Shown here piece by piece: positions 1 through 64,000 of a stretch of DNA of 64,000 nt (positions are counted from its first letter, which is position 1; each line of letters begins with the position of its first letter). The position numbers and the translations under genes are program-made. Under the pieces are notes generated by a model that was given only the letters and a program-made list of their open reading frames with translations, made no database searches and had not been told where the DNA came from. The stretch comes from Nitrosomonas marina (lineage in GTDB: Bacteria; Pseudomonadota; Gammaproteobacteria; Burkholderiales; Nitrosomonadaceae): assembly GCF_900110145.1 (NCBI RefSeq), contig NZ_FOCP01000005.1:124001-188000 (forward strand). The letters run 5' to 3'.

Positions 1-772
1 GTCCCGTTGCGCCAAACGCACCAACACCGTGAGAATCATCAACGACCGTGATAATCCCTTCATCAAAATACCGCTCATAATTGCGACAGATTTTGTCAAT
101 ATCGGCTAACGGCGCATGATCCCCTCGCATGCTGAATATGCCGTCGGTCACCACCAGAACCCGCTTTATCTTTACCGGTTCAGGCTGTTTACCCGTGGCG
201 TAACGTTCAATAACACTATCCAGCTCGGACATATTAAGATGTCGGTAAATGGCTTTGTCAGCAGGGCGTGATAATCGGATTGCATTGATGATACTGTTGT
301 GATTGAGCTCATCGCTGACCACCAGCGTATTACCATCGATCAACGGTGGCAATACACCCAATACAGCTGCATAGGCCGCGCTGAAAATCATTGCTGCCTC
401 CCGCTGATGAAAAGCCGCAAGCCTGTTTTCGAGCTCTACATGCGGCACATACGTGCCGGATATAAAACGTACGGCGCCGGGGCCGGCACCAAATTCATGC
501 ACCCCTTTCTCTTCTGCCTGTATGACAGCCGGATGCATGGACAACCCCAGATATGAATTTGAATTCATCAGCAGATAAGGGCTGCTATCTGCAGCCAAAA
601 AATAGCGCGGCCCCGGTGTGTTATCCTCATCGCCAACAGGCAGTAAACCATTTTTTGCCCAATCGGGTAAGCTGATCCGTGCTATAGCACGCTCTGCACC
701 TTTTAGCACACCTCTGTTTTTAATTGCATCCACTTTCTCAGAACATATGACATTCAGTTTTTCCAGTGACAT
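1..772 (-). CDS. kbl: 2-amino-3-ketobutyrate CoA ligase (glycine C-acetyltransferase), partial
   Basis: PLP-dependent alpha-oxoamine synthase that would cleave 2-amino-3-oxobutyrate with CoA to glycine and acetyl-CoA, the second step of threonine breakdown. The gene runs off the left edge, so only about 257 N-terminal residues are visible. They read MSLEKLNVICSEK at the start, then NSNSYLGLSMHPAV and FGAGPGAVRFISGT, and a DDSHGVGAFG segment near the edge, all typical of this fold. The PLP lysine lies outside the window. It follows the threonine dehydrogenase gene by 27 bases on the same strand, which favours Kbl over the related BioF or HemA enzymes. The ATG at 772 is the natural start. Confidence 0.85.
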   Translation of the reverse strand, partial: MSLEKLNVICSEKVDAIKNRGVLKGAERAIARISLPDWAKNGLLPVGDEDNTPGPRYFLAADSSPYLLMNSNSYLGLSMHPAVIQAEEKGVHEFGAGPGAVRFISGTYVPHVELENRLAAFHQREAAMIFSAAYAAVLGVLPPLIDGNTLVVSDELNHNSIINAIRLSRPADKAIYRHLNMSELDSVIERYATGKQPEPVKIKRVLVVTDGIFSMRGDHAPLADIDKICRNYERYFDEGIITVVDDSHGVGAFGATG

Positions 773-799
773 ATAATCCCCTACATTTGATTAAAAACG

Positions 800-1753
800 T
801 TAGTCGCCCAGTTTGAACGACAAACGGTCAATCATTTCCTGTGTCATGTTTTCCAGGCTATACCGGGGTTCCCAGCCCCATTCTTCACGTGCCGCCTGGT
901 CATTCATATGACGGGGCCATGAATCGGCTATTGCCTGTCGCACCGGATCAACAGCATAATGCATCGAAAATTCGGGTATAAACTGTTGAATACAAGCCGC
1001 AAGCTCCTTTGGCGCAAAACTCATGGCGGTTATATTGAAGGCGTTGCGGTGTTTCAATCTGTTTGCGTCGGCTTCCATCAATTCAATAGCAGCTCTAATG
1101 GCATCGGGCATATACATCATGTCCAGATATGTGTTCTGCTTCAGAAAGCAGTTATACTGTTTTTCTGTTAAGGCATGATAGAAAATTTCAACTGCATAGT
1201 CCGTGGTTCCACCTCCCGGCATGGTTTCATGTGAAACCAGTCCCGGGTAACGCACGCCACGGGTATCAACACCGAAACGTGTATAATAATAATTGCATAG
1301 TAATTCGCCCGACACTTTGCATACGCCATACATGGTATTTGGATGTTGCAATGTATCCTGAGGGGTATTGTCGCGCGGCGTATCAGGTCCGAAGGCACCA
1401 ATAGAGCTTGGAAAAAATACGGCACACCCGTTTGCGCGACTGACTTCCAGAATATTGTACAAACCATCCATATTGACTTTCCAGGCCAATTGCGGTTTTT
1501 CTTCGGCCTTGGCCGATAACAACGCGGCCAAATGAAAAATTGTGTCGATCTTATGTTGTTTTACAACAGCATCAATTATCTTGATCTGGGTCACGTCAAG
1601 CGTTGTATACGGACCATTATCAGCTAGACCGGGCTGCGGTTCATTTTGGTGACCTGCAGCAATTACCTGAGCACTTCCGTAACGTTGGCGCAACGCAGGA
1701 ACCAATTCTGAACCAATTTGTCCAGTTGCGCCAGTAACCAAAATACGTTTCAT
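800..1753 (-). CDS. tdh: L-threonine 3-dehydrogenase, SDR (epimerase-like) type
   Basis: 317-residue NAD-dependent short-chain dehydrogenase/epimerase family protein. It would oxidise L-threonine to 2-amino-3-oxobutyrate, the substrate of the adjacent Kbl. The Rossmann motif TGATGQIG is at residues 7-14, Ser-Ser at 116-117, and the catalytic Tyr-x3-Lys at 142 and 146. The stretch GVRYPGLVS followed by PGGGTTDYAVEIF is characteristic of the SDR-type threonine dehydrogenases known from animals and some bacteria; the unrelated zinc-dependent Tdh of E. coli is different. It lies 5 bases after the MDR gene and 27 before kbl, so the three are probably co-transcribed. A generic NAD-dependent epimerase is the alternative, made unlikely by kbl. 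Confidence 0.85.
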   Translation of the reverse strand: MKRILVTGATGQIGSELVPALRQRYGSAQVIAAGHQNEPQPGLADNGPYTTLDVTQIKIIDAVVKQHKIDTIFHLAALLSAKAEEKPQLAWKVNMDGLYNILEVSRANGCAVFFPSSIGAFGPDTPRDNTPQDTLQHPNTMYGVCKVSGELLCNYYYTRFGVDTRGVRYPGLVSHETMPGGGTTDYAVEIFYHALTEKQYNCFLKQNTYLDMMYMPDAIRAAIELMEADANRLKHRNAFNITAMSFAPKELAACIQQFIPEFSMHYAVDPVRQAIADSWPRHMNDQAAREEWGWEPRYSLENMTQEMIDRLSFKLGD

Positions 1754-1758
1754 GACCC

Positions 1759-2763
1759 TTATTTCTCTATGACTAACACCACCTTGCCTAGCGGGTGCTG
1801 ATTCTCGAGATAATCCTGGGCAGCCGCGGCTTCTGTAAGATCGAATGTTTTCGCAATTTCAACGATCAGCTTCCCTTCTTCCATCAATATTGAACAGCGT
1901 CGCAGAATTTCGCCCTGCAGCTGCATTGCACTGTCAAGCTCCAGCATCACCGGCGTCAACATCAATTCAAAGCTGAAACGAAGATTACGCAGCCTTGCTT
2001 CACGCCAGTCGGTGTCTGCAGCCGGTTGCAAAATAGTCACTACATCCCCGTAAGGTTTCACACAACTAAAACAATTTTGCAACACCGATGACCCTACTGT
2101 ATCCAGCGCTATATCCACGCCGGAATCGTCGGTCCACCGCATTACTGCTTCAGACACATTCTCTAGTTTATAGTTAATCGTCTTGTCCGCGCCCAGTCGT
2201 TTGGCAAAATCGGCTTTCTCGTCGGTGCTGACAGTAGTGATCACATGCGCGCCGGCAAGTTTCGCCAGTTGAATTGCCACATGACCCACACCACCAGCGC
2301 CAGCGTGGATTAAAACTGTTTGTCCGGCAGATATGCGCGCACGTCCATGCAGCGCCTCCCATGCCGTGATCAACACCAAGGGGGCTGCTGCTGCCTGTTC
2401 GTATGATAACGACCTGGGTGTTTTTGCCAGCAGCGCCTGATCCACAAGCACGTATTCGGCATAGGTACCCTGGCGGCGATTGAAACCAGGCTGTGAAAAA
2501 TAAATTGAATCCCCCGGTTTAAAGGCTTTTACGTTGTTTCCAACAGCCTCTACAATACCGGCTCCGTCACAACCTGGTATCACAGGGTAAGAGACTGGGA
2601 AACGATCTGGAGCGGCACGAATTTTACAATCAACCGGATTGATCCCCACAGCCTTAATGCTTACAAGCACCTGATTCTCTCCACAGGGTCCAGGTATATT
2701 CCTTTCACCATATTCTAATACTGCAGATGCACCGCCTTTTTCAAAATAAACTGCTTTCATCAT
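1759..2763 (-). CDS. Zinc-independent MDR dehydrogenase / quinone oxidoreductase family
   Basis: 334-residue medium-chain dehydrogenase/reductase of the zeta-crystallin type, presumed cytoplasmic and NADPH-dependent. The N-terminal GroES-like half has GINPVDCKIR and PGCDGAGIVEAVG; the Rossmann half has HAGAGGVGHVAIQLAK near residue 150. The structural-zinc cysteine cluster of classical alcohol dehydrogenases is absent, and the C-terminus HPLGKVVLVIE is usual for quinone-oxidoreductase-like members. It is first in a tight minus-strand run with tdh and kbl. Its substrate cannot be read from sequence; a role with threonine-derived carbonyls is only suggested by position. Two adjacent ATG codons at 2763 and 2760 are possible starts. 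Confidence 0.75.
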   Translation of the reverse strand: MMKAVYFEKGGASAVLEYGERNIPGPCGENQVLVSIKAVGINPVDCKIRAAPDRFPVSYPVIPGCDGAGIVEAVGNNVKAFKPGDSIYFSQPGFNRRQGTYAEYVLVDQALLAKTPRSLSYEQAAAAPLVLITAWEALHGRARISAGQTVLIHAGAGGVGHVAIQLAKLAGAHVITTVSTDEKADFAKRLGADKTINYKLENVSEAVMRWTDDSGVDIALDTVGSSVLQNCFSCVKPYGDVVTILQPAADTDWREARLRNLRFSFELMLTPVMLELDSAMQLQGEILRRCSILMEEGKLIVEIAKTFDLTEAAAAQDYLENQHPLGKVVLVIEK

Positions 2764-2918
2764 AACTTCCCTTCGCTTTTTTCTTTTTCTAGCTGCAACA
2801 GTGAGATCACTGGCGGCTATTACAGAAAAACGTGAAAATTGTATCGTTTTCCATCAAATGTATAATGGGACTGATACTTTATTATGGCATTTGCAACCCT
2901 TTACGTCGTATCTTTTTC

Positions 2919-4394
2919 ATGAGCACAAAACAGCAAAAACTCAAGATTCTGTTTGCAACCAGCGAAGCGCATCCACTCATAAAAACCGGTGGTCTTGCCG
3001 ATGTATCAGGCGCTCTGCCTATCGCCCTGCAGAAACTAGGATGCGACCTTCGGGTTATTTTGCCCGCTTACGGCGATATCCTGGATAGCAAACTTCAGAT
3101 AAAGCCATTAACGGAAACATACCTGCCAGGTATTCCAGGAAAAATTACACTGTATTCTGCTCGTCTGGGAAACAGCCGGGTCAAGGTATGGCTTGTCGAA
3201 CATGCTTCCGCTTTCACACGCAAAGGGAACCCATATATCAACGGAAACGGCGATATATGGCCCGATAACGCAGAGCGTTTTGCTTTGTTCAGCAGGATTA
3301 TTGAGCAGGTTGCACTGAACCGAATGCAACTGGACTGGACCCCTGACATTGTGCATTGTAATGACTGGCAGACCGGGCTTGTACCGGTGTTATTAAAACA
3401 AACACCCAATGCGCCGCCCTGTTTATTTACCATACACAATCTTGCATATCAGGGCCTGTTTCCGCGCAGCACTTTTAGCGCATTGAGCCTGCCCGCCACA
3501 CTTTGGTCACCTGAGGCTTTGGAATTTCATGGCCAGTTGTCATTGATCAAAGGCGGGCTTGTTTTTGCCGATCGTATCAACACGGTCAGTGCACAATACG
3601 CGAATGAAATACAAACACCTCAAATGGGCTACGGCCTTGAAGGATTATTGCAATATAGGCAACAGGCACTCACAGGGATCGTCAACGGAATTGACGATAA
3701 AATCTGGAATCCCCAGACTGATCAGCTAATCGCTCAAAATTATACTGCAAATTCACTCACCAGAAAAAAAGCAAACAAGACTGCATTGCAGCAACTGTAT
3801 CAATTGCCTGCTGATAGTAACGCATTTGTTTTGGGCTGCGTCAGCCGGCTTGTCGAACAAAAAGGTATCGATTTAATCCTTGAATTTCTCAAAACCATTA
3901 AAACCAGGCCACTACAATTTTGTCTTTTAGGTAGCGGAGATCAGGTTTTTCAGAAAAAATTTATCAATATTGCGAAAAAATACCCGGACCGAATTGCAGT
4001 CAATATCGGTTACGATGAAAAAATCGCCCATCAGATCGAAGCCGGCGCTGACGTGTTTTTGATGCCTTCTCGCTTTGAACCGTGCGGATTGAATCAGCTT
4101 TACAGCATGCGCTACGGCACGATTCCCGTAGTACACCATGTTGGAGGGCTTGTCGATACAGTAACTGATACTACTGAGGAAACAATTGCCGACAACACTG
4201 CTACAGGATTTGTGTTTAACCAGCCGTCAGTAGCTGCATTAAATGCAGCAATCAACAGGGCGCATCATTTTTTTAACAAACCCGTAATATGGCAAAAATT
4301 AATTAAAAACTGTATGAATGCAAACTTCACCTGGCATAAAAGCGCTGAAAAATATTTCAATCTATATCAGCTCATTCAGCGTCGACGATCATAA
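2919..4394 (+). CDS. glgA: Glycogen synthase (ADP-glucose type)
   Basis: GT5-family glycosyltransferase that extends alpha-1,4-glucan from ADP-glucose. The chosen start gives 491 residues, close to the usual length of about 480. An upstream in-frame ATG at 2832 would add 29 unconserved residues. The substrate-binding KTGGL motif is at residues 22-26, followed by ADVSGALP. The C-terminal GT-B domain has a GCVSRLVEQKGIDL segment and the SRFEPCGLNQLYSMRYG nucleotide-binding region. It is divergent from the MDR-tdh-kbl run. No other glycogen gene (glgB, glgC, glgP) is in the window, so its partners lie elsewhere. Confidence 0.92.
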   Translation: MSTKQQKLKILFATSEAHPLIKTGGLADVSGALPIALQKLGCDLRVILPAYGDILDSKLQIKPLTETYLPGIPGKITLYSARLGNSRVKVWLVEHASAFTRKGNPYINGNGDIWPDNAERFALFSRIIEQVALNRMQLDWTPDIVHCNDWQTGLVPVLLKQTPNAPPCLFTIHNLAYQGLFPRSTFSALSLPATLWSPEALEFHGQLSLIKGGLVFADRINTVSAQYANEIQTPQMGYGLEGLLQYRQQALTGIVNGIDDKIWNPQTDQLIAQNYTANSLTRKKANKTALQQLYQLPADSNAFVLGCVSRLVEQKGIDLILEFLKTIKTRPLQFCLLGSGDQVFQKKFINIAKKYPDRIAVNIGYDEKIAHQIEAGADVFLMPSRFEPCGLNQLYSMRYGTIPVVHHVGGLVDTVTDTTEETIADNTATGFVFNQPSVAALNAAINRAHHFFNKPVIWQKLIKNCMNANFTWHKSAEKYFNLYQLIQRRRS

Positions 4395-4756
4395 ATATTA
4401 ATATAATACAATGGGTTGGTTGCAACATTAATAATTACTCCAAATAAAACTGTAACGAAAAAATAATACACGTATTCCAATTCGTGCAAGTTCCAAGTAA
4501 AATTCCGCACTTTCCTTTTACGGATTGACGAGACTCAGAAAAATTTTCAAAGAGTTTCTAAAACAAACATACGCTCGGTCGAAGCCGAATTCTTAACCAG
4601 GTGGCTGTATTAAAGTATCAGTTGCCTACGTTGGGTTTTGCACGAATTGAACGAAAACGAAGATTCCAAGATTCTGCCACAAAGCAGCAACTTCAAAATT
4701 TTACATTCAACAAATCGTCTTGAACTGTACCAACCATTAAGTCAGGAGTTGCAGAC
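4395..4756. other. Intergenic region between glgA and the speD-speE fusion
   Basis: About 360 bases, AT-rich, without a convincing coding frame. The only clear signal is a GGAG ribosome-binding site some 8 bases before the ATG at 4757. I see no strong hairpin terminator after glgA. Confidence 0.5.
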
Positions 4757-5974
4757 ATGAATGGTTTGCATCTGATTGGCGATTTGAGCGGTTGTCGCTG
4801 CGATCCGTCGCGACTGCTTAATGGTGTCGATTTTAAAGACCACTGTATAGAAATGGTTCATGCAGCCGGATTAACCGTGATGGATGCCACATTCAAGCAA
4901 TTTGACGATTCCGGTTTTACAGGTACTGTTGTATTAGCCGAATCTCATCTGGCTATTCATACCTGGCCGGAAAACAATGGATTAACGCTGGATGTCTATG
5001 TCTGTAATTACAGTGCGAATAATAGCAATAAAGCACATAAACTGTTTGATGCGATTATCGATTACTTCCTTCCAGCTGAAATCGCCAAACATGAAATCGA
5101 ACGCGGTGAACACACGCTTGTTGAGCCTCTAAACGATGCAACTGGCTTTTATGTTAAGGCCCGTCGCCAAATTGGAGAATGGCGTACAAAATATCAAAAG
5201 CTTTCAATCTACGATACACCCCAATACGGCAAAATTTTTCGTTTGGATGATTTTAATATGACTTCGGAGCAAGAGGAGTTTATCTATCACGAAAACCTGA
5301 TTCATCCTGCTTTAACGATTCTCGAGGCCCCCAAAAATGTGCTTATAATTGGTGGTGGTGACGGCGGTTCTTCCGAAGAAGCTTTGAAACATCCATCAGT
5401 GGAGCAGGTGACGATGGTTGAAATAGATGAAGATGTTATCAAAATCGCCAAGCAGCATTTTCAAGCAGTACACAAGGGTGTATTCGACAATCCACGTTTA
5501 CGGGTGGTTGTTGATGACGGCATACAGTTTCTGCGTAAGACACAGGATAAATTTGACCTTATTGCACTGGATCTTAATGATCCGGTCGGGCCGGCAGCAG
5601 CGCTTTATTCCAATGAATTTTTTTATCTTTGCAACCAGTCACTTAAACCGGAAGGGCTGATGACGCTGCATATCGGCTCACCTACAGCACATCCTTCCCG
5701 CGTAGCTGAAATCTCGCATCGGCTGAATCAGGTTTTTCAAATTGTGCGACCATATACGATGTATATACCGCTTTATGGTGCCCTATGGGCATTGGCTGTC
5801 TGTTCCAATAAGCTTGATCCAAAAGTATTTACAGCAGATGAAATTGATAACCGTATCAAATCACGCAATCTTCAACAACTTCAGTACTACAACGGTGAAG
5901 CGCATTCAGGTGTATTTGCATTACCAAATTACGTAAAAGAAATTGTGACTGGTAATATACACTCTACAAAATAA
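4757..5974 (+). CDS. Fused S-adenosylmethionine decarboxylase-spermidine synthase
   Basis: 405-residue two-domain polyamine enzyme. Residues 1-125 are a prokaryotic pyruvoyl AdoMet decarboxylase (SpeD). Self-processing would occur at Glu62-Ser63 in AESHLAIHTWPE, turning Ser63 into pyruvoyl. His68 and Cys83 match the processing and proton-donor residues of the Thermotoga enzyme, and Phe49 and Glu72 its AdoMet-contact residues. From about residue 130 follows an aminopropyltransferase (SpeE) domain with GGGDGGSSEEALKH, MVEIDED, VVDDGIQFL and LDLNDPVGPAAALYS. The product would make decarboxylated AdoMet and use it on putrescine to give spermidine. Autocleavage would split off an N-terminal beta chain of 62 residues and leave the SpeE domain joined to the alpha chain. 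No speA, speB or speC is adjacent. A GGAG site precedes the ATG. Confidence 0.9.
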   Translation: MNGLHLIGDLSGCRCDPSRLLNGVDFKDHCIEMVHAAGLTVMDATFKQFDDSGFTGTVVLAESHLAIHTWPENNGLTLDVYVCNYSANNSNKAHKLFDAIIDYFLPAEIAKHEIERGEHTLVEPLNDATGFYVKARRQIGEWRTKYQKLSIYDTPQYGKIFRLDDFNMTSEQEEFIYHENLIHPALTILEAPKNVLIIGGGDGGSSEEALKHPSVEQVTMVEIDEDVIKIAKQHFQAVHKGVFDNPRLRVVVDDGIQFLRKTQDKFDLIALDLNDPVGPAAALYSNEFFYLCNQSLKPEGLMTLHIGSPTAHPSRVAEISHRLNQVFQIVRPYTMYIPLYGALWALAVCSNKLDPKVFTADEIDNRIKSRNLQQLQYYNGEAHSGVFALPNYVKEIVTGNIHSTK

Positions 5975-6047
5975 TAAATGCGGCCACCTGTGTCGCGAGG
6001 CATTGATACATCGTGCTGAACGACAAGTACCGCACTAACCGACCCAC

Positions 6048-6623
6048 ATGCTGATACTACCAAAATCTTGTTTCCTCCACGTTCCCAAAACTGGCGGTAC
6101 ATGGGTAAAAAAAGCCATTAGGGCAGCGGGTATCACCTGCAGTAATTACACTGTCTCGAATAATCCTCATATAGGTTTGGACGATTGCCCGTGCCTCGAG
6201 AAATTCAAATTTGCCTTTGTCAGACACCCGGTAAATTTATATCGGTCTTATTGGCAGTTTAAAATGACTTATGGATGGGATCTGGAAAATCAGTTGGATC
6301 AAGCATGTCGCTCGGATAATTTTCAAATATTTGTTCGCCAGGTACTGGATAAATTTCCCGGAATCTATAGCAGCAGTTTGATTGAATTTGTCGGTAGTGC
6401 AGACAATGAAATTGAGTTCATCGGTAAATATGAGCATTTGATTGATGATTTGATTACAGCCTTAAAAACTGCGGGCGAAGGTTTCAATGAACAGCTCATC
6501 AGAACGCTACCACCTCATAATGTCAGCGATAAGGCCAGATACCCTGCTGTCTACACGACTCAACTCGAAGCCGAGGTCAAAAAAGCCGAACATATTGCAA
6601 TGGACCGGTTCAATTACCAATAA
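6048..6623 (+). CDS. Sulfotransferase family protein
   Basis: 191-residue P-loop sulfotransferase-like protein. The 5'-phosphosulfate-binding loop FLHVPKTGGTWVKKAI starts near residue 9, and a 3'-phosphate-binding FAFVRHPVNLYRSYWQF segment lies near residue 57. These two motifs define PAPS-dependent sulfotransferases; the protein is short for the family. No signal peptide is evident. No glycan or PAPS-synthesis genes are nearby, so the acceptor is unknown. There is no good ribosome-binding site before the ATG at 6048. It converges on the CRP-like gene, with only about 10 bases between the two stop codons. Confidence 0.7.
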   Translation: MLILPKSCFLHVPKTGGTWVKKAIRAAGITCSNYTVSNNPHIGLDDCPCLEKFKFAFVRHPVNLYRSYWQFKMTYGWDLENQLDQACRSDNFQIFVRQVLDKFPGIYSSSLIEFVGSADNEIEFIGKYEHLIDDLITALKTAGEGFNEQLIRTLPPHNVSDKARYPAVYTTQLEAEVKKAEHIAMDRFNYQ

Positions 6624-6633
6624 ACTACATGCC

Positions 6634-7356
6634 CTAAATACTGCCTCTCACCATATTGACCATATCCGTCAGCCTGGCAATATTGAGAATATGTAAATCA
6701 TGTCCTTTACGCAAGACAATCTTTTTTTTTGCCAAACTGCTCAGTTCACGTGTTACCGCTTCGCGATGCGTACTGACCAAGTTGGCAATTTCAAAATGAG
6801 TCGGTGCTGGCGAGATCAGGGCTGTATTGGGACCCGTGATATTTTTTTTGGCAATACGCAGTAATTCGGCCTGTATGCGGTTACTGACGGCAAGTGTACT
6901 AAAATCGTAAACGCGTTCGGTCAATCTGCGAACTTCACCTGTCAGGCGCTTTAAAATAGCATTTGCAACATAGCGGTTCGAATAAATCATTTCCATAAAG
7001 TCGGTTGCCGTCATCGAAGCCAGTAACGTGCTTGTTTTGGCAAATACGGTTGCCGAACGCGGTCTGTTGTCAATTGCTGTCAGCTCGCCAAACATTTCTC
7101 CAGCTGCCAGATCACACAGGATTACCTCGTGACCTGTTAACGAATGATAAACAACGCGTATTTCTCCCTGAGCGATAAAAAATACGCTATTTGATTTGTC
7201 ATGAAAGCGAATGATCTCTTCATTTTCTTCATACCTGTACCAATGACAAACACTGGTAATTTCAAGCAAATCGGTAGAGGACAATGCCTGGAATTCCCGA
7301 ATGATTGAGAGCATCGCGCATGCCCGTTCGGCAGATATTTGCCGCATAATTGCCAT
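6634..7356 (-). CDS. CRP/FNR-family transcriptional regulator, CRP-like with cNMP pocket
   Basis: 240-residue regulator with an N-terminal cyclic-nucleotide-binding beta-roll, a long dimerisation helix and a C-terminal winged helix-turn-helix. The beta-roll segment GEMFGELTAIDNRPRSATV keeps the Gly-Glu and Arg-Ser-Ala residues that bind cAMP in E. coli CRP. The four cysteines that hold the FNR iron-sulfur cluster are absent (only Cys13 and Cys37 occur in the N-terminal part). The recognition helix STHREAVTREL resembles CRP (Arg-Glu-x3-Arg), which would predict TGTGA-type half sites. The ligand and targets are inferred. It stands alone and is not obviously operonic. Confidence 0.85.
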   Translation of the reverse strand: MAIMRQISAERACAMLSIIREFQALSSTDLLEITSVCHWYRYEENEEIIRFHDKSNSVFFIAQGEIRVVYHSLTGHEVILCDLAAGEMFGELTAIDNRPRSATVFAKTSTLLASMTATDFMEMIYSNRYVANAILKRLTGEVRRLTERVYDFSTLAVSNRIQAELLRIAKKNITGPNTALISPAPTHFEIANLVSTHREAVTRELSSLAKKKIVLRKGHDLHILNIARLTDMVNMVRGSI

Positions 7357-7625
7357 TACTTTTCGTCTCGCAAGGGGTCGTAATCAATTCATCAATAACT
7401 TAAAGACTAACACACAACAATAGCTACTGAAATCGAATCAGCAGGTTACGAATCCTTATCAATATCCATATACAACAGGCAGATGATTCAGGTAAATTAG
7501 TTTCGTTAGACAGTCTTCTGGAATTGATCTGATATCTGATTATTGCTAGACAGGTTAGACAGGCAAAATAACTGGATAAAGCGGTTGCAGAAAATCTTGT
7601 GACACACATTTGATACAAAAAATAG

Positions 7626-8807
7626 TTATTGGAGCTGTTCCGATTCCCGTATCTCTGCCGTAGTGAAATTTCCTTTAACATCATCCACCCAGGTTGCGTT
7701 GAATGGCAAAGTATTTTGTACATGCAACGCCAGATCCTGGTAGTTCTGCAATGAAATATTCGCTTTCGTAACCGGTAATGCGGTAGCGCGTGGATCGAGG
7801 ATTGTCTCTTTGATTAAGCTATTGTTGAGCGTTTGATGCGGGCGCGCATTTATCTGTGCCTTAAGCGCAGAACGTGTTTCTTTTATCAACTTGCCAAACT
7901 GTTTATCATGGTTGCGCTTGTCGTCTTCAAGCACGGGGTATGCCTGCAGATACAACTGATCTCCACGCCAGCCAAGCAGGCGGGGCTGGTTTACAACGCG
8001 TACCGGTGTACCGACGGCGACTTCATTAAATAAACCAGCGATATCTTCAGGATACATGCGTATGCAACCGAAGCTGCCACGCATCCCAACGCTCGGTGGT
8101 TTATTAGTGCCATGAATGGCATATGTCGGCCAGCCAAGCCTCAACACATGGCTTCCCATCGGATTGTCAGGGCCTGGTGGAACAGCAGCTGGTAGCGGAT
8201 TTCCGTTTCTGGCATACTCCTTGTGAATGGATGGTGTCGGTCTCCAGACCGGATTTTCGTCCTTGACAGTAATCCGGGTTGCGCCTACCGGCGTTTTCCA
8301 TTGCAGGCGACCAATGCCAACAGGATGAGTGATTACCTTCTGCATTTCGCCGTCTTCTGCTTTTGGAAAATAAAACAACCGCATTGCTGCCAGGTTGATT
8401 ACAATTCCCTCGCGAGGCGCATCCGGCAAGATAAATTGGGTGGGAATAATGATGCGCGTACCTGCACCCGGCAACCATGGATCAACGTCAGGATTAGCGG
8501 CAACAATTTCTTCGTACCCCAGATTGAATCGTCTCGCAATATCCGAAAGTGTATCTTCATAGTTCGCAGTAATAACCTGTACGTTACCAACTACGTCATC
8601 TCGAAATGGATCAAAGCTGAATTCATGACTTGCCACAGGCATAGGCAGTGCATCAACAGCTGAAACCGGTTCTTCAAACATGCGGTTTGTAAACGTCTGA
8701 CAACCGCTTAACAACAAAAGAAAGCTGAAAAAACATGTCAGGCCGAACCAGCGATTTCGTATAAAACGTGAAATAATTGTAATCATTCTATGATATGGAT
8801 ATGACAT
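7626..8807 (-). CDS. L,D-transpeptidase lipoprotein with LysM domain (YbiS/ErfK family)
   Basis: 393-residue cell-envelope enzyme that would form 3-3 peptidoglycan cross-links or attach proteins to peptidoglycan. A hydrophobic N-terminus ends in a lipobox LLLLSGC, so it is probably a lipoprotein. A LysM-like repeat (TANYEDTLSDIARRFNLG onward) precedes the YkuD domain. The active site reads HGTNKPPSVGMRGSFGCIRM, with the catalytic His and Cys present; the usual His or Ser before Gly-Cys is Phe here. About 130 further residues form an unassigned C-terminal extension. The start at 8807 has GGAG three bases upstream; an internal ATG at 8786 is an alternative. It is divergent from garR. Confidence 0.85.
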   Translation of the reverse strand: MSYPYHRMITIISRFIRNRWFGLTCFFSFLLLLSGCQTFTNRMFEEPVSAVDALPMPVASHEFSFDPFRDDVVGNVQVITANYEDTLSDIARRFNLGYEEIVAANPDVDPWLPGAGTRIIIPTQFILPDAPREGIVINLAAMRLFYFPKAEDGEMQKVITHPVGIGRLQWKTPVGATRITVKDENPVWRPTPSIHKEYARNGNPLPAAVPPGPDNPMGSHVLRLGWPTYAIHGTNKPPSVGMRGSFGCIRMYPEDIAGLFNEVAVGTPVRVVNQPRLLGWRGDQLYLQAYPVLEDDKRNHDKQFGKLIKETRSALKAQINARPHQTLNNSLIKETILDPRATALPVTKANISLQNYQDLALHVQNTLPFNATWVDDVKGNFTTAEIRESEQLQ

Positions 8808-8935
8808 TCACTCCAAATTTACCGGGTTTCGTACTACATCTCAATAAAGAAGCATACGTACAGACAATATTTGCGATAATCTTTATACTAATTAACAACA
8901 AACAATATTTTTTTACTGTATCAAAAAACAGCTTT

Positions 8936-9850
8936 ATGGCAAATATCGGTTTTATCGGTCTTGGTATTATGGGAAAACCCATGGCATGGCACTTGCTACA
9001 AAGCGAGCATACCGTATATCTTCACACACGTAGCGGCGTACCGGATGATCTTGTCTCGAGTGGCGGAATTGCCTGTGCTACCCCTATGGAATTGGCGCAG
9101 CATGCGGATATAATCATCATGATGCTGCCTGATACACCGGATGTTGAAACTGTGTTGTTTGGTGACAGTGGTGTTGTCACCGGATTGCTTGCTGAATCCA
9201 GTCAACCGGTCACACGACGCGTGATCATAGACATGAGTACAATTTCACCGCTGGCTACGCGAACATTCGCATCAAAAATCAATGAACTCAACCACGATTA
9301 TGTCGACGCACCTGTTTCAGGTGGTGATATCGGCGCACAAAAAGCCGCGTTAACAATCATGGTTGGTGCCGAAAAGGAAGTTTTTGACCGTATCAAGCCT
9401 GTTCTAGAGTTAATGGGAAAACAGGTCACCCTGATCGGCGGGATCGGTTCTGGGCAAATTTGCAAGATTGCTAACCAGATTATTGTCTCACTGACTATCG
9501 AAGCTGTAGGGGAAGCACTTTTATTTGTCTCCAGAGCCGGGGCTGATCCTCAAAAAGTTCGGCAGGCTTTAATGGGCGGTTTTGCCGGATCACGTGTTCT
9601 TGAAGTTCACGGTGAACGAATGATTGAACGTTGTTTCGATCCCGGGTTCAAAATTGAACTCCAGCAGAAAGATCTGGATATCGTGCTTGCCAGTGCTTCG
9701 ACACTTGGCATCGCCCTGCCTAACACCGCGACGGTTAACGCGCTTTATAATGCGTGCATCGCACATGGCGGCGCCAAATGGGATAATTCGGCCATAGTAA
9801 AAATGCTGGAAAAGCTGGCAAATCATGAAATAACAAAACACAATGATTAA
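8936..9850 (+). CDS. garR: 2-hydroxy-3-oxopropionate (tartronate semialdehyde) reductase
   Basis: 304-residue beta-hydroxyacid dehydrogenase that would reduce tartronate semialdehyde to glycerate. The Rossmann motif GFIGLGIMGKPMAWHLL starts near residue 5, the substrate motif DAPVSGGDIGAQKAALTIM is mid-protein, and the catalytic-lysine segment GSGQICKIANQI follows. The start at 8936 places the dinucleotide fold at the N-terminus as in the family; a longer frame back to 8795 would overlap the divergent lipoprotein gene. 3-hydroxyisobutyrate dehydrogenase is the close alternative. The glycolate oxidase genes immediately downstream (24 bases) favour the glyoxylate-glycerate route, which would also need glyoxylate carboligase from elsewhere. 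Confidence 0.85.
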   Translation: MANIGFIGLGIMGKPMAWHLLQSEHTVYLHTRSGVPDDLVSSGGIACATPMELAQHADIIIMMLPDTPDVETVLFGDSGVVTGLLAESSQPVTRRVIIDMSTISPLATRTFASKINELNHDYVDAPVSGGDIGAQKAALTIMVGAEKEVFDRIKPVLELMGKQVTLIGGIGSGQICKIANQIIVSLTIEAVGEALLFVSRAGADPQKVRQALMGGFAGSRVLEVHGERMIERCFDPGFKIELQQKDLDIVLASASTLGIALPNTATVNALYNACIAHGGAKWDNSAIVKMLEKLANHEITKHND

Positions 9851-9874
9851 TCTTTTTTTCGTCCACTGCAAAAC

Positions 9875-11326
9875 ATGTCTACCGATTTAGTCAAGAAACT
9901 GCGAACATTTCTACCTGTAGAATCGGTGTTGCACGAAAAGGAAGACCTCAAACCGTATGAATGTGACGGTTTGTCTGCTTACCGGCAAACGCCCATGATT
10001 GTCGTATTGCCACAAACGGAAACAGAAATCGTTCAAATTCTTAAACTATGTCATGCAACAAGTACGCCGATTGTTGCACGTGGTGCAGGTACGGGACTTT
10101 CAGGCGGCGCATTGCCGCACGCCAAAGGTATATTAATGTCTCTTGCTAAATTAAACCGTATTCTGGAGATAGACCCGCTTGCACGGACCGCACGTGTCCA
10201 GCCGGGTGTTCGAAATCTTGCTATCAGTGATACGGCAAGACCACACGGCCTTTATTACGCGCCAGACCCATCATCGCAGATTGCCTGTTCTATCGGTGGC
10301 AATGTTGCGGAAAACTCTGGTGGCGTGCATTGTCTGAAATACGGTTTGACCGTACACAATATTCTCAAGCTGCGCATCCTAACCATTGACGGTGAAGTTC
10401 TGGAAATAGGCAGTGACAGTCTGGATAATCCGGGTTTCGATCTGCTTGCTTTGATGACAGGCAGTGAAGGTATGCTTGGTATCGTCACCGAGATTACTGT
10501 CAGGCTGATTCCTCTCCCAGAAAAAGCGCAACTCGTCATGGCCACATTTGAGGATATTCAAAAAGCCGGCCAGGCCGTGGCCAACGTTATCGCTGCTGGC
10601 ATTATTCCGGCCGGCATGGAAATGATGGATAAAATCACTATTCACGCCGTCGAAGCATTTCTGCACGCCGGCTATGATTTAAATGCTGAAGCCGTTCTTT
10701 TATGTGAATCGGACGGCACCGCCGAAGAAGTCGCCGACGAAATCGAACGCATTCATATCATCATGAAATCCAGCGGTGCTACCCGTATCACCACATCACA
10801 GAATGAAGCAGAACGGCTGCGCTTATGGGCTGGCCGCAAGGCTGCATTTCCGGCTGCCGGCCGGGTTTCACCGGATTATTACTGCATGGACGGTACCATC
10901 CCCAGAAAACATCTGGCAAATGTGTTAAAAGGTATCGACACATTGTCACAGGAATACGGTTTACGCTGTATGAATGTATTTCACGCCGGTGACGGCAATC
11001 TGCATCCGTTGATTTTGTACGACGCCAATACACCGGGCGAACTGGAAAAAACCGAAGAATTCGGAGGAAAGATTCTGGAAATGTGTATTCATGCCGGCGG
11101 TACGATTACCGGTGAACACGGTGTCGGTATGGAAAAAATCAATCAAATGTGCACCCAGTTCGCACCTGATGAATTGAGCCTGTTTCACGGTGTCAAAGCC
11201 GCTTTTGACCCACAGGGCCTGCTGAATCCTGGAAAAGCTGTACCGACACTGCATCGTTGCGCAGAACTCGGCGCCATGCATGTGCACAGTGGCTCGGAAA
11301 AATTTCCCGATTTGCCTCGCTTTTGA
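9875..11326 (+). CDS. glcD: Glycolate oxidase subunit GlcD (FAD)
   Basis: 483-residue FAD-linked catalytic subunit of glycolate dehydrogenase, which oxidises glycolate to glyoxylate. The PCMH-type FAD domain shows VARGAGTGLSGGALPH and IGGNVAENSGGVHCLKYG; the C-terminal domain has HAGDGNLHPLILYD and TGEHGVGMEKI, typical of GlcD and D-lactate dehydrogenase relatives. Together with GlcE and GlcF it should form a membrane-associated complex passing electrons to the quinone pool. In a Calvin-cycle organism it removes 2-phosphoglycolate-derived glycolate. Confidence 0.93.
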   Translation: MSTDLVKKLRTFLPVESVLHEKEDLKPYECDGLSAYRQTPMIVVLPQTETEIVQILKLCHATSTPIVARGAGTGLSGGALPHAKGILMSLAKLNRILEIDPLARTARVQPGVRNLAISDTARPHGLYYAPDPSSQIACSIGGNVAENSGGVHCLKYGLTVHNILKLRILTIDGEVLEIGSDSLDNPGFDLLALMTGSEGMLGIVTEITVRLIPLPEKAQLVMATFEDIQKAGQAVANVIAAGIIPAGMEMMDKITIHAVEAFLHAGYDLNAEAVLLCESDGTAEEVADEIERIHIIMKSSGATRITTSQNEAERLRLWAGRKAAFPAAGRVSPDYYCMDGTIPRKHLANVLKGIDTLSQEYGLRCMNVFHAGDGNLHPLILYDANTPGELEKTEEFGGKILEMCIHAGGTITGEHGVGMEKINQMCTQFAPDELSLFHGVKAAFDPQGLLNPGKAVPTLHRCAELGAMHVHSGSEKFPDLPRF

Positions 11327-11345
11327 AATTATTTACACTGATTTT

Positions 11346-12422
11346 ATGCAACAGACGCTTGTTGATCAATTCTCAGAAACCGTACGGACAGCAGCAAAAG
11401 TCAGGCAGCCGCTGCATATACGCGGCGGAAACAGCAAGTCTTTTTACGGTTATCCCCCCTCAGAACAGTCCCAGGTACTGGATATTTCGACATATCAAGG
11501 CGTTACTGATTATGAGCCGACTGAACTTGTCATCACTGCACGTGCAGGTACACGAATATCAGACATTGAATCGTTATTGCATCAGCACAATCAGATGCTG
11601 GCATTCGAGCCACCATATTTTGCTGATACCGCTACTATCGGCGGATGTATAGCTGCCGGACTGTCCGGTCCGCGCCGGGCATCGGCAGGTGCCGTACGTG
11701 ATTTCGTGCTTGGGGTGCGCATACTCGATGGTACCGGACGCGATCTGCATTTTGGCGGGCAAGTAATGAAAAATGTAGCCGGTTACGATGTGTCGCGTCT
11801 GATGGTCGGTGCAATGGGTACACTCGGTGTTTTGCTTGAAGTTTCGCTTAAAGTGTTGCCGCTGCCGGCTGTTGAACAAACAATCAGTCTAAAAATGAAC
11901 GAGATGGAAGCGATTGAGTTCATGAATCGTTGGGCCGGCAAACCATTGCCTATTTCCGCTACCAGCTATGTCAATGGACAACTTTATATGCGCCTTTCCG
12001 GTGCTGAATCTGCAGTTCGTGCTGCCCATATGCAACTCGGGGGCGAAATTTTCCCTGCAGGCAACACGTTATGGAAATCAATTCGCGAACATACGTACGA
12101 TTTTTTCAAACCGTCGATACCTCTTTGGCGTCTATCTGTCAAATCTACTACGCCCCCTATTTCCTTTCCACAGACAAAACAATTGATCGAATGGAACGGG
12201 GCGCTACGTTGGCTATCCTGTCAGAAAGTACCAGCTGTGGATTCCATACGTCAGGCAGCAATAAAATACGGTGGTCATGCAACTCTTTTCCGAGGGTATT
12301 GCAGCACTGCTCCAATATTTCAGCCACTCAGCCCAGCGTTGGCGAGTATTCATCGACAGCTAAAGCAACAGTTTGATCCTGCCGGCATTCTTAACACGGG
12401 CCGTCTCTATCCAGAAATTTAA
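11346..12422 (+). CDS. glcE: Glycolate oxidase subunit GlcE (FAD-binding)
   Basis: 358-residue second FAD-binding subunit of glycolate dehydrogenase. PCMH FAD motifs are IRGGNSKSFYG and TIGGCIAAGLSGPRR, followed by GGQVMKNVAGYDVSRLMVG. The start at 11346 (MQQTLVDQFSE) begins 19 bases after the glcD stop; a longer frame from 11280 would overlap glcD without conserved sequence. The length and the C-terminal FDPAGILNTGRLYPE ending match the family. Confidence 0.92.
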   Translation: MQQTLVDQFSETVRTAAKVRQPLHIRGGNSKSFYGYPPSEQSQVLDISTYQGVTDYEPTELVITARAGTRISDIESLLHQHNQMLAFEPPYFADTATIGGCIAAGLSGPRRASAGAVRDFVLGVRILDGTGRDLHFGGQVMKNVAGYDVSRLMVGAMGTLGVLLEVSLKVLPLPAVEQTISLKMNEMEAIEFMNRWAGKPLPISATSYVNGQLYMRLSGAESAVRAAHMQLGGEIFPAGNTLWKSIREHTYDFFKPSIPLWRLSVKSTTPPISFPQTKQLIEWNGALRWLSCQKVPAVDSIRQAAIKYGGHATLFRGYCSTAPIFQPLSPALASIHRQLKQQFDPAGILNTGRLYPEI

Positions 12423-12435
12423 AAATTAAACACTC

Positions 12436-13680
12436 ATGCAAACCAGACTCGCCGACTTCATAAAAAATTCTCCGCAGGGAAAAGAAGCAGACGCCATCTT
12501 GCGCAGCTGCGTCCATTGCGGATTCTGTCTGGCCACTTGTCCGACCTACCAACTGCTCGGTGACGAACTCGACAGTCCGCGCGGTCGTATTTATTTGATG
12601 AAGCAAATGCTAGAAGGCCAGCCTGTTAGCTGGAAAACCCAGTTACACCTTGACCGGTGTTTGACCTGCCGCGCATGCGAATCCACCTGTCCATCCGGAG
12701 TACGATATGCCGAACTAGTCGATATCAGCAGAGATTTAGTTGAAAAACAGGTAAAACGCCCTGCCGGGAAAAAAATGCTGCGCTACCTGTTACGCAAGAT
12801 TTTACCAAATCCTTTATTGTTCAAACCTCTGATCAAGAGCGGTCGATTCATGCGCCCGCTGTTACCGTCGGGTTTGAAAAAAAAGATACCCACAATACGC
12901 AAATCTCAAAGACAATGGCCGGCTGCACGTCACAGACGCAAAATGATGGTACTCGAAGGCTGCGTTCAACCAACATTATCGCCTGACATCAATCCGGCCA
13001 CCGCCCGAGTTCTGGACACGCTGGGTATTTCACTGATCACGACCGCACAATCCGGCTGCTGCGGCGCGCTTGCCTACCATTTGAATGCACAGGCTGAAGG
13101 TGTAAAAGCCATGCGCAAAAACATTGATGCCTGGTGGCCATTTATTGAACGTAATGAGATTGAAGCAATCGTTATGACTGCGAGCGGATGCGGCGTCACC
13201 GTCAAGGAATACGGTCATATTCTGCGCCACGATCCAGCATATGCAAATAAAGCCGCACGTATATCAGCGATTACCAAAGATATCAGCGAAATTCTTGCAA
13301 CCGAAAAAGAATCTCTCAAACTCCTTTTAAACAAGCATAAATCTGGCTCAATTAGCCCCAGGATCGCGTTTCATTCTCCCTGCACACTCCAACATGGCCA
13401 GCAGGTTCGCGGTCTGGCAGAGCAAATTCTGCTGGCTGCCGGCTTTCAACTCACCAGTGTACCCGATGGCCATCTTTGCTGCGGATCCGCTGGAACATAT
13501 TCCATTTTGCAGCCTGAGCTGTCACAACAATTGCTTAAAAACAAGGTAACCGCACTCGAGTCCGACCAGCCAACAGAAATCGCTACTGCCAATATCGGCT
13601 GCCTGACGCATCTGCAAAACGGCACAAAACTGCCGGTTCGGCACTGGATTGAGTTGCTGGATGAACAGCTGTCCCAGTGA
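12436..13680 (+). CDS. glcF: Glycolate oxidase iron-sulfur subunit GlcF
   Basis: 414-residue electron-transfer subunit. Two 4Fe-4S motifs lie near the N-terminus: CVHCGFCLATCP and CLTCRACESTCPSG. Two CCG-type cysteine-rich domains follow, with GCCGALAYHLNAQAEG and later HLCCGSAGTYSILQPEL. It passes electrons from GlcD/GlcE towards quinone. It is last in the garR-glcDEF run, 13 bases after glcE. Confidence 0.93.
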   Translation: MQTRLADFIKNSPQGKEADAILRSCVHCGFCLATCPTYQLLGDELDSPRGRIYLMKQMLEGQPVSWKTQLHLDRCLTCRACESTCPSGVRYAELVDISRDLVEKQVKRPAGKKMLRYLLRKILPNPLLFKPLIKSGRFMRPLLPSGLKKKIPTIRKSQRQWPAARHRRKMMVLEGCVQPTLSPDINPATARVLDTLGISLITTAQSGCCGALAYHLNAQAEGVKAMRKNIDAWWPFIERNEIEAIVMTASGCGVTVKEYGHILRHDPAYANKAARISAITKDISEILATEKESLKLLLNKHKSGSISPRIAFHSPCTLQHGQQVRGLAEQILLAAGFQLTSVPDGHLCCGSAGTYSILQPELSQQLLKNKVTALESDQPTEIATANIGCLTHLQNGTKLPVRHWIELLDEQLSQ

Positions 13681-13987
13681 TATTGGGTCGCTTTCATCAG
13701 CACTTTACGCCTGACATTCGTCACGAATTCTTATAATTTATGACGTTGTCAACTTTTCACCCCGTAGAAACTATTCCAGATCCAGTGATCCTATACAGAA
13801 AAGAAAAGCAGCGTTTTTTCTCAACCAATACGGAGCAACGAGACAATTTTTACAGTAAACCATTTCTATTGACATAGCACAGCCGCCATTCAAAAACCCC
13901 ACATATCCGAGACAAATTCTTCTCTTCACATTATTCCACCGCACGACTCAGTGTATAATTTACAGTAGATGTTTTTTGTATTTTGCA
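13681..13987. other. Intergenic region with pcnB promoter candidate
   Basis: About 300 bases between glcF and pcnB with no coding frame. A perfect TATAAT is at 13954-13959, with a weak TTATTC 17 bases upstream (13931-13936). It is the best promoter candidate for pcnB and would leave a leader of about 25 bases. No terminator hairpin with a T-run is evident after glcF. Confidence 0.4.
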
Positions 13988-15385
13988 ATGATTCGAAAAT
14001 TTTTCAACCAAGTCTTTAAACGAAAAATCGCAACTGGAACTGCCAACCTGAAGCTACGCATAATACCGTTCAGCAAGCATGGAATTAACCGTAACCAGAT
14101 CAGTCCATGTGCACTCAAAACCGCGCATGAGCTGCAAAAAGCCGGTTTTTCCGCATTTATTGTCGGTGGTGCTGTAAGAGATATATTACTTGGTCTCAAA
14201 CCAAAGGATTTTGACATTGCCACGAATGCTACACCTGAACAAGCCCGTTGCCTGTTCAGACGTTCTCGCATTATTGGTCGGCGCTTTCGCTTACTGCATG
14301 TTATGTGCGGAAACGAAACAGTGGAAGTATCGACATTCAGGGGGCCATTACCCGATAGTGACACGCTTACAGAAGTAAAAACCTACACAGATCAACATGG
14401 CCGATTGCTACGGGATAATGTATTCGGCAGCCAGGAGGAAGATGCTGTGCGGCGCGATTTTACTCTGAATGCACTTTTTTACGATCCGTTCAGTGAAGAA
14501 ATTTACGATTACCTCGATGGCTACACTGATCTTAAAGCGCAAACTCTGCGCATTATTGGCGATCCGGTAACCCGCTATCGAGAAGATCCCGTACGCATGC
14601 TCAGAGCAGTACGACTGGCGGCCAAACTAGATATGCAGATCGATTCCAGTACCGCTAAGCCCATAGGTGACCTGGCACCGTTACTACAAAACGTACCGCC
14701 TGCTCGACTACTGGACGAAATGTTAAAGCTGCTATTGTCAGGTCACGCACTTTCATGTGTTGTCGATCTGCGTCAGCGCGGTCTGCATCACGGTTTATTG
14801 CCTATGCTGGATGTTATTTTGGAACAACCGTTGGGTGAACGTTTTATCACTCTTGCCCTAAAAAATACTGACGATAGAATTCAACAGGGTAAGCACGTAT
14901 CACCAGCTTTTTTATTTGCATCATTATTGTGGCACGAAGTCCTGGCGACATGGAACAGCTACAAAAATTCCGGAGAAAATCCACTTACAGCACTATATCG
15001 GGCGATTAATGATGTGTTATCCAAACAGCAAAAAAATCTGGCTATACCGCGCCGTTTCAGTACAACCATTACAGAAATCTGGTCAATGCAGCCGAGATTT
15101 GAATCGAGAGTTGGTCGCAAACCTTTCCGGCTGGTTGCTCACCCACGCATTCGCGCCGCGTACGATTTTATGCTGCTGCGTTGTGAAAGTGGAGAAATAA
15201 GCCAGGAACTGGCTACATGGTGGACGGATTTTATGTCTGCTGATATGGACACACGGCAAAAAATGATTCCAAAACCGGTTTCAACCAGAAAGCGAAAAAA
15301 CCGCTCTCGCCGGAAACCATCATCTCACAATGCTTCTACAGATCATACACTTGCCTCGACCGGAAAAACTAAAGACACGCTTTAA
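13988..15385 (+). CDS. pcnB: Poly(A) polymerase I
   Basis: 465-residue class II nucleotidyltransferase that adds 3' poly(A) tails to RNA and promotes its decay. The head domain has FIVGGAVRDILLGLKPKDFD with the Gly-Gly-x3-Asp and Asp-x-Asp catalytic elements, then VRRDFTLNALFYD and REDPVRMLRAVRLAAKL. The C-terminus is basic (TRKRKNRSRRKPSSH), as in bacterial poly(A) polymerases and unlike shorter CCA-adding enzymes. I use the ATG at 13988; a TTG at 13976 is in frame. folK begins 2 bases after the stop, the usual pcnB-folK arrangement. Confidence 0.9.
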   Translation: MIRKFFNQVFKRKIATGTANLKLRIIPFSKHGINRNQISPCALKTAHELQKAGFSAFIVGGAVRDILLGLKPKDFDIATNATPEQARCLFRRSRIIGRRFRLLHVMCGNETVEVSTFRGPLPDSDTLTEVKTYTDQHGRLLRDNVFGSQEEDAVRRDFTLNALFYDPFSEEIYDYLDGYTDLKAQTLRIIGDPVTRYREDPVRMLRAVRLAAKLDMQIDSSTAKPIGDLAPLLQNVPPARLLDEMLKLLLSGHALSCVVDLRQRGLHHGLLPMLDVILEQPLGERFITLALKNTDDRIQQGKHVSPAFLFASLLWHEVLATWNSYKNSGENPLTALYRAINDVLSKQQKNLAIPRRFSTTITEIWSMQPRFESRVGRKPFRLVAHPRIRAAYDFMLLRCESGEISQELATWWTDFMSADMDTRQKMIPKPVSTRKRKNRSRRKPSSHNASTDHTLASTGKTKDTL

Positions 15386-15387
15386 CA

Positions 15388-15894
15388 ATGCTGCAAACTG
15401 ATACACAATATAATACTGCTTATATCGCTTTAGGCAGCAACCTTGACAACCCCTGCGAGCAGATAAGTTCTGCTTATCTAGAGATTGACGCATTGCCTGG
15501 AACATCTTTAATACAACACTCTTCATTGTATAAAAGCGCTCCCATCGCGCAACAAAAGCAACCGGACTATATCAATGCAGTTGCAAAAATCACAACTGTT
15601 CTAACACCTCTGGAGCTACTGGATACGTTACTGTCTATTGAATTGCAGCATGGCCGCGTGCGTGAATACCGCAACGCGCCTCGTACACTTGATCTGGACA
15701 TTCTGCTTTATGGTGCTATGCAAATAAACAGCAGCCATCTGACGATACCGCATCCACGCATGATACAACGTGCCTTTGTCCTGCAACCATTAATGGAAAT
15801 CTCTCCGGATTGTTGCATTCCGGGACATGGTAAAATCAGCCAACTGGTTGTCGCATGCTCCGATCAGGTCATATCGCGGCTGAATTATTCCTAG
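15388..15894 (+). CDS. folK: 2-amino-4-hydroxy-6-hydroxymethyldihydropteridine pyrophosphokinase
   Basis: 168-residue HPPK of folate synthesis, transferring pyrophosphate from ATP to 6-hydroxymethyl-dihydropterin. Family motifs are ALGSNLDNP at the N-terminus, the RNAPRTLDLDILLYG metal-binding segment and IPHPRMIQRAFVLQPL. It starts 2 bases after pcnB, suggesting translational coupling. Length is normal. Confidence 0.93.
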   Translation: MLQTDTQYNTAYIALGSNLDNPCEQISSAYLEIDALPGTSLIQHSSLYKSAPIAQQKQPDYINAVAKITTVLTPLELLDTLLSIELQHGRVREYRNAPRTLDLDILLYGAMQINSSHLTIPHPRMIQRAFVLQPLMEISPDCCIPGHGKISQLVVACSDQVISRLNYS

Positions 15895-15959
15895 TCAAAC
15901 ATTTTTTTGAATCATATCATTTTTTACCCACATAAATCCTTTAAAATCAAGCTATTTAC

Positions 15960-16754
15960 ATGAGAACTTCTATCAGCTCTCTACAGAAAATACATCAAAA
16001 TGGCGAGAAATTCACCGTGTTGACCTGCTATGATGCGACTTTTTCTCACGTGCTAGAAGCATGCGGTGTTGACGTTCTGCTGGTAGGCGATTCACTGGGA
16101 AATGTCATTCAAGGAGAAGAAACGACCTTATCTGTTACACTAGAGCAAATAATATATCATACCCGTTGTGTTGCTCGTGGTGCCAAAAAAGCCTTTATCA
16201 TGACTGATATGCCCTTTGGCACAGCACAACTATCACCTGAATGCACATTTGATAACGCGTGCCAAATTATGGCAGCAGGCGCCCAGATGGTTAAAATCGA
16301 GGGTGGCCGCATTATGACAGACACAATTCAATTTCTAACACAACGTGGTATACCGGTTTGTGCCCATATAGGCCTGACACCACAGTCGATTCACCAATTG
16401 GGCGGCTACAAAATCCAGGGTAATACAGAAAGATCAGCAAGTCGTTTATTAAGTGAAGCCAAGTCACTTGAGCAATCCGGTGCAGCAATGTTGCTAATGG
16501 AATTGGTTCCAGCACCGCTCGCCAAGAAAATAACTGCGTCCATATCAATTCCTACAATCGGAATTGGTGCGGGTGCAAATTGCACCGCTCAAGTACTTGT
16601 TTTACATGACATGCTTGGTTTATATCAGGATAACAAGGCCAAATTTGTCAAAAATTTTATGACCGAATCCTGCAACATTCAAGATGCGATTCGCAATTAT
16701 GTTAAGGCGGTCAAGACAGGTCAGTTTCCTGATAAAACTCACGAATACCCATAA
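15960..16754 (+). CDS. panB: 3-methyl-2-oxobutanoate hydroxymethyltransferase
   Basis: 264-residue first enzyme of pantothenate synthesis, adding a hydroxymethyl group from methylene-THF to 2-oxoisovalerate. It carries LTCYDATFSHVLEACGVDVL, VGDSLGNVIQG with the metal-binding Asp, and the IPTIGIGAGANCTAQVLV region. It is followed by panC 14 bases downstream. No panD or panE is adjacent. Confidence 0.95.
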   Translation: MRTSISSLQKIHQNGEKFTVLTCYDATFSHVLEACGVDVLLVGDSLGNVIQGEETTLSVTLEQIIYHTRCVARGAKKAFIMTDMPFGTAQLSPECTFDNACQIMAAGAQMVKIEGGRIMTDTIQFLTQRGIPVCAHIGLTPQSIHQLGGYKIQGNTERSASRLLSEAKSLEQSGAAMLLMELVPAPLAKKITASISIPTIGIGAGANCTAQVLVLHDMLGLYQDNKAKFVKNFMTESCNIQDAIRNYVKAVKTGQFPDKTHEYP

Positions 16755-16768
16755 CAGTTTATTAAAAA

Positions 16769-17614
16769 TTGAAAATTGTTGAAACCATAGCAGCGTTGCG
16801 CCATACGCTGCAAAATGAAGAGAACATTGCCTTTGTGCCTACAATGGGAAATCTGCACGACGGACATCTGGCGCTGGTTAAAAAAGCAAAAAAGGAGGCT
16901 GGTTTTGTTGTCGTCAGTATATTCGTCAATCCACTCCAGTTTTTGCCCAGCGAAGATTTTAATCAGTATCCGCGATCCTTTGAAGCCGATTGCAGACTGT
17001 TGCGCAATCTTGATGTCGATGTTGTATTTGCACCCGACGAAAAAATGCTTTTTCCGTTTCAGCAGGAAATCCTGATACGACTTCCTGCTGTTGCAGATAT
17101 GCTGGAAGGCGAGTTCCGCCCGGGTTTTTTCCAGGGTGTAGCTACCATTGTTATCAAATTTTTTAATATTATTCAACCAGATATAGCTATTTTTGGAAAA
17201 AAGGACTACCAGCAGCTGCATATTATCCGATTAATGGTGCAACAACTCAATTTTCCGATTAGAATTCTGGATACGGAAATTATTCGTGCTACTGATGGTC
17301 TTGCACTAAGCTCCCGTAATCAATACTTAAACGGACCAGAACGCCAGGAAGCCTGTCAACTTTTTCAGGTATTAAACAACATCGTTTGTGGAATAACATC
17401 CGGGCAACGCGACTTTCTATTCTTAGAAAAAGAGGCGATTGAATATCTTTCAGGAAGAGGCTGGCTTGTTGACTATGTTTCGATTGTTAATCAGCAAACC
17501 CTGTTACCGGCACGAACTGGAGAACAACAACTTGCAGTACTGGCAGCAGCAAGAATTGGAAAAACCAGGTTGATCGATAACATTGAATTTACAGTTAAAT
17601 CCGATATTGGTTGA
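16769..17614 (+). CDS. panC: Pantothenate synthetase (TTG start)
   Basis: 281-residue ATP-dependent ligase joining pantoate and beta-alanine. The HIGH-type motif is in FVPTMGNLHDGHLALVKKA, followed by VSIFVNPLQF, and the KMSKS-like region is GLALSSRNQYL. Its start is a TTG at 16769, which gives the usual MKIVET N-terminus; no in-frame ATG precedes the conserved region and the ribosome-binding site is weak. Coupling to panB translation is likely. Confidence 0.93.
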   Translation: MKIVETIAALRHTLQNEENIAFVPTMGNLHDGHLALVKKAKKEAGFVVVSIFVNPLQFLPSEDFNQYPRSFEADCRLLRNLDVDVVFAPDEKMLFPFQQEILIRLPAVADMLEGEFRPGFFQGVATIVIKFFNIIQPDIAIFGKKDYQQLHIIRLMVQQLNFPIRILDTEIIRATDGLALSSRNQYLNGPERQEACQLFQVLNNIVCGITSGQRDFLFLEKEAIEYLSGRGWLVDYVSIVNQQTLLPARTGEQQLAVLAAARIGKTRLIDNIEFTVKSDIG

Positions 17615-17689
17615 AATCTGTACCGAATACTACAGTTTTTAAAACCTGTCATTATCTGATACCGATTAAATTTTAATTAAAGTTGAATT

Positions 17690-19054
17690 ATGCAGGCATT
17701 TGATAGTTTCTGGTTAGCTTGTCTTGAACACTTTAAAAAAGAATTGAATGCACAGCAATTCAACACCTGGATCAAACCGTTACAGCTGGAAGGAAACAAC
17801 CTGGATAACTGTGCCGAAGTCGTCATTATTGCCCCCAACCGATTTGTTCTGCAATGGGTTCAAGACAATTTTATAAACCATATTAAAACCATGGCAAAAT
17901 CGCACTTTTCGCGAGAAATTCAGTTCCAGCTGAAAATCGCCGACCCGGCAACAATCAATAACAAAACCATCCGTGCAGAAAAAAAAACCCCAGTTGCAGC
18001 ACAATCTGAACGACCGAAAAGCAGTAGAAGAACACCGAGTCAGCTCAATCCTAATTTTACCTTCGATAATTTTGTAACCGGGAAAGCCAACCAGCTGGCA
18101 CGAGCAGGTGCTTTACAGGTTGCCGAATCACCAGGAATCGCATACAACCCGCTCTTTATTTATGGTGGCGTTGGTCTAGGCAAAACACATCTGATTCAGG
18201 CAATCGGCAATTCAGTTCACGAAAACAATAAACAGGCGAAAATCCGTTATGTACATGCGGAAAAATATGTTTCCGATGTCGTCAATGCCTATCAGCATAA
18301 ATCATTTGATCAGTTCAAACTCTACTACCACTCACTGGATCTTTTACTTGTCGATGACGTACAATTTTTCGGCGGTAAAAACCGTACTCAGGAAGAATTC
18401 TTTTATGCCTTTAATGCACTCATAGAAGCACATAAACAGGTTATTATCACATGTGATTCCTACCCAAAAGAAATTTCCGGATTGGAAGAACGACTAGTTT
18501 CACGTTTTGGCTGGGGTTTAACGGTAGCCATCGAACCGCCTGAGCTGGAAATGCGTGTTGCCATTTTGATTAAAAAAGCAGAACAAGAGGCATTAAAACT
18601 CGACGAAAACGTCGCTTTTTTCATTGCTAAATATATCCGTTCAAATGTACGCGAACTGGAAGGTGCATTAAAAAGGGTCATGGCCTTCTCTCGTTTTATA
18701 GAACAAGATATTACACTGGATATCGCCAAAGAAGCTTTGAAAGATCTACTTGCTGTCCAAAACCGCCAAATTTCAATTGAAAACATCCAAAAAACAGTGG
18801 CAGATTACTATAAAATAAAAGTATCCGAAATGTATTCAAAAAAAAGATCCCGCGTAGTGGCAAGACCCCGTCAAATGGCCATGGCAATTGCAAAGGAATT
18901 GACAACACTAAGCCTGCCCGATATCGGTGAAGCGTTTGGAGGCAGAGACCATACAACCGTTCTCCATGGTCATAGAAAAATCAACGAACTTCGTGCTTCT
19001 GATCCTGCAATTAGTCGAGATTACAATACACTAATGCACATTCTACGCGGCTAA
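17690..19054 (+). CDS. dnaA: Chromosomal replication initiator protein DnaA
   Basis: 454-residue AAA+ initiator that binds DnaA boxes and opens oriC. Domain I spans about 1-90, a variable linker with KKTPVAAQSERPKSSRR follows, Walker A is GGVGLGKTHLIQAIG, Walker B LLLVDDVQFF, and the DNA-binding domain IV ends with GEAFGGRDHTTVLHGHRKI. It heads dnaA-dnaN-gyrB, the usual origin-proximal order. The 75 bases between panC and dnaA hold no recognisable DnaA box. Confidence 0.97.
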   Translation: MQAFDSFWLACLEHFKKELNAQQFNTWIKPLQLEGNNLDNCAEVVIIAPNRFVLQWVQDNFINHIKTMAKSHFSREIQFQLKIADPATINNKTIRAEKKTPVAAQSERPKSSRRTPSQLNPNFTFDNFVTGKANQLARAGALQVAESPGIAYNPLFIYGGVGLGKTHLIQAIGNSVHENNKQAKIRYVHAEKYVSDVVNAYQHKSFDQFKLYYHSLDLLLVDDVQFFGGKNRTQEEFFYAFNALIEAHKQVIITCDSYPKEISGLEERLVSRFGWGLTVAIEPPELEMRVAILIKKAEQEALKLDENVAFFIAKYIRSNVRELEGALKRVMAFSRFIEQDITLDIAKEALKDLLAVQNRQISIENIQKTVADYYKIKVSEMYSKKRSRVVARPRQMAMAIAKELTTLSLPDIGEAFGGRDHTTVLHGHRKINELRASDPAISRDYNTLMHILRG

Positions 19055-19254
19055 AAAACCTTATTAATAACTCTTTAATAAATTGTGAATAACCTTTCTA
19101 TTAAGCAACCAGTTATTGTTTTCCACAAACAATTCACTGAATTATTCTGCTTTTATACAAAAGTTATAATCGATTCAAATGATTGATTTTTATATAAAAT
19201 ATTAATTTATTCATATTTTCACATGACATTTATTAATTATTACCAAATATATAT
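19055..19254. promoter_or_regulatory. AT-rich dnaA-dnaN intergenic region, candidate origin element
   Basis: A very AT-rich 200-base gap. TTATTCACA, which fits the DnaA-box consensus TTATNCACA, lies on the minus strand at 19084-19092. One-mismatch boxes are TTTTCCACA at 19119-19127 and TTATACAAA at 19153-19161. The last 80 bases are almost all A and T, resembling a DNA-unwinding element. Three boxes with one exact match is few for oriC, so this could instead be only the autoregulated dnaN promoter region. Confidence 0.4.
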
Positions 19255-20370
19255 ATGATATTAATCAAAACAAACCGGGACAATTTGATCAAACCTCTGC
19301 AAATAGTCACGGGTATTGTAGAAAGACGGCAAACATTCCCCATATTGTCAAATGTTTACATACAAAATCATGATAATGAAATGCGTTTTTTGACGTCGGA
19401 TTCAGAAATGCAAATTGAAACTGCATTCGTTCATGAAAAAAGCAAGAAACAGAATTTTGCATTGACAGTGCCGGCAAAAAAAATGCAGGATATACTTCGA
19501 TCTCTTGATCCTGACACTGAAGTATCACTTTTAAGAAAAGATGAAAAACTTCAAATTAGATCAGGTAACAGCCAATTCAGTTTACAGATCCTGCCACCCG
19601 AGGATTTTCCTATAATTACAGAAGAACATGAAGCGACAGCCGAGTTCTCTCTACCACAAAATATTCTCAAAAATCTGCTGAACAAAGTTCAGTATGCGAT
19701 TGCAGAACAAGACATTCGTTATTTTCTGAACGGCGTGTTACTATCGGTTCAAAATGGGGAACTGATCACTGTAGGAACGGATACCCATCGTTTGGCATTT
19801 GCGTCTACGCCGACACAATTGAATGAAAATAATCTTTCTGTAATTTTACCGCGTAAAACGGTAGCCGAACTACTCAAGTTGCTTAAAGACGATGAAACCC
19901 CTGCCAACATCAAAATTTTTCCTAAGAGAGTCATGCTGTCATTTTCCGGTATTGAGCTGGTTTCAAAAGTAATCGATGGTCAATACCCCAATTTCAACCG
20001 TGCCATTCCAGCTCAGAACGACAAAACATTCGATCTTGACCGGGTATCTTTTCTCCATGTGTTGCAGCGAGTGTCCATACTTTCAAATTCAAACGAACTG
20101 CTCAGGGGTGTAAGGCTGCTTATCAACAGAGATAAGCTATGTGTAATCTGTAAAAATGCCGAGCAAGAGGAAGCTTATGATGAAATCGCTATTAGCTACG
20201 ATGGTGAGGAAATTGATTACAGTCTGAATATTACCTATCTCATGGATCTTTTGAACAATGTATCGACAGATACATTTCGTTTGGCATTTGCCAATGCCTC
20301 ATCGAGTGTTTTAATTACGATTCCTGACCACGATGACTTTAAGTATGTCATTATGCCCATGAGGATTTAA
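19255..20370 (+). CDS. dnaN: DNA polymerase III beta sliding clamp
   Basis: 371-residue processivity clamp that forms a dimeric ring on DNA. Length and three-domain pattern match the family: LSNVYIQNHDNEMRFLTSD at the start, GTDTHRLAFASTP in domain two and the conserved C-terminal YVIMPMRI. Start ATG at 19255. gyrB follows after 39 bases. Confidence 0.97.
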   Translation: MILIKTNRDNLIKPLQIVTGIVERRQTFPILSNVYIQNHDNEMRFLTSDSEMQIETAFVHEKSKKQNFALTVPAKKMQDILRSLDPDTEVSLLRKDEKLQIRSGNSQFSLQILPPEDFPIITEEHEATAEFSLPQNILKNLLNKVQYAIAEQDIRYFLNGVLLSVQNGELITVGTDTHRLAFASTPTQLNENNLSVILPRKTVAELLKLLKDDETPANIKIFPKRVMLSFSGIELVSKVIDGQYPNFNRAIPAQNDKTFDLDRVSFLHVLQRVSILSNSNELLRGVRLLINRDKLCVICKNAEQEEAYDEIAISYDGEEIDYSLNITYLMDLLNNVSTDTFRLAFANASSSVLITIPDHDDFKYVIMPMRI

Positions 20371-20397
20371 TCTGTTATTACATTGATTTAACTTTAA

Positions 20398-22827
<2,430 letters not shown>

Positions 22828-23477
22828 ATGATGGTGAGAGTCTTTATCATTGTCAAGAAACGCTATAAAAGTAACGCAAGGCGAGATGTATCGATATAAC
22901 ATCTTCCGTTGAATTTCTCATAATCCTATTTTAAGTATATTCAAGTAAATCGTTTCTGTAGGGTTTGTTTGCAAATACCCAGCATGGTCAGTACGCGGGT
23001 TGATAATTGCCATCTTTCTGTACCCTGGTGAGTGAGGAAAATCAGGACCCAGGGACAAATAATCTGAATCGCCATGCAGTCGCGATTTTCAGTACAAATT
23101 CTCATAATAACTTGGTTACACCAATCCAGTCGATATAAGGGGCAGCCTCATTGAAGCACTTATATGATTGGCTTTGGCGTGTTTATAGGGTTCCGGTATA
23201 CGATCAACAAGTCCATGAATTATTGGATGAAGTACTAGGGGGATTGTGAAAACTCAGGATCCTGTTACATTTTCCTCGTGTACTATTTCCCAAGCAAACA
23301 GAAGCTAAATATGCCTTTCTAAATATACAGTGTTGGTATAGAGGCTTATGATGGTTTTATGATCGGTTTTGCATTGATATAAACTTTTGATCGTACTTAT
23401 ATCGAGTATGAATTGGACGTTTCGTGGAAAAGAGGTTATTCTGTCTGGTTTACTGGTACGGTTAGTTTTTTATTCAT
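22828..23477. other. 650-base gene-poor stretch between gyrB and tRNA-Arg
   Basis: No frame of normal length is open here. A 32-codon frame at 23151-23249 starts with TTG behind AAGGGG and reads LKHLYDWLWRVYRVPVY then DQQVHELLDEVLGG. It looks more like protein than chance sequence but I do not recognise it; it could be the tail of a decayed gene. A weak promoter for the tRNA may be TTGGAC at 23413-23418 with TATTCT at 23437-23442. Confidence 0.35.
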
Positions 23478-23554
23478 GCGCCCATAGCTCAGTTGGATAG
23501 AGTACCGCTCTCCGAAGGCGGGGGTCACACGTTCGAATCGTGTTGGGCGCACCA
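23478..23554 (+). tRNA. tRNA-Arg (anticodon CCG)
   Basis: Cloverleaf by eye: the acceptor GCGCCCA pairs with TGGGCGC, the D-arm is GCTC-AGTTGGATA-GAGT, the anticodon stem CCGCT/GGCGG holds the loop CTCCGAA (anticodon CCG), and the T-arm is ACACG-TTCGAAT-CGTGT. The encoded end is ACCA, so CCA is genomic. Confidence 0.95.
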
Positions 23555-23663
23555 CCATTATCAGGTTACCAGACTGTTCACATCCATATCTGCTTATTTG
23601 CGGTTTTGATTGATTTGTTATTGATTTAAGATATTTTATTGATATCGACTGGTTCAATCATTT

Positions 23664-25013
23664 ATGTGTACAGCAAAAATACGGTTTGCCACTATCATAC
23701 TATATGGCGTTTTTCTGTCAGGGTGTATGCCGTCGAACAAACCGGTTCCACCTTTTGCAATGACTAATGAGTTGGTGGTCATAACAATTGCGCACGCTGA
23801 TAATTTTCATATTGATTCCGAAGGTAATTTTTCTGGCATTACTTTTGATTTAGTGAATGAATTTGCTGCGGAAATTGGATTGGAAATACGTTTTATAGTA
23901 ATGCCCAGACTTGAATTGGCGCTGGCAGCGTTAAAGCAGCATCAGGCTCATTTTGCAATTGGTCTGGATATTCCTGACCAGTATGCCTATCGTTTTATTC
24001 TTGGGCCAGTTTATTTACATACACATCATCAAATTGCTTTTAATGCAGGTAATTTCGAGCCTACAGATTTACAGCAGCTTATTGGTAAGAAGATCGAGGT
24101 TCCGGTGGGGTCAACGCACGAGAACCTGTTACAGAAAATGAAGGTTAAAATACCTGGTTTGGCATGGTCTGCAGTTCCCCAATCGAGCGAAATATTACTC
24201 ATAAAACTGGACAAAGGGGAAATTGACTATACAGTTGCAGATTCGTTAGATATCAAAAAAGCCAATCACTTTCATCACCGAGTCAAAGGTGCTTTTGAAC
24301 TGGATGTATCAGCAAGTCGTTGGATTTTTCCTAAATACACTGAAAACCTGTTGATTGACAAAGTCAATGAATTTTTTGAAAGGATCAAGCAGGAGGGCGT
24401 GCTGGGCCAGTTGCTGGATAGTTATAGTGGATCTTATTATCAGCTCAGTCCGGGAGATATTTATTTTTTTAAGAAAAAAATATATTCGCGACTGCCAGTT
24501 TTAAAGAAATATTTCATGCAGGCTGCCAGAATAACCGGTATCGACTGGCGGCTGCTCGCTGCATTGGCGTATCAGGAATCACACTGGAACCCGCGAGCCA
24601 AATCACCAACAGGTGTCAGCGGCATCATGATGTTGACGCGGGAAACGGCAAGGAGGATGGGAATCGATAATCTTGCAGATACACGTATGAATATACTTGG
24701 AGGTGCACGATATTTGAAACTGTTGAAGGAAAAAATTCCGGAGAGTGTTCCAGAGCCAGACCGGACCTGGATGGCGCTGGCTGCTTATAATCAAGGATAT
24801 GGACGGGTTATTGATGCGCGTGCACTGGCAATGCGCTTTAATCTAAACCCGGATTTATGGATCGATCTAAAAAAAATGTTGCCATTACTGAACAAACAGC
24901 ACTACGCTGAGGAAATCAAATATGGTCATGCAAGGGGTGATGAAGCGGTGACGCTTACAAATTCAGTAAGAGCGTACTACGAGATATTAAAACGCATCAC
25001 AATTGAAGAATAA
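23664..25013 (+). CDS. mltF: Membrane-bound lytic murein transglycosylase F-like lipoprotein
   Basis: 449-residue two-domain envelope protein. A lipobox VFLSGC near residue 21 suggests a lipoprotein. The N-terminal half is a family-3 solute-binding-protein-like domain (ITFDLVNEFAAEIGLEIRF). The C-terminal half is a lysozyme-like SLT domain with LAALAYQESHWNPRAKSPTG, whose Glu is catalytic, and AAYNQGYGRVIDA. This is the MltF arrangement, which cleaves glycan strands to 1,6-anhydromuropeptides; the N-domain senses muropeptides in known MltF. The riboflavin genes follow by 28 bases. Confidence 0.9.
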   Translation: MCTAKIRFATIILYGVFLSGCMPSNKPVPPFAMTNELVVITIAHADNFHIDSEGNFSGITFDLVNEFAAEIGLEIRFIVMPRLELALAALKQHQAHFAIGLDIPDQYAYRFILGPVYLHTHHQIAFNAGNFEPTDLQQLIGKKIEVPVGSTHENLLQKMKVKIPGLAWSAVPQSSEILLIKLDKGEIDYTVADSLDIKKANHFHHRVKGAFELDVSASRWIFPKYTENLLIDKVNEFFERIKQEGVLGQLLDSYSGSYYQLSPGDIYFFKKKIYSRLPVLKKYFMQAARITGIDWRLLAALAYQESHWNPRAKSPTGVSGIMMLTRETARRMGIDNLADTRMNILGGARYLKLLKEKIPESVPEPDRTWMALAAYNQGYGRVIDARALAMRFNLNPDLWIDLKKMLPLLNKQHYAEEIKYGHARGDEAVTLTNSVRAYYEILKRITIEE

Positions 25014-25041
25014 TTTTTTCTCTGATTATTTTAACGAAACA

Positions 25042-25683
25042 ATGTTTACGGGAATAGTCCAGGCAACTGGAGAAATAGTTCAAGTTGATAGGGTCAAAAT
25101 TAATGGCCGGAATAGTTTATGCCTTGGAATCTTCCCAGGATCTCTGGATATGAGTGATGCATCGATCGGGGACAGTATTGCAGTTAATGGAGTTTGCCTG
25201 ACTGTAACAGCTTTGTTGGAAACAATGTTCACGGTTGATGTGTCACAGGAAACTTTAAGTTGCACCTGCGGCCTGAATAAAATAAACAAACGGGTGAATC
25301 TTGAAAAGGCACTGCGTTTGTCTGATCGATTGGGTGGCCACCTTGTCAGTGGGCATGTCGATGCAGTCGGTGAAGTTACCCGGTCTGAAGCTTCGGAAAC
25401 AAATGGGAGTAATTACCTGGTTTCGATTCGTTCTCCCAAACATTTGCTGCGCTATATTGCCTGTAAAGGCTCAATAACAGTCAACGGCGTCAGTTTAACC
25501 GTCAACCGGATCATGCAGGAAGAATTTTGCGTCAATTTAATACCGCATACCTTGTCTAACACGACATTAAAAGAGCTGGAACCAGGTTCACGGGTCAATT
25601 TGGAGGTTGATATGCTGGCACGTTATGTCGAGAGGTTATCTGAGTATTCAAGGAACCTGGAAAATGAAAATCAGTACCGTTGA
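25042..25683 (+). CDS. ribE: Riboflavin synthase, alpha subunit
   Basis: 213-residue enzyme that dismutates two 6,7-dimethyl-8-ribityllumazine molecules to riboflavin. It consists of two lumazine-binding repeats: [12 protein letters not shown] opens the first with [14 protein letters not shown], and [14 protein letters not shown] opens the second with [14 protein letters not shown]. The ATG at 25042 gives the canonical MFTGIV start; a frame from 25003 would overlap mltF. Its last 20 bases overlap the start of the next gene. Confidence 0.95.
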
Positions 25684-26755
25684 AGAAATAATTTCTGAAA
25701 TCAAGTCGGGTAGAATGGTTATTCTGGTCGACGAAGAAGATCGGGAAAACGAGGGTGATCTGGTTATTGCAGCTGATTTTGTGACGCCAGAAGCTATTAA
25801 TTTCATGGCAACCCATGGCAGAGGATTGATTTGTCTGACCTTAACAGAAGAGCGCTGTCGTAGATTAAATCTGCCGTTAATGGTGTCCGCTAATCGTTCA
25901 CCACATGGCACCAATTTCACATTGTCTATCGAGGCAGCAAGTGGTGTGACTACTGGTATTTCCGCAGCTGATCGTGCAACAACGGTACGGGCGGCTGTCA
26001 AAGCGGATGCACAAGCGGAGGATATTGTTCAGCCGGGTCATATTTTTCCATTGATGGCACAAAAAGGCGGGGTGCTTGCCAGGGCAGGTCATACCGAAGC
26101 AGGCTGTGATCTGGCCAGAATGGCCGGCCTGACATCCGCATCAGTAATTTGTGAAATTCTGAAGACTGATGGCAGTATGGCGAGATTACCTGATCTATTC
26201 GAGTTTGCTGGAAAACATCAGCTCAAAATCGGTACAATTGTGGATTTAATCCAATATCGCAGTCAGACTGAAAGCTTGATCAAAAGGATTGCTGAGCGAA
26301 ATATTGAAACAGTATACGGTCATTTTTTTCTGACTGCTTATCGTGACGAGACAGCCGGTATGATTCATCTTGCTTTATCAAAAGGAAATATATCGCCTGA
26401 TATTGAAACCTTGGTTCGGGTGCATGAACCTCTGTCCGTAATAGATTTGTTCGATATTCACGATAAAACGCATTCCTGGAGTATTTATGAGTCCATGAAA
26501 ATGATAGCTGATGCGGGATGCGGTGTTATCGTATTTTTACGCAGCGAGGAAAATGCGGATATGTTGATTGAACGTATTCAGTTAAAACAGAAAGATTATT
26601 CGGATCGGAATAAATCCGATTTACGCGATCATGGTATAGGAGCACAGATTTTGAAGGACTTAAATGTCGGAAAAATGCGGCTGTTGGCTACACCGAGGAA
26701 AATGCCCAGTGTTACAGGCTTCGGCTTAGAGGTAATCGGCTATGTTGATGGTTGA
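25664..26755 (+). CDS. ribBX: 3,4-dihydroxy-2-butanone 4-phosphate synthase fused to a degenerate GTP cyclohydrolase II domain
   Basis: 363-residue protein. Residues 1-200 are an intact RibB domain ([39 protein letters not shown]), making the four-carbon unit of riboflavin from ribulose 5-phosphate. The C-terminal 160 residues resemble RibA but lack its active site: where RibA has the zinc motif RVHSEC...RCDC this protein has [14 protein letters not shown] with no cysteines, and the RQEGRNIGL loop is replaced by RSEENADML. The tail is also shorter than RibA. Such RibB proteins with an inactive RibA-like domain (ribBX) are known, so a true ribA should exist elsewhere. The start is set by the [10 protein letters not shown]-terminus. 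Confidence 0.88.
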
Positions 26756-26820
26756 AAGCGGTTACGGAAAGATTTGTTCGTGTATTTGAAACAATGCGTT
26801 GTTCTTCCCGAAAATTTGAA

Positions 26821-26841
26821 AATGTTAAATGTTAAATGTTA
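26821..26841 (+). repeat. Tandem repeat, AATGTTA x3
   Basis: Three exact adjacent copies of the 7-mer AATGTTA, ending about 11 bases before the GAGGAG ribosome-binding site of ribH. Confidence 0.85.
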
Positions 26842-26860
26842 GGTACCTAGAGGAGTAACA

Positions 26861-27346
26861 ATGGCTTACTATGACGATATACTGGAGTTTGAATCCGATC
26901 TAGATGGCGAAGGTTTGCGTGTCGGCATTGTAATGAGCCGGTTTAACATAGATATAGGGGAGGGTCTGCTTGGCGCATGCACAGCCGAGTTGAAAAATCT
27001 TGGTGTTCAGGATGCGGATATTTTACTGGTAACTGTTCCGGGTGCATTGGAAATACCAGCTTCTTTATTGAAACTGGCTTATTCAAATCAGTTTGATGTA
27101 CTGATTGCTTTAGGTGCTGTTATTCGGGGTGAAACTTATCATTTTGAAGTGGTGGCAAACGAATCTGCACGAGGAATTGTACAGGTACAACTGGAAACGG
27201 AAATACCGGTTGCAAACGGCGTTTTGACGACCGAGAACGAGGATCAGTCTATTGAGCGTATGAGTCAGAAAGGCATGGAGGCGGCGAGGGCTGCGGTAGA
27301 AATGGGGAATTTGTTGATTAAACTGGATGAATACAGTGTTGACTGA
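26861..27346 (+). CDS. ribH: 6,7-dimethyl-8-ribityllumazine synthase
   Basis: 161-residue lumazine synthase joining the RibB product with the pyrimidine precursor. It has [32 protein letters not shown] and [19 protein letters not shown] with the catalytic His, then [16 protein letters not shown] strong GAGGAG site lies 7 bases before the ATG. Confidence 0.95.
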
Positions 27347-27347
27347 A

Positions 27348-27809
27348 ATGCAATCGTCCGTACAGAAAAAAACTGTAAGGTGTAAAAGCCGTCGTCGAAT
27401 GGCGCGTGAATTTGTGTTACAGGGAATTTACCAGTGGCGTTTAGCTGGTGGATCTGCCGGTACCATCGAAGCGCAATTGCGTCAGTCAAGGGAATTCATT
27501 CGTACGGATGAACAATTTTTCACAAATCTGTTCAAAGGTGTTTTGAGTGATATCAGCACGCTTGAAAACACGATACAACCGTTTCTTGACAGGACATTAT
27601 CAGAACTCAGTCCGGTTGAATACGCAATTTTGTTGTTAAGTACCTATGAGCTTGTTCATTTTCTGGAAGTACCCTACCGAGCCATTATTAATGAAGCAAT
27701 AGAATTGGCACGAACATATGGCGGCAGCGATGGTTACAAATATGTCAATGGTGTGTTGGATAAGCTGGCGTTGAAAATACGTGCTGTTGAAATCGAGTCA
27801 AAAAAATAG
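27348..27809 (+). CDS. nusB: Transcription antitermination factor NusB
   Basis: 153-residue all-helical RNA-binding protein that joins NusE at boxA RNA in rRNA antitermination. It has SRRRMAREFVLQGIYQW at the N-terminus and PYRAIINEAIELARTYGGSDGYKYVNGVLDKLA at the C-terminus in two characteristic blocks. The ATG at 27348 is one base after the ribH stop; an ATG at 27327 inside ribH would add seven residues. ribH-nusB-thiL is a common order. Confidence 0.93.
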   Translation: MQSSVQKKTVRCKSRRRMAREFVLQGIYQWRLAGGSAGTIEAQLRQSREFIRTDEQFFTNLFKGVLSDISTLENTIQPFLDRTLSELSPVEYAILLLSTYELVHFLEVPYRAIINEAIELARTYGGSDGYKYVNGVLDKLALKIRAVEIESKK

Positions 27810-27850
27810 TTGTTTCAATATACCCCAGTAATTTTTGAATTTTAGCGCAA

Positions 27851-28834
27851 GTGTCTCAAACAAAGCTGTCTGAATTCGATATTATCCAGCGATATTTCAA
27901 ACGGCCAGTAACGGATGTTGATCTTGGGATTGGCGATGATGCTGCGGTCGTATTGCCAACGCCAGACAAGCAGCTGGTTGTTTCGATGGATACCCTCGTT
28001 TCGGGACGGCATTTTTTTGAAAATACAGATCCCTATAAACTTGGGTATAAATCATTGGCTGTCAACTTGTCCGATATGGCTGCGATGGGAGCGAAACCAC
28101 GGTGGGTAATGCTCTCATTAACACTGCCAGAAATTCTGAATGAACCGCATCCGGTCTGGTTAAGTCAATTTGCAAGCGGTTTCCATGATTTGGCGAGAAC
28201 ACATCAAATTGCATTGATCGGTGGTGATACAACGGGTGGTGCACTTAATATATGCGTGCAGATTATGGGTGAAGTTAAAAAAAAATGTTACTTACGGCGC
28301 GACGGAGCAAAGCCTGGCGATGATATCTGGGTTTCTGGCCATCTCGGTGATGCTGCTTTGGCACTTAAACATATACTGGGGATTATCAGATTGTCTCAAA
28401 CCGAAATAAATTATTGCATGCCTGCTTTGCACACACCAAAGGCGCGCGTTGAACTGGGCCAGCATCTCGTTGGCCTGGCGCATAGCGCTATAGATATTTC
28501 TGATGGATTACTGGCTGATCTAGGACATATACTGACCTGCTCAACATGTGCTGCAGAGATAAAACTGGATGCTGTGCCATGCTCGCGGGTAATCAAACAG
28601 CATATTTCTTCAGCGCTGGCCCTAGAATGCCTACTGACAGGAGGAGATGATTATGAGCTCTGTTTTACAGCGCCCAAAAACAAACGTAGCGCCATTGAGC
28701 AAATCTCACAGGTATTAAGGGTTCCACTTTCAGTTATTGGAGAGATCAAACAAGGTGTAGGTCTGTCAGTGATTGATATGCAGGGTAAGGAGGTTATCAT
28801 GCAAAAAAAGGGGTATGACCACTTTGCTAGCTAA
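27851..28834 (+). CDS. thiL: Thiamine-monophosphate kinase (GTG start)
   Basis: 327-residue kinase making thiamine pyrophosphate from thiamine monophosphate. Motifs include LGIGDDAAVV, the VSMDTLVSGRHFF metal and ATP region, KSLAVNLSDMAAMGAKPRW and the C-terminal LLTGGDDYELCF. The start is GTG at 27851. The end overlaps the likely pgpA start by 20 bases. Confidence 0.93.
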   Translation: MSQTKLSEFDIIQRYFKRPVTDVDLGIGDDAAVVLPTPDKQLVVSMDTLVSGRHFFENTDPYKLGYKSLAVNLSDMAAMGAKPRWVMLSLTLPEILNEPHPVWLSQFASGFHDLARTHQIALIGGDTTGGALNICVQIMGEVKKKCYLRRDGAKPGDDIWVSGHLGDAALALKHILGIIRLSQTEINYCMPALHTPKARVELGQHLVGLAHSAIDISDGLLADLGHILTCSTCAAEIKLDAVPCSRVIKQHISSALALECLLTGGDDYELCFTAPKNKRSAIEQISQVLRVPLSVIGEIKQGVGLSVIDMQGKEVIMQKKGYDHFAS

Positions 28835-29372
28835 AACGTATAACAATAGTAGCGACAACCGTAAAGAATTGATGGCTGTAAAGCCAGATATCGTATTTGT
28901 TTGCAAACATCCTGCCTATTTTATAGCCTTCTCAGGTGGTTTTGGATTAAGTCCGAAAGCGCCGGGTACAGTCGGTACGTTGATCGCATTTCCATTGTTT
29001 TGGATACTCGAGCATTATTTTGATCCTATACATCTGCTGTTACTAATTGACATTTTTTTTATTGTCGGTATTTGGGCTTGTGGTGTAACGGGAAAAGCAT
29101 TGGGAGATTCAGACCATGGCGGCATGGTATGGGATGAAACCGTTGCGTTTTTACTGGTATTGTACTTTACGCCAGCGGGTCTGGCGTGGCAACTTGCTGC
29201 GTTTGTGCTCTTTCGATTTTTTGATATCGTTAAGCCGCAACCTATTCGGTATTATGATCGGTGTCTGAAAGGTGGTTTTGGTGTAATGTTGGACGATATC
29301 ATTGCTGCATTTTTTACACTTTTATGTTTGTCGGGATGGAAGGCCTGGATTTTGTTTGAAACATTTTTTTAA
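28815..29372 (+). CDS. pgpA: Phosphatidylglycerophosphatase A
   Basis: 185-residue inner-membrane enzyme that dephosphorylates phosphatidylglycerophosphate to phosphatidylglycerol. It has FGLSPKAPGTVGTLIAFPL, DHGGMVWDETVAFLLVL with acidic catalytic residues, and RFFDIVKPQPIRYYDR. Three to four membrane helices are evident. I take the ATG at 28815, behind a GGGG-rich site and overlapping thiL; an ATG at 28872 (MAVKPDIV) is possible. Confidence 0.9.
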   Translation: MTTLLAKTYNNSSDNRKELMAVKPDIVFVCKHPAYFIAFSGGFGLSPKAPGTVGTLIAFPLFWILEHYFDPIHLLLLIDIFFIVGIWACGVTGKALGDSDHGGMVWDETVAFLLVLYFTPAGLAWQLAAFVLFRFFDIVKPQPIRYYDRCLKGGFGVMLDDIIAAFFTLLCLSGWKAWILFETFF

Positions 29373-29389
29373 ATAGTATTGGAAACAGG

Positions 29390-29908
29390 ATGAGCATTGG
29401 CTGTGTACAACCCGATGATAATGAACATGTTATTATTCGTTTGGCGGCCAAGGTAGGTGAAAGCCTTCAACAGAGAGGATTGCTTCTGGTCAGTGCGGAA
29501 TCTTGTACCGGGGGCTGGCTTGGTCAGGCTGTTACAGCTATCGCTGGAAGCTCTGCGTGGTATGAGCGCGGGTTTATAACTTACAGTAACTTGTCTAAAA
29601 ATGAGCTGCTAAATGTCAGCCTGGATACTCTAAGAGAGTATGGTGCAGTCTCCGAGGAAACTGCGAGAGATATGGCTATTGGTGCTCGGAAAAACAGTCG
29701 TGCTCATGTTAGTGTAGCAATAACCGGGATTGCCGGGCCTGATGGTGGAAGTAAAGCCAAGCCTGTTGGAACAGTCTGTTTTGCATGGCTGTTGAATAAT
29801 GACGTTTTGATTAGTAAGACATGTGTTTTCAAGGGTGATCGAGAATCCATCAGACGTCAATCTGTAACCAAAGCGTTAAACGGAATTCTGGATTTGTTAA
29901 GTAAATAG
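29390..29908 (+). CDS. pncC: Nicotinamide-nucleotide amidase (CinA C-terminal family)
   Basis: 172-residue stand-alone CinA C-terminal domain that deamidates NMN to nicotinate mononucleotide in NAD recycling. Motifs are LLLVSAESCTGGWLGQAVT with the catalytic Ser, ERGFITYSNLSKNELLNV, and VAITGIAGPDGGSKAKPVGTVCF in two adjoining blocks. The N-terminal MoaB-like domain of full CinA is absent. It closes the rib-thiL-pgpA run. Confidence 0.92.
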   Translation: MSIGCVQPDDNEHVIIRLAAKVGESLQQRGLLLVSAESCTGGWLGQAVTAIAGSSAWYERGFITYSNLSKNELLNVSLDTLREYGAVSEETARDMAIGARKNSRAHVSVAITGIAGPDGGSKAKPVGTVCFAWLLNNDVLISKTCVFKGDRESIRRQSVTKALNGILDLLSK

Positions 29909-29953
29909 CTTAATTAATTAACGCACAAAAAGATTGGGATATTATTAGTTAGG

Positions 29954-30670
29954 TTAGGCAAAAAAAGTTGGATCACGAAAAGTCTGATTTGCCTGAGATG
30001 GTTTGAGTGAAGATACGGTGTCTTTCATCATCAGGGCAAGCTTTATGCGGTCCGTGATTTGAAGTTTTCGGAAAATTTCAGTCAAATGGGCTTTTACAGT
30101 ACGTTCTGTGATATCAAGTCGATTTGCGATTCTTTTGTTGCTTTCACCGCGCCCAACCAGAGTAGCAATTTCATATTCTCGTTTGGTTAGGTTCGATAGC
30201 AGATCATGGATAGCAGTTTCTATTCTGTCTTTTTCCAGAGTGACTTCCACCAGTTCTTGTAACATATAACTTGTCAGCGAGCGCCGTATCCACAATTCTC
30301 CCTTTTGAACAGCTTTGATCGCCAGGTTGATTTGTTTTGGATCCATGTCATAGTGGCAGTTTCCCCGGGCACCGCATTTAAATAATACCCATTCTTCGTT
30401 ATCATCGATTTCGGGGCCGAAAATGATGATTTTCAGTTTTGAATTCAAACTGGTTATATTCAGAATTTCTTTTTGAAGATCCTGTCCAAAAAACGCATAG
30501 TCCAGTAAAAGCAAGTCCGGGTTTGTTCTGATAATTCTATCTTTTAACTGCCTTGGGTTATTAACTGTACAGGTTGAAGACAAACCGAAAATACAATTTT
30601 CCCAATGGGTAATTAAAGCTGTATTGGAACTGGCAAGTGTAATTAACATAAGTTTTAGATTAATTAACAT
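29954..30670 (-). CDS. LuxR/NarL-family regulator with atypical receiver domain
   Basis: 238-residue DNA-binding protein. The C-terminal LuxR helix-turn-helix is clear (LTKREYEIATLVGRGESN, then ITERTVKAHLTEIFRKL). The N-terminal receiver-like half keeps a candidate phospho-acceptor Asp in PDLLLLDYAFFG, but the first strand reads LMLITLASSNT, without the acidic pair that binds Mg2+. It may be phosphorylation-independent or use another signal. No partner kinase is adjacent. It is divergent from nikR across 365 bases. Confidence 0.75.
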   Translation of the reverse strand: MLINLKLMLITLASSNTALITHWENCIFGLSSTCTVNNPRQLKDRIIRTNPDLLLLDYAFFGQDLQKEILNITSLNSKLKIIIFGPEIDDNEEWVLFKCGARGNCHYDMDPKQINLAIKAVQKGELWIRRSLTSYMLQELVEVTLEKDRIETAIHDLLSNLTKREYEIATLVGRGESNKRIANRLDITERTVKAHLTEIFRKLQITDRIKLALMMKDTVSSLKPSQANQTFRDPTFFA

Positions 30671-31035
30671 TTCATACTATCTTTATTGATAGCAAGCTAA
30701 TAAAGTAGCTAGTGATCAACTGTAACCGGTATTAGCGTTACTTTGAAAAGCAATACATATGGCAACAAATCTGAATAATTGATTTATTCAGGTTCGCTGT
30801 ATTTATAAGTAACGGCAATTTATCGCGGGACTTGAGAATACTGTTATTTGTTTGCAGAAGAAATTTCAACAGCAACACGTATGTGGGCTGAAGAGGATTT
30901 TAAGGTAGGGAATGGCCTGATATTGATGTAAACTAAACGTGAGTATTTGATTGATTTGCAATCGGGGTTTTATATTGTCGATTGATGCGTTGACAGAAGC
31001 AAAAATTTTAATTTTGATTATTGAATAAATTACAA
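30671..31035. promoter_or_regulatory. Divergent promoter region between the LuxR regulator and nikR
   Basis: About 365 AT-rich bases without a coding frame; both flanking genes must be transcribed outward from it. TCATAC, identical to a NikR half-site of E. coli, lies at 30672-30677 just before the LuxR gene, but I see no GTATGA at the spacing of a full operator. Promoter elements are not clear enough to place. Confidence 0.35.
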
Positions 31036-31497
31036 ATGAAACGCTTTACTATTTCACTGGACAACCAGCTATCAGCGCAGTTTGATGCGCTTATGCGGTC
31101 TAGAGGTTATACCAATCGTTCTGAAGCAGTGCGTGATATGATTCGGGAGCTTCTTGAAAACGAGCATCTTAAGAATGAAAATGAGGGTTACTGTATTGCT
31201 TCGCTCAGTTATATTTATAATCATCATGAAAGTGATCTCGCAAATCGAATCACGTCAGTACAACACAGTCATCATGATTTGACTTTATCCAGTTTGCATG
31301 TACATCTGGATCATTATAACTGTCTCGAAGTAGTCATTTTGCGGGGTACAATTCAAAACGTATCTGATTTTGCAAATCAGATAATTGCTACACGTGGTGT
31401 TCGGCATGGCAAGCTTTTCATGGTTCCAATTGAAATCAAGCAGGAACATCATTCTCACGAGCATTTGTCACATACACACAGTAATCCGCTGGTCTAG
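31036..31497 (+). CDS. nikR: Nickel-responsive regulator NikR
   Basis: 153-residue ribbon-helix-helix repressor with an ACT-like nickel-binding domain. The DNA-binding part is MKRFTISLDNQLSAQFDALM with RGYTNRSEAVRDMIRE. The nickel ligands of E. coli NikR are all recognisable: His in VQHSHHDL, two His in LHVHLDHY and the Cys in YNCLEVV. A His-rich tail EHHSHEHLSHTH extends past the core. I use the ATG at 31036; a TTG at 31021 is in frame. Placement next to the urea island suggests it adjusts nickel uptake, urease or both. Confidence 0.93.
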   Translation: MKRFTISLDNQLSAQFDALMRSRGYTNRSEAVRDMIRELLENEHLKNENEGYCIASLSYIYNHHESDLANRITSVQHSHHDLTLSSLHVHLDHYNCLEVVILRGTIQNVSDFANQIIATRGVRHGKLFMVPIEIKQEHHSHEHLSHTHSNPLV

Positions 31498-31665
31498 AGA
31501 TTAATGAGTTACAGAACTTTTGACCGGGCTTTTTAGCTAACCACGTTCTAGGTGCAAGCGTAAAATCATTTGTGCAAAAATTGTTATGAAATTATTTTGT
31601 GTCGACTTGAACGCATTAGGTTTTTATCATTAAATGATGTGTCGGGAATTTTTAAATTACTGGTA

Positions 31666-32430
31666 CTAAGCGATCAATTCAACGTTGCCTGTATTTAAAT
31701 GATAGACGCCGCCGACGATCTTAAGTTTTTTATTGTCAACCAGCTGACTAAGAATCGGTGGCTGTTTTCTTAATTCTTCAACATTTAAAATTACGTTCTT
31801 TTTAACAATATCGAAATAACGGTTGTTGCCAACATAGTCCGGGGTCTTGCGTACAGCTCGGACTGCAGGGGTTAGTGCTGTAGCTATTGACTGTATGTGT
31901 CCTGGAAACTGCTCGTAGTTATCTGTCGCATCAATAGCCGCCTTGATCGCGCCGCAACTTTCATGGCCCAAAACCATGATCAATGGAACATGCAAAATAG
32001 CGGCAGCATACTCCAGCGTTGCAATAAAATCTGTCGTGATGTAATTGCCGGCAACACGTGCAACAAACAGATCTCCACGTTGTTCATCGAAACAGAATTC
32101 CGGACTCACCCGTGAATCCGAGCAACTCAGAATACAAGCAAAGGGATTTTGTCCTCTGACCAAATCCAAGCGTTCGTCTTTGAAATTTAATGGGGTCGAG
32201 TTATTCGTTACATATCGCTCATTTCCTTTCATCAGCCGTTCAAGTGCTGCTTCGGCGTTTAATACATTCTCTGGAATGGGTGGCATTTTAACCATACCAG
32301 ACATTGCATTTACTGTGCTCGATAGTGGTAGGCCCATGCCTAGCATGGATGCCGTAGTCATTTTAAGCAACAAACGCCTTTGTTGCGCTTCTTGCTTTAA
32401 CTCGATATTCGAAAAAATTTTTTTATTCAT
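31666..32430 (-). CDS. Beta-class carbonic anhydrase with Tat-like signal
   Basis: 254-residue zinc enzyme interconverting CO2 and bicarbonate. Zinc ligands and the catalytic dyad are in LSCSDSRVSPE (Cys-x-Asp-x-Arg) and GHESCGAIKA (His-x2-Cys). The N-terminus has QRRLLLK followed by a hydrophobic stretch ending near STVNAMSG, a near match to the twin-arginine signal, so export to the periplasm is likely. The start at 32430 gives MNKKIFSNIE; a longer frame to 32490 would overlap the urea transporter gene. It is 22 bases after that gene, which links it to the inorganic carbon released by urease. Confidence 0.88.
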   Translation of the reverse strand: MNKKIFSNIELKQEAQQRRLLLKMTTASMLGMGLPLSSTVNAMSGMVKMPPIPENVLNAEAALERLMKGNERYVTNNSTPLNFKDERLDLVRGQNPFACILSCSDSRVSPEFCFDEQRGDLFVARVAGNYITTDFIATLEYAAAILHVPLIMVLGHESCGAIKAAIDATDNYEQFPGHIQSIATALTPAVRAVRKTPDYVGNNRYFDIVKKNVILNVEELRKQPPILSQLVDNKKLKIVGGVYHLNTGNVELIA

Positions 32431-32452
32431 TCTATTTATACACATTACTGAA

Positions 32453-33436
32453 TTATTCTGATGACCAGTGTTTTGATACAGAAGCAGCAAACAGAAACAT
32501 CCACATTGTCAAAACAAATGGAAATGTCAGCGTGGGTAAACCAATCGGTGTCAGGAAATTAGCCAGACCAGCCTGGCAAACGACTGTTAAAATACCTGCA
32601 ATCAATGCCAAAAAAGCTGTTCCGACAGATGGTTTGAGAAAAACCCAGCCGATTGCCATCATGGTCAGTACAGGGTTAAACGCATATAGTCCCATTTCTA
32701 TCAGATTTTGACTGGCACCAAGTAATACGGGAACCAGTACACCAACAAATGTTCCGCATAGTGCCATAAAAGCACCCCGCAAAGAAGTAATGGCGATACC
32801 GATCAAAAACAGAATTCCGACAAGAACATTATCAGCGAACATGACTTCCGCAATACCTTTTGTTAAGGCGACATACCACAGTTCGGCTGTTTCATCTGTC
32901 ATGGCAGAAACCCAGGCTGCTACTGGAAGGTCTGCACTTACCAGCGTTTCGGGTATACCTGGTGGTGGCAGAACGGGGCCGTGTGAGAGGTTGTCGAATG
33001 AATAAACTGCAACCATGAACATCCAGCATGTTAGAACGAAAGGTGAGGTCGATGCAGGTATCTTGTAAGGTGTCAAAATTCGAATCAAAGCCGCAAGAAC
33101 TACGCTCGATAATATGGCAGCAAATACGACGTATACCCAAAGCAAAGGCGTATTTTCAAGAAAAAGAAAGAGGCAGGGTCCAACCAGGGTGCCGTTAAAA
33201 CCGTAAAGACCGGCATCGATATCATCTTCTGAAAAGCCGAGCAGATAAGCAGTAATAGTACTGGTTACAACGCCAACTGTGGCCGCTAGCCCGGCAGTTA
33301 TACCACCGATATATAGCGCCACTAAAAAAACCAGTCCTGTAACAGCGTTACCGCAAAAAAATACCTGACCCACACCACGAAAAATGACCCGAATCGGACG
33401 CGGCAAAGCCATGTCAAGTTTCACTGCCCATTGCAT
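32453..33436 (-). CDS. Urea transporter (UT family)
   Basis: 327-residue inner-membrane urea channel. It has about ten hydrophobic segments and the internal duplication of the UT family: GFSEDDIDAGLYGFNGTLVG in the first half and NLIEMGLYAFNPVLTMMAIG in the second, each with the Leu-x3-Phe/Asn pore pattern. GGAG precedes the ATG by 8 bases. It lies downstream of ureG beyond a terminator-like hairpin and upstream of the carbonic anhydrase gene. It would carry urea to cytoplasmic urease. Confidence 0.92.
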   Translation of the reverse strand: MQWAVKLDMALPRPIRVIFRGVGQVFFCGNAVTGLVFLVALYIGGITAGLAATVGVVTSTITAYLLGFSEDDIDAGLYGFNGTLVGPCLFLFLENTPLLWVYVVFAAILSSVVLAALIRILTPYKIPASTSPFVLTCWMFMVAVYSFDNLSHGPVLPPPGIPETLVSADLPVAAWVSAMTDETAELWYVALTKGIAEVMFADNVLVGILFLIGIAITSLRGAFMALCGTFVGVLVPVLLGASQNLIEMGLYAFNPVLTMMAIGWVFLKPSVGTAFLALIAGILTVVCQAGLANFLTPIGLPTLTFPFVLTMWMFLFAASVSKHWSSE

Positions 33437-33536
33437 TTTTTTCTCCGAATTATTTCTAGATTAAAAATTACCTGAAACAAAGTAGTTACTGATACATCTT
33501 TTGCCTATACAAATTGGTGATAAGGATATATCCAAC

Positions 33537-33563
33537 AAAAATGCATTCAATTAATGCATTTTT
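33537..33563 (-). terminator. Hairpin terminator at the end of ureG
   Basis: A perfect 11-base inverted repeat AAAAATGCATT/AATGCATTTTT with a 5-base loop. On the minus strand it ends in TTTTTG and overlaps the ureG stop codon at 33551-33553. It may separate ureFG from the urea transporter and carbonic anhydrase genes. The stem is AT-rich, so termination may be partial. Confidence 0.6.
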
Positions 33564-34180
33564 ACTTCTTCAAGCAGACCTTGTTTGACAATAAAGTCAA
33601 TTATTTCTTGTATGCCCTGGCCAGTACGCATATTGGTAAACACAAATGGCCGGTCTCCGCGCATACGTTTGGCATCACGGGCCATCACGTCAAGATCTGC
33701 ACCGACATACGGCGCCAGATCGATTTTATTGATAACCAGCAAAGCAGAACGCGTGATGCCTGGGCCACCTTTTCTGGGGATTTTTTCACCAGCGGCTACA
33801 TCGATAACGTAAATAGTCAGATCGGACAATTCGGGACTGAATGTAGAGGCCAGATTGTCACCGCCGGATTCAACCAGTACTAGATCCAGATTGGGAAATT
33901 CATGCGTGATACGAGAGATAGCCTCGAGATTTATCGAAGCGTCTTCTCTGATAGCGGTATGGGGACAACCGCCGGTTTCAACCCCGATCAAACGTTCTGC
34001 AGGCAGTGCTTCTGCGCGCAATAAAATTTCAAGATCTTCTTTAGTGTAAATATCATTGGTAATGACAGCCATTTCGTAATGGTCACGCATTTTTTTGCTT
34101 AATATTTCGCATAGCGCTGTTTTGCCGGATCCGACTGGACCACCTATGCCAACACGGAGAGGGTTAGATTTGTGTGCCAT
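33551..34180 (-). CDS. ureG: Urease accessory GTPase UreG
   Basis: 209-residue SIMIBI-class GTPase that hands nickel to the urease active site with UreD, UreF and UreE. P-loop [13 protein letters not shown], the metal-binding [13 protein letters not shown] (Cys-Pro-His), and [14 protein letters not shown] for guanine recognition are present. The start at 34180 (MAHKSNPLR) is preferred over one six codons upstream. It follows ureF by 27 bases. Confidence 0.96.
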
Positions 34181-34207
34181 GATATATATGTATTCCAAGT
34201 TATTGTT

Positions 34208-34897
34208 TTAAGATCGATAAATACGGCTATATTGTATTTCATGCATCATTGACAGAATGGATAAACCGGGTGCCCAATTGGAAAGTTCGTGATCTTCGAG
34301 CTGCATTGCGTGGTTAGCTGCCATTTCGATTTTTGGATGTAGCGAGAGCAATAAGCGCTGGCCTGAAACTTGTCCAAGCGGTATGGATTTAACACATACA
34401 AGCACCTGATTTTCAATTATTGAAAATAAAAAACCAAGCAGCGCAGCCTCTTGTGATATTTTCAATGCAGTAGCTGCGCAGGCAAATGCGGTTGGTAGTG
34501 GAACCTCTACCTGAAGCGCCATAATTCTCTGCAGCGGTTCTTCAGCGATATTCAAGTCATAAACCAATTTACTCAAGGAGTAGCCCATCTGAATGGTTTC
34601 AGCTCGCAATTCATGAGTATCGCGTGAAGCAAGAAATAACTCAGTCCAATATGTAACATCCGGTTCATTCTGATTTGAAAATGCATGTAGCAGACGCCAG
34701 AAAATGGGTGCTTCAAAATCAGTGACTACGGATAGGGATTCTGTAATCCAGGCATTCGCAGAATTTTCATCCGTTACGCTGCCTGTTTCTATTGCCGCTT
34801 CCAGCCCTTGTGAGTAGGTGTAGGCCCCGATCGGTAACGTTGGGCTTGCCAGATGTAGCAACCGCAACAATTCTGTAGGGTGTTTTTCACTGATCAT
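34208..34897 (-). CDS. ureF: Urease accessory protein UreF
   Basis: 229-residue helical chaperone that bridges UreD and UreG in the nickel-loading complex. It has the usual SPTLPIGAYTYSQGLEAAIE near the N-terminus and SIPLGQVSGQRLLLSLHPKI later. It is separated from ureC by 259 bases where ureE is normally found. Confidence 0.93.
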   Translation of the reverse strand: MISEKHPTELLRLLHLASPTLPIGAYTYSQGLEAAIETGSVTDENSANAWITESLSVVTDFEAPIFWRLLHAFSNQNEPDVTYWTELFLASRDTHELRAETIQMGYSLSKLVYDLNIAEEPLQRIMALQVEVPLPTAFACAATALKISQEAALLGFLFSIIENQVLVCVKSIPLGQVSGQRLLLSLHPKIEMAANHAMQLEDHELSNWAPGLSILSMMHEIQYSRIYRS

Positions 34898-35156
34898 TTT
34901 TTTAAAATGCCGTAGAGTGTTCAGTAGATTATCAAATATTGTTTGCTGATGCTGAAAATGATCTTTTACTGTTCGATCAAAAATGCCTCGTGCAGCTACT
35001 TGTAATTAATTATGGCGATCATGAAAAAACTCAGCATTTGTTTTTCAGTTTGTTCTTAGTAAACTTTTGATACGATTAAAAGCGTCGGTTCAAATCTGGT
35101 ATAAGTAAAAGAAAGATTAACAATCTTTCTTTTACTTTATACATCAAGAAACTTTC
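34898..35156 (-). other. ureC-ureF gap lacking ureE
   Basis: In many urease operons ureE lies between ureC and ureF. Here the 259 bases are AT-rich and non-coding; I found no recognisable UreE fragment. A long hairpin lies at the ureC-proximal end. Confidence 0.6.
35105..35135 (-). terminator. Perfect 14-base inverted repeat after ureC
   Basis: GTAAAAGAAAGATT and its exact complement flank a 3-base loop (arms 35105-35118 and 35122-35135), 21 bases past the ureC stop. The stem is AT-rich and the T-run is interrupted, so it may act as an attenuator or a 3' stabilising hairpin for ureDABC mRNA more than as a strong terminator. Confidence 0.5.
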
Positions 35157-36863
35157 TCAGAATAAAAAGTAGCGCTGTGCCAGCGGAAGTGTATTTGCGG
35201 GCTCACATGTCAGCAGCTCACCATCGGCCCGGACTTCATAGGTTTCAGGATTGATTTCCATTTTTGGTGTGGCACTGTTATGAACCATATCCTTTTTGCG
35301 CAATCCTCGTGTATTTTTTACAGCAATTAATGGCTTGTCAGTTTTAAGATGATCTTCAAGGCCGGCATGCAAAGAAGCCTCTGACACAAAGGTATAGCAC
35401 GTGTTTCTGAGCGCGGTACCATACGCGCCAAACATATACCGATAATGAACGGGTTGTGGTGTAGGGATCGACGCATTCGGATCTCCCATCAGTGCAGCCG
35501 CAATCATGCCGCCTTTAAGAACCATTGACGGTTTTGCACCAAAATGTGCTGGCCTCCACAGTACCAGATCAGCATATTTGCCGACCTCTATTGAACCTAC
35601 CGCATGCGAAATACCATGACATATGGCTGGATTGATAGTGTATTTTGCAATATAGCGCTTGACTCTAAAATTATCATTTCTTGCTGAATCTTCTTTGAGT
35701 GCGCCACGCTGAACTTTCATTTTATGCGCGGTTTGCCATGTTCTGGTCACAACCTCACCAATACGACCCATTGCCTGCGAGTCTGATGCCATCATGGAAA
35801 TGGCGCCTATATCGTGCAAAATATCCTCAGCGGCAATGGTTTCCTTGCGAATCCTGGATTCAGCGAAAGCAACGTCCTCCGGTATGGCAGGACTCAAATG
35901 GTGGCAAACCATCAGCATATCCAGATGTTCGTCGAGAGTATTACGCGTGTAAGGGCGGGTCGGATTGGTTGAAGAAGGTAATACGTTTTCCAGTTCAACA
36001 ACCTTCATGATATCCGGTGCGTGACCGCCACCAGCACCTTCGGTATGAAACGTATGTATCGTTCTGTTTTTCATCGCCTTGATTGTATTTTCCAGATAGC
36101 CGCCTTCGTTGATCGTATCGGTATGAATTGCAACTTGAACGTCCATCTTATCGGCAACTGTCAAACAGTTATCGATCGCACCAAATGTCGTGCCCCAGTC
36201 TTCATGTAGTTTCAGACCGCAGGCGCCAGCCAGAACTTGTTCTTCGTTAGGTGTTGGCAAGCTGACATTGCCCTTGCCAAAAAAGCCGGTGTTCATGACC
36301 ATGCCGTCTGAAGCGCGCAGCATTGACTGAATATGCCATGGTCCCGGCGTACAGGTTGTCGCCAGTGTTCCGACCGCAGGGCCGGTGCCGCCGCCCAGCA
36401 TTGTGGTTATACCGTTCATCATGGCGTCTTCTTCCTGCTGAGGACAGATAAAGTGTATGTGTACGTCCAAAGCACCTGCAGTCAGAATTTGTCCCTCGCC
36501 GGCAATAATTTCTGTAGCAGCACCGATAGCCATTGAAACGCCAGGTTGGATGTCGGGGTTGCCAGCCTTGCCGATAGCGGCAATTCTGCCGTTCTTAAGT
36601 CCTACATCCGCTTTTACAATTCCCCAGTGATCGATAATTACTGCGTTGGTAATTACCGTATCCATAACGTCTGCATGATTGCGCTGAGACTGCCCCATAC
36701 CATCACGAATGACCTTGCCCCCACCAAATTTAACTTCCTCGCCATAAATGGTGTAGTCGTTTTCAATTTCTATAAACAGTTCGGTGTCTGCCAGACGAAC
36801 CCTGTCTCCAGTCGTTGGTCCCATCATTTCGGCATATGCCTGGCGCGAAATTTTAAAGCTCAT
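35157..36863 (-). CDS. ureC: Urease alpha subunit UreC
   Basis: 568-residue catalytic subunit hydrolysing urea to ammonia and carbamate at a dinickel site. Visible ligands are DVHIHF (two His), the carbamylated Lys in [36 protein letters not shown], the active-site flap LMVCHHLS with catalytic His, and [11 protein letters not shown] with the last Asp. The start at 36863 ([15 protein letters not shown]) matches the family and has GGGAG 8 bases upstream. An in-frame ATG at 36956, inside ureB and with its own GGGAG, would add 31 basic residues. Confidence 0.97.
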
Positions 36864-36918
36864 GTTTTCTGCTCCCTTTGATTGTTTGTCCTGTGATTGC
36901 TGTTTATCGCTGGTACGC

Positions 36919-37227
36919 TTAAACAAGCGAGCCCATAACTTTTTGGTTAAATCCATAAATTATTCTGCTCCCTGCAAGATCAACGAGCTCAACTGTGCGT
37001 TCCTGCCCCGGTTCAAAACGAATCGCGGTGCCAGCCATAATATTCAATCGCATTCCATAGGCTTCTTGCCGATCAAAGTCAAGAGCGGAGTTTGCTTCAT
37101 AGAAGTGAAAATGCGAACCAACCTGTATAGGTCTGTCGCCAGTATTTTTAACTTTAATTGTGTTCGTTTTTCGGCCGGCATTTAATTCTATTTCGCCTGA
37201 TTCAACGATGGTTTCTCCAGGAATCAT
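36919..37227 (-). CDS. ureB: Urease beta subunit UreB
   Basis: 102-residue structural subunit. [19 protein letters not shown] starts the protein and [18 protein letters not shown] is the family core. The ATG at 37227 lies 9 bases after AAGGAG. It is separate from UreA, as in most bacteria; the fused UreAB of Helicobacter is not seen. Confidence 0.95.
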
Positions 37228-37252
37228 GGTCTTATTCTCCTTCAATTCAAGA

Positions 37253-37555
37253 TTAAGATATGGGATTATGAACGGTCACCAGTTTAGTGCCATCCGGAAA
37301 GGTTGCTTCAACCTGAATGTCGTGAATCATTTCAGGAACACCTTCCATAACGTCAGCCCGCGTTAACACGCGTGCACCCTCGGACATGAGTTCGGCCACC
37401 GTGCGACCGTCGCGCGCACCTTCCAGAACCGCGCAAGTAATCAGAGCGACTGCTTCGGGATAATTCAGCTTTACACCGCGCGCTTTGCGTCTTTCAGCGA
37501 GCAAACCGGCAGTGAAGATTTGAAGTTTATCTTTTTCTCTTGGGGTCAGATCCAT
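37253..37555 (-). CDS. ureA: Urease gamma subunit UreA
   Basis: 100-residue structural subunit with [20 protein letters not shown] and the [20 protein letters not shown] core. An ideal AAGGAGGT ribosome-binding site precedes the ATG. ureB begins 25 bases after its stop. Confidence 0.96.
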
Positions 37556-37618
37556 GATTACCTCCTTACAAACAAGTTATAAATAGTGTATGAAACAATT
37601 GTCGAACTGAAAATTTAT

Positions 37619-38599
37619 TCATGTATTCCACATGCGGGGTACTTCAGCTGTGCGTCCAAGTAGTGTCGGACGCAAAACGTCCCAGAGTTTTAACATAACA
37701 GCACGTGCAACTTCACTTGAATCACCTAGATAGCGCGCTACGATTATAGATTTTACCTGCGATACGCCGAGCATCCCGGTGCCTTGTGCAACACAGGCAG
37801 CCTGTTCGCGCAGTGCACTGATCAAATCGCTGGAATGAATTGAATCGCTCGCGGCAATTAGTGTTGCACAAACGGTTTTATTTGCCAGAACAAGCTGGCT
37901 GCGCATGTCTTTATCACCGCCACGCAAGTTGAGTTGCTCATACCAGATTAATTTTCTGTCGCGGTGTATTTTTACTCTCTGTCTGATTTGTCCTGTGTTG
38001 AATGATTCACCAAAAGCTGTACGGCCCAGGCAAAAAATTTCGCATCCGATATAGGTGGAATCCTTTTCCAGATTGATATTTTGAACAAGTTCTACTTGTG
38101 CATCGTCAAAGAAGATTGTTTCCTGTGGCAACCATTCCATTGTGCCGCCGGTTTTAACGTCAAGCGTTACAGTCTGAAACGATGTCCGGCCATTGGATCG
38201 ATACCATTTTGCTGCACCCGGCGTTGTTATTTGTACGCTGGAATCTGTGCCGACATGGCCGGCTATTTCCAATCTGTCTCCTCCGACTACCCCTCCAGGT
38301 GGATGAACCAGCACGATATGGCATACTTCCGGGCCTTCCGGGTAGAATGGCTTTTGTACATACAGTTGTCCAAAATGTGTACGTGATGCCAGGCGGCATT
38401 TTCCTGCAACTTTATCAAACGTCAGAGAAATACTTGCATCCGGTTTGGTATCGGAGTGCGATATTGTCGATTTATCATGCGTCTGGTCAGGTGCTCTCGT
38501 TTCATTGTGCGCTGACTGATTGCTGTTGCTTGTATTGTTCACCGATAATATTGGTACATCAGATTCTGTAATTTTTTTTAAATTTGAATAAATGGACAT
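37619..38599 (-). CDS. ureD: Urease accessory protein UreD
   Basis: 326-residue scaffold that binds apo-urease and recruits UreF and UreG. Conserved blocks are VHPPGGVVGGDRLEI, TTPGAAKWYRS, EWLPQETIFFDDA and the C-terminal LWDVLRPTLLGR. About 55 N-terminal residues rich in Ser, Asn and Thr precede the conserved core and are unusual; a later start is possible, but none has a better codon context. It is the first urease gene, 147 bases after the porin stop. Confidence 0.92.
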   Translation of the reverse strand: MSIYSNLKKITESDVPILSVNNTSNSNQSAHNETRAPDQTHDKSTISHSDTKPDASISLTFDKVAGKCRLASRTHFGQLYVQKPFYPEGPEVCHIVLVHPPGGVVGGDRLEIAGHVGTDSSVQITTPGAAKWYRSNGRTSFQTVTLDVKTGGTMEWLPQETIFFDDAQVELVQNINLEKDSTYIGCEIFCLGRTAFGESFNTGQIRQRVKIHRDRKLIWYEQLNLRGGDKDMRSQLVLANKTVCATLIAASDSIHSSDLISALREQAACVAQGTGMLGVSQVKSIIVARYLGDSSEVARAVMLKLWDVLRPTLLGRTAEVPRMWNT

Positions 38600-38666
38600 T
38601 TTTTGCGTTATATGGGTCGGTCAATTGTTGCCACTAAACAGGTTTAATTTTATTTAACATTGTTTT

Positions 38667-38682
38667 GTATGACGTTGTATGA
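38667..38682. promoter_or_regulatory. Direct repeat of GTATGA upstream of ureD
   Basis: GTATGA occurs at 38667-38672 and 38677-38682, one helical turn apart. It equals the E. coli NikR half-site, but the E. coli operator is an inverted repeat with a 16-base spacer. The position upstream of ureD and the presence of nikR in the island make it a candidate site. Confidence 0.3.
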
Positions 38683-38746
38683 TTTAAACAGCATTCAGTA
38701 TTGACCTTGTCTATCATCTGTTTGAAACATGTATTTCAACAATGTA

Positions 38747-40222
38747 CTAGATCTGTATCTGAAACGACAATTTAAATACATTGACTTTCTCTCCAAACGC
38801 ATCAGGCGCATAGTTCAAGCCTTTTGTAAACAGGTCACCGTATTGATAGTATGCTGAAATACGTGCATTAAAACCATCAATGATATAGTTTATACCACCC
38901 TCAACTTCTTCCCGGTTGCTGCTGTTATCCGGCTGAACGCTGGTATATCTTCCGTATGGCTGGAATTGACCAATTCCAATTTTGGTGGGAAACAAATACA
39001 GTCCTGTTACTGTCCAGGATTGTCCGTCAAAAATACAAAAGCAATCAGGGTCGGCAAACGCCCTGCTGTCGTAATCCGCATAGAAATGTTTGTATTCGCC
39101 GTTAACAGTGAATACGCCCAGATTCTGCGGCATAACTTTTTCAAACAATACATCGGTGACCAAACCCAGAAAATCGCTGCGGCTTGCAAAAGATCCCGCA
39201 CCATTTTTTTGATAAGCGAATCCAAATGCAACAGCGAGTATATCGCCGGCAGTTCCGTAATAAGTGCTGCTGGTGTAGTAACCCGGGTTATTCTCGGGAT
39301 TTAAAAAATTGTAGGTAACACGGCCGGCCCACTTAACATCATCGGTCTGATTGGGTCCCATGTCGTTTTTTGATGATAGGCCCCTGAAAACACCGCCAGC
39401 ATAACTTAATGTACCTGGAATTAAACCGGGTTCAAAGCTTCCCCAGAAAGTTCCACCGTCATCACGTCCGTAGCGACCCGCACCGCCAGCGCCAAAATGG
39501 GTGCTGAAGTCACTTGGAAAGAAAGGGGTTTTGAACGGATCGTGTGTGGCCTGAAAGTAAGGACCGCTCAATTCTCCACGTTCTGTCGGGACGAGCATGC
39601 GGCCACCCCAGATATTGAAATAGCGGTTATATTCGAATTTGCCGACCGCATCCAGCACAGTGAAAAGTATTTTTGGATTATCGCCTTTATCGGTGTTATT
39701 ACACCAGAAACATTCGGTATTAAATTCAAATTTAATAAAGCGGTGAATCTGACCATTTACATAGATACGGGCATTATCATTGCTGTAGCGGTCCCGGTAA
39801 TTATTCTGCTCATTTTGCGCCCACACACCTGATCCTCGATAACCGGCGCCAATAGTTAACCATCGATAATCATCATATTCCATTCGAAATTTGAATTTAT
39901 CAAATCCGACTTTCACATCACCTATTTTGGCGTGATTGGCTTGAAAATTATTGCCTCGAAGCCACCAATCCTGTTCTTCTCTATTTCCAACACCGCCTGT
40001 TTCATCATGATCCGGATTAGCTTCGAATCCGTTGTCGTCGAAAAAGTCTGCATGAGCGTTCGTGAAAAAGACTGTGCCTGACAGTGTCATGATTATTGCA
40101 AAAACCATGCATCTCAGAATTTTCCTTGTTTTATCAGTTAAATGCGTATATTGCAGCGTACTTTCCGATTTGTTCCAGTGTATGCTGAACTTGCTAGGCA
40201 TACCGATGAAAAATAACTTCAT
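38747..40222 (-). CDS. Outer-membrane porin, possible urea/amide or anion porin
   Basis: 491-residue predicted beta-barrel. A long basic N-region leads to a hydrophobic segment and a likely signal-peptidase site after TNAHA. The mature part is rich in Tyr, Phe, Gly, Asn and Asp, with many alternating amphipathic strands (FKFRMEYDDYRWLTIGAGYRG) and an FNTECFWCNN pair of cysteines. It ends in VFKLSFQIQI, a barrel-like closing strand. It resembles phosphate-selective or short-chain-amide porins in general pattern; the assignment is by eye. GGGAG 8 bases before the ATG at 40222 supports this start. Its place ahead of ureDABC suggests a route for urea across the outer membrane. Confidence 0.6.
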   Translation of the reverse strand: MKLFFIGMPSKFSIHWNKSESTLQYTHLTDKTRKILRCMVFAIIMTLSGTVFFTNAHADFFDDNGFEANPDHDETGGVGNREEQDWWLRGNNFQANHAKIGDVKVGFDKFKFRMEYDDYRWLTIGAGYRGSGVWAQNEQNNYRDRYSNDNARIYVNGQIHRFIKFEFNTECFWCNNTDKGDNPKILFTVLDAVGKFEYNRYFNIWGGRMLVPTERGELSGPYFQATHDPFKTPFFPSDFSTHFGAGGAGRYGRDDGGTFWGSFEPGLIPGTLSYAGGVFRGLSSKNDMGPNQTDDVKWAGRVTYNFLNPENNPGYYTSSTYYGTAGDILAVAFGFAYQKNGAGSFASRSDFLGLVTDVLFEKVMPQNLGVFTVNGEYKHFYADYDSRAFADPDCFCIFDGQSWTVTGLYLFPTKIGIGQFQPYGRYTSVQPDNSSNREEVEGGINYIIDGFNARISAYYQYGDLFTKGLNYAPDAFGEKVNVFKLSFQIQI

Positions 40223-40891
40223 TCATGTGTCTCCCTCTTTTTGACGCTATATGATAGGCGGCATACAGTTAATATCAGACCAAAAACCAAATTCTGTATA
40301 CTTTTACGTATTGACTGTCTGGACTCGTTAACAATGTTTCAATTACCAGTCAGTTGTTCAGTTTTTTGTACTGTCACAAAATTGAATGTGAGTACGTATT
40401 ATTCCGGTTTCTTTCAAATTGTTAATACGAATTGCTCAATGCAATTAGATATTATGCTGGCTAATGATCATCTGACTATTAGGGAATGTTTTGTTTTAGA
40501 CTCGGGGAATGTTTTATTTTCTTATCAGGCAAAATTTTATTTTTATCTAAGAAAAACCATTAGATTTTTACGCTATAAATAGTCAAACATAGACAGGCAA
40601 ATTGGAATTTTTGCATACGGAATCTTTGGAAGATGTAAATTGAGGTTTTTTTCCGATTATCGGTAGTCAATAGAAAGTATTGACAGTTTTACACAAGTTG
40701 CAGTCTACTAGTAACAGGCCATAGCGCCTGTTCCGCTATACACGCGTGCTGCAGTGCCAGCGATCAAGTGCTGGCGAATTTCAGGCATCAGGAAAAAGTA
40801 TGAATTTTATATCGCTGTTGTCAGTTGACTGAAACAATGACAATTCTGATTAAGATCTGTATTTTTAATTTAATGAAGAGGCTTGCCAGAA
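40223..40891. promoter_or_regulatory. Divergent region between the porin and universal stress genes
   Basis: About 670 bases with no credible gene; frames here have poor, Cys/Phe-rich composition. Two GC-richer hairpins lie before the stress-protein gene: AACAGGC/GCCTGTT at 40713-40732 and GCCAGC/GCTGGC at 40756-40775. They could be leader structures of the plus-strand transcript. Both flanking genes need promoters here. Confidence 0.4.
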
Positions 40892-41341
40892 ATGGAATCA
40901 AAAAAACTATTGGTTACTACAGATTTCTCCGATGTGTCATTCGCTGCTCTGACCTATGCAGCAAAAATGCAGGGACACCAGATTACACTAATAAGTATTC
41001 TGCAAACCGGTGATGTGCCGCCCGATCTGTTGAAACAGATGCCGGACCCAGGCGCGATTCAGGATTATCGTAAAAAAGTATTGGAGCAAACAAGAGAAAA
41101 ACTTGAATCCGTTGCCCGCCAGTTTTTTAGCAATACAAACGTAACGACTGATGTTGTTGTTTGCGATGAGGATGTAGCGGCTGAAATATGTGCATATGCA
41201 GATGACAATGCTATCGATATGATCGTGATGACAGGACAGGGAAGAGGTGCGTTGGGCAGTTTGTTTGTCGGCAGTACTGTGCAAAAAGTCCTAAGAATGG
41301 CCAAAATACCGGTTCTGGTGATCCCAAAAACGGCAAAATGA
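40892..41341 (+). CDS. Universal stress protein, UspA family
   Basis: 149-residue single Usp domain, probably a cytoplasmic homodimer. The strand-one motif is KLLVTTDFSDVS. The C-terminal TGQGRGALGSLFVGSTVQKV carries the glycine-rich ATP-binding signature, followed by IPVLVIP. The ATG at 40892 fits best. ureE begins 113 bases downstream. Function beyond stress tolerance cannot be specified. Confidence 0.88.
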   Translation: MESKKLLVTTDFSDVSFAALTYAAKMQGHQITLISILQTGDVPPDLLKQMPDPGAIQDYRKKVLEQTREKLESVARQFFSNTNVTTDVVVCDEDVAAEICAYADDNAIDMIVMTGQGRGALGSLFVGSTVQKVLRMAKIPVLVIPKTAK

Positions 41342-41454
41342 GATAGTAGTGGATCAGGATTTGCTAGCTCACGGCATTTGTTTTGACGGTATAACGCTGG
41401 TTAATAATTGTAATAGCAATCGAATGATTGGGTAACAGTATCAAAGGAATATTA

Positions 41455-42003
41455 ATGCTTATTTTGAATAAAAAAGTGTCGCACGCTGATTCGATCTACG
41501 CACAGCTGGTTTTGCCATATGAGTTACGTGTAAACAGCCGTTTGCGAACCACGCTGGCTTCAGGCGAGGAACTAGCCATTTTTACGCAACGGGGTACAGT
41601 GCTGCATAATAACGACCTGCTTTGCAGCGATGATGGTAAGGTTGTTCAAATCATATCCGCCGAAGAACCCACGTACCGTATCACCTGTAATTCGGCTCAT
41701 GATCTTTTACGCTGCGCTTTTCATCTTGGTAATCGCCATACTGTTACCCAGGTGGGTGATGGTTTTTTGCGAATTCACCAGGATAGCGTACTAAAAGAAA
41801 TGCTGGAGGGGCTCGGTGCGGCGGTAGTAGAAGAGTCGGCGCAATTCGAACCAGAATCCGGTGCGTACAGTTCAGGAGGTCACCATCATCACGGGGAACA
41901 TGATCACAGCCACGGCGACAGCCATAGTCACAGTCATGCACATGGTCCGTTAGCTCCGATTCCGACGCGTCAGCGAATACATCGCGCCACCGAGAAAAAC
42001 TGA
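41455..42003 (+). CDS. ureE: Urease nickel chaperone UreE, displaced from the urease operon
   Basis: 182-residue nickel-binding metallochaperone delivering nickel to UreG. The N-terminal peptide-binding domain and the C-terminal metal-binding domain are present, with AFHLGNRHTVTQVGDGFLRI carrying the conserved His, then a His-rich tail (GGHHHHGEHDHSHGD and more). The start at 41455 has AGGA upstream. It is 3 kb from the urease genes, on the opposite strand, and is followed after 8 bases by a metal ABC transporter, so nickel or related-metal import is probably co-expressed with it. Confidence 0.93.
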   Translation: MLILNKKVSHADSIYAQLVLPYELRVNSRLRTTLASGEELAIFTQRGTVLHNNDLLCSDDGKVVQIISAEEPTYRITCNSAHDLLRCAFHLGNRHTVTQVGDGFLRIHQDSVLKEMLEGLGAAVVEESAQFEPESGAYSSGGHHHHGEHDHSHGDSHSHSHAHGPLAPIPTRQRIHRATEKN

Positions 42004-42011
42004 AAACCCAA

Positions 42012-42995
42012 ATGAATAAATTACTTCCATTTGCGAGCAGACAGGTTTGGTTATTTACAACGCTGCTGCTGGCTACAAATCTGGTCCATGCTGAAAATTC
42101 GGAAAAGATGCTGCGTATTGCAACAACCGTACCGCCAATAACGAATATTGTAGAAAATATCGGCGGTTCGCTGGTTACAGTTTCCGGTATCGTTCCCAAC
42201 GGGACGGATTCGCACACATTCGAACCTGTTCCGTCTGATGCCAAAACACTGGCCCACGCAGATATTATTTTTGTAAATGGAATGAGTCTCGAGGTACCGA
42301 CAATTAAACTGGCTGAAAAAGTAAAAAAATCCAATACACCGATTGTACGACTGGCGAACGAAACGTTGCCCGAGGAAGAATGGCAGTATGATTTCAGTTT
42401 TCCAAAAGAACAAGGTAATCCCAATCCACACTTGTGGCCGAACATTGCACTGACCATCCGATATGCGGAGATTGTCCGTGATAGGCTGGCTGAGCATGAT
42501 TCCCGGCATGCTGATTTGTATGCTGCAAATGCAACTGCTTATATAACCAAGTTGCAGCGACTTGATCAGGCTATATTTGCATGTATCGAAACCATTCCGG
42601 AAAGTAACCGCAAACTGATCACTTACCATGATTCATTTGCCTATTTTGCTCCCCGCTATGGAATGGAAGTTATCGCGGCAATACAACCGGCCAGCTTCAC
42701 GGAGCCGGGCCCTCGTGATATTGTGTATATCATCGAGCAGATCAAACGTGAAAAAATTCCGGCAATTTTCGGTTCCGAAGTTTTTCCCAGTAAAATTATG
42801 GAACAGATCGCCCGCGAATCGGGTGCAAGGTTTGTTGATGAACTATCGGATGACGAGCTGCCGGAAAAACCGAATCATTCATTTATTGGCATGATGGTCA
42901 ACAACATTGTAATAATGACTGAAGCGTTAGGCGGTGAATCAGCATGCGCCAGTCATATTGATGCCAGCAATTTGATTGATTCAGTTACGGGATGA
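42012..42995 (+). CDS. Metal ABC transporter substrate-binding protein (cluster A-I, Mn/Fe-type ligands)
   Basis: 327-residue periplasmic binding protein with a signal peptide ending near NLVHA. Likely metal ligands are His in GTDSHTFEP, His in GNPNPHLWPN, Glu in FGSEVFPSKI and Asp in RFVDELSDDE. This His-His-Glu-Asp set is that of manganese/iron binders such as PsaA and SitA. The zinc proteins (ZnuA) use a third His and a His-rich loop, which is absent here. The link to ureE raises the possibility of nickel. The true metal is open. Confidence 0.85.
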   Translation: MNKLLPFASRQVWLFTTLLLATNLVHAENSEKMLRIATTVPPITNIVENIGGSLVTVSGIVPNGTDSHTFEPVPSDAKTLAHADIIFVNGMSLEVPTIKLAEKVKKSNTPIVRLANETLPEEEWQYDFSFPKEQGNPNPHLWPNIALTIRYAEIVRDRLAEHDSRHADLYAANATAYITKLQRLDQAIFACIETIPESNRKLITYHDSFAYFAPRYGMEVIAAIQPASFTEPGPRDIVYIIEQIKREKIPAIFGSEVFPSKIMEQIARESGARFVDELSDDELPEKPNHSFIGMMVNNIVIMTEALGGESACASHIDASNLIDSVTG

Positions 42996-43777
42996 ATCCC
43001 GCCATACAGTTAATTGATGTTACAACCAGTTATGAAAATAATGTCGTTTTTACGCGCTTATCGCTTCAAATTGAGCCAGGCCGGTTTGTCGGCATAGTCG
43101 GCCCAACCGGTTGCGGAAAAACGACGCTGCTTAAAACGATACTGGGTGTGCAAACGGTATTCTGCGGTCAGGTACTCATGAACGGTCAACCGGTTGACCG
43201 CGTCCAAAGCAAAAAAATCGGCTATATACCCCAGCTGGAGAGTGTTGACTGGAATTTTCCAGTCACCGTTGAAGACGTTATTATGATGGGGCTTTATACC
43301 GGCCGGCGCTTCCTGCCCTGGCAGAGTAAAGAGGAGCGTGAACGAGTCGAGGATCTGGCTGGAAAACTGGGCATTTATAATTGCCTGCGACAGCATATTT
43401 CTCACACCTCCGGCGGACAGCGCCAGCGGGCGTTTCTGGCACGCGCCTTGATCAGTAACCCCAGTCTGTTAGTGCTTGATGAACCAACTTCTGGCGTGGA
43501 TATTAAGACGCAACACGAGGTTCTCCATCTGCTGGGCGATATCAACAGCCAGGGGATGACTGTAATACTCACAACGCACGATTTGAATGCTGTCGCCTCT
43601 CATTTGCCCTGGGTTATTTGTTTTAACAATGGTATCGTTGCTGAAGGTCGGCCGCGCGATATTTTTACCAACGATATTCTCACCAAAACCTATGGCAGCG
43701 ACATTATTATAATTGAACATGGGGATTATCAATTAATAGCCAATAGCACGCCATTAAAATTCAATTACGACCTATAG
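42992..43777 (+). CDS. Metal ABC transporter ATP-binding protein
   Basis: 261-residue ATPase. Walker A GPTGCGKTTLL, signature HTSGGQRQRAFLARAL (Thr in place of the usual Leu), Walker B LLVLDEPTSGVD and the H-loop ILTTHDLNAV are present. Its ATG overlaps the stop of the binding-protein gene by 4 bases, so the two are translationally coupled. Confidence 0.92.
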   Translation: MNPAIQLIDVTTSYENNVVFTRLSLQIEPGRFVGIVGPTGCGKTTLLKTILGVQTVFCGQVLMNGQPVDRVQSKKIGYIPQLESVDWNFPVTVEDVIMMGLYTGRRFLPWQSKEERERVEDLAGKLGIYNCLRQHISHTSGGQRQRAFLARALISNPSLLVLDEPTSGVDIKTQHEVLHLLGDINSQGMTVILTTHDLNAVASHLPWVICFNNGIVAEGRPRDIFTNDILTKTYGSDIIIIEHGDYQLIANSTPLKFNYDL

Positions 43778-43782
43778 CATCA

Positions 43783-44712
43783 ATGCAGTTTTTTTGGGAA
43801 CCGTTATCTTATGAATTTTTCCGACACGGGCTGATAGCTGCTGTTTTGGTTGGTGCTTTGTGCGGGCTGGTTGGAGTGCATGTTGTACTGAGAGGTATGA
43901 GTTATGTCGGCCACGGTTTGTCTCATGCCGCTTTTGGGGGTGCCGTGATTGGGTTCGTATTCAATTTCAATTTTTATATAGGCGCCGGGGCTATGGGCCT
44001 GTTTGCTGCATTAATGATTAATCAGTTGACAAAAAACAGAAAAATCAAATCAGATGCAGCTATCGGTATTGTCACAACCGCTGTTTTTGCGCTTGGAGTA
44101 GCGGTCATTAGCCAGCAGCGCAATTTAAACAAAAGTCTTGAGGCAGCATTGTTTGGTAACATTTTGGGTATAACAGACGGCGATTTGATAATTATCGGGC
44201 TGGTTGCGGCGGTGACACTATTCGTCATGTTTCTATCATACAGGCCGCTGCTTTTTGCTACGTTTGATGAGGAAGCTGCGCAGATTTTCGGTATCAGAAC
44301 AGGAGCGCTGCAACTACTTTTTGCGCTATTGCTCACCTTATCGGTCATTGTTGCCATGAATATCGTGGGTGTAACCATGATTGCAGCAGCATTGATTATG
44401 CCTGCAATGACAGCACGCATGCTGACGGACCGGTTCAGTATGATGCAGTTATATTCCGTTTTAATTGGTGTCACGATCGGCGCAGGTGGTATGTTTCTGA
44501 GCTATTTTTTTAATGTTGCTTCTGGTGCAACAATTGTCTTGTTCGGCGCGCTGATATTTTGTTTTTCCGTTCTGGCCAGGCATATTCGTGAAAAAATCCT
44601 CCTGCAGGCCAACTTTCATCGTCACGGAAATTTGATTCATTCACATCCGCTCGACCACGAGTCTCATAGCCACGATCATTCTGAATCTATCAATAAAGAA
44701 GATACGCGTTGA
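43783..44712 (+). CDS. Metal ABC transporter permease, His-rich C-terminus
   Basis: 309-residue ABC-3 family membrane protein with about eight or nine helices and the family pattern GLVGVHVVLRGMSYVGHGLS near the N-terminus. The cytoplasmic C-terminus FHRHGNLIHSHP then DHESHSHDHSES is rich in His and Asp, unlike typical ZnuB or SitC, and may hold imported metal. It follows the ATPase by 5 bases and ends the operon. Confidence 0.9.
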   Translation: MQFFWEPLSYEFFRHGLIAAVLVGALCGLVGVHVVLRGMSYVGHGLSHAAFGGAVIGFVFNFNFYIGAGAMGLFAALMINQLTKNRKIKSDAAIGIVTTAVFALGVAVISQQRNLNKSLEAALFGNILGITDGDLIIIGLVAAVTLFVMFLSYRPLLFATFDEEAAQIFGIRTGALQLLFALLLTLSVIVAMNIVGVTMIAAALIMPAMTARMLTDRFSMMQLYSVLIGVTIGAGGMFLSYFFNVASGATIVLFGALIFCFSVLARHIREKILLQANFHRHGNLIHSHPLDHESHSHDHSESINKEDTR

Positions 44713-44737
44713 AGCAGAAATCGGGTGATTAACGGAT

Positions 44738-45394
44738 CTATTGTTGTCCACTTACCCAGCGTGTGGCATAACGTATCAGATCGGTGCTGTCTTTAAGATT
44801 CAACTTGGTTCGAATATTAAAGCGGTGAGTTTCGATTGTTTTAACGCTGCGGCCAAGCAACTTGGCGATTTCCTGGCTGCTGTGCCCCTGACCAATTAAA
44901 TTCATTACCTCAAACTCACTTGGTGTCAGTGTATTGATCAACTGCTCAGCATCCGAGCGTTTGATGTTTATTTTATTTAATAGCCCGGCATACATTTTCT
45001 GGCTCAGAAAAATGTTGCCGTTGAGCACTTCTCGTATGGCGTTGATCAATACCTCGCCGGATTCCTGCTTCATCACATAGCCTCGAGCGCCCGCCTGCAA
45101 AGCCCTTTCTGCGTAGATCTCTTCATTATTCATGGAAACAAAAAGTACAGGTAACGCAGGGTATAGGGACTGAATGTCCTTGATTATTTCAAATCCTGAT
45201 ATGGTTTTGAACGTTACGGCAAGCAGCACGATATCCACCTGACAGCCTTGCTTTAAAAAATTTATTGCTTCGCAACCGTCTTTGGCTTCAGCACAAACTT
45301 CCATATCAGGCTCAAGATTGACAAGTATGGCGATGCTTTGCCGCATCATGGCATGACCATCCACCAGCATAACTTGTGCTTTTGAAGTTGGCAT
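44738..45394 (-). CDS. NarL-type response regulator with degenerate receiver
   Basis: 218-residue paralogue of the gene at 45671-46339. The LuxR-type DNA-binding domain is intact (LTPSEFEVMNLIGQGHSSQ, SVKTIETHRFNIRTKLNL). In the receiver the phospho-acceptor position reads DIVLLAVTF, Ala in place of Asp, and the acidic pair reads LVDGH in place of LVDDH. The conserved Lys in YVMKQES and Ser in VLFVSMN remain. Phosphorylation in the usual way is therefore not expected. The start at 45394 aligns with the paralogue; an ATG at 45403 is three codons earlier. Confidence 0.88.
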   Translation of the reverse strand: MPTSKAQVMLVDGHAMMRQSIAILVNLEPDMEVCAEAKDGCEAINFLKQGCQVDIVLLAVTFKTISGFEIIKDIQSLYPALPVLFVSMNNEEIYAERALQAGARGYVMKQESGEVLINAIREVLNGNIFLSQKMYAGLLNKINIKRSDAEQLINTLTPSEFEVMNLIGQGHSSQEIAKLLGRSVKTIETHRFNIRTKLNLKDSTDLIRYATRWVSGQQ

Positions 45395-45670
45395 ATTCAT
45401 CATTCATTATTGGCCTAATATGTAGAGCGTACTTCAGTGGCGCATTCTGCACAAGATGGTTATTTTTTCTCAATACTGCAGTGCTGTTGCTACCAGGGCC
45501 GTTTCAAATTTCAATCACTTTGATTGACTGCAAAGTTGCCTGGATTGTTGAATCAGATAATTTAATTTCGTAAATCACCAATTAGAAAAACTGATAAATA
45601 GTCAGGAAAATCGCGACCGACTGCTGGCAGGCGCCGATACTGTGGCAGTGTCAGAGTCAGTTGACTGCTA

Positions 45671-46339
45671 CTACATCGATTTTCTGAGTTCAGCTAAATT
45701 CCATTGTGTTGCATAGCGGATCAAATCTGCGCCATCTTTCAGGTTTAATTTAGTGCGGATATTGAAACGATGCGTTTCAATTGTTTTGACACTACGATTA
45801 AGCAATCTGGCGATATCCTGGCTGCTGTGTCCTGTTCCAATCAAATGAAAAACTTCAAATTCGCTGAGAGTTAACGTATTGATCGACTGCTCGGGTTCGG
45901 AATAACTGGATGAAATTTTGCTCAGCAGTTTTGCGTGCATTTTTTTACTCAGATAAATATTGCCTTTCAATACTTCGCGTATCGCCGTGATTAATACAGT
46001 GCTGGGTTCCTGTTTCGAAACATAACCCCGCGCACCAACCTGGAGAGCACGTTCGGCATAAACTTCTTCGTCATGCATGGAAACAAAGAGCACTGGTAAA
46101 TCAGGCAGCATAAGGTGCATGCTTTTAATGACCTCGAAACCAGGGACGGTTTTGAGTGTTATATCGAGCAGAACAATGTCGATGCGCCGATTTCGTTTAA
46201 GCAGGGCCAGTGCGTCACTGCCGTCACCAGCCTCGGCACATACCTGCATATCAGGTTCCATATTGACAAGTAGTGCGATGCCATGGCGCATCATGGCGTG
46301 ATCGTCAACCAGCATTACTTGTGTTTTTGACTTTGACAT
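45671..46339 (-). CDS. NarL-type response regulator, intact receiver
   Basis: 222-residue two-component regulator with receiver acidic pair VMLVDDH, phospho-acceptor DIVLLDITL, the switch Ser in VLFVSMHDEE and Lys in YVSKQEP. The LuxR-type helix-turn-helix follows (LTLSEFEVFHLIGTGHSSQ, SVKTIETHRFNIRTKLNL). It is a tandem paralogue of the degenerate regulator downstream on the same strand. No sensor kinase is adjacent, so its input is unknown. Confidence 0.9.
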   Translation of the reverse strand: MSKSKTQVMLVDDHAMMRHGIALLVNMEPDMQVCAEAGDGSDALALLKRNRRIDIVLLDITLKTVPGFEVIKSMHLMLPDLPVLFVSMHDEEVYAERALQVGARGYVSKQEPSTVLITAIREVLKGNIYLSKKMHAKLLSKISSSYSEPEQSINTLTLSEFEVFHLIGTGHSSQDIARLLNRSVKTIETHRFNIRTKLNLKDGADLIRYATQWNLAELRKSM

Positions 46340-46652
46340 ACTGAAACATTCGTATTAATACGGCATTATATGTTTTTGTCTTTTCCGTTGCCAGTTTTCC
46401 ATTATTCAAGAACCGTTGGCATTTTAAAAATGGTAACGGTTTTTGCCTGGCACCCATTGCGGAGCGTTCGTGCAAGCTTGGTTTACTTTTTTTTGTTGTC
46501 TGATAAAGGATTTGGTTTGTACATTGTAAAAAGTGGTTTCAAACAACCAGAAATAGCAGGATGGATAATTGACATGACACCATACAGCATTTTAAGTATG
46601 ATGGATGTGTGGCTTGCGCTGCTATTTGGGACAACAAGATAAGGAGTTTTGC
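46340..46652. promoter_or_regulatory. Divergent region with perfect 12-base palindrome
   Basis: About 310 bases between the response regulator and a universal stress gene. CGTATTAATACG at 46351-46362 is a perfect palindrome starting 12 bases upstream of the regulator ATG, where an operator would block or autoregulate. AAGGAG precedes the stress-protein ATG by 6 bases. I see no convincing gene inside. Confidence 0.45.
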
Positions 46653-47075
46653 ATGTATAAGAAAATTGTTGTTGCAGTTGATGGGAGTGAGACTGCCCAG
46701 CGGGCTTTAGTTGAGGCGGAAAATATAGCAAAAACATATAATGCAGCATTGCGTATTGTTCATGCAATCGTCCTGACTATGGGTGGTGATTTGGAGGCAG
46801 ACAAAAAAACAGGCCAGGGCATTATTGATGATGCCAAATCAACCGTTAACCTGCCGAATGTGGAAACACAATTACTGATTTCTGAGTCTGGCTTCGGCTT
46901 GATTGGTATTATTGAAACCATTGCTGCTGCAGTTGCAGACTGGGATGCGGATCTGGTTGTCGTTGGAACAGCGAATCGTCGTGGATTGAAACGGTTCCTG
47001 ATAGGTTCCGTTGCGGAGCAGCTTATTACTCAAGTTGACGCATCCATTTTGCTGGTTCGGCCGACCAAAGCTTGA
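46653..47075 (+). CDS. Universal stress protein, UspA family
   Basis: 140-residue Usp domain starting MYKKIVVAVDGSETAQRAL. The C-terminal nucleotide-binding region GTANRRGLKRFLIGSVAEQL is close to the family motif, with Asn for one Gly. VDASILLVRP closes the fold. Start chosen at 46653, right behind AAGGAG. It stands alone between a response regulator and hsp20. Confidence 0.9.
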   Translation: MYKKIVVAVDGSETAQRALVEAENIAKTYNAALRIVHAIVLTMGGDLEADKKTGQGIIDDAKSTVNLPNVETQLLISESGFGLIGIIETIAAAVADWDADLVVVGTANRRGLKRFLIGSVAEQLITQVDASILLVRPTKA

Positions 47076-47215
47076 TGAGAATTACCCGTTCTTTTCAGAT
47101 TCCTCTGTTGCCGGCAGGCATCGGCTTCAATGATGGCGCGATGTTTGCCGGTCATTTTTTAATAAACATCGCTATCGAGCAATTCAAGACCAAACTGTGA
47201 CATAGCAAAAGTTGC

Positions 47216-47797
47216 TTACACACTTTTGATAGCGATTTTCTTAACGTCGGATTTACTGGTTTCCTTGCGCGGCATGTTGATTGTCAACAGACCTTTATCC
47301 ATGTTTGCCTGAATAGCGTCAATATCGGCATCGTCCGGTATCGCAAGCACTCGTTCAAATACGCCATAGCGGCATTCCCTGTGATAATAGTGCTTGTTTT
47401 TGTCTTCCTGTTCCTCTTGCTTGCTTCCCTTGATTACCAGCACTTGATCTTTTAACTCAATTGACAAATCATCCTGAGAAAGTCCGGGTGCCTCAAGCGT
47501 AATCGTATATTGCCTGTCATCGCTTGCGATATTAATGCTGGCTCTAAAAGTCGGCGCTGAATCATCAGAAATAAACTGGTTTAGAAATTCTGATCGCGAA
47601 TGTAATGGCAGACCAAAACCGCGAAAGGCATCATCAAACAGGCGATCAATTTCCCGGTGCAGCTGATTCAGATTGTTGATATGAGAAACTGGTGATAATG
47701 ACTGATTGTCTGATTTAACCAGAATAACATTCTGTTTGTGATTTTCGGGTTCTTCATGCTTAAACCAGTTCCAAGGATACAGTTTGTGAAAATCCAT
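47216..47797 (-). CDS. Small heat-shock protein, Hsp20/alpha-crystallin family
   Basis: 193-residue ATP-independent chaperone that holds unfolding proteins. The alpha-crystallin domain spans about residues 85-185, with ITLEAPGLSQDDLSIELKD, ERVLAIPDDADIDAIQAN and GLLTINMPRKE. The N-terminal arm is long. GAGGAG precedes the ATG, and a heat-shock promoter candidate lies upstream. Confidence 0.92.
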   Translation of the reverse strand: MDFHKLYPWNWFKHEEPENHKQNVILVKSDNQSLSPVSHINNLNQLHREIDRLFDDAFRGFGLPLHSRSEFLNQFISDDSAPTFRASINIASDDRQYTITLEAPGLSQDDLSIELKDQVLVIKGSKQEEQEDKNKHYYHRECRYGVFERVLAIPDDADIDAIQANMDKGLLTINMPRKETSKSDVKKIAIKSV

Positions 47798-47863
47798 GTT
47801 TCATTCTCCTCTCGGTCACATTGATAACAACTTATCCATTTATTTTCATAAGCTTAATTTGAA

Positions 47864-47889
47864 AAATAGGGATTTATGAATTTTTTCAA
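47864..47889 (-). promoter_or_regulatory. Candidate sigma-32 promoter of hsp20
   Basis: On the minus strand TTGAAA (47889-47884) is followed after 12 bases by CCCTATTT (47871-47864). This resembles the sigma-32 consensus (CTTGAAA, spacer, CCCATnT), and it lies 67 bases before the hsp20 ATG. Confidence 0.45.
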
Positions 47890-47926
47890 TATGCCGGTAC
47901 GGACTGATACACTAAACGTTCCTATT

Positions 47927-49414
47927 TCAGGGTAGCGCTGTGGTACCCATCAGATACCGGTCGCATTCGCGAGCAGCTCCGCGCCCTTCGTAAATGGCCC
48001 AGACCACCAGGCTTTGACCGCGGCGCATGTCACCGGCTGCGAAAATGCCTGCTATATTGGTGGCATATAAACCTTCTTCTGCTTTGATATTTGTGCGTGC
48101 GTCCCGTTCCAGAGCCAGTTGATCCGCAATTGGATCTTCGGGGCCAAAAAACCCCATTGCCAGCAACACCAGATCAGCCGGCCATGTTTTTTCACTATTC
48201 GGAATTTTTTTGGGAAAAAAACGGCCATTTTCATCCTGCGTCCATTCAATGTCGACAGTGTGTAGTGTTTTGACGTGGTTGTCGTCGTCTCCTGCAAACT
48301 GTTCAGTCATGATCAGATAGCTGCGTGGATCATCGCCAAAGCAGGCTGCGGCCTCTTCCTGTCCGTAATCGAGGCGGTAGATTTTAGGCCATTCAGGCCA
48401 GGGATTGTCGGGTTGGCGCGTATCCGGTGGTCGAGCCATGATCTCAAATTGAGTGATACTTTTGCAGCCATGGCGCATTGCCGTTGCCACACAGTCGGTT
48501 CCTGTATCTCCGCCGCCAATGACGATCACATGTTTGTTTTTTGCCGAAATTTCTGTCTTGCTGTTGTAATCGTTGTCCAGCAGGTGCCTGGTATTGGCAT
48601 GAAGAAAATCGATAGCAAAGTGAATTCCTTCAAGATTGCGCCCTTCGATGGCCAGATCGCGTGGCCGGGTGGCACCGCAACACAATACCACGGCGTCAAA
48701 TTCCTCGCGTAATGCAGTTGCAGGAAAATCATCCGTGCCAATGGCAGTGCCGGTGATAAACTGAATGCCTTCCTGAGCCATTAGCTCGACGCGCCGTTGC
48801 ACAACTGTCTTGTCGAGTTTCATATTCGGGATACCGTACATGAGCAGGCCGCCGATCCGGTCGGCGCGTTCATACACTGTTACCAGGTGGCCGGCGCGAT
48901 TCAGCTGGGCAGCGCATGACAGGCCGGACGGCCCAGAACCGACAACGGCCACTTTTTTTCCGGTACGGTATCGCGGCGGTTCAGGGACAATCCAGCCTTC
49001 TTCAAATCCCTTGTCTGCAATCGCCTGTTCAATGGTTTTAATGGTGACTGGCGGTTCGATAATACCCAGCACACATGAGCCTTCACAGGGTGCAGGGCAT
49101 ACCCGTCCGGTAAATTCGGGAAAATTATTCGTTTTATGTAGGCGTTCCAGCGCCTGTTTCCAGAGCCCGCGGTATACCAGATCGTTCCACTCCGGAATCA
49201 GATTATTGATCGGGCACCCTGAAGCCATACCGCTGATCAGGGTGCCGGTATGACAAAATGGCACGCCGCAGTCCATACATCGACCGGCTTGTGTTTTGAG
49301 TTTTTGCGCTGGAAGGTGCGTGTGAAATTCATGCCAGTCACGAACCCGTTCCAGTGGGGGCCGGTTTTCAGGTAGCTCGCGTTGATATTCTATAAATCCG
49401 GTGGGTTTGCCCAT
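47927..49414 (-). CDS. gltD: Glutamate synthase small subunit
   Basis: 495-residue FAD and NADPH-binding subunit passing electrons to GltB. N-terminal cysteines for two 4Fe-4S clusters are in [14 protein letters not shown] and [15 protein letters not shown]. The FAD site is [19 protein letters not shown] and the NADPH site [19 protein letters not shown]. It lies 47 bases after gltB on the same strand. It would assimilate ammonium, including that from urea, as glutamate. Confidence 0.95.
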
Positions 49415-49461
49415 TTCGCTGTCGCCTCCTGTTGTTGAGCATTATTAGCTTTCAGTTCATG

Positions 49462-52400
49462 CTAATTCCCGCTGACTCGCGCCATATCGTTTTTATTGTC
49501 CTCGAAGGCAGCCATAATGGCTTTTTCACCTGTCATACCCGCATTTTTTGCACGTGCGATCGCGTCCAGCATACGCCGATAATCTTTTGGCATGACTTTG
49601 ATAAATCTGAACACGGTTTCGGTCCATTCCGCCAGAATCTTTTCTGCGTGTTTACTGAAGGTTGCGGCAGCATGTTGTGCGATCAAGCGTTTGACTGTTT
49701 CGATATCATCTTCGTTCAGCTTCTCAAGTGCGACGGTTTCAAGATTGCACAGACGGTGAAAAGTTTCGTGTTCGTCATAGACATACGCAATTCCACCTGA
49801 CATGCCAGCGGCGAAATTTCGTCCGGTCGATCCGAGAACCACGACACAGCCGTTGGTCATGTATTCGCAGCCGTGATCGCCAAGACCTTCGATGACAACA
49901 TGCGCGCCACTATTACGCACACAAAACCGTTCGCCGGCCATGCCGCGGATGTAGGCTTCTCCTCTCGTGGCGCCATAAAATGCCACATTGCCGACAATCA
50001 TATTGTGCTCGGGTACGAATGTGGATTGTGGTGGCGGATACAGAACCAGCTTGCCGCCGGAAAGCCCCTTCCCAAAATAGTCATTGGCGTCTCCTTCCAG
50101 TTCCAGCGTCAGACCGGGTGGTATAAATGCGCCAAAACTTTGCCCTGCGGAACCCTGGAAGCGGAAATGAATGGTATCCTCCGGCAAGCCGTCCGGGCCA
50201 AATCGCCGGGTGATTTCGCTGCCCAGCATCGTCCCGACTACACGATTGGTGTTGCGGATGGACAAAGCGGCTTTTACATTTTCCCGGCGTTCCAATGCCG
50301 GTTCGGCCAAATCCAGCAGCGCCAGGTTATCGAGCGCATTTTCGAGCCCGTGGTCCTGCGGTATCTGGCAAAAATGCCCAACTTCAGGTCCGACTTGCGG
50401 TTGATACAGAATCTGTGAAAGATTCAGTCCCTTGGCTTTCCAGTGATTTACCGGCTGTCTGGCTTCAAGTCGATCAGTGCGTCCGATCATTTCATTGATC
50501 GTACGAAAACCCATTTGCGCCATTATTTCACGAACTTCCCGGGCGATGAAAGACATGAAGTTGACGGCATGTTCCGGATTACCGGTGAAATTTTTGCGTA
50601 ATGACGGATTCTGCGTGGCTACGCCGACCGGACAGGTGTCGAGATGACAGACCCGCATCATAATGCATCCCATAGCAACCAGTGCGGTGGTGGCAAAGCC
50701 GAATTCTTCAGCGCCCAGCAATGCCGCGATCACAACATCGCGTCCGGTTTTTAACTGACCGTCGGCTTCGACCACAATACGGCTGCGCAGATTGTTCAAC
50801 AGCAGCGTCTGGTGTGTTTCAGCCAGGCCGAGTTCCCAGGGTAAGCCTGCATGCTTGATACTGGTCAGCGGCGATGCACCGGTACCGCCGTCATGTCCGC
50901 TAATCAATACGACGTCCGCATGTCCTTTGGCTACTCCTGCAGCAATTGTGCCGACCCCGGCTTCGGATACCAGTTTGACGCTGATGCGGGCATGCCGGTT
51001 TGCATTTTTTAGATCGTGTATCAGCTGCGCCAGATCTTCAATTGAGTAAATGTCATGATGGGGTGGGGGTGAGATCAGTCCGACGCCCGGTGTCGAATAG
51101 CGTACTTTGGCAATCCAGGGATATGCCTTGCGGCCGGGCAGTTCACCGCCCTCACCGGGTTTGGCGCCTTGCGCCATTTTGATCTGCAGTTCTTTTGCCT
51201 GAGTCAGATATTGACTGGTGACGCCAAAACGCGCTGACGCGACCTGTTTGATGGCGCTGTTGCGTGAGTCGCCGTTGGCATCAGGAATATAACGGGCCGG
51301 ATCTTCCCCGCCTTCGCCGGTATTGCTTTTGCCGCCGATTCGATTCATCGCGATGGCCAGTGCTTCGTGCGCTTCCTGACTGATTGAGCCATAGGACATC
51401 GCGCCACTTTTAAAGCGTTTGACAATGTTTTCTATCGGCTCTATCGACTCGATCGGAATCGGATTGTTCGCGTGTTTCAGTTCCAGCAGGCCACGCAGAG
51501 TAGCCAGTCGCCGGGACTGATCATTGATCAGCGCGCTGTATGCTTTGAACGTCGAATATTCACCGTTGCGGCAGGCCTTCTGCAGCAGATGTATGGTTTT
51601 GGGGTTAAACAGATGCAGTTCACCTTCTTTGCGATACTGATACTGACCGTAAACATCCAGCGCGGCTCGGTCATCAGGCAGCGACGGGAAAGCCCGCGCA
51701 TGCTGCTGCACTGCCTCCCGCGCGATTTCGGCCAGGCCGATGCCACCAACCCGTGAAACCGTCCAGGTGAAGTACCGGTCAATCAGCGCCTGTTTCAGGC
51801 CGACAGCTTCAAATATTTGTGCACCGCAATAGGACTGTATAGTCGAGATGCCCATTTTCGACATTACTTTTACGATACCTTTGACAGCGGCCCGGTTATA
51901 TTGATCTACTGCATCTTGATACTGAATACCGGGTAACATGTCTTCTTGGATCATATCGTTCAGGCATTCATAAACCATGTAGGGGTTGATCGCCTGCGCG
52001 CCATAGCCCAGCAACAGACAGAAGTGGTGAACCTCGCGCGGTTCGCCGGATTCAAGAACCAGCCCAACGCGCATTCGGGATCCGTTGCGGATTAAATGAT
52101 GATGCAGCGCTGCACAGGCCAGCAAGGCTGGAATCGGCGGATGATCAGTGTCAATCTGTTTATCGGACAGAATCAGGATGGTTGTACCGGCGGCGATCGC
52201 CTGATCTGCGCTATCGAACAGTGCATTCAATGCCTGCTCGAGCGTCTCTCCGTTGTCAGCTGCCTTGAACAGGATCGGCAATGTTGCGCTCACCAGTCCG
52301 TGTCTGTTGAGCTGGCGCAGTTTGGTCATGTCCGTGTTTTTCAGGATCGGGGAATCAAGTCTGATTCGGCGGCAGTTATCGGCGCCCGGCCGCAATAAAT

Positions 52401-54060
52401 CACTGTCGCATCCCAGAGTTAGCGTGGTTGCGGTAATCAGGGCTTCTCGAATTGGATCGATGGGCGGGTTGGTGACCTGGGCGAAAAGCTGCTTGAAGTA
52501 ACTGTACAGTAACTGAGGCTGGTCGGACAGTACCGCAAGCGGTGTATCCGTACCCATCGATCCGATAGGCGGCACGCCGTGTGTTGCCATCGGCCCGATG
52601 ATCAGGCGCAGATCTTCAAAACTGTAACCAAAGGCCAATTGTCGCTGCAGTGTTGCCCGGTGATCGCAGACGGGCGCTGGGTCCGGAGCAGTTGGCAAAT
52701 CATCGATATGCAGCAGATTTTCATCCAGCCATTCGCGGTATGGACGCGCCGTGGCAATTGACTGTTTCAGCTCTTCATCACTGATAATTCGCTGCAGATG
52801 GGTATCGACCCATAGCATCCTGCCAGGTTTCAGTCGACGCTTTTCCAGTATTCGGTCAGGCGGCACGTCGAGCACGCCGACTTCGGACGCCATGATCACC
52901 AGATCGTCCTTGGTGATGTAATAACGGGACGGTCGTAAACCGTTGCGATCGAGCATGGCGCCAACGCCGGTGCCATCGGTAAAGGCGATGGATGCCGGTC
53001 CATCCCACGGTTCCATCAGGCAGCTGTGGTATGCATAGAATGCACGTTTCTCAGCATTCATGCTCTGATGGTTTTCCCAGGGTTCAGGGATCATCATCAT
53101 CATTGCATGGGGCAGGCTGTAACCGTTCAAAGCGAGAAATTCCAGACAATTATCGAACTTGGCCGAATCACTGCCGTCCGCCTGGATTACAGGCAGCAGT
53201 TTGAGCAAATCATCGCGGAAAAAATCCGAGTCGAGCATGGATTGACGAGCACGCATCCAGTTCTCATTCCCTCGCAGTGTATTAAATTCCCCGTTGTGGA
53301 TCATAAAACGGTTCGGATGCGCGCGCTCCCAGCTTGGAAATGTGTTGGTACTGAAGCGCGAATGAACCAGACCCAGCGCTGATACGATCGCAGGATCGGA
53401 GAGATCGGGATAAAAGGTGACGACCTGCCGTGGTGTGAGCATGCCTTTATAGACGATTGTGCGGCAGGACAGGCTGGGCAGATAAAAATACTGTCCGCCG
53501 TCAATTTGTCCGTAACGTATGGCATTTTCAGCCCGGCGTCGAATAACGTATAACTTGCGTTCGAAAGCCCAGTCGTCCGGCAATCCGTCATGCCGACCGA
53601 TAAAAAGCTGACGAATGAACGGTTCGCATGAACGGGCGGTTGCTCCCAGATGAAAATTGTCAGTCGGCACACTTCGCCAGCCAAGCAAATGCAGTCCTTC
53701 CAGTCGAACGATTTCCTCCAGGTGCTTTTCACAGAGATGGCGCTGGTCTCTGTCCGGCGGCAGGAAAACCATACCGACACCGTATTGCCCCGGACCGGGC
53801 AGCTGAAAGCCGAGACCTTCGCAGGCTTGCTGCAGATACGCATGGGGGATCTGCAGCAGAATGCCGGCTCCGTCGCCGGTATTCTGCTCGGAACCGCATG
53901 CCCCGCGATGATCGAGGTTTTGTAAAACTGCCAGTGCCTGCTCGACAATTTGATGAGAGGCCTCACCCTTGATATTGACGACAAAGCCGATACCGCAGCT
54001 GTCATGTTCGAAAACGGGGTCGTAAAGCCCCTGTTTGCAAGGAATACCGTTTAGTGTCAT
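49462..54060 (-). CDS. gltB: Glutamate synthase large subunit
   Basis: 1532-residue amidotransferase-synthase that makes two glutamates from glutamine and 2-oxoglutarate. The propeptide is 21 residues; Cys22 in HDSCGIGFV would be the catalytic N-terminal Cys. The central and FMN domains include [36 protein letters not shown] and [20 protein letters not shown]. The 3Fe-4S motif is [15 protein letters not shown]. The C-terminal beta-helix domain has [11 protein letters not shown]-like repeats. The start at 54060 has GAAGGGA upstream and places Cys22 properly; 54114 is a less likely start. Confidence 0.95.
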
Positions 54061-54203
54061 GTTCGCATCCCTTCTGTTTTCAGTGAGTTTTGCAATGTCC
54101 GGCAAGCGGTGCATACAACACGACTATGCGGACATTCGAGTAATTATTATCCACTTTTTTTACAGTAATGGATATTGTTTGATAGCACGTTTTCGCAATT
54201 GAA

Positions 54204-54238
54204 AATGGCTGTTTGCGGTTAGACCGCAAACAGCCATT
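54204..54238 (-). terminator. 16-base perfect hairpin downstream of the protease gene
   Basis: AATGGCTGTTTGCGGT (54204-54219) and its exact complement (54223-54238) flank the loop TAG. On the minus strand the stem is followed by TTTTC. It lies between the trypsin-like protease gene and gltB, both on the minus strand, so it probably terminates the protease transcript. Confidence 0.7.
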
Positions 54239-54349
54239 AATATCACATGGATAGCGTACTAAATTATTTAAACGTTTCGATTTTCGACCAGAGCCCCGCG
54301 TTGATGATCTGCGCAGTTCTGCGGTTTTGATTCGATTGCTGTGTAAACC

Positions 54350-55171
54350 CTACTGAACCGGAATCTTGAATTCTTTCAGCAAATTTACAATATATTTTCC
54401 CGGTATTGCATAGCTGATTCCACTGGGTGCGGATAACGCCGCTTCCTTGCTGCCTTTGACATACACCATGTTGATAATGCCATAGACTATCCCGGTATCG
54501 GGGTCGTACAATGGACTGCCGCTGTTGCCCGGGTAGGCTACGCCGTCGAGCTGAAACACCAGAAAGGGAGATTGCAGCTGCCTGATCAGTTTTGCATCCA
54601 GTTGTGTTGTGTTGTGTGCAGGTCTTATTATGGGTGTGATGGAAGAAATGATTGCCTGATGAGTAACCGGATAAAAGCCAAGTATCATACCGATAGGAAA
54701 ACCGGTATATGCCATTCTTCTGCCTTCACGGATAGTGTCTGACTCTCCCAGCTGCATAACGGGTAATGTGGTGCCGCTGATTTTCAGTAAAGCGATGTCA
54801 TGCGCCTTGTCGATGGAAATAATGGTAGCATCCCGAAGATCAGGCTTATTATCCTGTCCAGTGATGACCACATATTTCTCCTTTTTTTCCAAATCCAGTG
54901 ATTCGGGTATAACATGCGCATTGGTAACGACGTGCAGGCCATCACCGACGACAAAGCCCGTACCTTTGAAGGTTATGGGCGGCGTGTTCATTTTCTGGTA
55001 TGTGCCAATACCGACAATCGCCGGCTTGATCCTGGTAATGGTTTCTTCCAAATGTGCATTACTGTCAGATGATAAAATGAACAGATTGGCTGCAGTAAAA
55101 AAGAGCAATATTTTCCGGTCGCCGTATATATATAAACGCTGAAAGAAAGAGGATATTAATAAACAATTCAT
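54350..55171 (-). CDS. Trypsin-like serine protease, exported, without PDZ domain
   Basis: 273-residue DegP/HtrA-like chymotrypsin-fold protease. An N-terminal hydrophobic segment (KILLFFTAANLFIL) should direct it to or across the membrane. The catalytic triad is visible: His in VVTNAHVIPE, Asp in KAHDIALLKIS, Ser in YPGNSGSPLYD. The protein ends soon after the protease domain, so the PDZ domains of DegP and DegS are absent. Substrate unknown. The minus-strand transcript would end at the 16-base hairpin. Confidence 0.85.
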   Translation of the reverse strand: MNCLLISSFFQRLYIYGDRKILLFFTAANLFILSSDSNAHLEETITRIKPAIVGIGTYQKMNTPPITFKGTGFVVGDGLHVVTNAHVIPESLDLEKKEKYVVITGQDNKPDLRDATIISIDKAHDIALLKISGTTLPVMQLGESDTIREGRRMAYTGFPIGMILGFYPVTHQAIISSITPIIRPAHNTTQLDAKLIRQLQSPFLVFQLDGVAYPGNSGSPLYDPDTGIVYGIINMVYVKGSKEAALSAPSGISYAIPGKYIVNLLKEFKIPVQ

Positions 55172-55341
55172 AATTAAAAAACTGTATTTCAGTCATGATA
55201 GATAAACTGGAAAATCATAAACCTAAATGACAAACAATGCCTAATACTTTGTTATCAGGGTTGAAAAAATGTTTTATATACAACAACCTCAGGATACAGG
55301 TACAGTATGACGGCATGCTATTTTTTTAAATTTTATTTCAT

Positions 55342-56742
55342 ATGATTGTACGAACCCGATTTGCACCCAGCCCGACCGGTTATCTACATATCGGTGGTGC
55401 GCGCACTGCGCTGTTTTCCTGGGCTTATGCACGCAAACATGGTGGTAAATTTGTATTGCGCATTGAAGATACGGATCTTGAGCGTTCTACCAAAGCGTCG
55501 ATTCAGGCCATTCACGAGGGTATGTCCTGGCTGGAGCTGGATTACGACGAAGGACCTTTTTACCAGATGGAACGATTGCAGCGTTATCAGGAAGTAGCGC
55601 AGCAACTACTGGAAAACGGTCAGGCGTATTATTGTTATGCGAGCAAGGAAGAACTGGAACAAATGCGGCAACAGCAGCTTGCGGCCGGTCTGAAGCCAAG
55701 ATATGACGGGCGCTGGCGTGATTCCAAGAAGACGCCGCCAGCAGGTGTCAAACCGGTAATTCGTTTCAAAAACCCGTTGTCGGGTTATGTGGCGTTTAAC
55801 GATCTCATTAAAGGTAAAATCTCTGTTTCTAATCAGGAGCTTGATGATCTGGTGCTGATCCGTAGTGATGGAATTCCCACCTATAACTTCAGCGTGGTAC
55901 TGGACGATCTCGACATGAGAATCACACACGTGATTCGAGGAGATGACCATGTCAATAATACGCCACGGCAAATCAATATTCTGAAAGCGCTGGACGCCGG
56001 TTTACCCGAATATGCGCATGTACCCATGATACTGGGTGCAAACGGTGAACGGCTGTCCAAACGTCATGGGGCAGTATCGGTGACCCAGTATCGTGACGAC
56101 GGTTATCTGCCTGAAGCACTGGTCAACTACCTGGCAAGACTGGGTTGGTCTCACGGTGATGAAGAAATATTCAGCCGCGAACAACTGGTTGAATGGTTCG
56201 ATCTGGCATCAATCAGCCGCTCACCGGCCAAATTCAATCCTGAGAAACTGCACTGGCTAAACCAGCAATACCTGAAAAAAACTGACAGCAACCGTCTGGC
56301 CGAACTGGTCAAACCTTTTTTGTCGAGAGACGATTGCAATTTCGATCAGGGTCCCGATTTGATCGCGGTTATTGATTTGCTGAAAGAAAGAGTTAACACG
56401 ACAGAAGAGTTGGCTGATGCTGCCGTGTTCTTCTTTCGCCAGCTTGAGCCTTCCGAAGAGCTGCGACAGCAGTTTTATACCCTGGAGAGTAAAACGATAT
56501 TATCGGAATTGTTGAAAAAACTGATTCAACTGGAAAACTGGAGCCGGGATGCGATCCACCAAACGATCAAGGAGACCGTAAAAGAGCTGGGCGTCAAGTT
56601 TCCAAAAGTCGCCATGCCGCTGCGTGTGATGGTGACGGGTGAGGTACATACGCCTTCAATTGACGCCATACTGGAATTGCTGGGACGCGATGAAACGCTC
56701 AAGCGTATGACCATCCAAATGGATAAATTTATGGATTCATAG
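55342..56742 (+). CDS. gltX: Glutamyl-tRNA synthetase
   Basis: 466-residue class I synthetase charging tRNA-Glu. The HIGH signature is in PSPTGYLHIGGARTALFSWA and the KMSKS signature in GERLSKRHGAVSV. It has one full catalytic and anticodon-binding domain set. tRNA-Ala and tRNA-Glu genes follow within 60 to 170 bases, so the enzyme is next to its own substrate. Confidence 0.95.
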   Translation: MIVRTRFAPSPTGYLHIGGARTALFSWAYARKHGGKFVLRIEDTDLERSTKASIQAIHEGMSWLELDYDEGPFYQMERLQRYQEVAQQLLENGQAYYCYASKEELEQMRQQQLAAGLKPRYDGRWRDSKKTPPAGVKPVIRFKNPLSGYVAFNDLIKGKISVSNQELDDLVLIRSDGIPTYNFSVVLDDLDMRITHVIRGDDHVNNTPRQINILKALDAGLPEYAHVPMILGANGERLSKRHGAVSVTQYRDDGYLPEALVNYLARLGWSHGDEEIFSREQLVEWFDLASISRSPAKFNPEKLHWLNQQYLKKTDSNRLAELVKPFLSRDDCNFDQGPDLIAVIDLLKERVNTTEELADAAVFFFRQLEPSEELRQQFYTLESKTILSELLKKLIQLENWSRDAIHQTIKETVKELGVKFPKVAMPLRVMVTGEVHTPSIDAILELLGRDETLKRMTIQMDKFMDS

Positions 56743-56754
56743 ACATGGAATCGC

Positions 56755-56783
56755 TTTACTTTGACCACATGCATCAGTATAAT
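56755..56783 (+). promoter_or_regulatory. Promoter candidate for the tRNA-Ala/tRNA-Glu pair
   Basis: TTTACT at 56755-56760 and TATAAT at 56778-56783, with a 17-base spacer, end 17 bases before the first tRNA. Confidence 0.5.
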
Positions 56784-56800
56784 CCTTGTTCCTTTGATCA

Positions 56801-56876
<76 letters not shown>

Positions 56877-56907
56877 GTTTTTTAAAAGCTGACGCTATAT
56901 TCACTAG

Positions 56908-56983
56908 GTCCCCATCGTCTAGAGGCCTAGGACATCGCCCTTTCACGGCGGTAACAGGGGTTCGAATCCCCTTGGGGACGCCA
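56908..56983 (+). tRNA. tRNA-Glu (anticodon TTC)
   Basis: The acceptor GTCCCCA pairs with TGGGGAC. The anticodon stem TCGCC/GGCGG holds the loop CTTTCAC (anticodon TTC). T-arm AGGGG-TTCGAAT-CCCCT; encoded GCCA end. Probably co-transcribed with tRNA-Ala 31 bases upstream. Confidence 0.95.
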
Positions 56984-57403
56984 CATAATATATAAAACAA
57001 ACAGTTTATAGTTCTGTTCTGGCTTCACTTCATTGTCTTTTTTGGCGCGTAATCCGTAATCTGTACGTAATTCATGGATACGAAAACGTATACAACGACG
57101 AACGCGAGATATTCATCTTCATCCCATGATTTAGAGTGACCTGATTGCAGGTTAAGACAAAAGTAACTGCAACCTCTGGTTTTAATACATCCGATAATCT
57201 CCATCATGAATTACCGCCATAATCAGAGATTGATGCGCTGATCGAGCAAATTTCTGTTTTGGTCTTATCTCAATAAAAGCGGTGGTTTAACTTCCGGGTT
57301 TTGCTTGAATTTTGTCAATCGGTATTGAATATTTTCAATACCGATTGAAAGGTTCGAATTAGGAATTACTTCTAATTCAACAAAATTATCGCTGGATCTG
57401 TCT
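56984..57403. other. Intergenic region after tRNA-Glu
   Basis: About 420 bases. A 60-codon minus-strand frame at 57025-57207 has no recognisable similarity and may be chance. Near the right end are two inverted repeats (57315-57348 and GAATTAG/CTAATTC at 57356-57378). I see no duplicated tRNA 3' end that would mark an integrated element. Confidence 0.4.
57315..57348. repeat. Perfect 15-base inverted repeat
   Basis: TCAATCGGTATTGAA (57315-57329) and its exact complement (57334-57348) flank TATT. It lies 56 bases past the stop of the minus-strand AhpD-like gene. No T-run follows on either strand, so it is not a classical terminator. Confidence 0.8.
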
Positions 57404-57961
57404 TCAATCACAGGTTGTCAGGCATTCCTTTCCTGAAGCCGGAACAAATGGGTAATCCAGGTCCGTTCCTGCAATGTGGTTGAAATAGTTGGTGAATATA
57501 TTGATGCAGGTCACAGCCAAAACTTCCAGTATTTCTGCGTCGCTAATACCGGCATTCCTTGCATTAGCCAGATCGTCATCAGAGAGCTTGCCTTGCTTCT
57601 CGATAATTTGTTCGCTGAGCGTCAAGGCTGCCTGGGTTTTGGGGTCAACTGCAATACCTTTAAGGCTATCATGAATTTGATTCTCATCAAATTTCAATCT
57701 TCTGCCCATAGCGGCATGCGCTGAAGCACAGTAGTCGCAGTTGTTGAGACTCGCGACCCGCAACGCAATTTTTTCCTTGATCTGTGCGGAGATTTTACTA
57801 CGGCCAAGGGCGGTGTAACCATCCAGCAAGAATCCCAGGGTAGCCGGAGAGTGTGCGGCTGTTTTGAAGATATTGGGTACTTGTCCGCGCAATTCCATCA
57901 CACGGTCCAGAATTTCTTTGGATCCATTTTCAAAGTTTGAATTTATTTCGATACGTGCCAT
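57404..57961 (-). CDS. AhpD/carboxymuconolactone decarboxylase-family peroxidase-related protein
   Basis: 185-residue helical protein with the redox motif Cys-Asp-Tyr-Cys followed by SAHAAMG (the Cys-x2-Cys-x3-His pattern of AhpD). AhpD-type proteins reduce peroxiredoxins or peroxides by this dithiol. VPNIFKTAAHSPATLGFLL and LSEQIIEKQGKLSDDDL are typical of the uncharacterised peroxidase-related branch. A good AGGAGGC site precedes the ATG. No ahpC is adjacent. Confidence 0.85.
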   Translation of the reverse strand: MARIEINSNFENGSKEILDRVMELRGQVPNIFKTAAHSPATLGFLLDGYTALGRSKISAQIKEKIALRVASLNNCDYCASAHAAMGRRLKFDENQIHDSLKGIAVDPKTQAALTLSEQIIEKQGKLSDDDLANARNAGISDAEILEVLAVTCINIFTNYFNHIAGTDLDYPFVPASGKECLTTCD

Positions 57962-58302
57962 TTTTGCCTCCTAAATAATTGTTAACCAGATCCCGGCTAC
58001 AACGATGCGCCAAACGTTTAAAGCATCGACGCCAGCATCTAAAAATAGTGATAGCTGACAATTGAAAAACGCTGCTTCAAAATCGGTTTTGAAATACTCC
58101 CGCAAAAGCGGTCATTCGTCAGCTGTTAGAATTATATAAATTATCAATAATGAAATAATTAGTCATTATGATAATTATTTATTTCATATATTGAAATAAA
58201 CATGCGAACTAACTGGAGTGGTAAACAATTACCAGCTTTAGAAGGTGGCTGTTTTGTCTGTTATGATTGACTGAATATAGCTAATTCGGCAGTAACTGAA
58301 CA
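57962..58302. promoter_or_regulatory. Divergent promoter region, AT-rich
   Basis: About 340 bases between the AhpD-like gene and the deacetylase-like gene. The central part (about 58130-58200) is almost pure A and T with overlapping inverted repeats around GAAATAATTA and TAATTATTT. TGGTAA/TTACCA at 58219-58234 is a short hairpin. No gene is seen. Confidence 0.4.
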
Positions 58303-59277
58303 ATGAAAGCAAAAAATCCATGCTGTGTTTATCTGGGAGATGCGCTTGCGCGCTATGCATTCGGCGACAATCATCCTTTTGGCCCGTTGCGCCACAGTGC
58401 TTTCAGTGATGCATTGTACCAAAAACGTCTTGATCAGTTTGTCGACGTTCTGACGCCTGTTGCGACTACTCAGGAAATTCTGGAACTGTTTCATGAACAT
58501 GATTACATTGAAAAAATCAAAGTCATGTCAAAATCGGGCAGCGGCTTTCTGGACCTGGGCGATACACCGGCATTTACCGGCATGTATGAAGCAGCGTTGA
58601 CGATCGCGGGTACAGTTTGTAATGCCATTGATCGTGTTCTTGCTGATGAATATACGAGCGCATTCATACCCATCGCCGGCCTGCATCATGCACAACGCCA
58701 TACTGCGGCAGGGTTTTGTGTCATTAACGATTGCGGCGTTGCCATCGAGTACCTGCGTCATAAGCATCACGTAAACAGGATTGCGTATATCGATATCGAT
58801 GCGCACCATGGTGATGGTGTTTTCTACAGCTTTGAAAATGATCCCGATTTGATTTTTGTGGATTTCCACGAAGACGGCCAATATTTATATCCGGGAACAG
58901 GGGGTGTCAGTGAGACCGGAAAAGGTGACGCCAGAGGCACCAAGCTTAATATTCCAATGCCGCCCAATGCCGATGATCGATTATTTATGAAATCATGGCC
59001 GCAAGCCGAAGAATTTCTACGCTCAGGTAATCCTGAGTTCATACTGGTGCAATGCGGTGCCGACAGTATCTATGGCGACCCGATAACGCACTTGGCTTAT
59101 ACTGAAAACGTGCATAAGCATGTGATAACAAACGTTTGTCACATTGCCGGCGAATGTTGTGGTGGCCGTGTGGTGGCTATGGGCGGCGGTGGCTACAATC
59201 TCGACAATATTGCTAAAACATGGACTGCTGTTGTCAGCGCCCTGATTGGCGCAAACAAGCCTGGTAATGTCTTGTAG
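58303..59277 (+). CDS. Histone-deacetylase-family zinc amidohydrolase
   Basis: 324-residue member of the arginase/deacetylase fold (HDAC, acetylpolyamine amidohydrolase and AcuC relatives). Active-site features are the His pair in AGLHHAQRHTAAGFCVIND, zinc ligands in YIDIDAHHGDGV and VQCGADSIYGDP, and the Gly-rich AMGGGGYNLDNIAKTW. The substrate is unknown; acetylpolyamines, acetylated proteins or other amides are possible. It stands alone on the plus strand. A spermidine synthase fusion elsewhere in the window makes polyamine turnover an attractive but unproven role. Confidence 0.88.
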   Translation: MKAKNPCCVYLGDALARYAFGDNHPFGPLRHSAFSDALYQKRLDQFVDVLTPVATTQEILELFHEHDYIEKIKVMSKSGSGFLDLGDTPAFTGMYEAALTIAGTVCNAIDRVLADEYTSAFIPIAGLHHAQRHTAAGFCVINDCGVAIEYLRHKHHVNRIAYIDIDAHHGDGVFYSFENDPDLIFVDFHEDGQYLYPGTGGVSETGKGDARGTKLNIPMPPNADDRLFMKSWPQAEEFLRSGNPEFILVQCGADSIYGDPITHLAYTENVHKHVITNVCHIAGECCGGRVVAMGGGGYNLDNIAKTWTAVVSALIGANKPGNVL

Positions 59278-59572
59278 AAGCTGCAAAATGAAAATTCAGG
59301 AAAGCAGTTTCAAAAAGCTAGAAAGTATCAAACAGCTTTCCGCCCTGGCCTGCAAACACTACTGGCGGTAGCCTGTGATCATCTTCAAACCCTCAGACCC
59401 TTGAAAATCTCAACAGAAAATCCTATTGTCTAAGAAAGAACAGAAAATCGCTCGAATTATGCTTAGTTGCCATGGGGTGTGTATTGAATGATGACCCGGT
59501 GACAAGCATCATTTTCTGAATCAATTAATAATCTATCAGTCAATAAATGACGCCAGTTATAAAAGGAACAAC

Positions 59573-60097
59573 ATGAGTTTTTTATTTAAAAAAATATATT
59601 TACTTTGTTCAGTTTTCCTGCTAGCAGTAGGAATAAATGCGCCGTCGCTGGCCCTGGATGGACCCCCTGCGGCATTGGAGCGCATTGATCCACACAAAAA
59701 AGTCATCACTCCTGAAGAATATTTCTGGATTGAAGGCCAGGCACGGTTTTCCGCCCGCGTTGATAGCGGTGCAAAAAGCACCTCGATACACGCAGTCGAA
59801 ATCGAGGTTGAGGACGCTGCTGATACCATGATGGACAATGTTGGCAAACAGGTTAATTTTACCATTGTGAATGAAGAAGGTAAGACCTGGTCGCTTTCAA
59901 GGCGTATCAGTTCTGTAACAAAGGTACGTAATTCACAGGGTGTTGAATACCGCTATAATGTGCCGCTGCGCCTGGGCTGGAACGGTATCAATAAAACGGT
60001 TGATGTGAATTTGCGGGACCGCAGTAAAATGACGTACAAGTTATTGATCGGCCGGGACTGGATGAATCGTGAGGTGGTCATCGACCTGGAACATTGA
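59573..60097 (+). CDS. Exported retropepsin-like protein (RimK-associated 'zinc protease' family)
   Basis: 174-residue protein with a signal peptide (LLCSVFLLAVGINAPSLA). The mature part matches the small family long labelled ATP-dependent zinc protease, which has a retropepsin-like fold: the aspartic-protease motif is ARVDSGAKSTSIHA and the closing block LLIGRDWMNREVVID. No ATP or classical zinc site is seen. AAAGGA precedes the ATG. Function in bacteria is poorly known; a role in envelope or peptide processing is inferred. Confidence 0.75.
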   Translation: MSFLFKKIYLLCSVFLLAVGINAPSLALDGPPAALERIDPHKKVITPEEYFWIEGQARFSARVDSGAKSTSIHAVEIEVEDAADTMMDNVGKQVNFTIVNEEGKTWSLSRRISSVTKVRNSQGVEYRYNVPLRLGWNGINKTVDVNLRDRSKMTYKLLIGRDWMNREVVIDLEH

Positions 60098-61028
60098 CGC
60101 TATTATTGATTGGGTAACGAGCGCCGGGTTACGATTCACTTCAAAGACTCGCAGCAGAATACAGTGATCGACTATCTCAAAAGCGGAATGGACAATTTCT
60201 TGGTAAATTGACCCGCTTACCAGCAGGTAATATGCCGAACAAACAGCTGAAATGGTTTATAGCCAGCAGCATCCGTATCCACCTAACCCCGGTTTACCGG
60301 TAGGCTTCGAATTGATGACGACTGTTTTTTTTCGTGCATCAGCACATGCGCAAACACGATATCGGTTTTTTCCTCGATCTTATGGCGGGACTGCTAGTAG
60401 ACTGAGCACGATGGTGTGTTTGGATAACTACTGAGTACTGTTAACCTGTTATTACATAGTGGTGACGACACGGTTTGTTCAAGAACGGTTTGTTTGTCAA
60501 TCCGTTCATGAAATGAAGGCTGTCTGTGTATGGTTAATCGGTGTGACTTTTTAACTCTTGTTTTTTCTTGTCATTACCTGTATCATGTGCGGTTGAGTTT
60601 TCTATTCAAATAGAACATTTGTAATTGATTTGATTATCTATCACGTCAGCGTCATAACAGCCAATCTGTCAGACATAACTTTGAATAGCTTCTAAATCTG
60701 CTAGCACGCTGATTCAAAGCTTTTATTTAAAAAATAAACCGTCTCGGTCCTGCACATTGCAGGCGATATAAAGATTCCGGCTATATATAACGTTTATAGC
60801 GATTAAGCTGCCTATTCAAACCAAGCGCAAGCAAAGGTGCAGCAAAACGGTTTACTCATACCAAACAAATATGAATCTTCGCCGTCGAGACGGCGGATTT
60901 CAAATTGCTGGATAGCAGAGCAGTCTATACTGCTCGATCTAAACTCACTTCGTTAGTTTATAACTGCAGGCGCGTAACCGCATTAATCGAAAGCGCGGTC
61001 ATGACACTTGCCATCAATAAGAGAATCC
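60098..61028 (+). other. Long non-coding region and structured leader of the DEAD-box gene
   Basis: About 930 bases without a believable gene. The last 250 bases are rich in hairpins: GCTATA/TATAGC around 60780-60800, CGCCGT-CGAG-ACGGCG at 60880-60895, GAGCAGT-CTAT-ACTGCTC at 60918-60935, and TAAACT/AGTTTA just after. The series ends about 70 bases before the helicase start. Long structured leaders are typical of cold-induced RNA-helicase genes. Confidence 0.5.
60880..60935 (+). promoter_or_regulatory. Two consecutive perfect hairpins in the helicase leader
   Basis: A 6-base stem CGCCGT/ACGGCG with CGAG loop (60880-60895) and a 7-base stem GAGCAGT/ACTGCTC with CTAT loop (60918-60935). Neither has a T-run, so they look like RNA structures in a leader; termination is not suggested. 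Confidence 0.5.
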
Positions 61029-62225
61029 ATGAAACATTTTAATTTGCTGGGGCTTCCTGAAGCCCTGAATCATGCGCTGCATCAAATGCATTTTACCGAG
61101 CCGACTCCCATTCAGGCCCAAACCATTCCTCGTGCGCTGGAAGGCCGCGATATTCTGGGCTCGGCCCAGACCGGGACAGGAAAGACGGCCGCCTTTGGTA
61201 TTCCGCTTGTCGCCCGGTTGTTGTCAAACCCGCGGGGATCGGCATTAGTGATGACGCCGACACGTGAACTGGCGACACAGGTGATGAGTCAATTGCAGGC
61301 GTTGCTGGGCAGGCAAAGCGGGATCAAAACAGCGCTGCTGATTGGCGGCGAATCCATGCCGAAACAGATCAAACAGCTTCGCAACCGGCCACGGTTGCTG
61401 GTGGGAACGCCCGGGCGCATCAACGATCACCTGCAGCAGGGAAATCTCAAACTGCACGACACCGGCGTTCTGGTGCTGGATGAAACAGACCGTATGCTGG
61501 ATATGGGCTTTACAAGTCAGATCGAGAGGATCCTGAATTTTATGCCCAAAACACGCCAGACCATGCTGTTTTCGGCGACCCTGCCGGACAACATGGTCCG
61601 GATAGCCGGGAAATATCTTAATAACCCGGTGCGTGTCGCTGTAGATAAAACGATGACGCCCGTGAAAAAAATCCGCCATGACGTGCTGCGCGTTACTGAG
61701 GAAGAGAAGTACCGCAAACTGTTGTCTGAACTGGACGCGCGCACCGGATCAGTGATTGTGTTTGTCAAAACCAAATATGGCACTGAGAAAATGGCGAAAC
61801 AGCTCTCCAGGGCCGGCCATAACGCCGACGCCATTCATGGCGACCTGCGTCAGAATAAGCGCGATCGCGTCATCATGAATTTCAGGAACCAGAAATACCG
61901 TATTCTGGTTGCGACCGACGTGGCAGCGCGAGGGCTGGACATACCGCATATCGAACATGTCATCAATTACGATTTGCCGCAATGTGCGGAAGATTATATT
62001 CACCGTATAGGCAGAACGGCCCGCGCTGGCGCGGAAGGCTCCGCCATGTGTCTGGTGACACCGGCGAATACCGGAAAATGGAATGCGATCAACCGGTTGA
62101 TGAACCCTGGCTCTGTCAGTAAAAAGCCAAACGAACAGAAATACAAAAAACGTCCAGGTAAGCCAGGCGGCTTTAAAAACAGCGGCAAGAAATATAATAG
62201 AGGTATCAATAGAGTTGCCGCCTGA
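61029..62225 (+). CDS. DEAD-box RNA helicase (RhlE-like) with DETD motif II
   Basis: 398-residue ATP-dependent RNA helicase core. Motifs in order: Q-motif FTEPTPIQAQTIP, Walker A AQTGTGKTAA, PTRELATQ, motif II LVLDETDRMLDMGF, motif III LFSATLP, then FVKTKYGTEKMAKQL, ATDVAARGLDIPHI and HRIGRTARAG. Motif II reads Asp-Glu-Thr-Asp where most members have Asp-Glu-Ala-Asp. A short basic tail (KKPNEQKYKKRPGKPGG) may bind RNA. I use the ATG at 61029 with AAGAG upstream. With IF-1 and an RRM gene downstream it suggests RNA remodelling, perhaps at low temperature. Confidence 0.92.
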   Translation: MKHFNLLGLPEALNHALHQMHFTEPTPIQAQTIPRALEGRDILGSAQTGTGKTAAFGIPLVARLLSNPRGSALVMTPTRELATQVMSQLQALLGRQSGIKTALLIGGESMPKQIKQLRNRPRLLVGTPGRINDHLQQGNLKLHDTGVLVLDETDRMLDMGFTSQIERILNFMPKTRQTMLFSATLPDNMVRIAGKYLNNPVRVAVDKTMTPVKKIRHDVLRVTEEEKYRKLLSELDARTGSVIVFVKTKYGTEKMAKQLSRAGHNADAIHGDLRQNKRDRVIMNFRNQKYRILVATDVAARGLDIPHIEHVINYDLPQCAEDYIHRIGRTARAGAEGSAMCLVTPANTGKWNAINRLMNPGSVSKKPNEQKYKKRPGKPGGFKNSGKKYNRGINRVAA

Positions 62226-62782
62226 GTTGCAGTCATTGTCAAAACCGGCATACAGCCGGAACTTACAATATTTCGGGAGTATGTCAAATACAGCGGCATC
62301 TGGCCGCTGACAATTTGATACCGGAGTGACAACAAATATCAGTTTGGACACTTTGATTTCAAGGCCATTCATATCCTGTTTTGATTGAAAGCAGGTCCGT
62401 TAATACGGATTTCTTTCTAACGCTCAAAAACATGGTCGAATTGTTGGCACGGGCCAGTAATTCATCTGTTTTGTATGCATCAAAATTGCTGGCTGTTTAA
62501 TGTTTTAAACAGCCAGATGCATATCACTGGCATCTGTTTGAAACAGATTTCAAATTTTCGAAACGATTTTTCAGGAAGCGTCTGAGAAAATAATTCAGCG
62601 AGCGATGCGGTTCTGAACACATCGCAATACACTTACACAAGCCGGTGCGATCTCGGTTTTTATTTTTTTCGCTGTCATCTCGTCCACGTTTTTATCAGAT
62701 TCGGTGCTTCCTTTGTTTTAAAACATCAATCACGGCGATGATGTTTTCATTAATCGCTGTATATCAGCTCGGAGGTAATATT
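62226..62782 (+). other. Intergenic region upstream of infA
   Basis: About 555 bases. It holds one strong hairpin (62489-62516) and then about 265 bases leading to the infA ribosome-binding site. No coding frame is convincing. The distance suggests infA has its own promoter and a long leader. Confidence 0.45.
62489..62516 (+). terminator. 12-base perfect hairpin between helicase and infA genes
   Basis: CTGGCTGTTTAA (62489-62500) and its exact complement (62505-62516) flank TGTT. ATGCAT occurs just outside each arm. No T-run follows on the plus strand. It shares the core GGCTGTTT/AAACAGCC with the hairpin at 54204-54238. Confidence 0.5.
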
Positions 62783-63004
62783 ATGTCTAAAGAAGAACTT
62801 ATAGAACTGGAAGGAACGGTAACGAATGTATTGCGTAACCAGTGTTATCGTGTGGAACTGGAAAACGGTAAAGAAGTTCAGGCTTATACATCAGGTAATA
62901 TGCGTCGTTTTAGAATACGTATAGTGCTGGGCGACAAGGTAAAACTGGAAATGTCTCCCTACGATTTAACCAAAGGCCGAATCAACTATCGTATGAAAAA
63001 ATAA
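62783..63004 (+). CDS. infA: Translation initiation factor IF-1
   Basis: 73-residue S1-like OB-fold protein that binds the 30S A-site. It starts [17 protein letters not shown] and has [21 protein letters not shown] and the [12 protein letters not shown] end, which is the full IF-1 length. GGAGG precedes the ATG by 8 bases. Betaproteobacteria often carry a second infA outside the ribosomal-protein operon; this copy, between a helicase and an RRM gene, looks like that second type. Confidence 0.92.
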
Positions 63005-63565
63005 GACGTGACTCAGTAACCTGCACATTGAATTAATATGTGTCAATTGCTCTGTCCTGATTGTCTTTAGCCTGAGGGTTAAGGATAACAGGGCAGAATG
63101 ATCAGACGTCAACACTAAAATAAGATTTGTAGCAGCATCAGAAGACTGTGAATGGTCATTCACACTGAGCCATGCTACTTGTTTGCAAATCGACTCAAAG
63201 ACCGATAAAAAATTATTTTATCCTCTTATGACAGCTGTTTAATAATGGGTAAGATTTTCACTTTACAAGAAAGCTTTGTTCAGATAGCATCAAAAGCGTA
63301 TTGAGGTGAACATGAGCATTTGTTCAATCAAGAAATTCAAGACCCAATCCCTGCTCCATCCCGGTAATAGTTGAAGTTTAACAACTAAATTCACTGAATC
63401 TGGGCACATGCTGTGCTTGTAATAGGGATAAGCAAGCAACCTGTTGTTTTGTTTGTCTACAAACGATATCAATCAGCATTGTGTCATTTGACGTGTTGTA
63501 TGTTCGGTAAGTGCAATTCTCATACAGCATACTGCTACCCTTCTTCTCACAAAAAAGGACATCTT
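63005..63565 (+). other. Intergenic region upstream of the RRM gene
   Basis: About 560 bases with no normal-length gene. Short frames are present but lack ribosome-binding sites and known motifs. An AAGGA site lies 8 bases before the TTG start of the RRM gene. Confidence 0.4.
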
Positions 63566-63829
63566 TTGAAAAGATTATTTGTTGGGAATCTACCGAGTAA
63601 CGCGACTGAAGCCAGTGTCATAGAACTATTTTCGGAATGTGGCAAAGTACATTCTATTAAGCTCGCTGTAGATATGTTCAGCGGAAAATGTATTGGCTTT
63701 GGATTTATTTCAATGGAAGGTCATGAGGCCAGAGCAGCTATTGAAAAGCTCAATGGTTATATGTTTGGTGACAAATCACTCAAAATCAGGTTTGAAGATA
63801 CCTCGCGAAGGAAAGGCAGACGTCGCTGA
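63566..63829 (+). CDS. RRM-domain RNA-binding protein (TTG start)
   Basis: 87-residue single RNA-recognition motif. RNP2 is RLFVGNLPSNAT at the N-terminus and RNP1 is CIGFGFISM in the middle; the C-terminus SRRKGRRR is basic. Small stand-alone RRM proteins of this kind occur in cyanobacteria and proteobacteria and often respond to cold. No ATG is near; a TTG at 63566 behind AAGGA gives the usual MKRLFVGNL start. It is the last gene of the helicase, IF-1, RRM group. Confidence 0.88.
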   Translation: MKRLFVGNLPSNATEASVIELFSECGKVHSIKLAVDMFSGKCIGFGFISMEGHEARAAIEKLNGYMFGDKSLKIRFEDTSRRKGRRR

Positions 63830-64000
63830 TTTGGATCTGAAAGAAACTATACAGCCCAGCTTGGGTCTGCCTGGAGAACAGACTATAAAAACAGGAATGC
63901 AGTCATTGCATAAATTGAACAAGGTGTGCCCGAATTTCGGAGTAAATTGTTCAAATCAGCCAGATCATTGGCAACTAAAGCGTTGTCCAGAATATGTGTC
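63830..64000. other. Right edge of the window
   Basis: 170 bases after the RRM gene with no recognisable gene or hairpin terminator. Confidence 0.4.

Follow-up and report, generated by a model that had tools for sequence, protein, structure and literature searches.

A ureE-linked cluster A-I ABC importer of Nitrosomonas marina as a probable nickel importer for urease

The cluster A-I (ZnuA/TroA/PsaA-like) ABC importer encoded directly downstream of ureE in Nitrosomonas marina very probably has nickel for urease as its physiological substrate, judging from genome comparison. This reading is based on the co-occurrence of importer and urease, their linkage, the location of nikR and a TonB receptor gene upstream of the importer, and NikR-type operators. 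The importer is best labelled a nickel branch of the cluster A-I importers. The preliminary description had suggested that it serves urease, and the same lines of evidence support this suggestion, with nickel as the likely metal.

The window, which is the whole stretch of DNA that was analysed, comprises 64,000 nt of the genome (GCF_900110145.1, NZ_FOCP01000005.1, positions 124,001-188,000, forward strand). ORF calls agreed with the earlier observation that the urease genes lie on the minus strand in the order ureD (37619..38599), ureA (37253..37555), ureB (36919..37227), ureC (35157..36866, with a PF00449 match), ureF (34208..34897) and ureG (33551..34189), the last two also recognized by tblastn synteny, and that ureE is missing from this series. 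The 259 bases between ureC and ureF (34898..35156), the position of ureE in most relatives, had been described as non-coding, and indeed contain no ORF of 80 or more amino acids. Downstream of ureG, the minus strand encodes a urea transporter of the UT/yut type (32453..33436; TIGR03441, 334 bits vs 275) and, at the end of the cluster, a beta carbonic anhydrase (31666..32421; PF00484). On the other side of the cluster, a porin-like protein is encoded on the same strand (38747..40222), which matched an ExtI porin weakly (45 bits, cut-off 150) and had no match in a Pfam profile search. According to synteny, a porin-like gene is found near ureD in 56 of the 59 family loci that show ureD.

The ureE gene is located on the plus strand (41455..42003; NF009751, 161 bits vs 144; PF05194), and its product has the N and C domains of this nickel chaperone as well as a His-rich tail. 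It is followed after 8 bases by the genes for a binding protein (42012..42995; PF01297), an ABC ATPase (42992..43777; PF00005), which overlaps the preceding gene by 4 bases, and an ABC permease with a His-rich C-terminal tail (43783..44712; PF00950), all on the plus strand and as first described. The three adjacent genes represent the complete gene set of a cluster A-I importer. A universal stress protein gene (usp, 40892..41341, plus strand; PF00582) immediately precedes ureE in the window and in 12 of the 15 other ureE-importer loci, again by synteny. Promoter-like sites between 40200 and 44900 were uninformative (16, compared with 10.1, sd 3.7, in shuffles).

A comparison of the locus across the family, proposed in the preliminary description, showed that the importer directly follows ureE in 16 of the 72 genomes that have it. 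In all 49 other loci whose stretch shows the three genes, ureE is found between ureC and ureF. Because it recurs in this way while the others keep the ureC-ureE-ureF order, the adjacency of ureE and the importer is not due to chance. At 48 of the 56 loci without an adjacent ureE, the region upstream of the importer contains nikR (at most 5 kb away) and a TonB receptor gene (at most 3.5 kb away).

Among 117 family genomes, 72 contained both urease and the importer, 45 contained neither, and not a single genome contained only one of the two. Independent contrasts on a tree all agreed, with urease accompanying the importer in 17 of 17 (sign test, p = 1.5e-5). The contrasts were computed on an rpoB tree (method "quick") that lacked 14 of the 117 genomes; leaving out G039 and G112, whose rows were poorly framed, gave the same result as including both. 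For HupE, which served as a comparison trait, the corresponding values were 2.2 same, 5.6 opposite and 9.2 no difference. A PF01297 match in G031 (about 30% identical, in another gene order and without urease) and one in G003 (23 bits, below the cut-off, with internal stops) were not counted. Four importer-bearing genomes with ureE but no ureC match (G019, G028, G047, G102) were counted as urease-bearing. In the latter three, the loci or ureE contigs end near the gap or carry other ure genes; the G019 contig had no other ure genes in the 15 kb that were read. Genus g2, with 8 genomes outside the 117, was counted apart and had urease in 7 genomes and the importer in none, which speaks against the nickel reading. 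So do two urease-free genomes, of which G012 retains the TonB receptor (74% identical) and G123 retains nikR.

The co-occurrence is inflated, since urease and importer genes are often neighbours and a single deletion can remove both. Synteny by tblastn placed the importer in linkage with the urease cluster in most genomes, as would be expected if the two were merely gained and lost together on a shared mobile cluster, without any functional tie. Moreover, G042 and G043 group with the ureE-adjacent set in the importer tree and with G040 in the rpoB tree, so the clusters seem to move. However, seven urease-positive genomes keep the importer far from urease, either at least 84 kb away on the same contig (G050, G051, G061) or on a separate contig, where the coordinates imply a distance of at least about 25 kb (G064, G066, G103, G112). 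The absence of importer-only genomes and the separate evidence for NikR-type control also speak against mere hitchhiking, which we regard as improbable.

The window also contains a gene for the nickel-responsive repressor NikR (31036..31497, plus strand; NF002815, 191 bits, cut-off 83; PF08753 match at G000:C48:155195-155422), an ORF with a His-rich C-terminal tail that had been overlooked in the preliminary description. A NikR is thus encoded in the importer's own genome. Across the family, nikR was found in 63 of the 72 importer-bearing genomes, leaving 9 without it, and in 1 of the 45 importer-free ones. A search without a prior motif returned GTATGA-N15-TCATAC as the top inverted repeat 5' of the importer. 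The E. coli NikR operator is given in the literature as GTATGA-N16-TCATAC (PMC7055735) and as a repeat of 27-28 bp (PMC545781). In 1.38 Mb, exact GTATGA/TCATAC pairs occurred 42 times at a spacing of 15, and 0 or 1 times at each other spacing from 10 to 20; 36 of the 42 exact boxes precede the importer. With 0-1 mismatch, boxes were present before 43 of 71 importer genes, compared to 0.0 in 20 Markov shuffles. Within ureC, similar sites (5 exact and 16 carrying a single mismatch) were set aside as probably reflecting conserved codons.

Such boxes were not found everywhere, which, like the nine importer-bearing genomes without nikR, weakens the nickel reading. At 12 of the 55 non-adjacent loci with NikR, no box with 0-1 mismatch was seen, and none of the 15 ureE-adjacent importers was preceded by one; at three ureE-adjacent loci, a box (0-1 mismatch) lies before ureD instead. 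A search of the window near ureE at spacings of 13-17 with up to 3 mismatches gave, among the 40 matches listed, none with spacing 15 and 0-2 mismatches. In the genome of N. marina itself, an exact box is located before the TonB receptor gene, which is unlinked to the importer.

The wider relatives, of which 80 of 125 were retained and whose spread is a lower bound, bear on the breadth of the function. Eight proteobacterial relatives outside the family genomes had a box with 0-2 mismatches; nikR was seen in six of them, and urease was not found nearby, which likewise points to nickel as the metal. L302, L303, L312, L354, L356 and L364 carry nikR close to the importer, with no urease gene detected within the stretch examined. 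The importer could thus supply nickel, or nickel and cobalt, to any nickel enzyme, with urease as the main client in ammonia oxidisers. This broader role is compatible with a supply of urease but rather unlikely given that the importer tracks urease exactly in the 117 family genomes.

The binding protein was modelled with AF2 (pLDDT 87.8, pTM 0.85). Residues 31-308 matched the 50 listed cluster A-I entries with Z scores of 26-31, among them YfeA (30.9), TroA (29.9) and AztC (29.7). The residues H68, H140, H206, D280 and D281 were invariant in all 62 alignment rows, and the alignment predicts His-His-His-Asp (H68, H140, H206, D281) as the ligand set. The preliminary description had read the ligands as His, His, Glu, Asp and hence of the manganese/iron type. 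This was not confirmed, as the column that holds the Glu of MntA, YfeA and PsaA is His206 here and His in 62 of 62 rows, which sets the protein apart from manganese/iron-type binding proteins. YfeA, MntA and MntC are the top PDB sequence matches. Even so, import of manganese or iron is hardly credible in view of the replaced diagnostic Glu, the NikR-type boxes and the co-occurrence with urease.

A site of three His and one Asp is usual for zinc, and TroA and AztC bind zinc through a His-His-His-Asp set. The importer might therefore supply zinc in the manner of ZnuABC or AztABC, its place near urease being incidental. The closest NCBIfam profiles are those of zinc (AztC is the nearest) and manganese systems, but all scores were below the cut-off (AztC 182.5 vs 350, AztA 166.5 vs 220, AztB 189 vs 280), so that the importer did not qualify as an AztABC equivalog. 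The binding protein is also the only PF01297 protein in its genome (99.87% complete), which agrees with either metal, and in two Chloroflexota relatives a Fur-family gene is directly upstream. Against this, the 45 of 117 genomes that manage without the importer are all urease-free, ZIP transporters are near-universal (in 69 of the 72 genomes with the importer and 43 of the 45 without it, regardless of urease), and NikR-type boxes and nikR neighbours point away from zinc. Taken together, zinc supply appears to be a quite remote alternative to nickel supply. Proteobacterial members additionally have a C191/C312 pair in the binding protein, a signature of the clade, and a His-rich permease tail. 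An order-level search (399 genomes, E up to 1e-40) detected no further clade member beyond the family, with a best outside score of 191 bits compared to 535-610 within the clade.

Other transporters did not qualify as a general nickel route. NicO was present in only 4 of 125 genomes and CbiM in none, whereas HupE, present in 25 of the 72 genomes with the importer and 23 of the 45 without it, did not track urease, although it may import nickel in some genomes.

Among known systems, the AztABC, ZnuABC and TroABCD zinc importers share fold and gene set with the importer and, for TroA and AztC, the three-His-one-Asp site. The importer differs from them in the NikR-type boxes of its relatives, the linkage to urease, C191/C312, the His-rich permease tail and the missed NCBIfam cut-offs. 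PsaABC, MntABC and YfeABCD, from which the top PDB sequence and fold matches stem, share the fold but not the third ligand. E. coli NikABCDE takes up nickel as an ABC importer and is controlled from a NikR operator whose half-sites are identical (PMC7055735), but it is a member of the peptide/nickel ABC family (PMC2667541) and not of cluster A-I. Helicobacter pylori NiuBDE is a non-Nik ABC importer that provides urease with nickel, but its binding protein NiuB is of class III and does not follow urease in its distribution across Helicobacter (PMC5140060). The TonB receptor may be of the same general type as FrpB4 and FecA3, the NikR-controlled outer-membrane TonB nickel receptors of H. pylori (PMC11247825); here, it is paired with a cluster A-I importer. 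In the accessible text of the literature searched, which included few subscription journals and did not cover the 2006 nickel/cobalt transporter survey, nickel, NikR or urease was assigned to no cluster A-I importer; an earlier mention is possible.

For most of the family, we infer a nickel module, including its metal, the direction of transport and repression by NikR. The TonB receptor would pass nickel, probably chelated, over the outer membrane, the binding protein would take it up via its three-His-one-Asp site, and the ABC pair would move it inward, with NikR repressing receptor and importer once nickel suffices. In the lineage of N. marina, ureE would have left the urease operon for its present place in a usp-ureE-importer arrangement. 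As ureE lies directly before the importer, the chaperone that supplies urease with nickel can be expressed along with the nickel import genes, presumably by co-transcription. A more far-reaching proposal, which we put forward tentatively and consider possible but short of probable, is that of an unrecognised nickel-specific branch of cluster A-I in ammonia oxidisers and other Proteobacteria. This branch would be NikR-controlled and envelope-spanning, with a TonB receptor, its own TonB-ExbB-ExbD in some relatives, a C191/C312 binding protein and a His-tailed permease, and in the lineage of N. marina it would be coupled to UreE, to which the permease tail would hand nickel.

The importers searched (NicO and CbiM) leave the nickel route of ureolytic ammonia oxidisers unexplained. 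More generally, a 2009 survey reports bacteria that have nickel proteins although no transporter for nickel is recognised in them ("62 and 10", which we read as 62 such bacteria; PMC2667541). A nickel-specific branch inside the zinc, manganese and iron importers, if real, would help to fill this gap, and routine annotations as zinc or manganese transporter would have to be corrected. The nickel reading is directly testable in sister pairs of which one has urease and the other lacks it. If it is true, the importer would also provide a handle on the nickel limitation of urea-fed nitrification.

Open reading frames and protein families confirmed the gene order given in the preliminary description. 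On the minus strand of the window, the urease genes run ureD-A-B-C-F-G without ureE, and the 259-base interval between ureC and ureF, where ureE usually lies, is non-coding and free of ORFs. On the plus strand, ureE (41455-42003) is followed after 8 bases by a gene for a PF01297 binding protein, then, with a 4-base overlap, by an ATPase gene, and finally by the gene for a PF00950 permease, which complete a cluster A-I importer. These genes are presumably co-transcribed with ureE. A nikR gene (31036-31497), absent from the preliminary description, was found past a carbonic anhydrase and a urea transporter gene at the far end of the urease cluster. Opposite ureC, positions 36425-36707 of the plus strand match Rfam family RF02514 (5' ureB sRNA) with 102.6 bits, which probably reflects conserved urease codons and not an RNA. 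A porin-like gene (38747-40222 in the window) is found near ureD in 56 of the 59 family loci that show ureD; its product may be a porin for urea or nickel.

The 125 genomes of the family, which we take to be betaproteobacterial ammonia oxidisers, contained UreE_C in 78, urease alpha in 75, PF01297 in 74, NikR_C in 64, HupE in 48, NicO in 4 and ZIP in 119 cases; CbiM was found in none of the 125. In the own genome of the window (99.87% complete), its binding protein is the single PF01297 protein. Urease (ureE or ureC) and importer agreed in 117/117 genomes (both in 72, neither in 45), counted without the small-genome genus g2 and without two unrelated PF01297 hits (G031, G003). In 4 of the 72 genomes ureE was found and a ureC hit was absent, at least partly due to broken contigs. 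Linkage is a real confounder of this co-occurrence, because most importers sit near the urease cluster; seven genomes hold both, though apart. In an rpoB phylogeny with 108 genomes (103 outside g2), urease and importer each required 18 changes, and the importer went with urease in all 17 independent pairs with g2 left out (sign test, p 1.5e-5), and in 16.5 of 18 with g2 counted in. The nikR gene followed urease in 12.9 of 17 pairs on average and ran opposite in none, and HupE showed no association with urease in the independent pairs on this tree.

Urease is present in 7 of the 8 genomes of genus g2 (G001-G008), yet an importer of the window's clade is in none of the 8. Their urease is distinct (order ureB-C-A-F-G in locus L387), with a very divergent UreE in 6/8 and a receptor match in 6/8. 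G031, a urease-free genome of the window's genus, carries an unrelated cluster A-I system (L246:7548-8441), which scored 267 bits with the AztC profile, below the cut-off of 350.

The homology of the importer suggests zinc, the main alternative, as its substrate. However, ZIP transporters are present in 69/72 importer-bearing and 43/45 importer-free genomes alike, and 45 genomes live without the importer. Nickel would be the metal if the importer serves urease, as the preliminary description had proposed, and this proposal is strongly supported by co-occurrence, by synteny and by NikR-type boxes. No earlier assignment of nickel, NikR or urease to a cluster A-I importer was found in the literature searched, mostly outside subscription journals.

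Of 56 fetched loci where the importer does not directly follow ureE, 48 carry upstream of it nikR at no more than 5 kb and a TonB receptor at no more than 3.5 kb; the receptor is on the opposite strand in 49 of 50 loci having one there. Several of the eight remaining loci end at contig edges; G109, G110, G112 and G124 are true or partial departures. A search without prior motif ranked GTATGA-N15-TCATAC first, in 31 of 71 upstream regions (every importer-bearing family genome except the window's own). Spacing 15 gave 42 exact copies in 1.38 Mb (36 before the importer, 5 inside ureC, 1 before ureD), and other spacings from 10 to 20 gave 0 or 1 each. With up to one mismatch, the box occurred in 43/71 importer promoters versus 0.0 in 20 Markov shuffles, namely in 43 of the 55 loci that have NikR and are not ureE-adjacent, in 0/9 loci without NikR and in 0/7 ureE-adjacent loci with NikR. 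Three ureE-adjacent genomes (G009, G013, G074) have such a box before ureD. The E. coli NikR operator, as described in PMC7055735, shares the half-sites but has spacing N16 and not N15.

A public-genome scan returned 125 relatives, of which 80 were kept, among them a Nitrosomonas marina protein 91% identical to the window's. The proteobacterial relatives with the importer appear to lie outside the family: their contigs match in length none of the importer contigs of the 125 family genomes, and the family's binding proteins form one group (support 95) in a tree that does not contain L356. The box search covered 24 kept relatives not among the family genomes (L369 left out). Eight proteobacterial relatives had the box: L303 without mismatch, L302, L309, L317, L354, L356 and L364 with one, and L312 with two. 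For L302, L303, L309 and L312, 2,600 bases were searched rather than 420, and the boxes lay no more than about 230 bases from the gene. The best sites had 3-5 mismatches in two MAGs of Gammaproteobacteria (L325, L347) and in 14 further members (Chloroflexota, Rubrobacter and others). Six of the eight box-bearing relatives have nikR (L302, L303, L312, L354, L356, L364); on short contigs, L309 shows the receptor and no nikR, and L317 neither. No urease genes were detected in the fetched stretches of these eight. By Pfam, L302 has tonB, exbB and exbD, which ORFs of L312 resemble. In two Chloroflexota, a Fur-family gene directly precedes the binding protein (L360:9535-9963, L362:9409-9876).

The manganese/iron ligand set (His, His, Glu, Asp) previously ascribed to the binding protein was wrong. 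In profile alignments, His206 fills the Glu column of MntA, YfeA, PsaA and MntC, and Asp281 pairs with the Asp of MntA (in the YfeA alignment the gap falls elsewhere). H68, H140, H206, D280 and D281 are invariant in 62/62 family proteins. The AlphaFold model (pLDDT 87.8) has the A-I fold and resembles YfeA (Z 30.9, rmsd 2.1, 269 aligned), TroA (Z 29.9) and AztC (Z 29.7). C191 and C312 mark all 62 family proteins and all ten proteobacterial relatives (the L356 sequence stops before position 312), and 0 of 14 other relatives. A His-rich permease tail (7-13 His among the final 45 residues) was present in all nine proteobacterial members checked, versus 0-3 His in the six other relatives, and was absent from the seven non-adjacent Nitrosomonas sequences compared.

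Across the family, 49 fetched loci have ureE between ureC and ureF; ten others show the three genes ordered differently, and each of these ten is ureE-adjacent. In 16/72 genomes ureE is directly followed by the importer. Apart from the window, 15 such loci were measured: 8-92 bases separate the two in 11 of them and 219-489 bases in 4, and usp precedes ureE in 12 of the 15, as in the window. One or two rearrangements suffice, because 15 of the 16 ureE-adjacent importers form one clade (SH-aLRT 97); the placement of the G013 importer is unsettled. Absence of the box accompanies the move, and given the single clade the two represent one or two events, not fifteen. Since G042 and G043 sit elsewhere on the rpoB tree than on the binding-protein tree, a cluster transfer is suggested.

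A HupE/UreJ permease domain is fused to a TonB-dependent receptor within a single open frame of about 900 residues (Pfam, two examples) in 11/125 genomes, judged by coordinates, including G041 (L192:15769-18477), G043 (L195:15316-18030), G078 (L216:17291-20000) and the window's own genome (contig C25, L373:4634-7357). In G041, G042, G043 and G078 it comes after the gene for carbonic anhydrase in urease clusters that lack nikR. The junction resembles a signal peptide, so the fusion may be a polyprotein that is processed into an inner- and an outer-membrane part.

In the window itself, no NikR-type box with spacing 15 and 0-2 mismatches was found among the sites listed. Elsewhere in the same genome, an exact box (L372:3855-3881, contig C37) precedes the first start codon of an unlinked TonB receptor ORF by 183 bases, and in G019 one lies about 310 bases ahead of the aligned part of its receptor. 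These boxes make it plausible that NikR governs how nickel enters the window's species; for the ureE-importer genes, where no such box was found, control by NikR is hypothetical. The TonB receptor would carry nickel over the outer membrane, the His3-Asp binding protein would take it up, and the ABC pair would bring it in, where it may be handed to UreE/UreG for urease.
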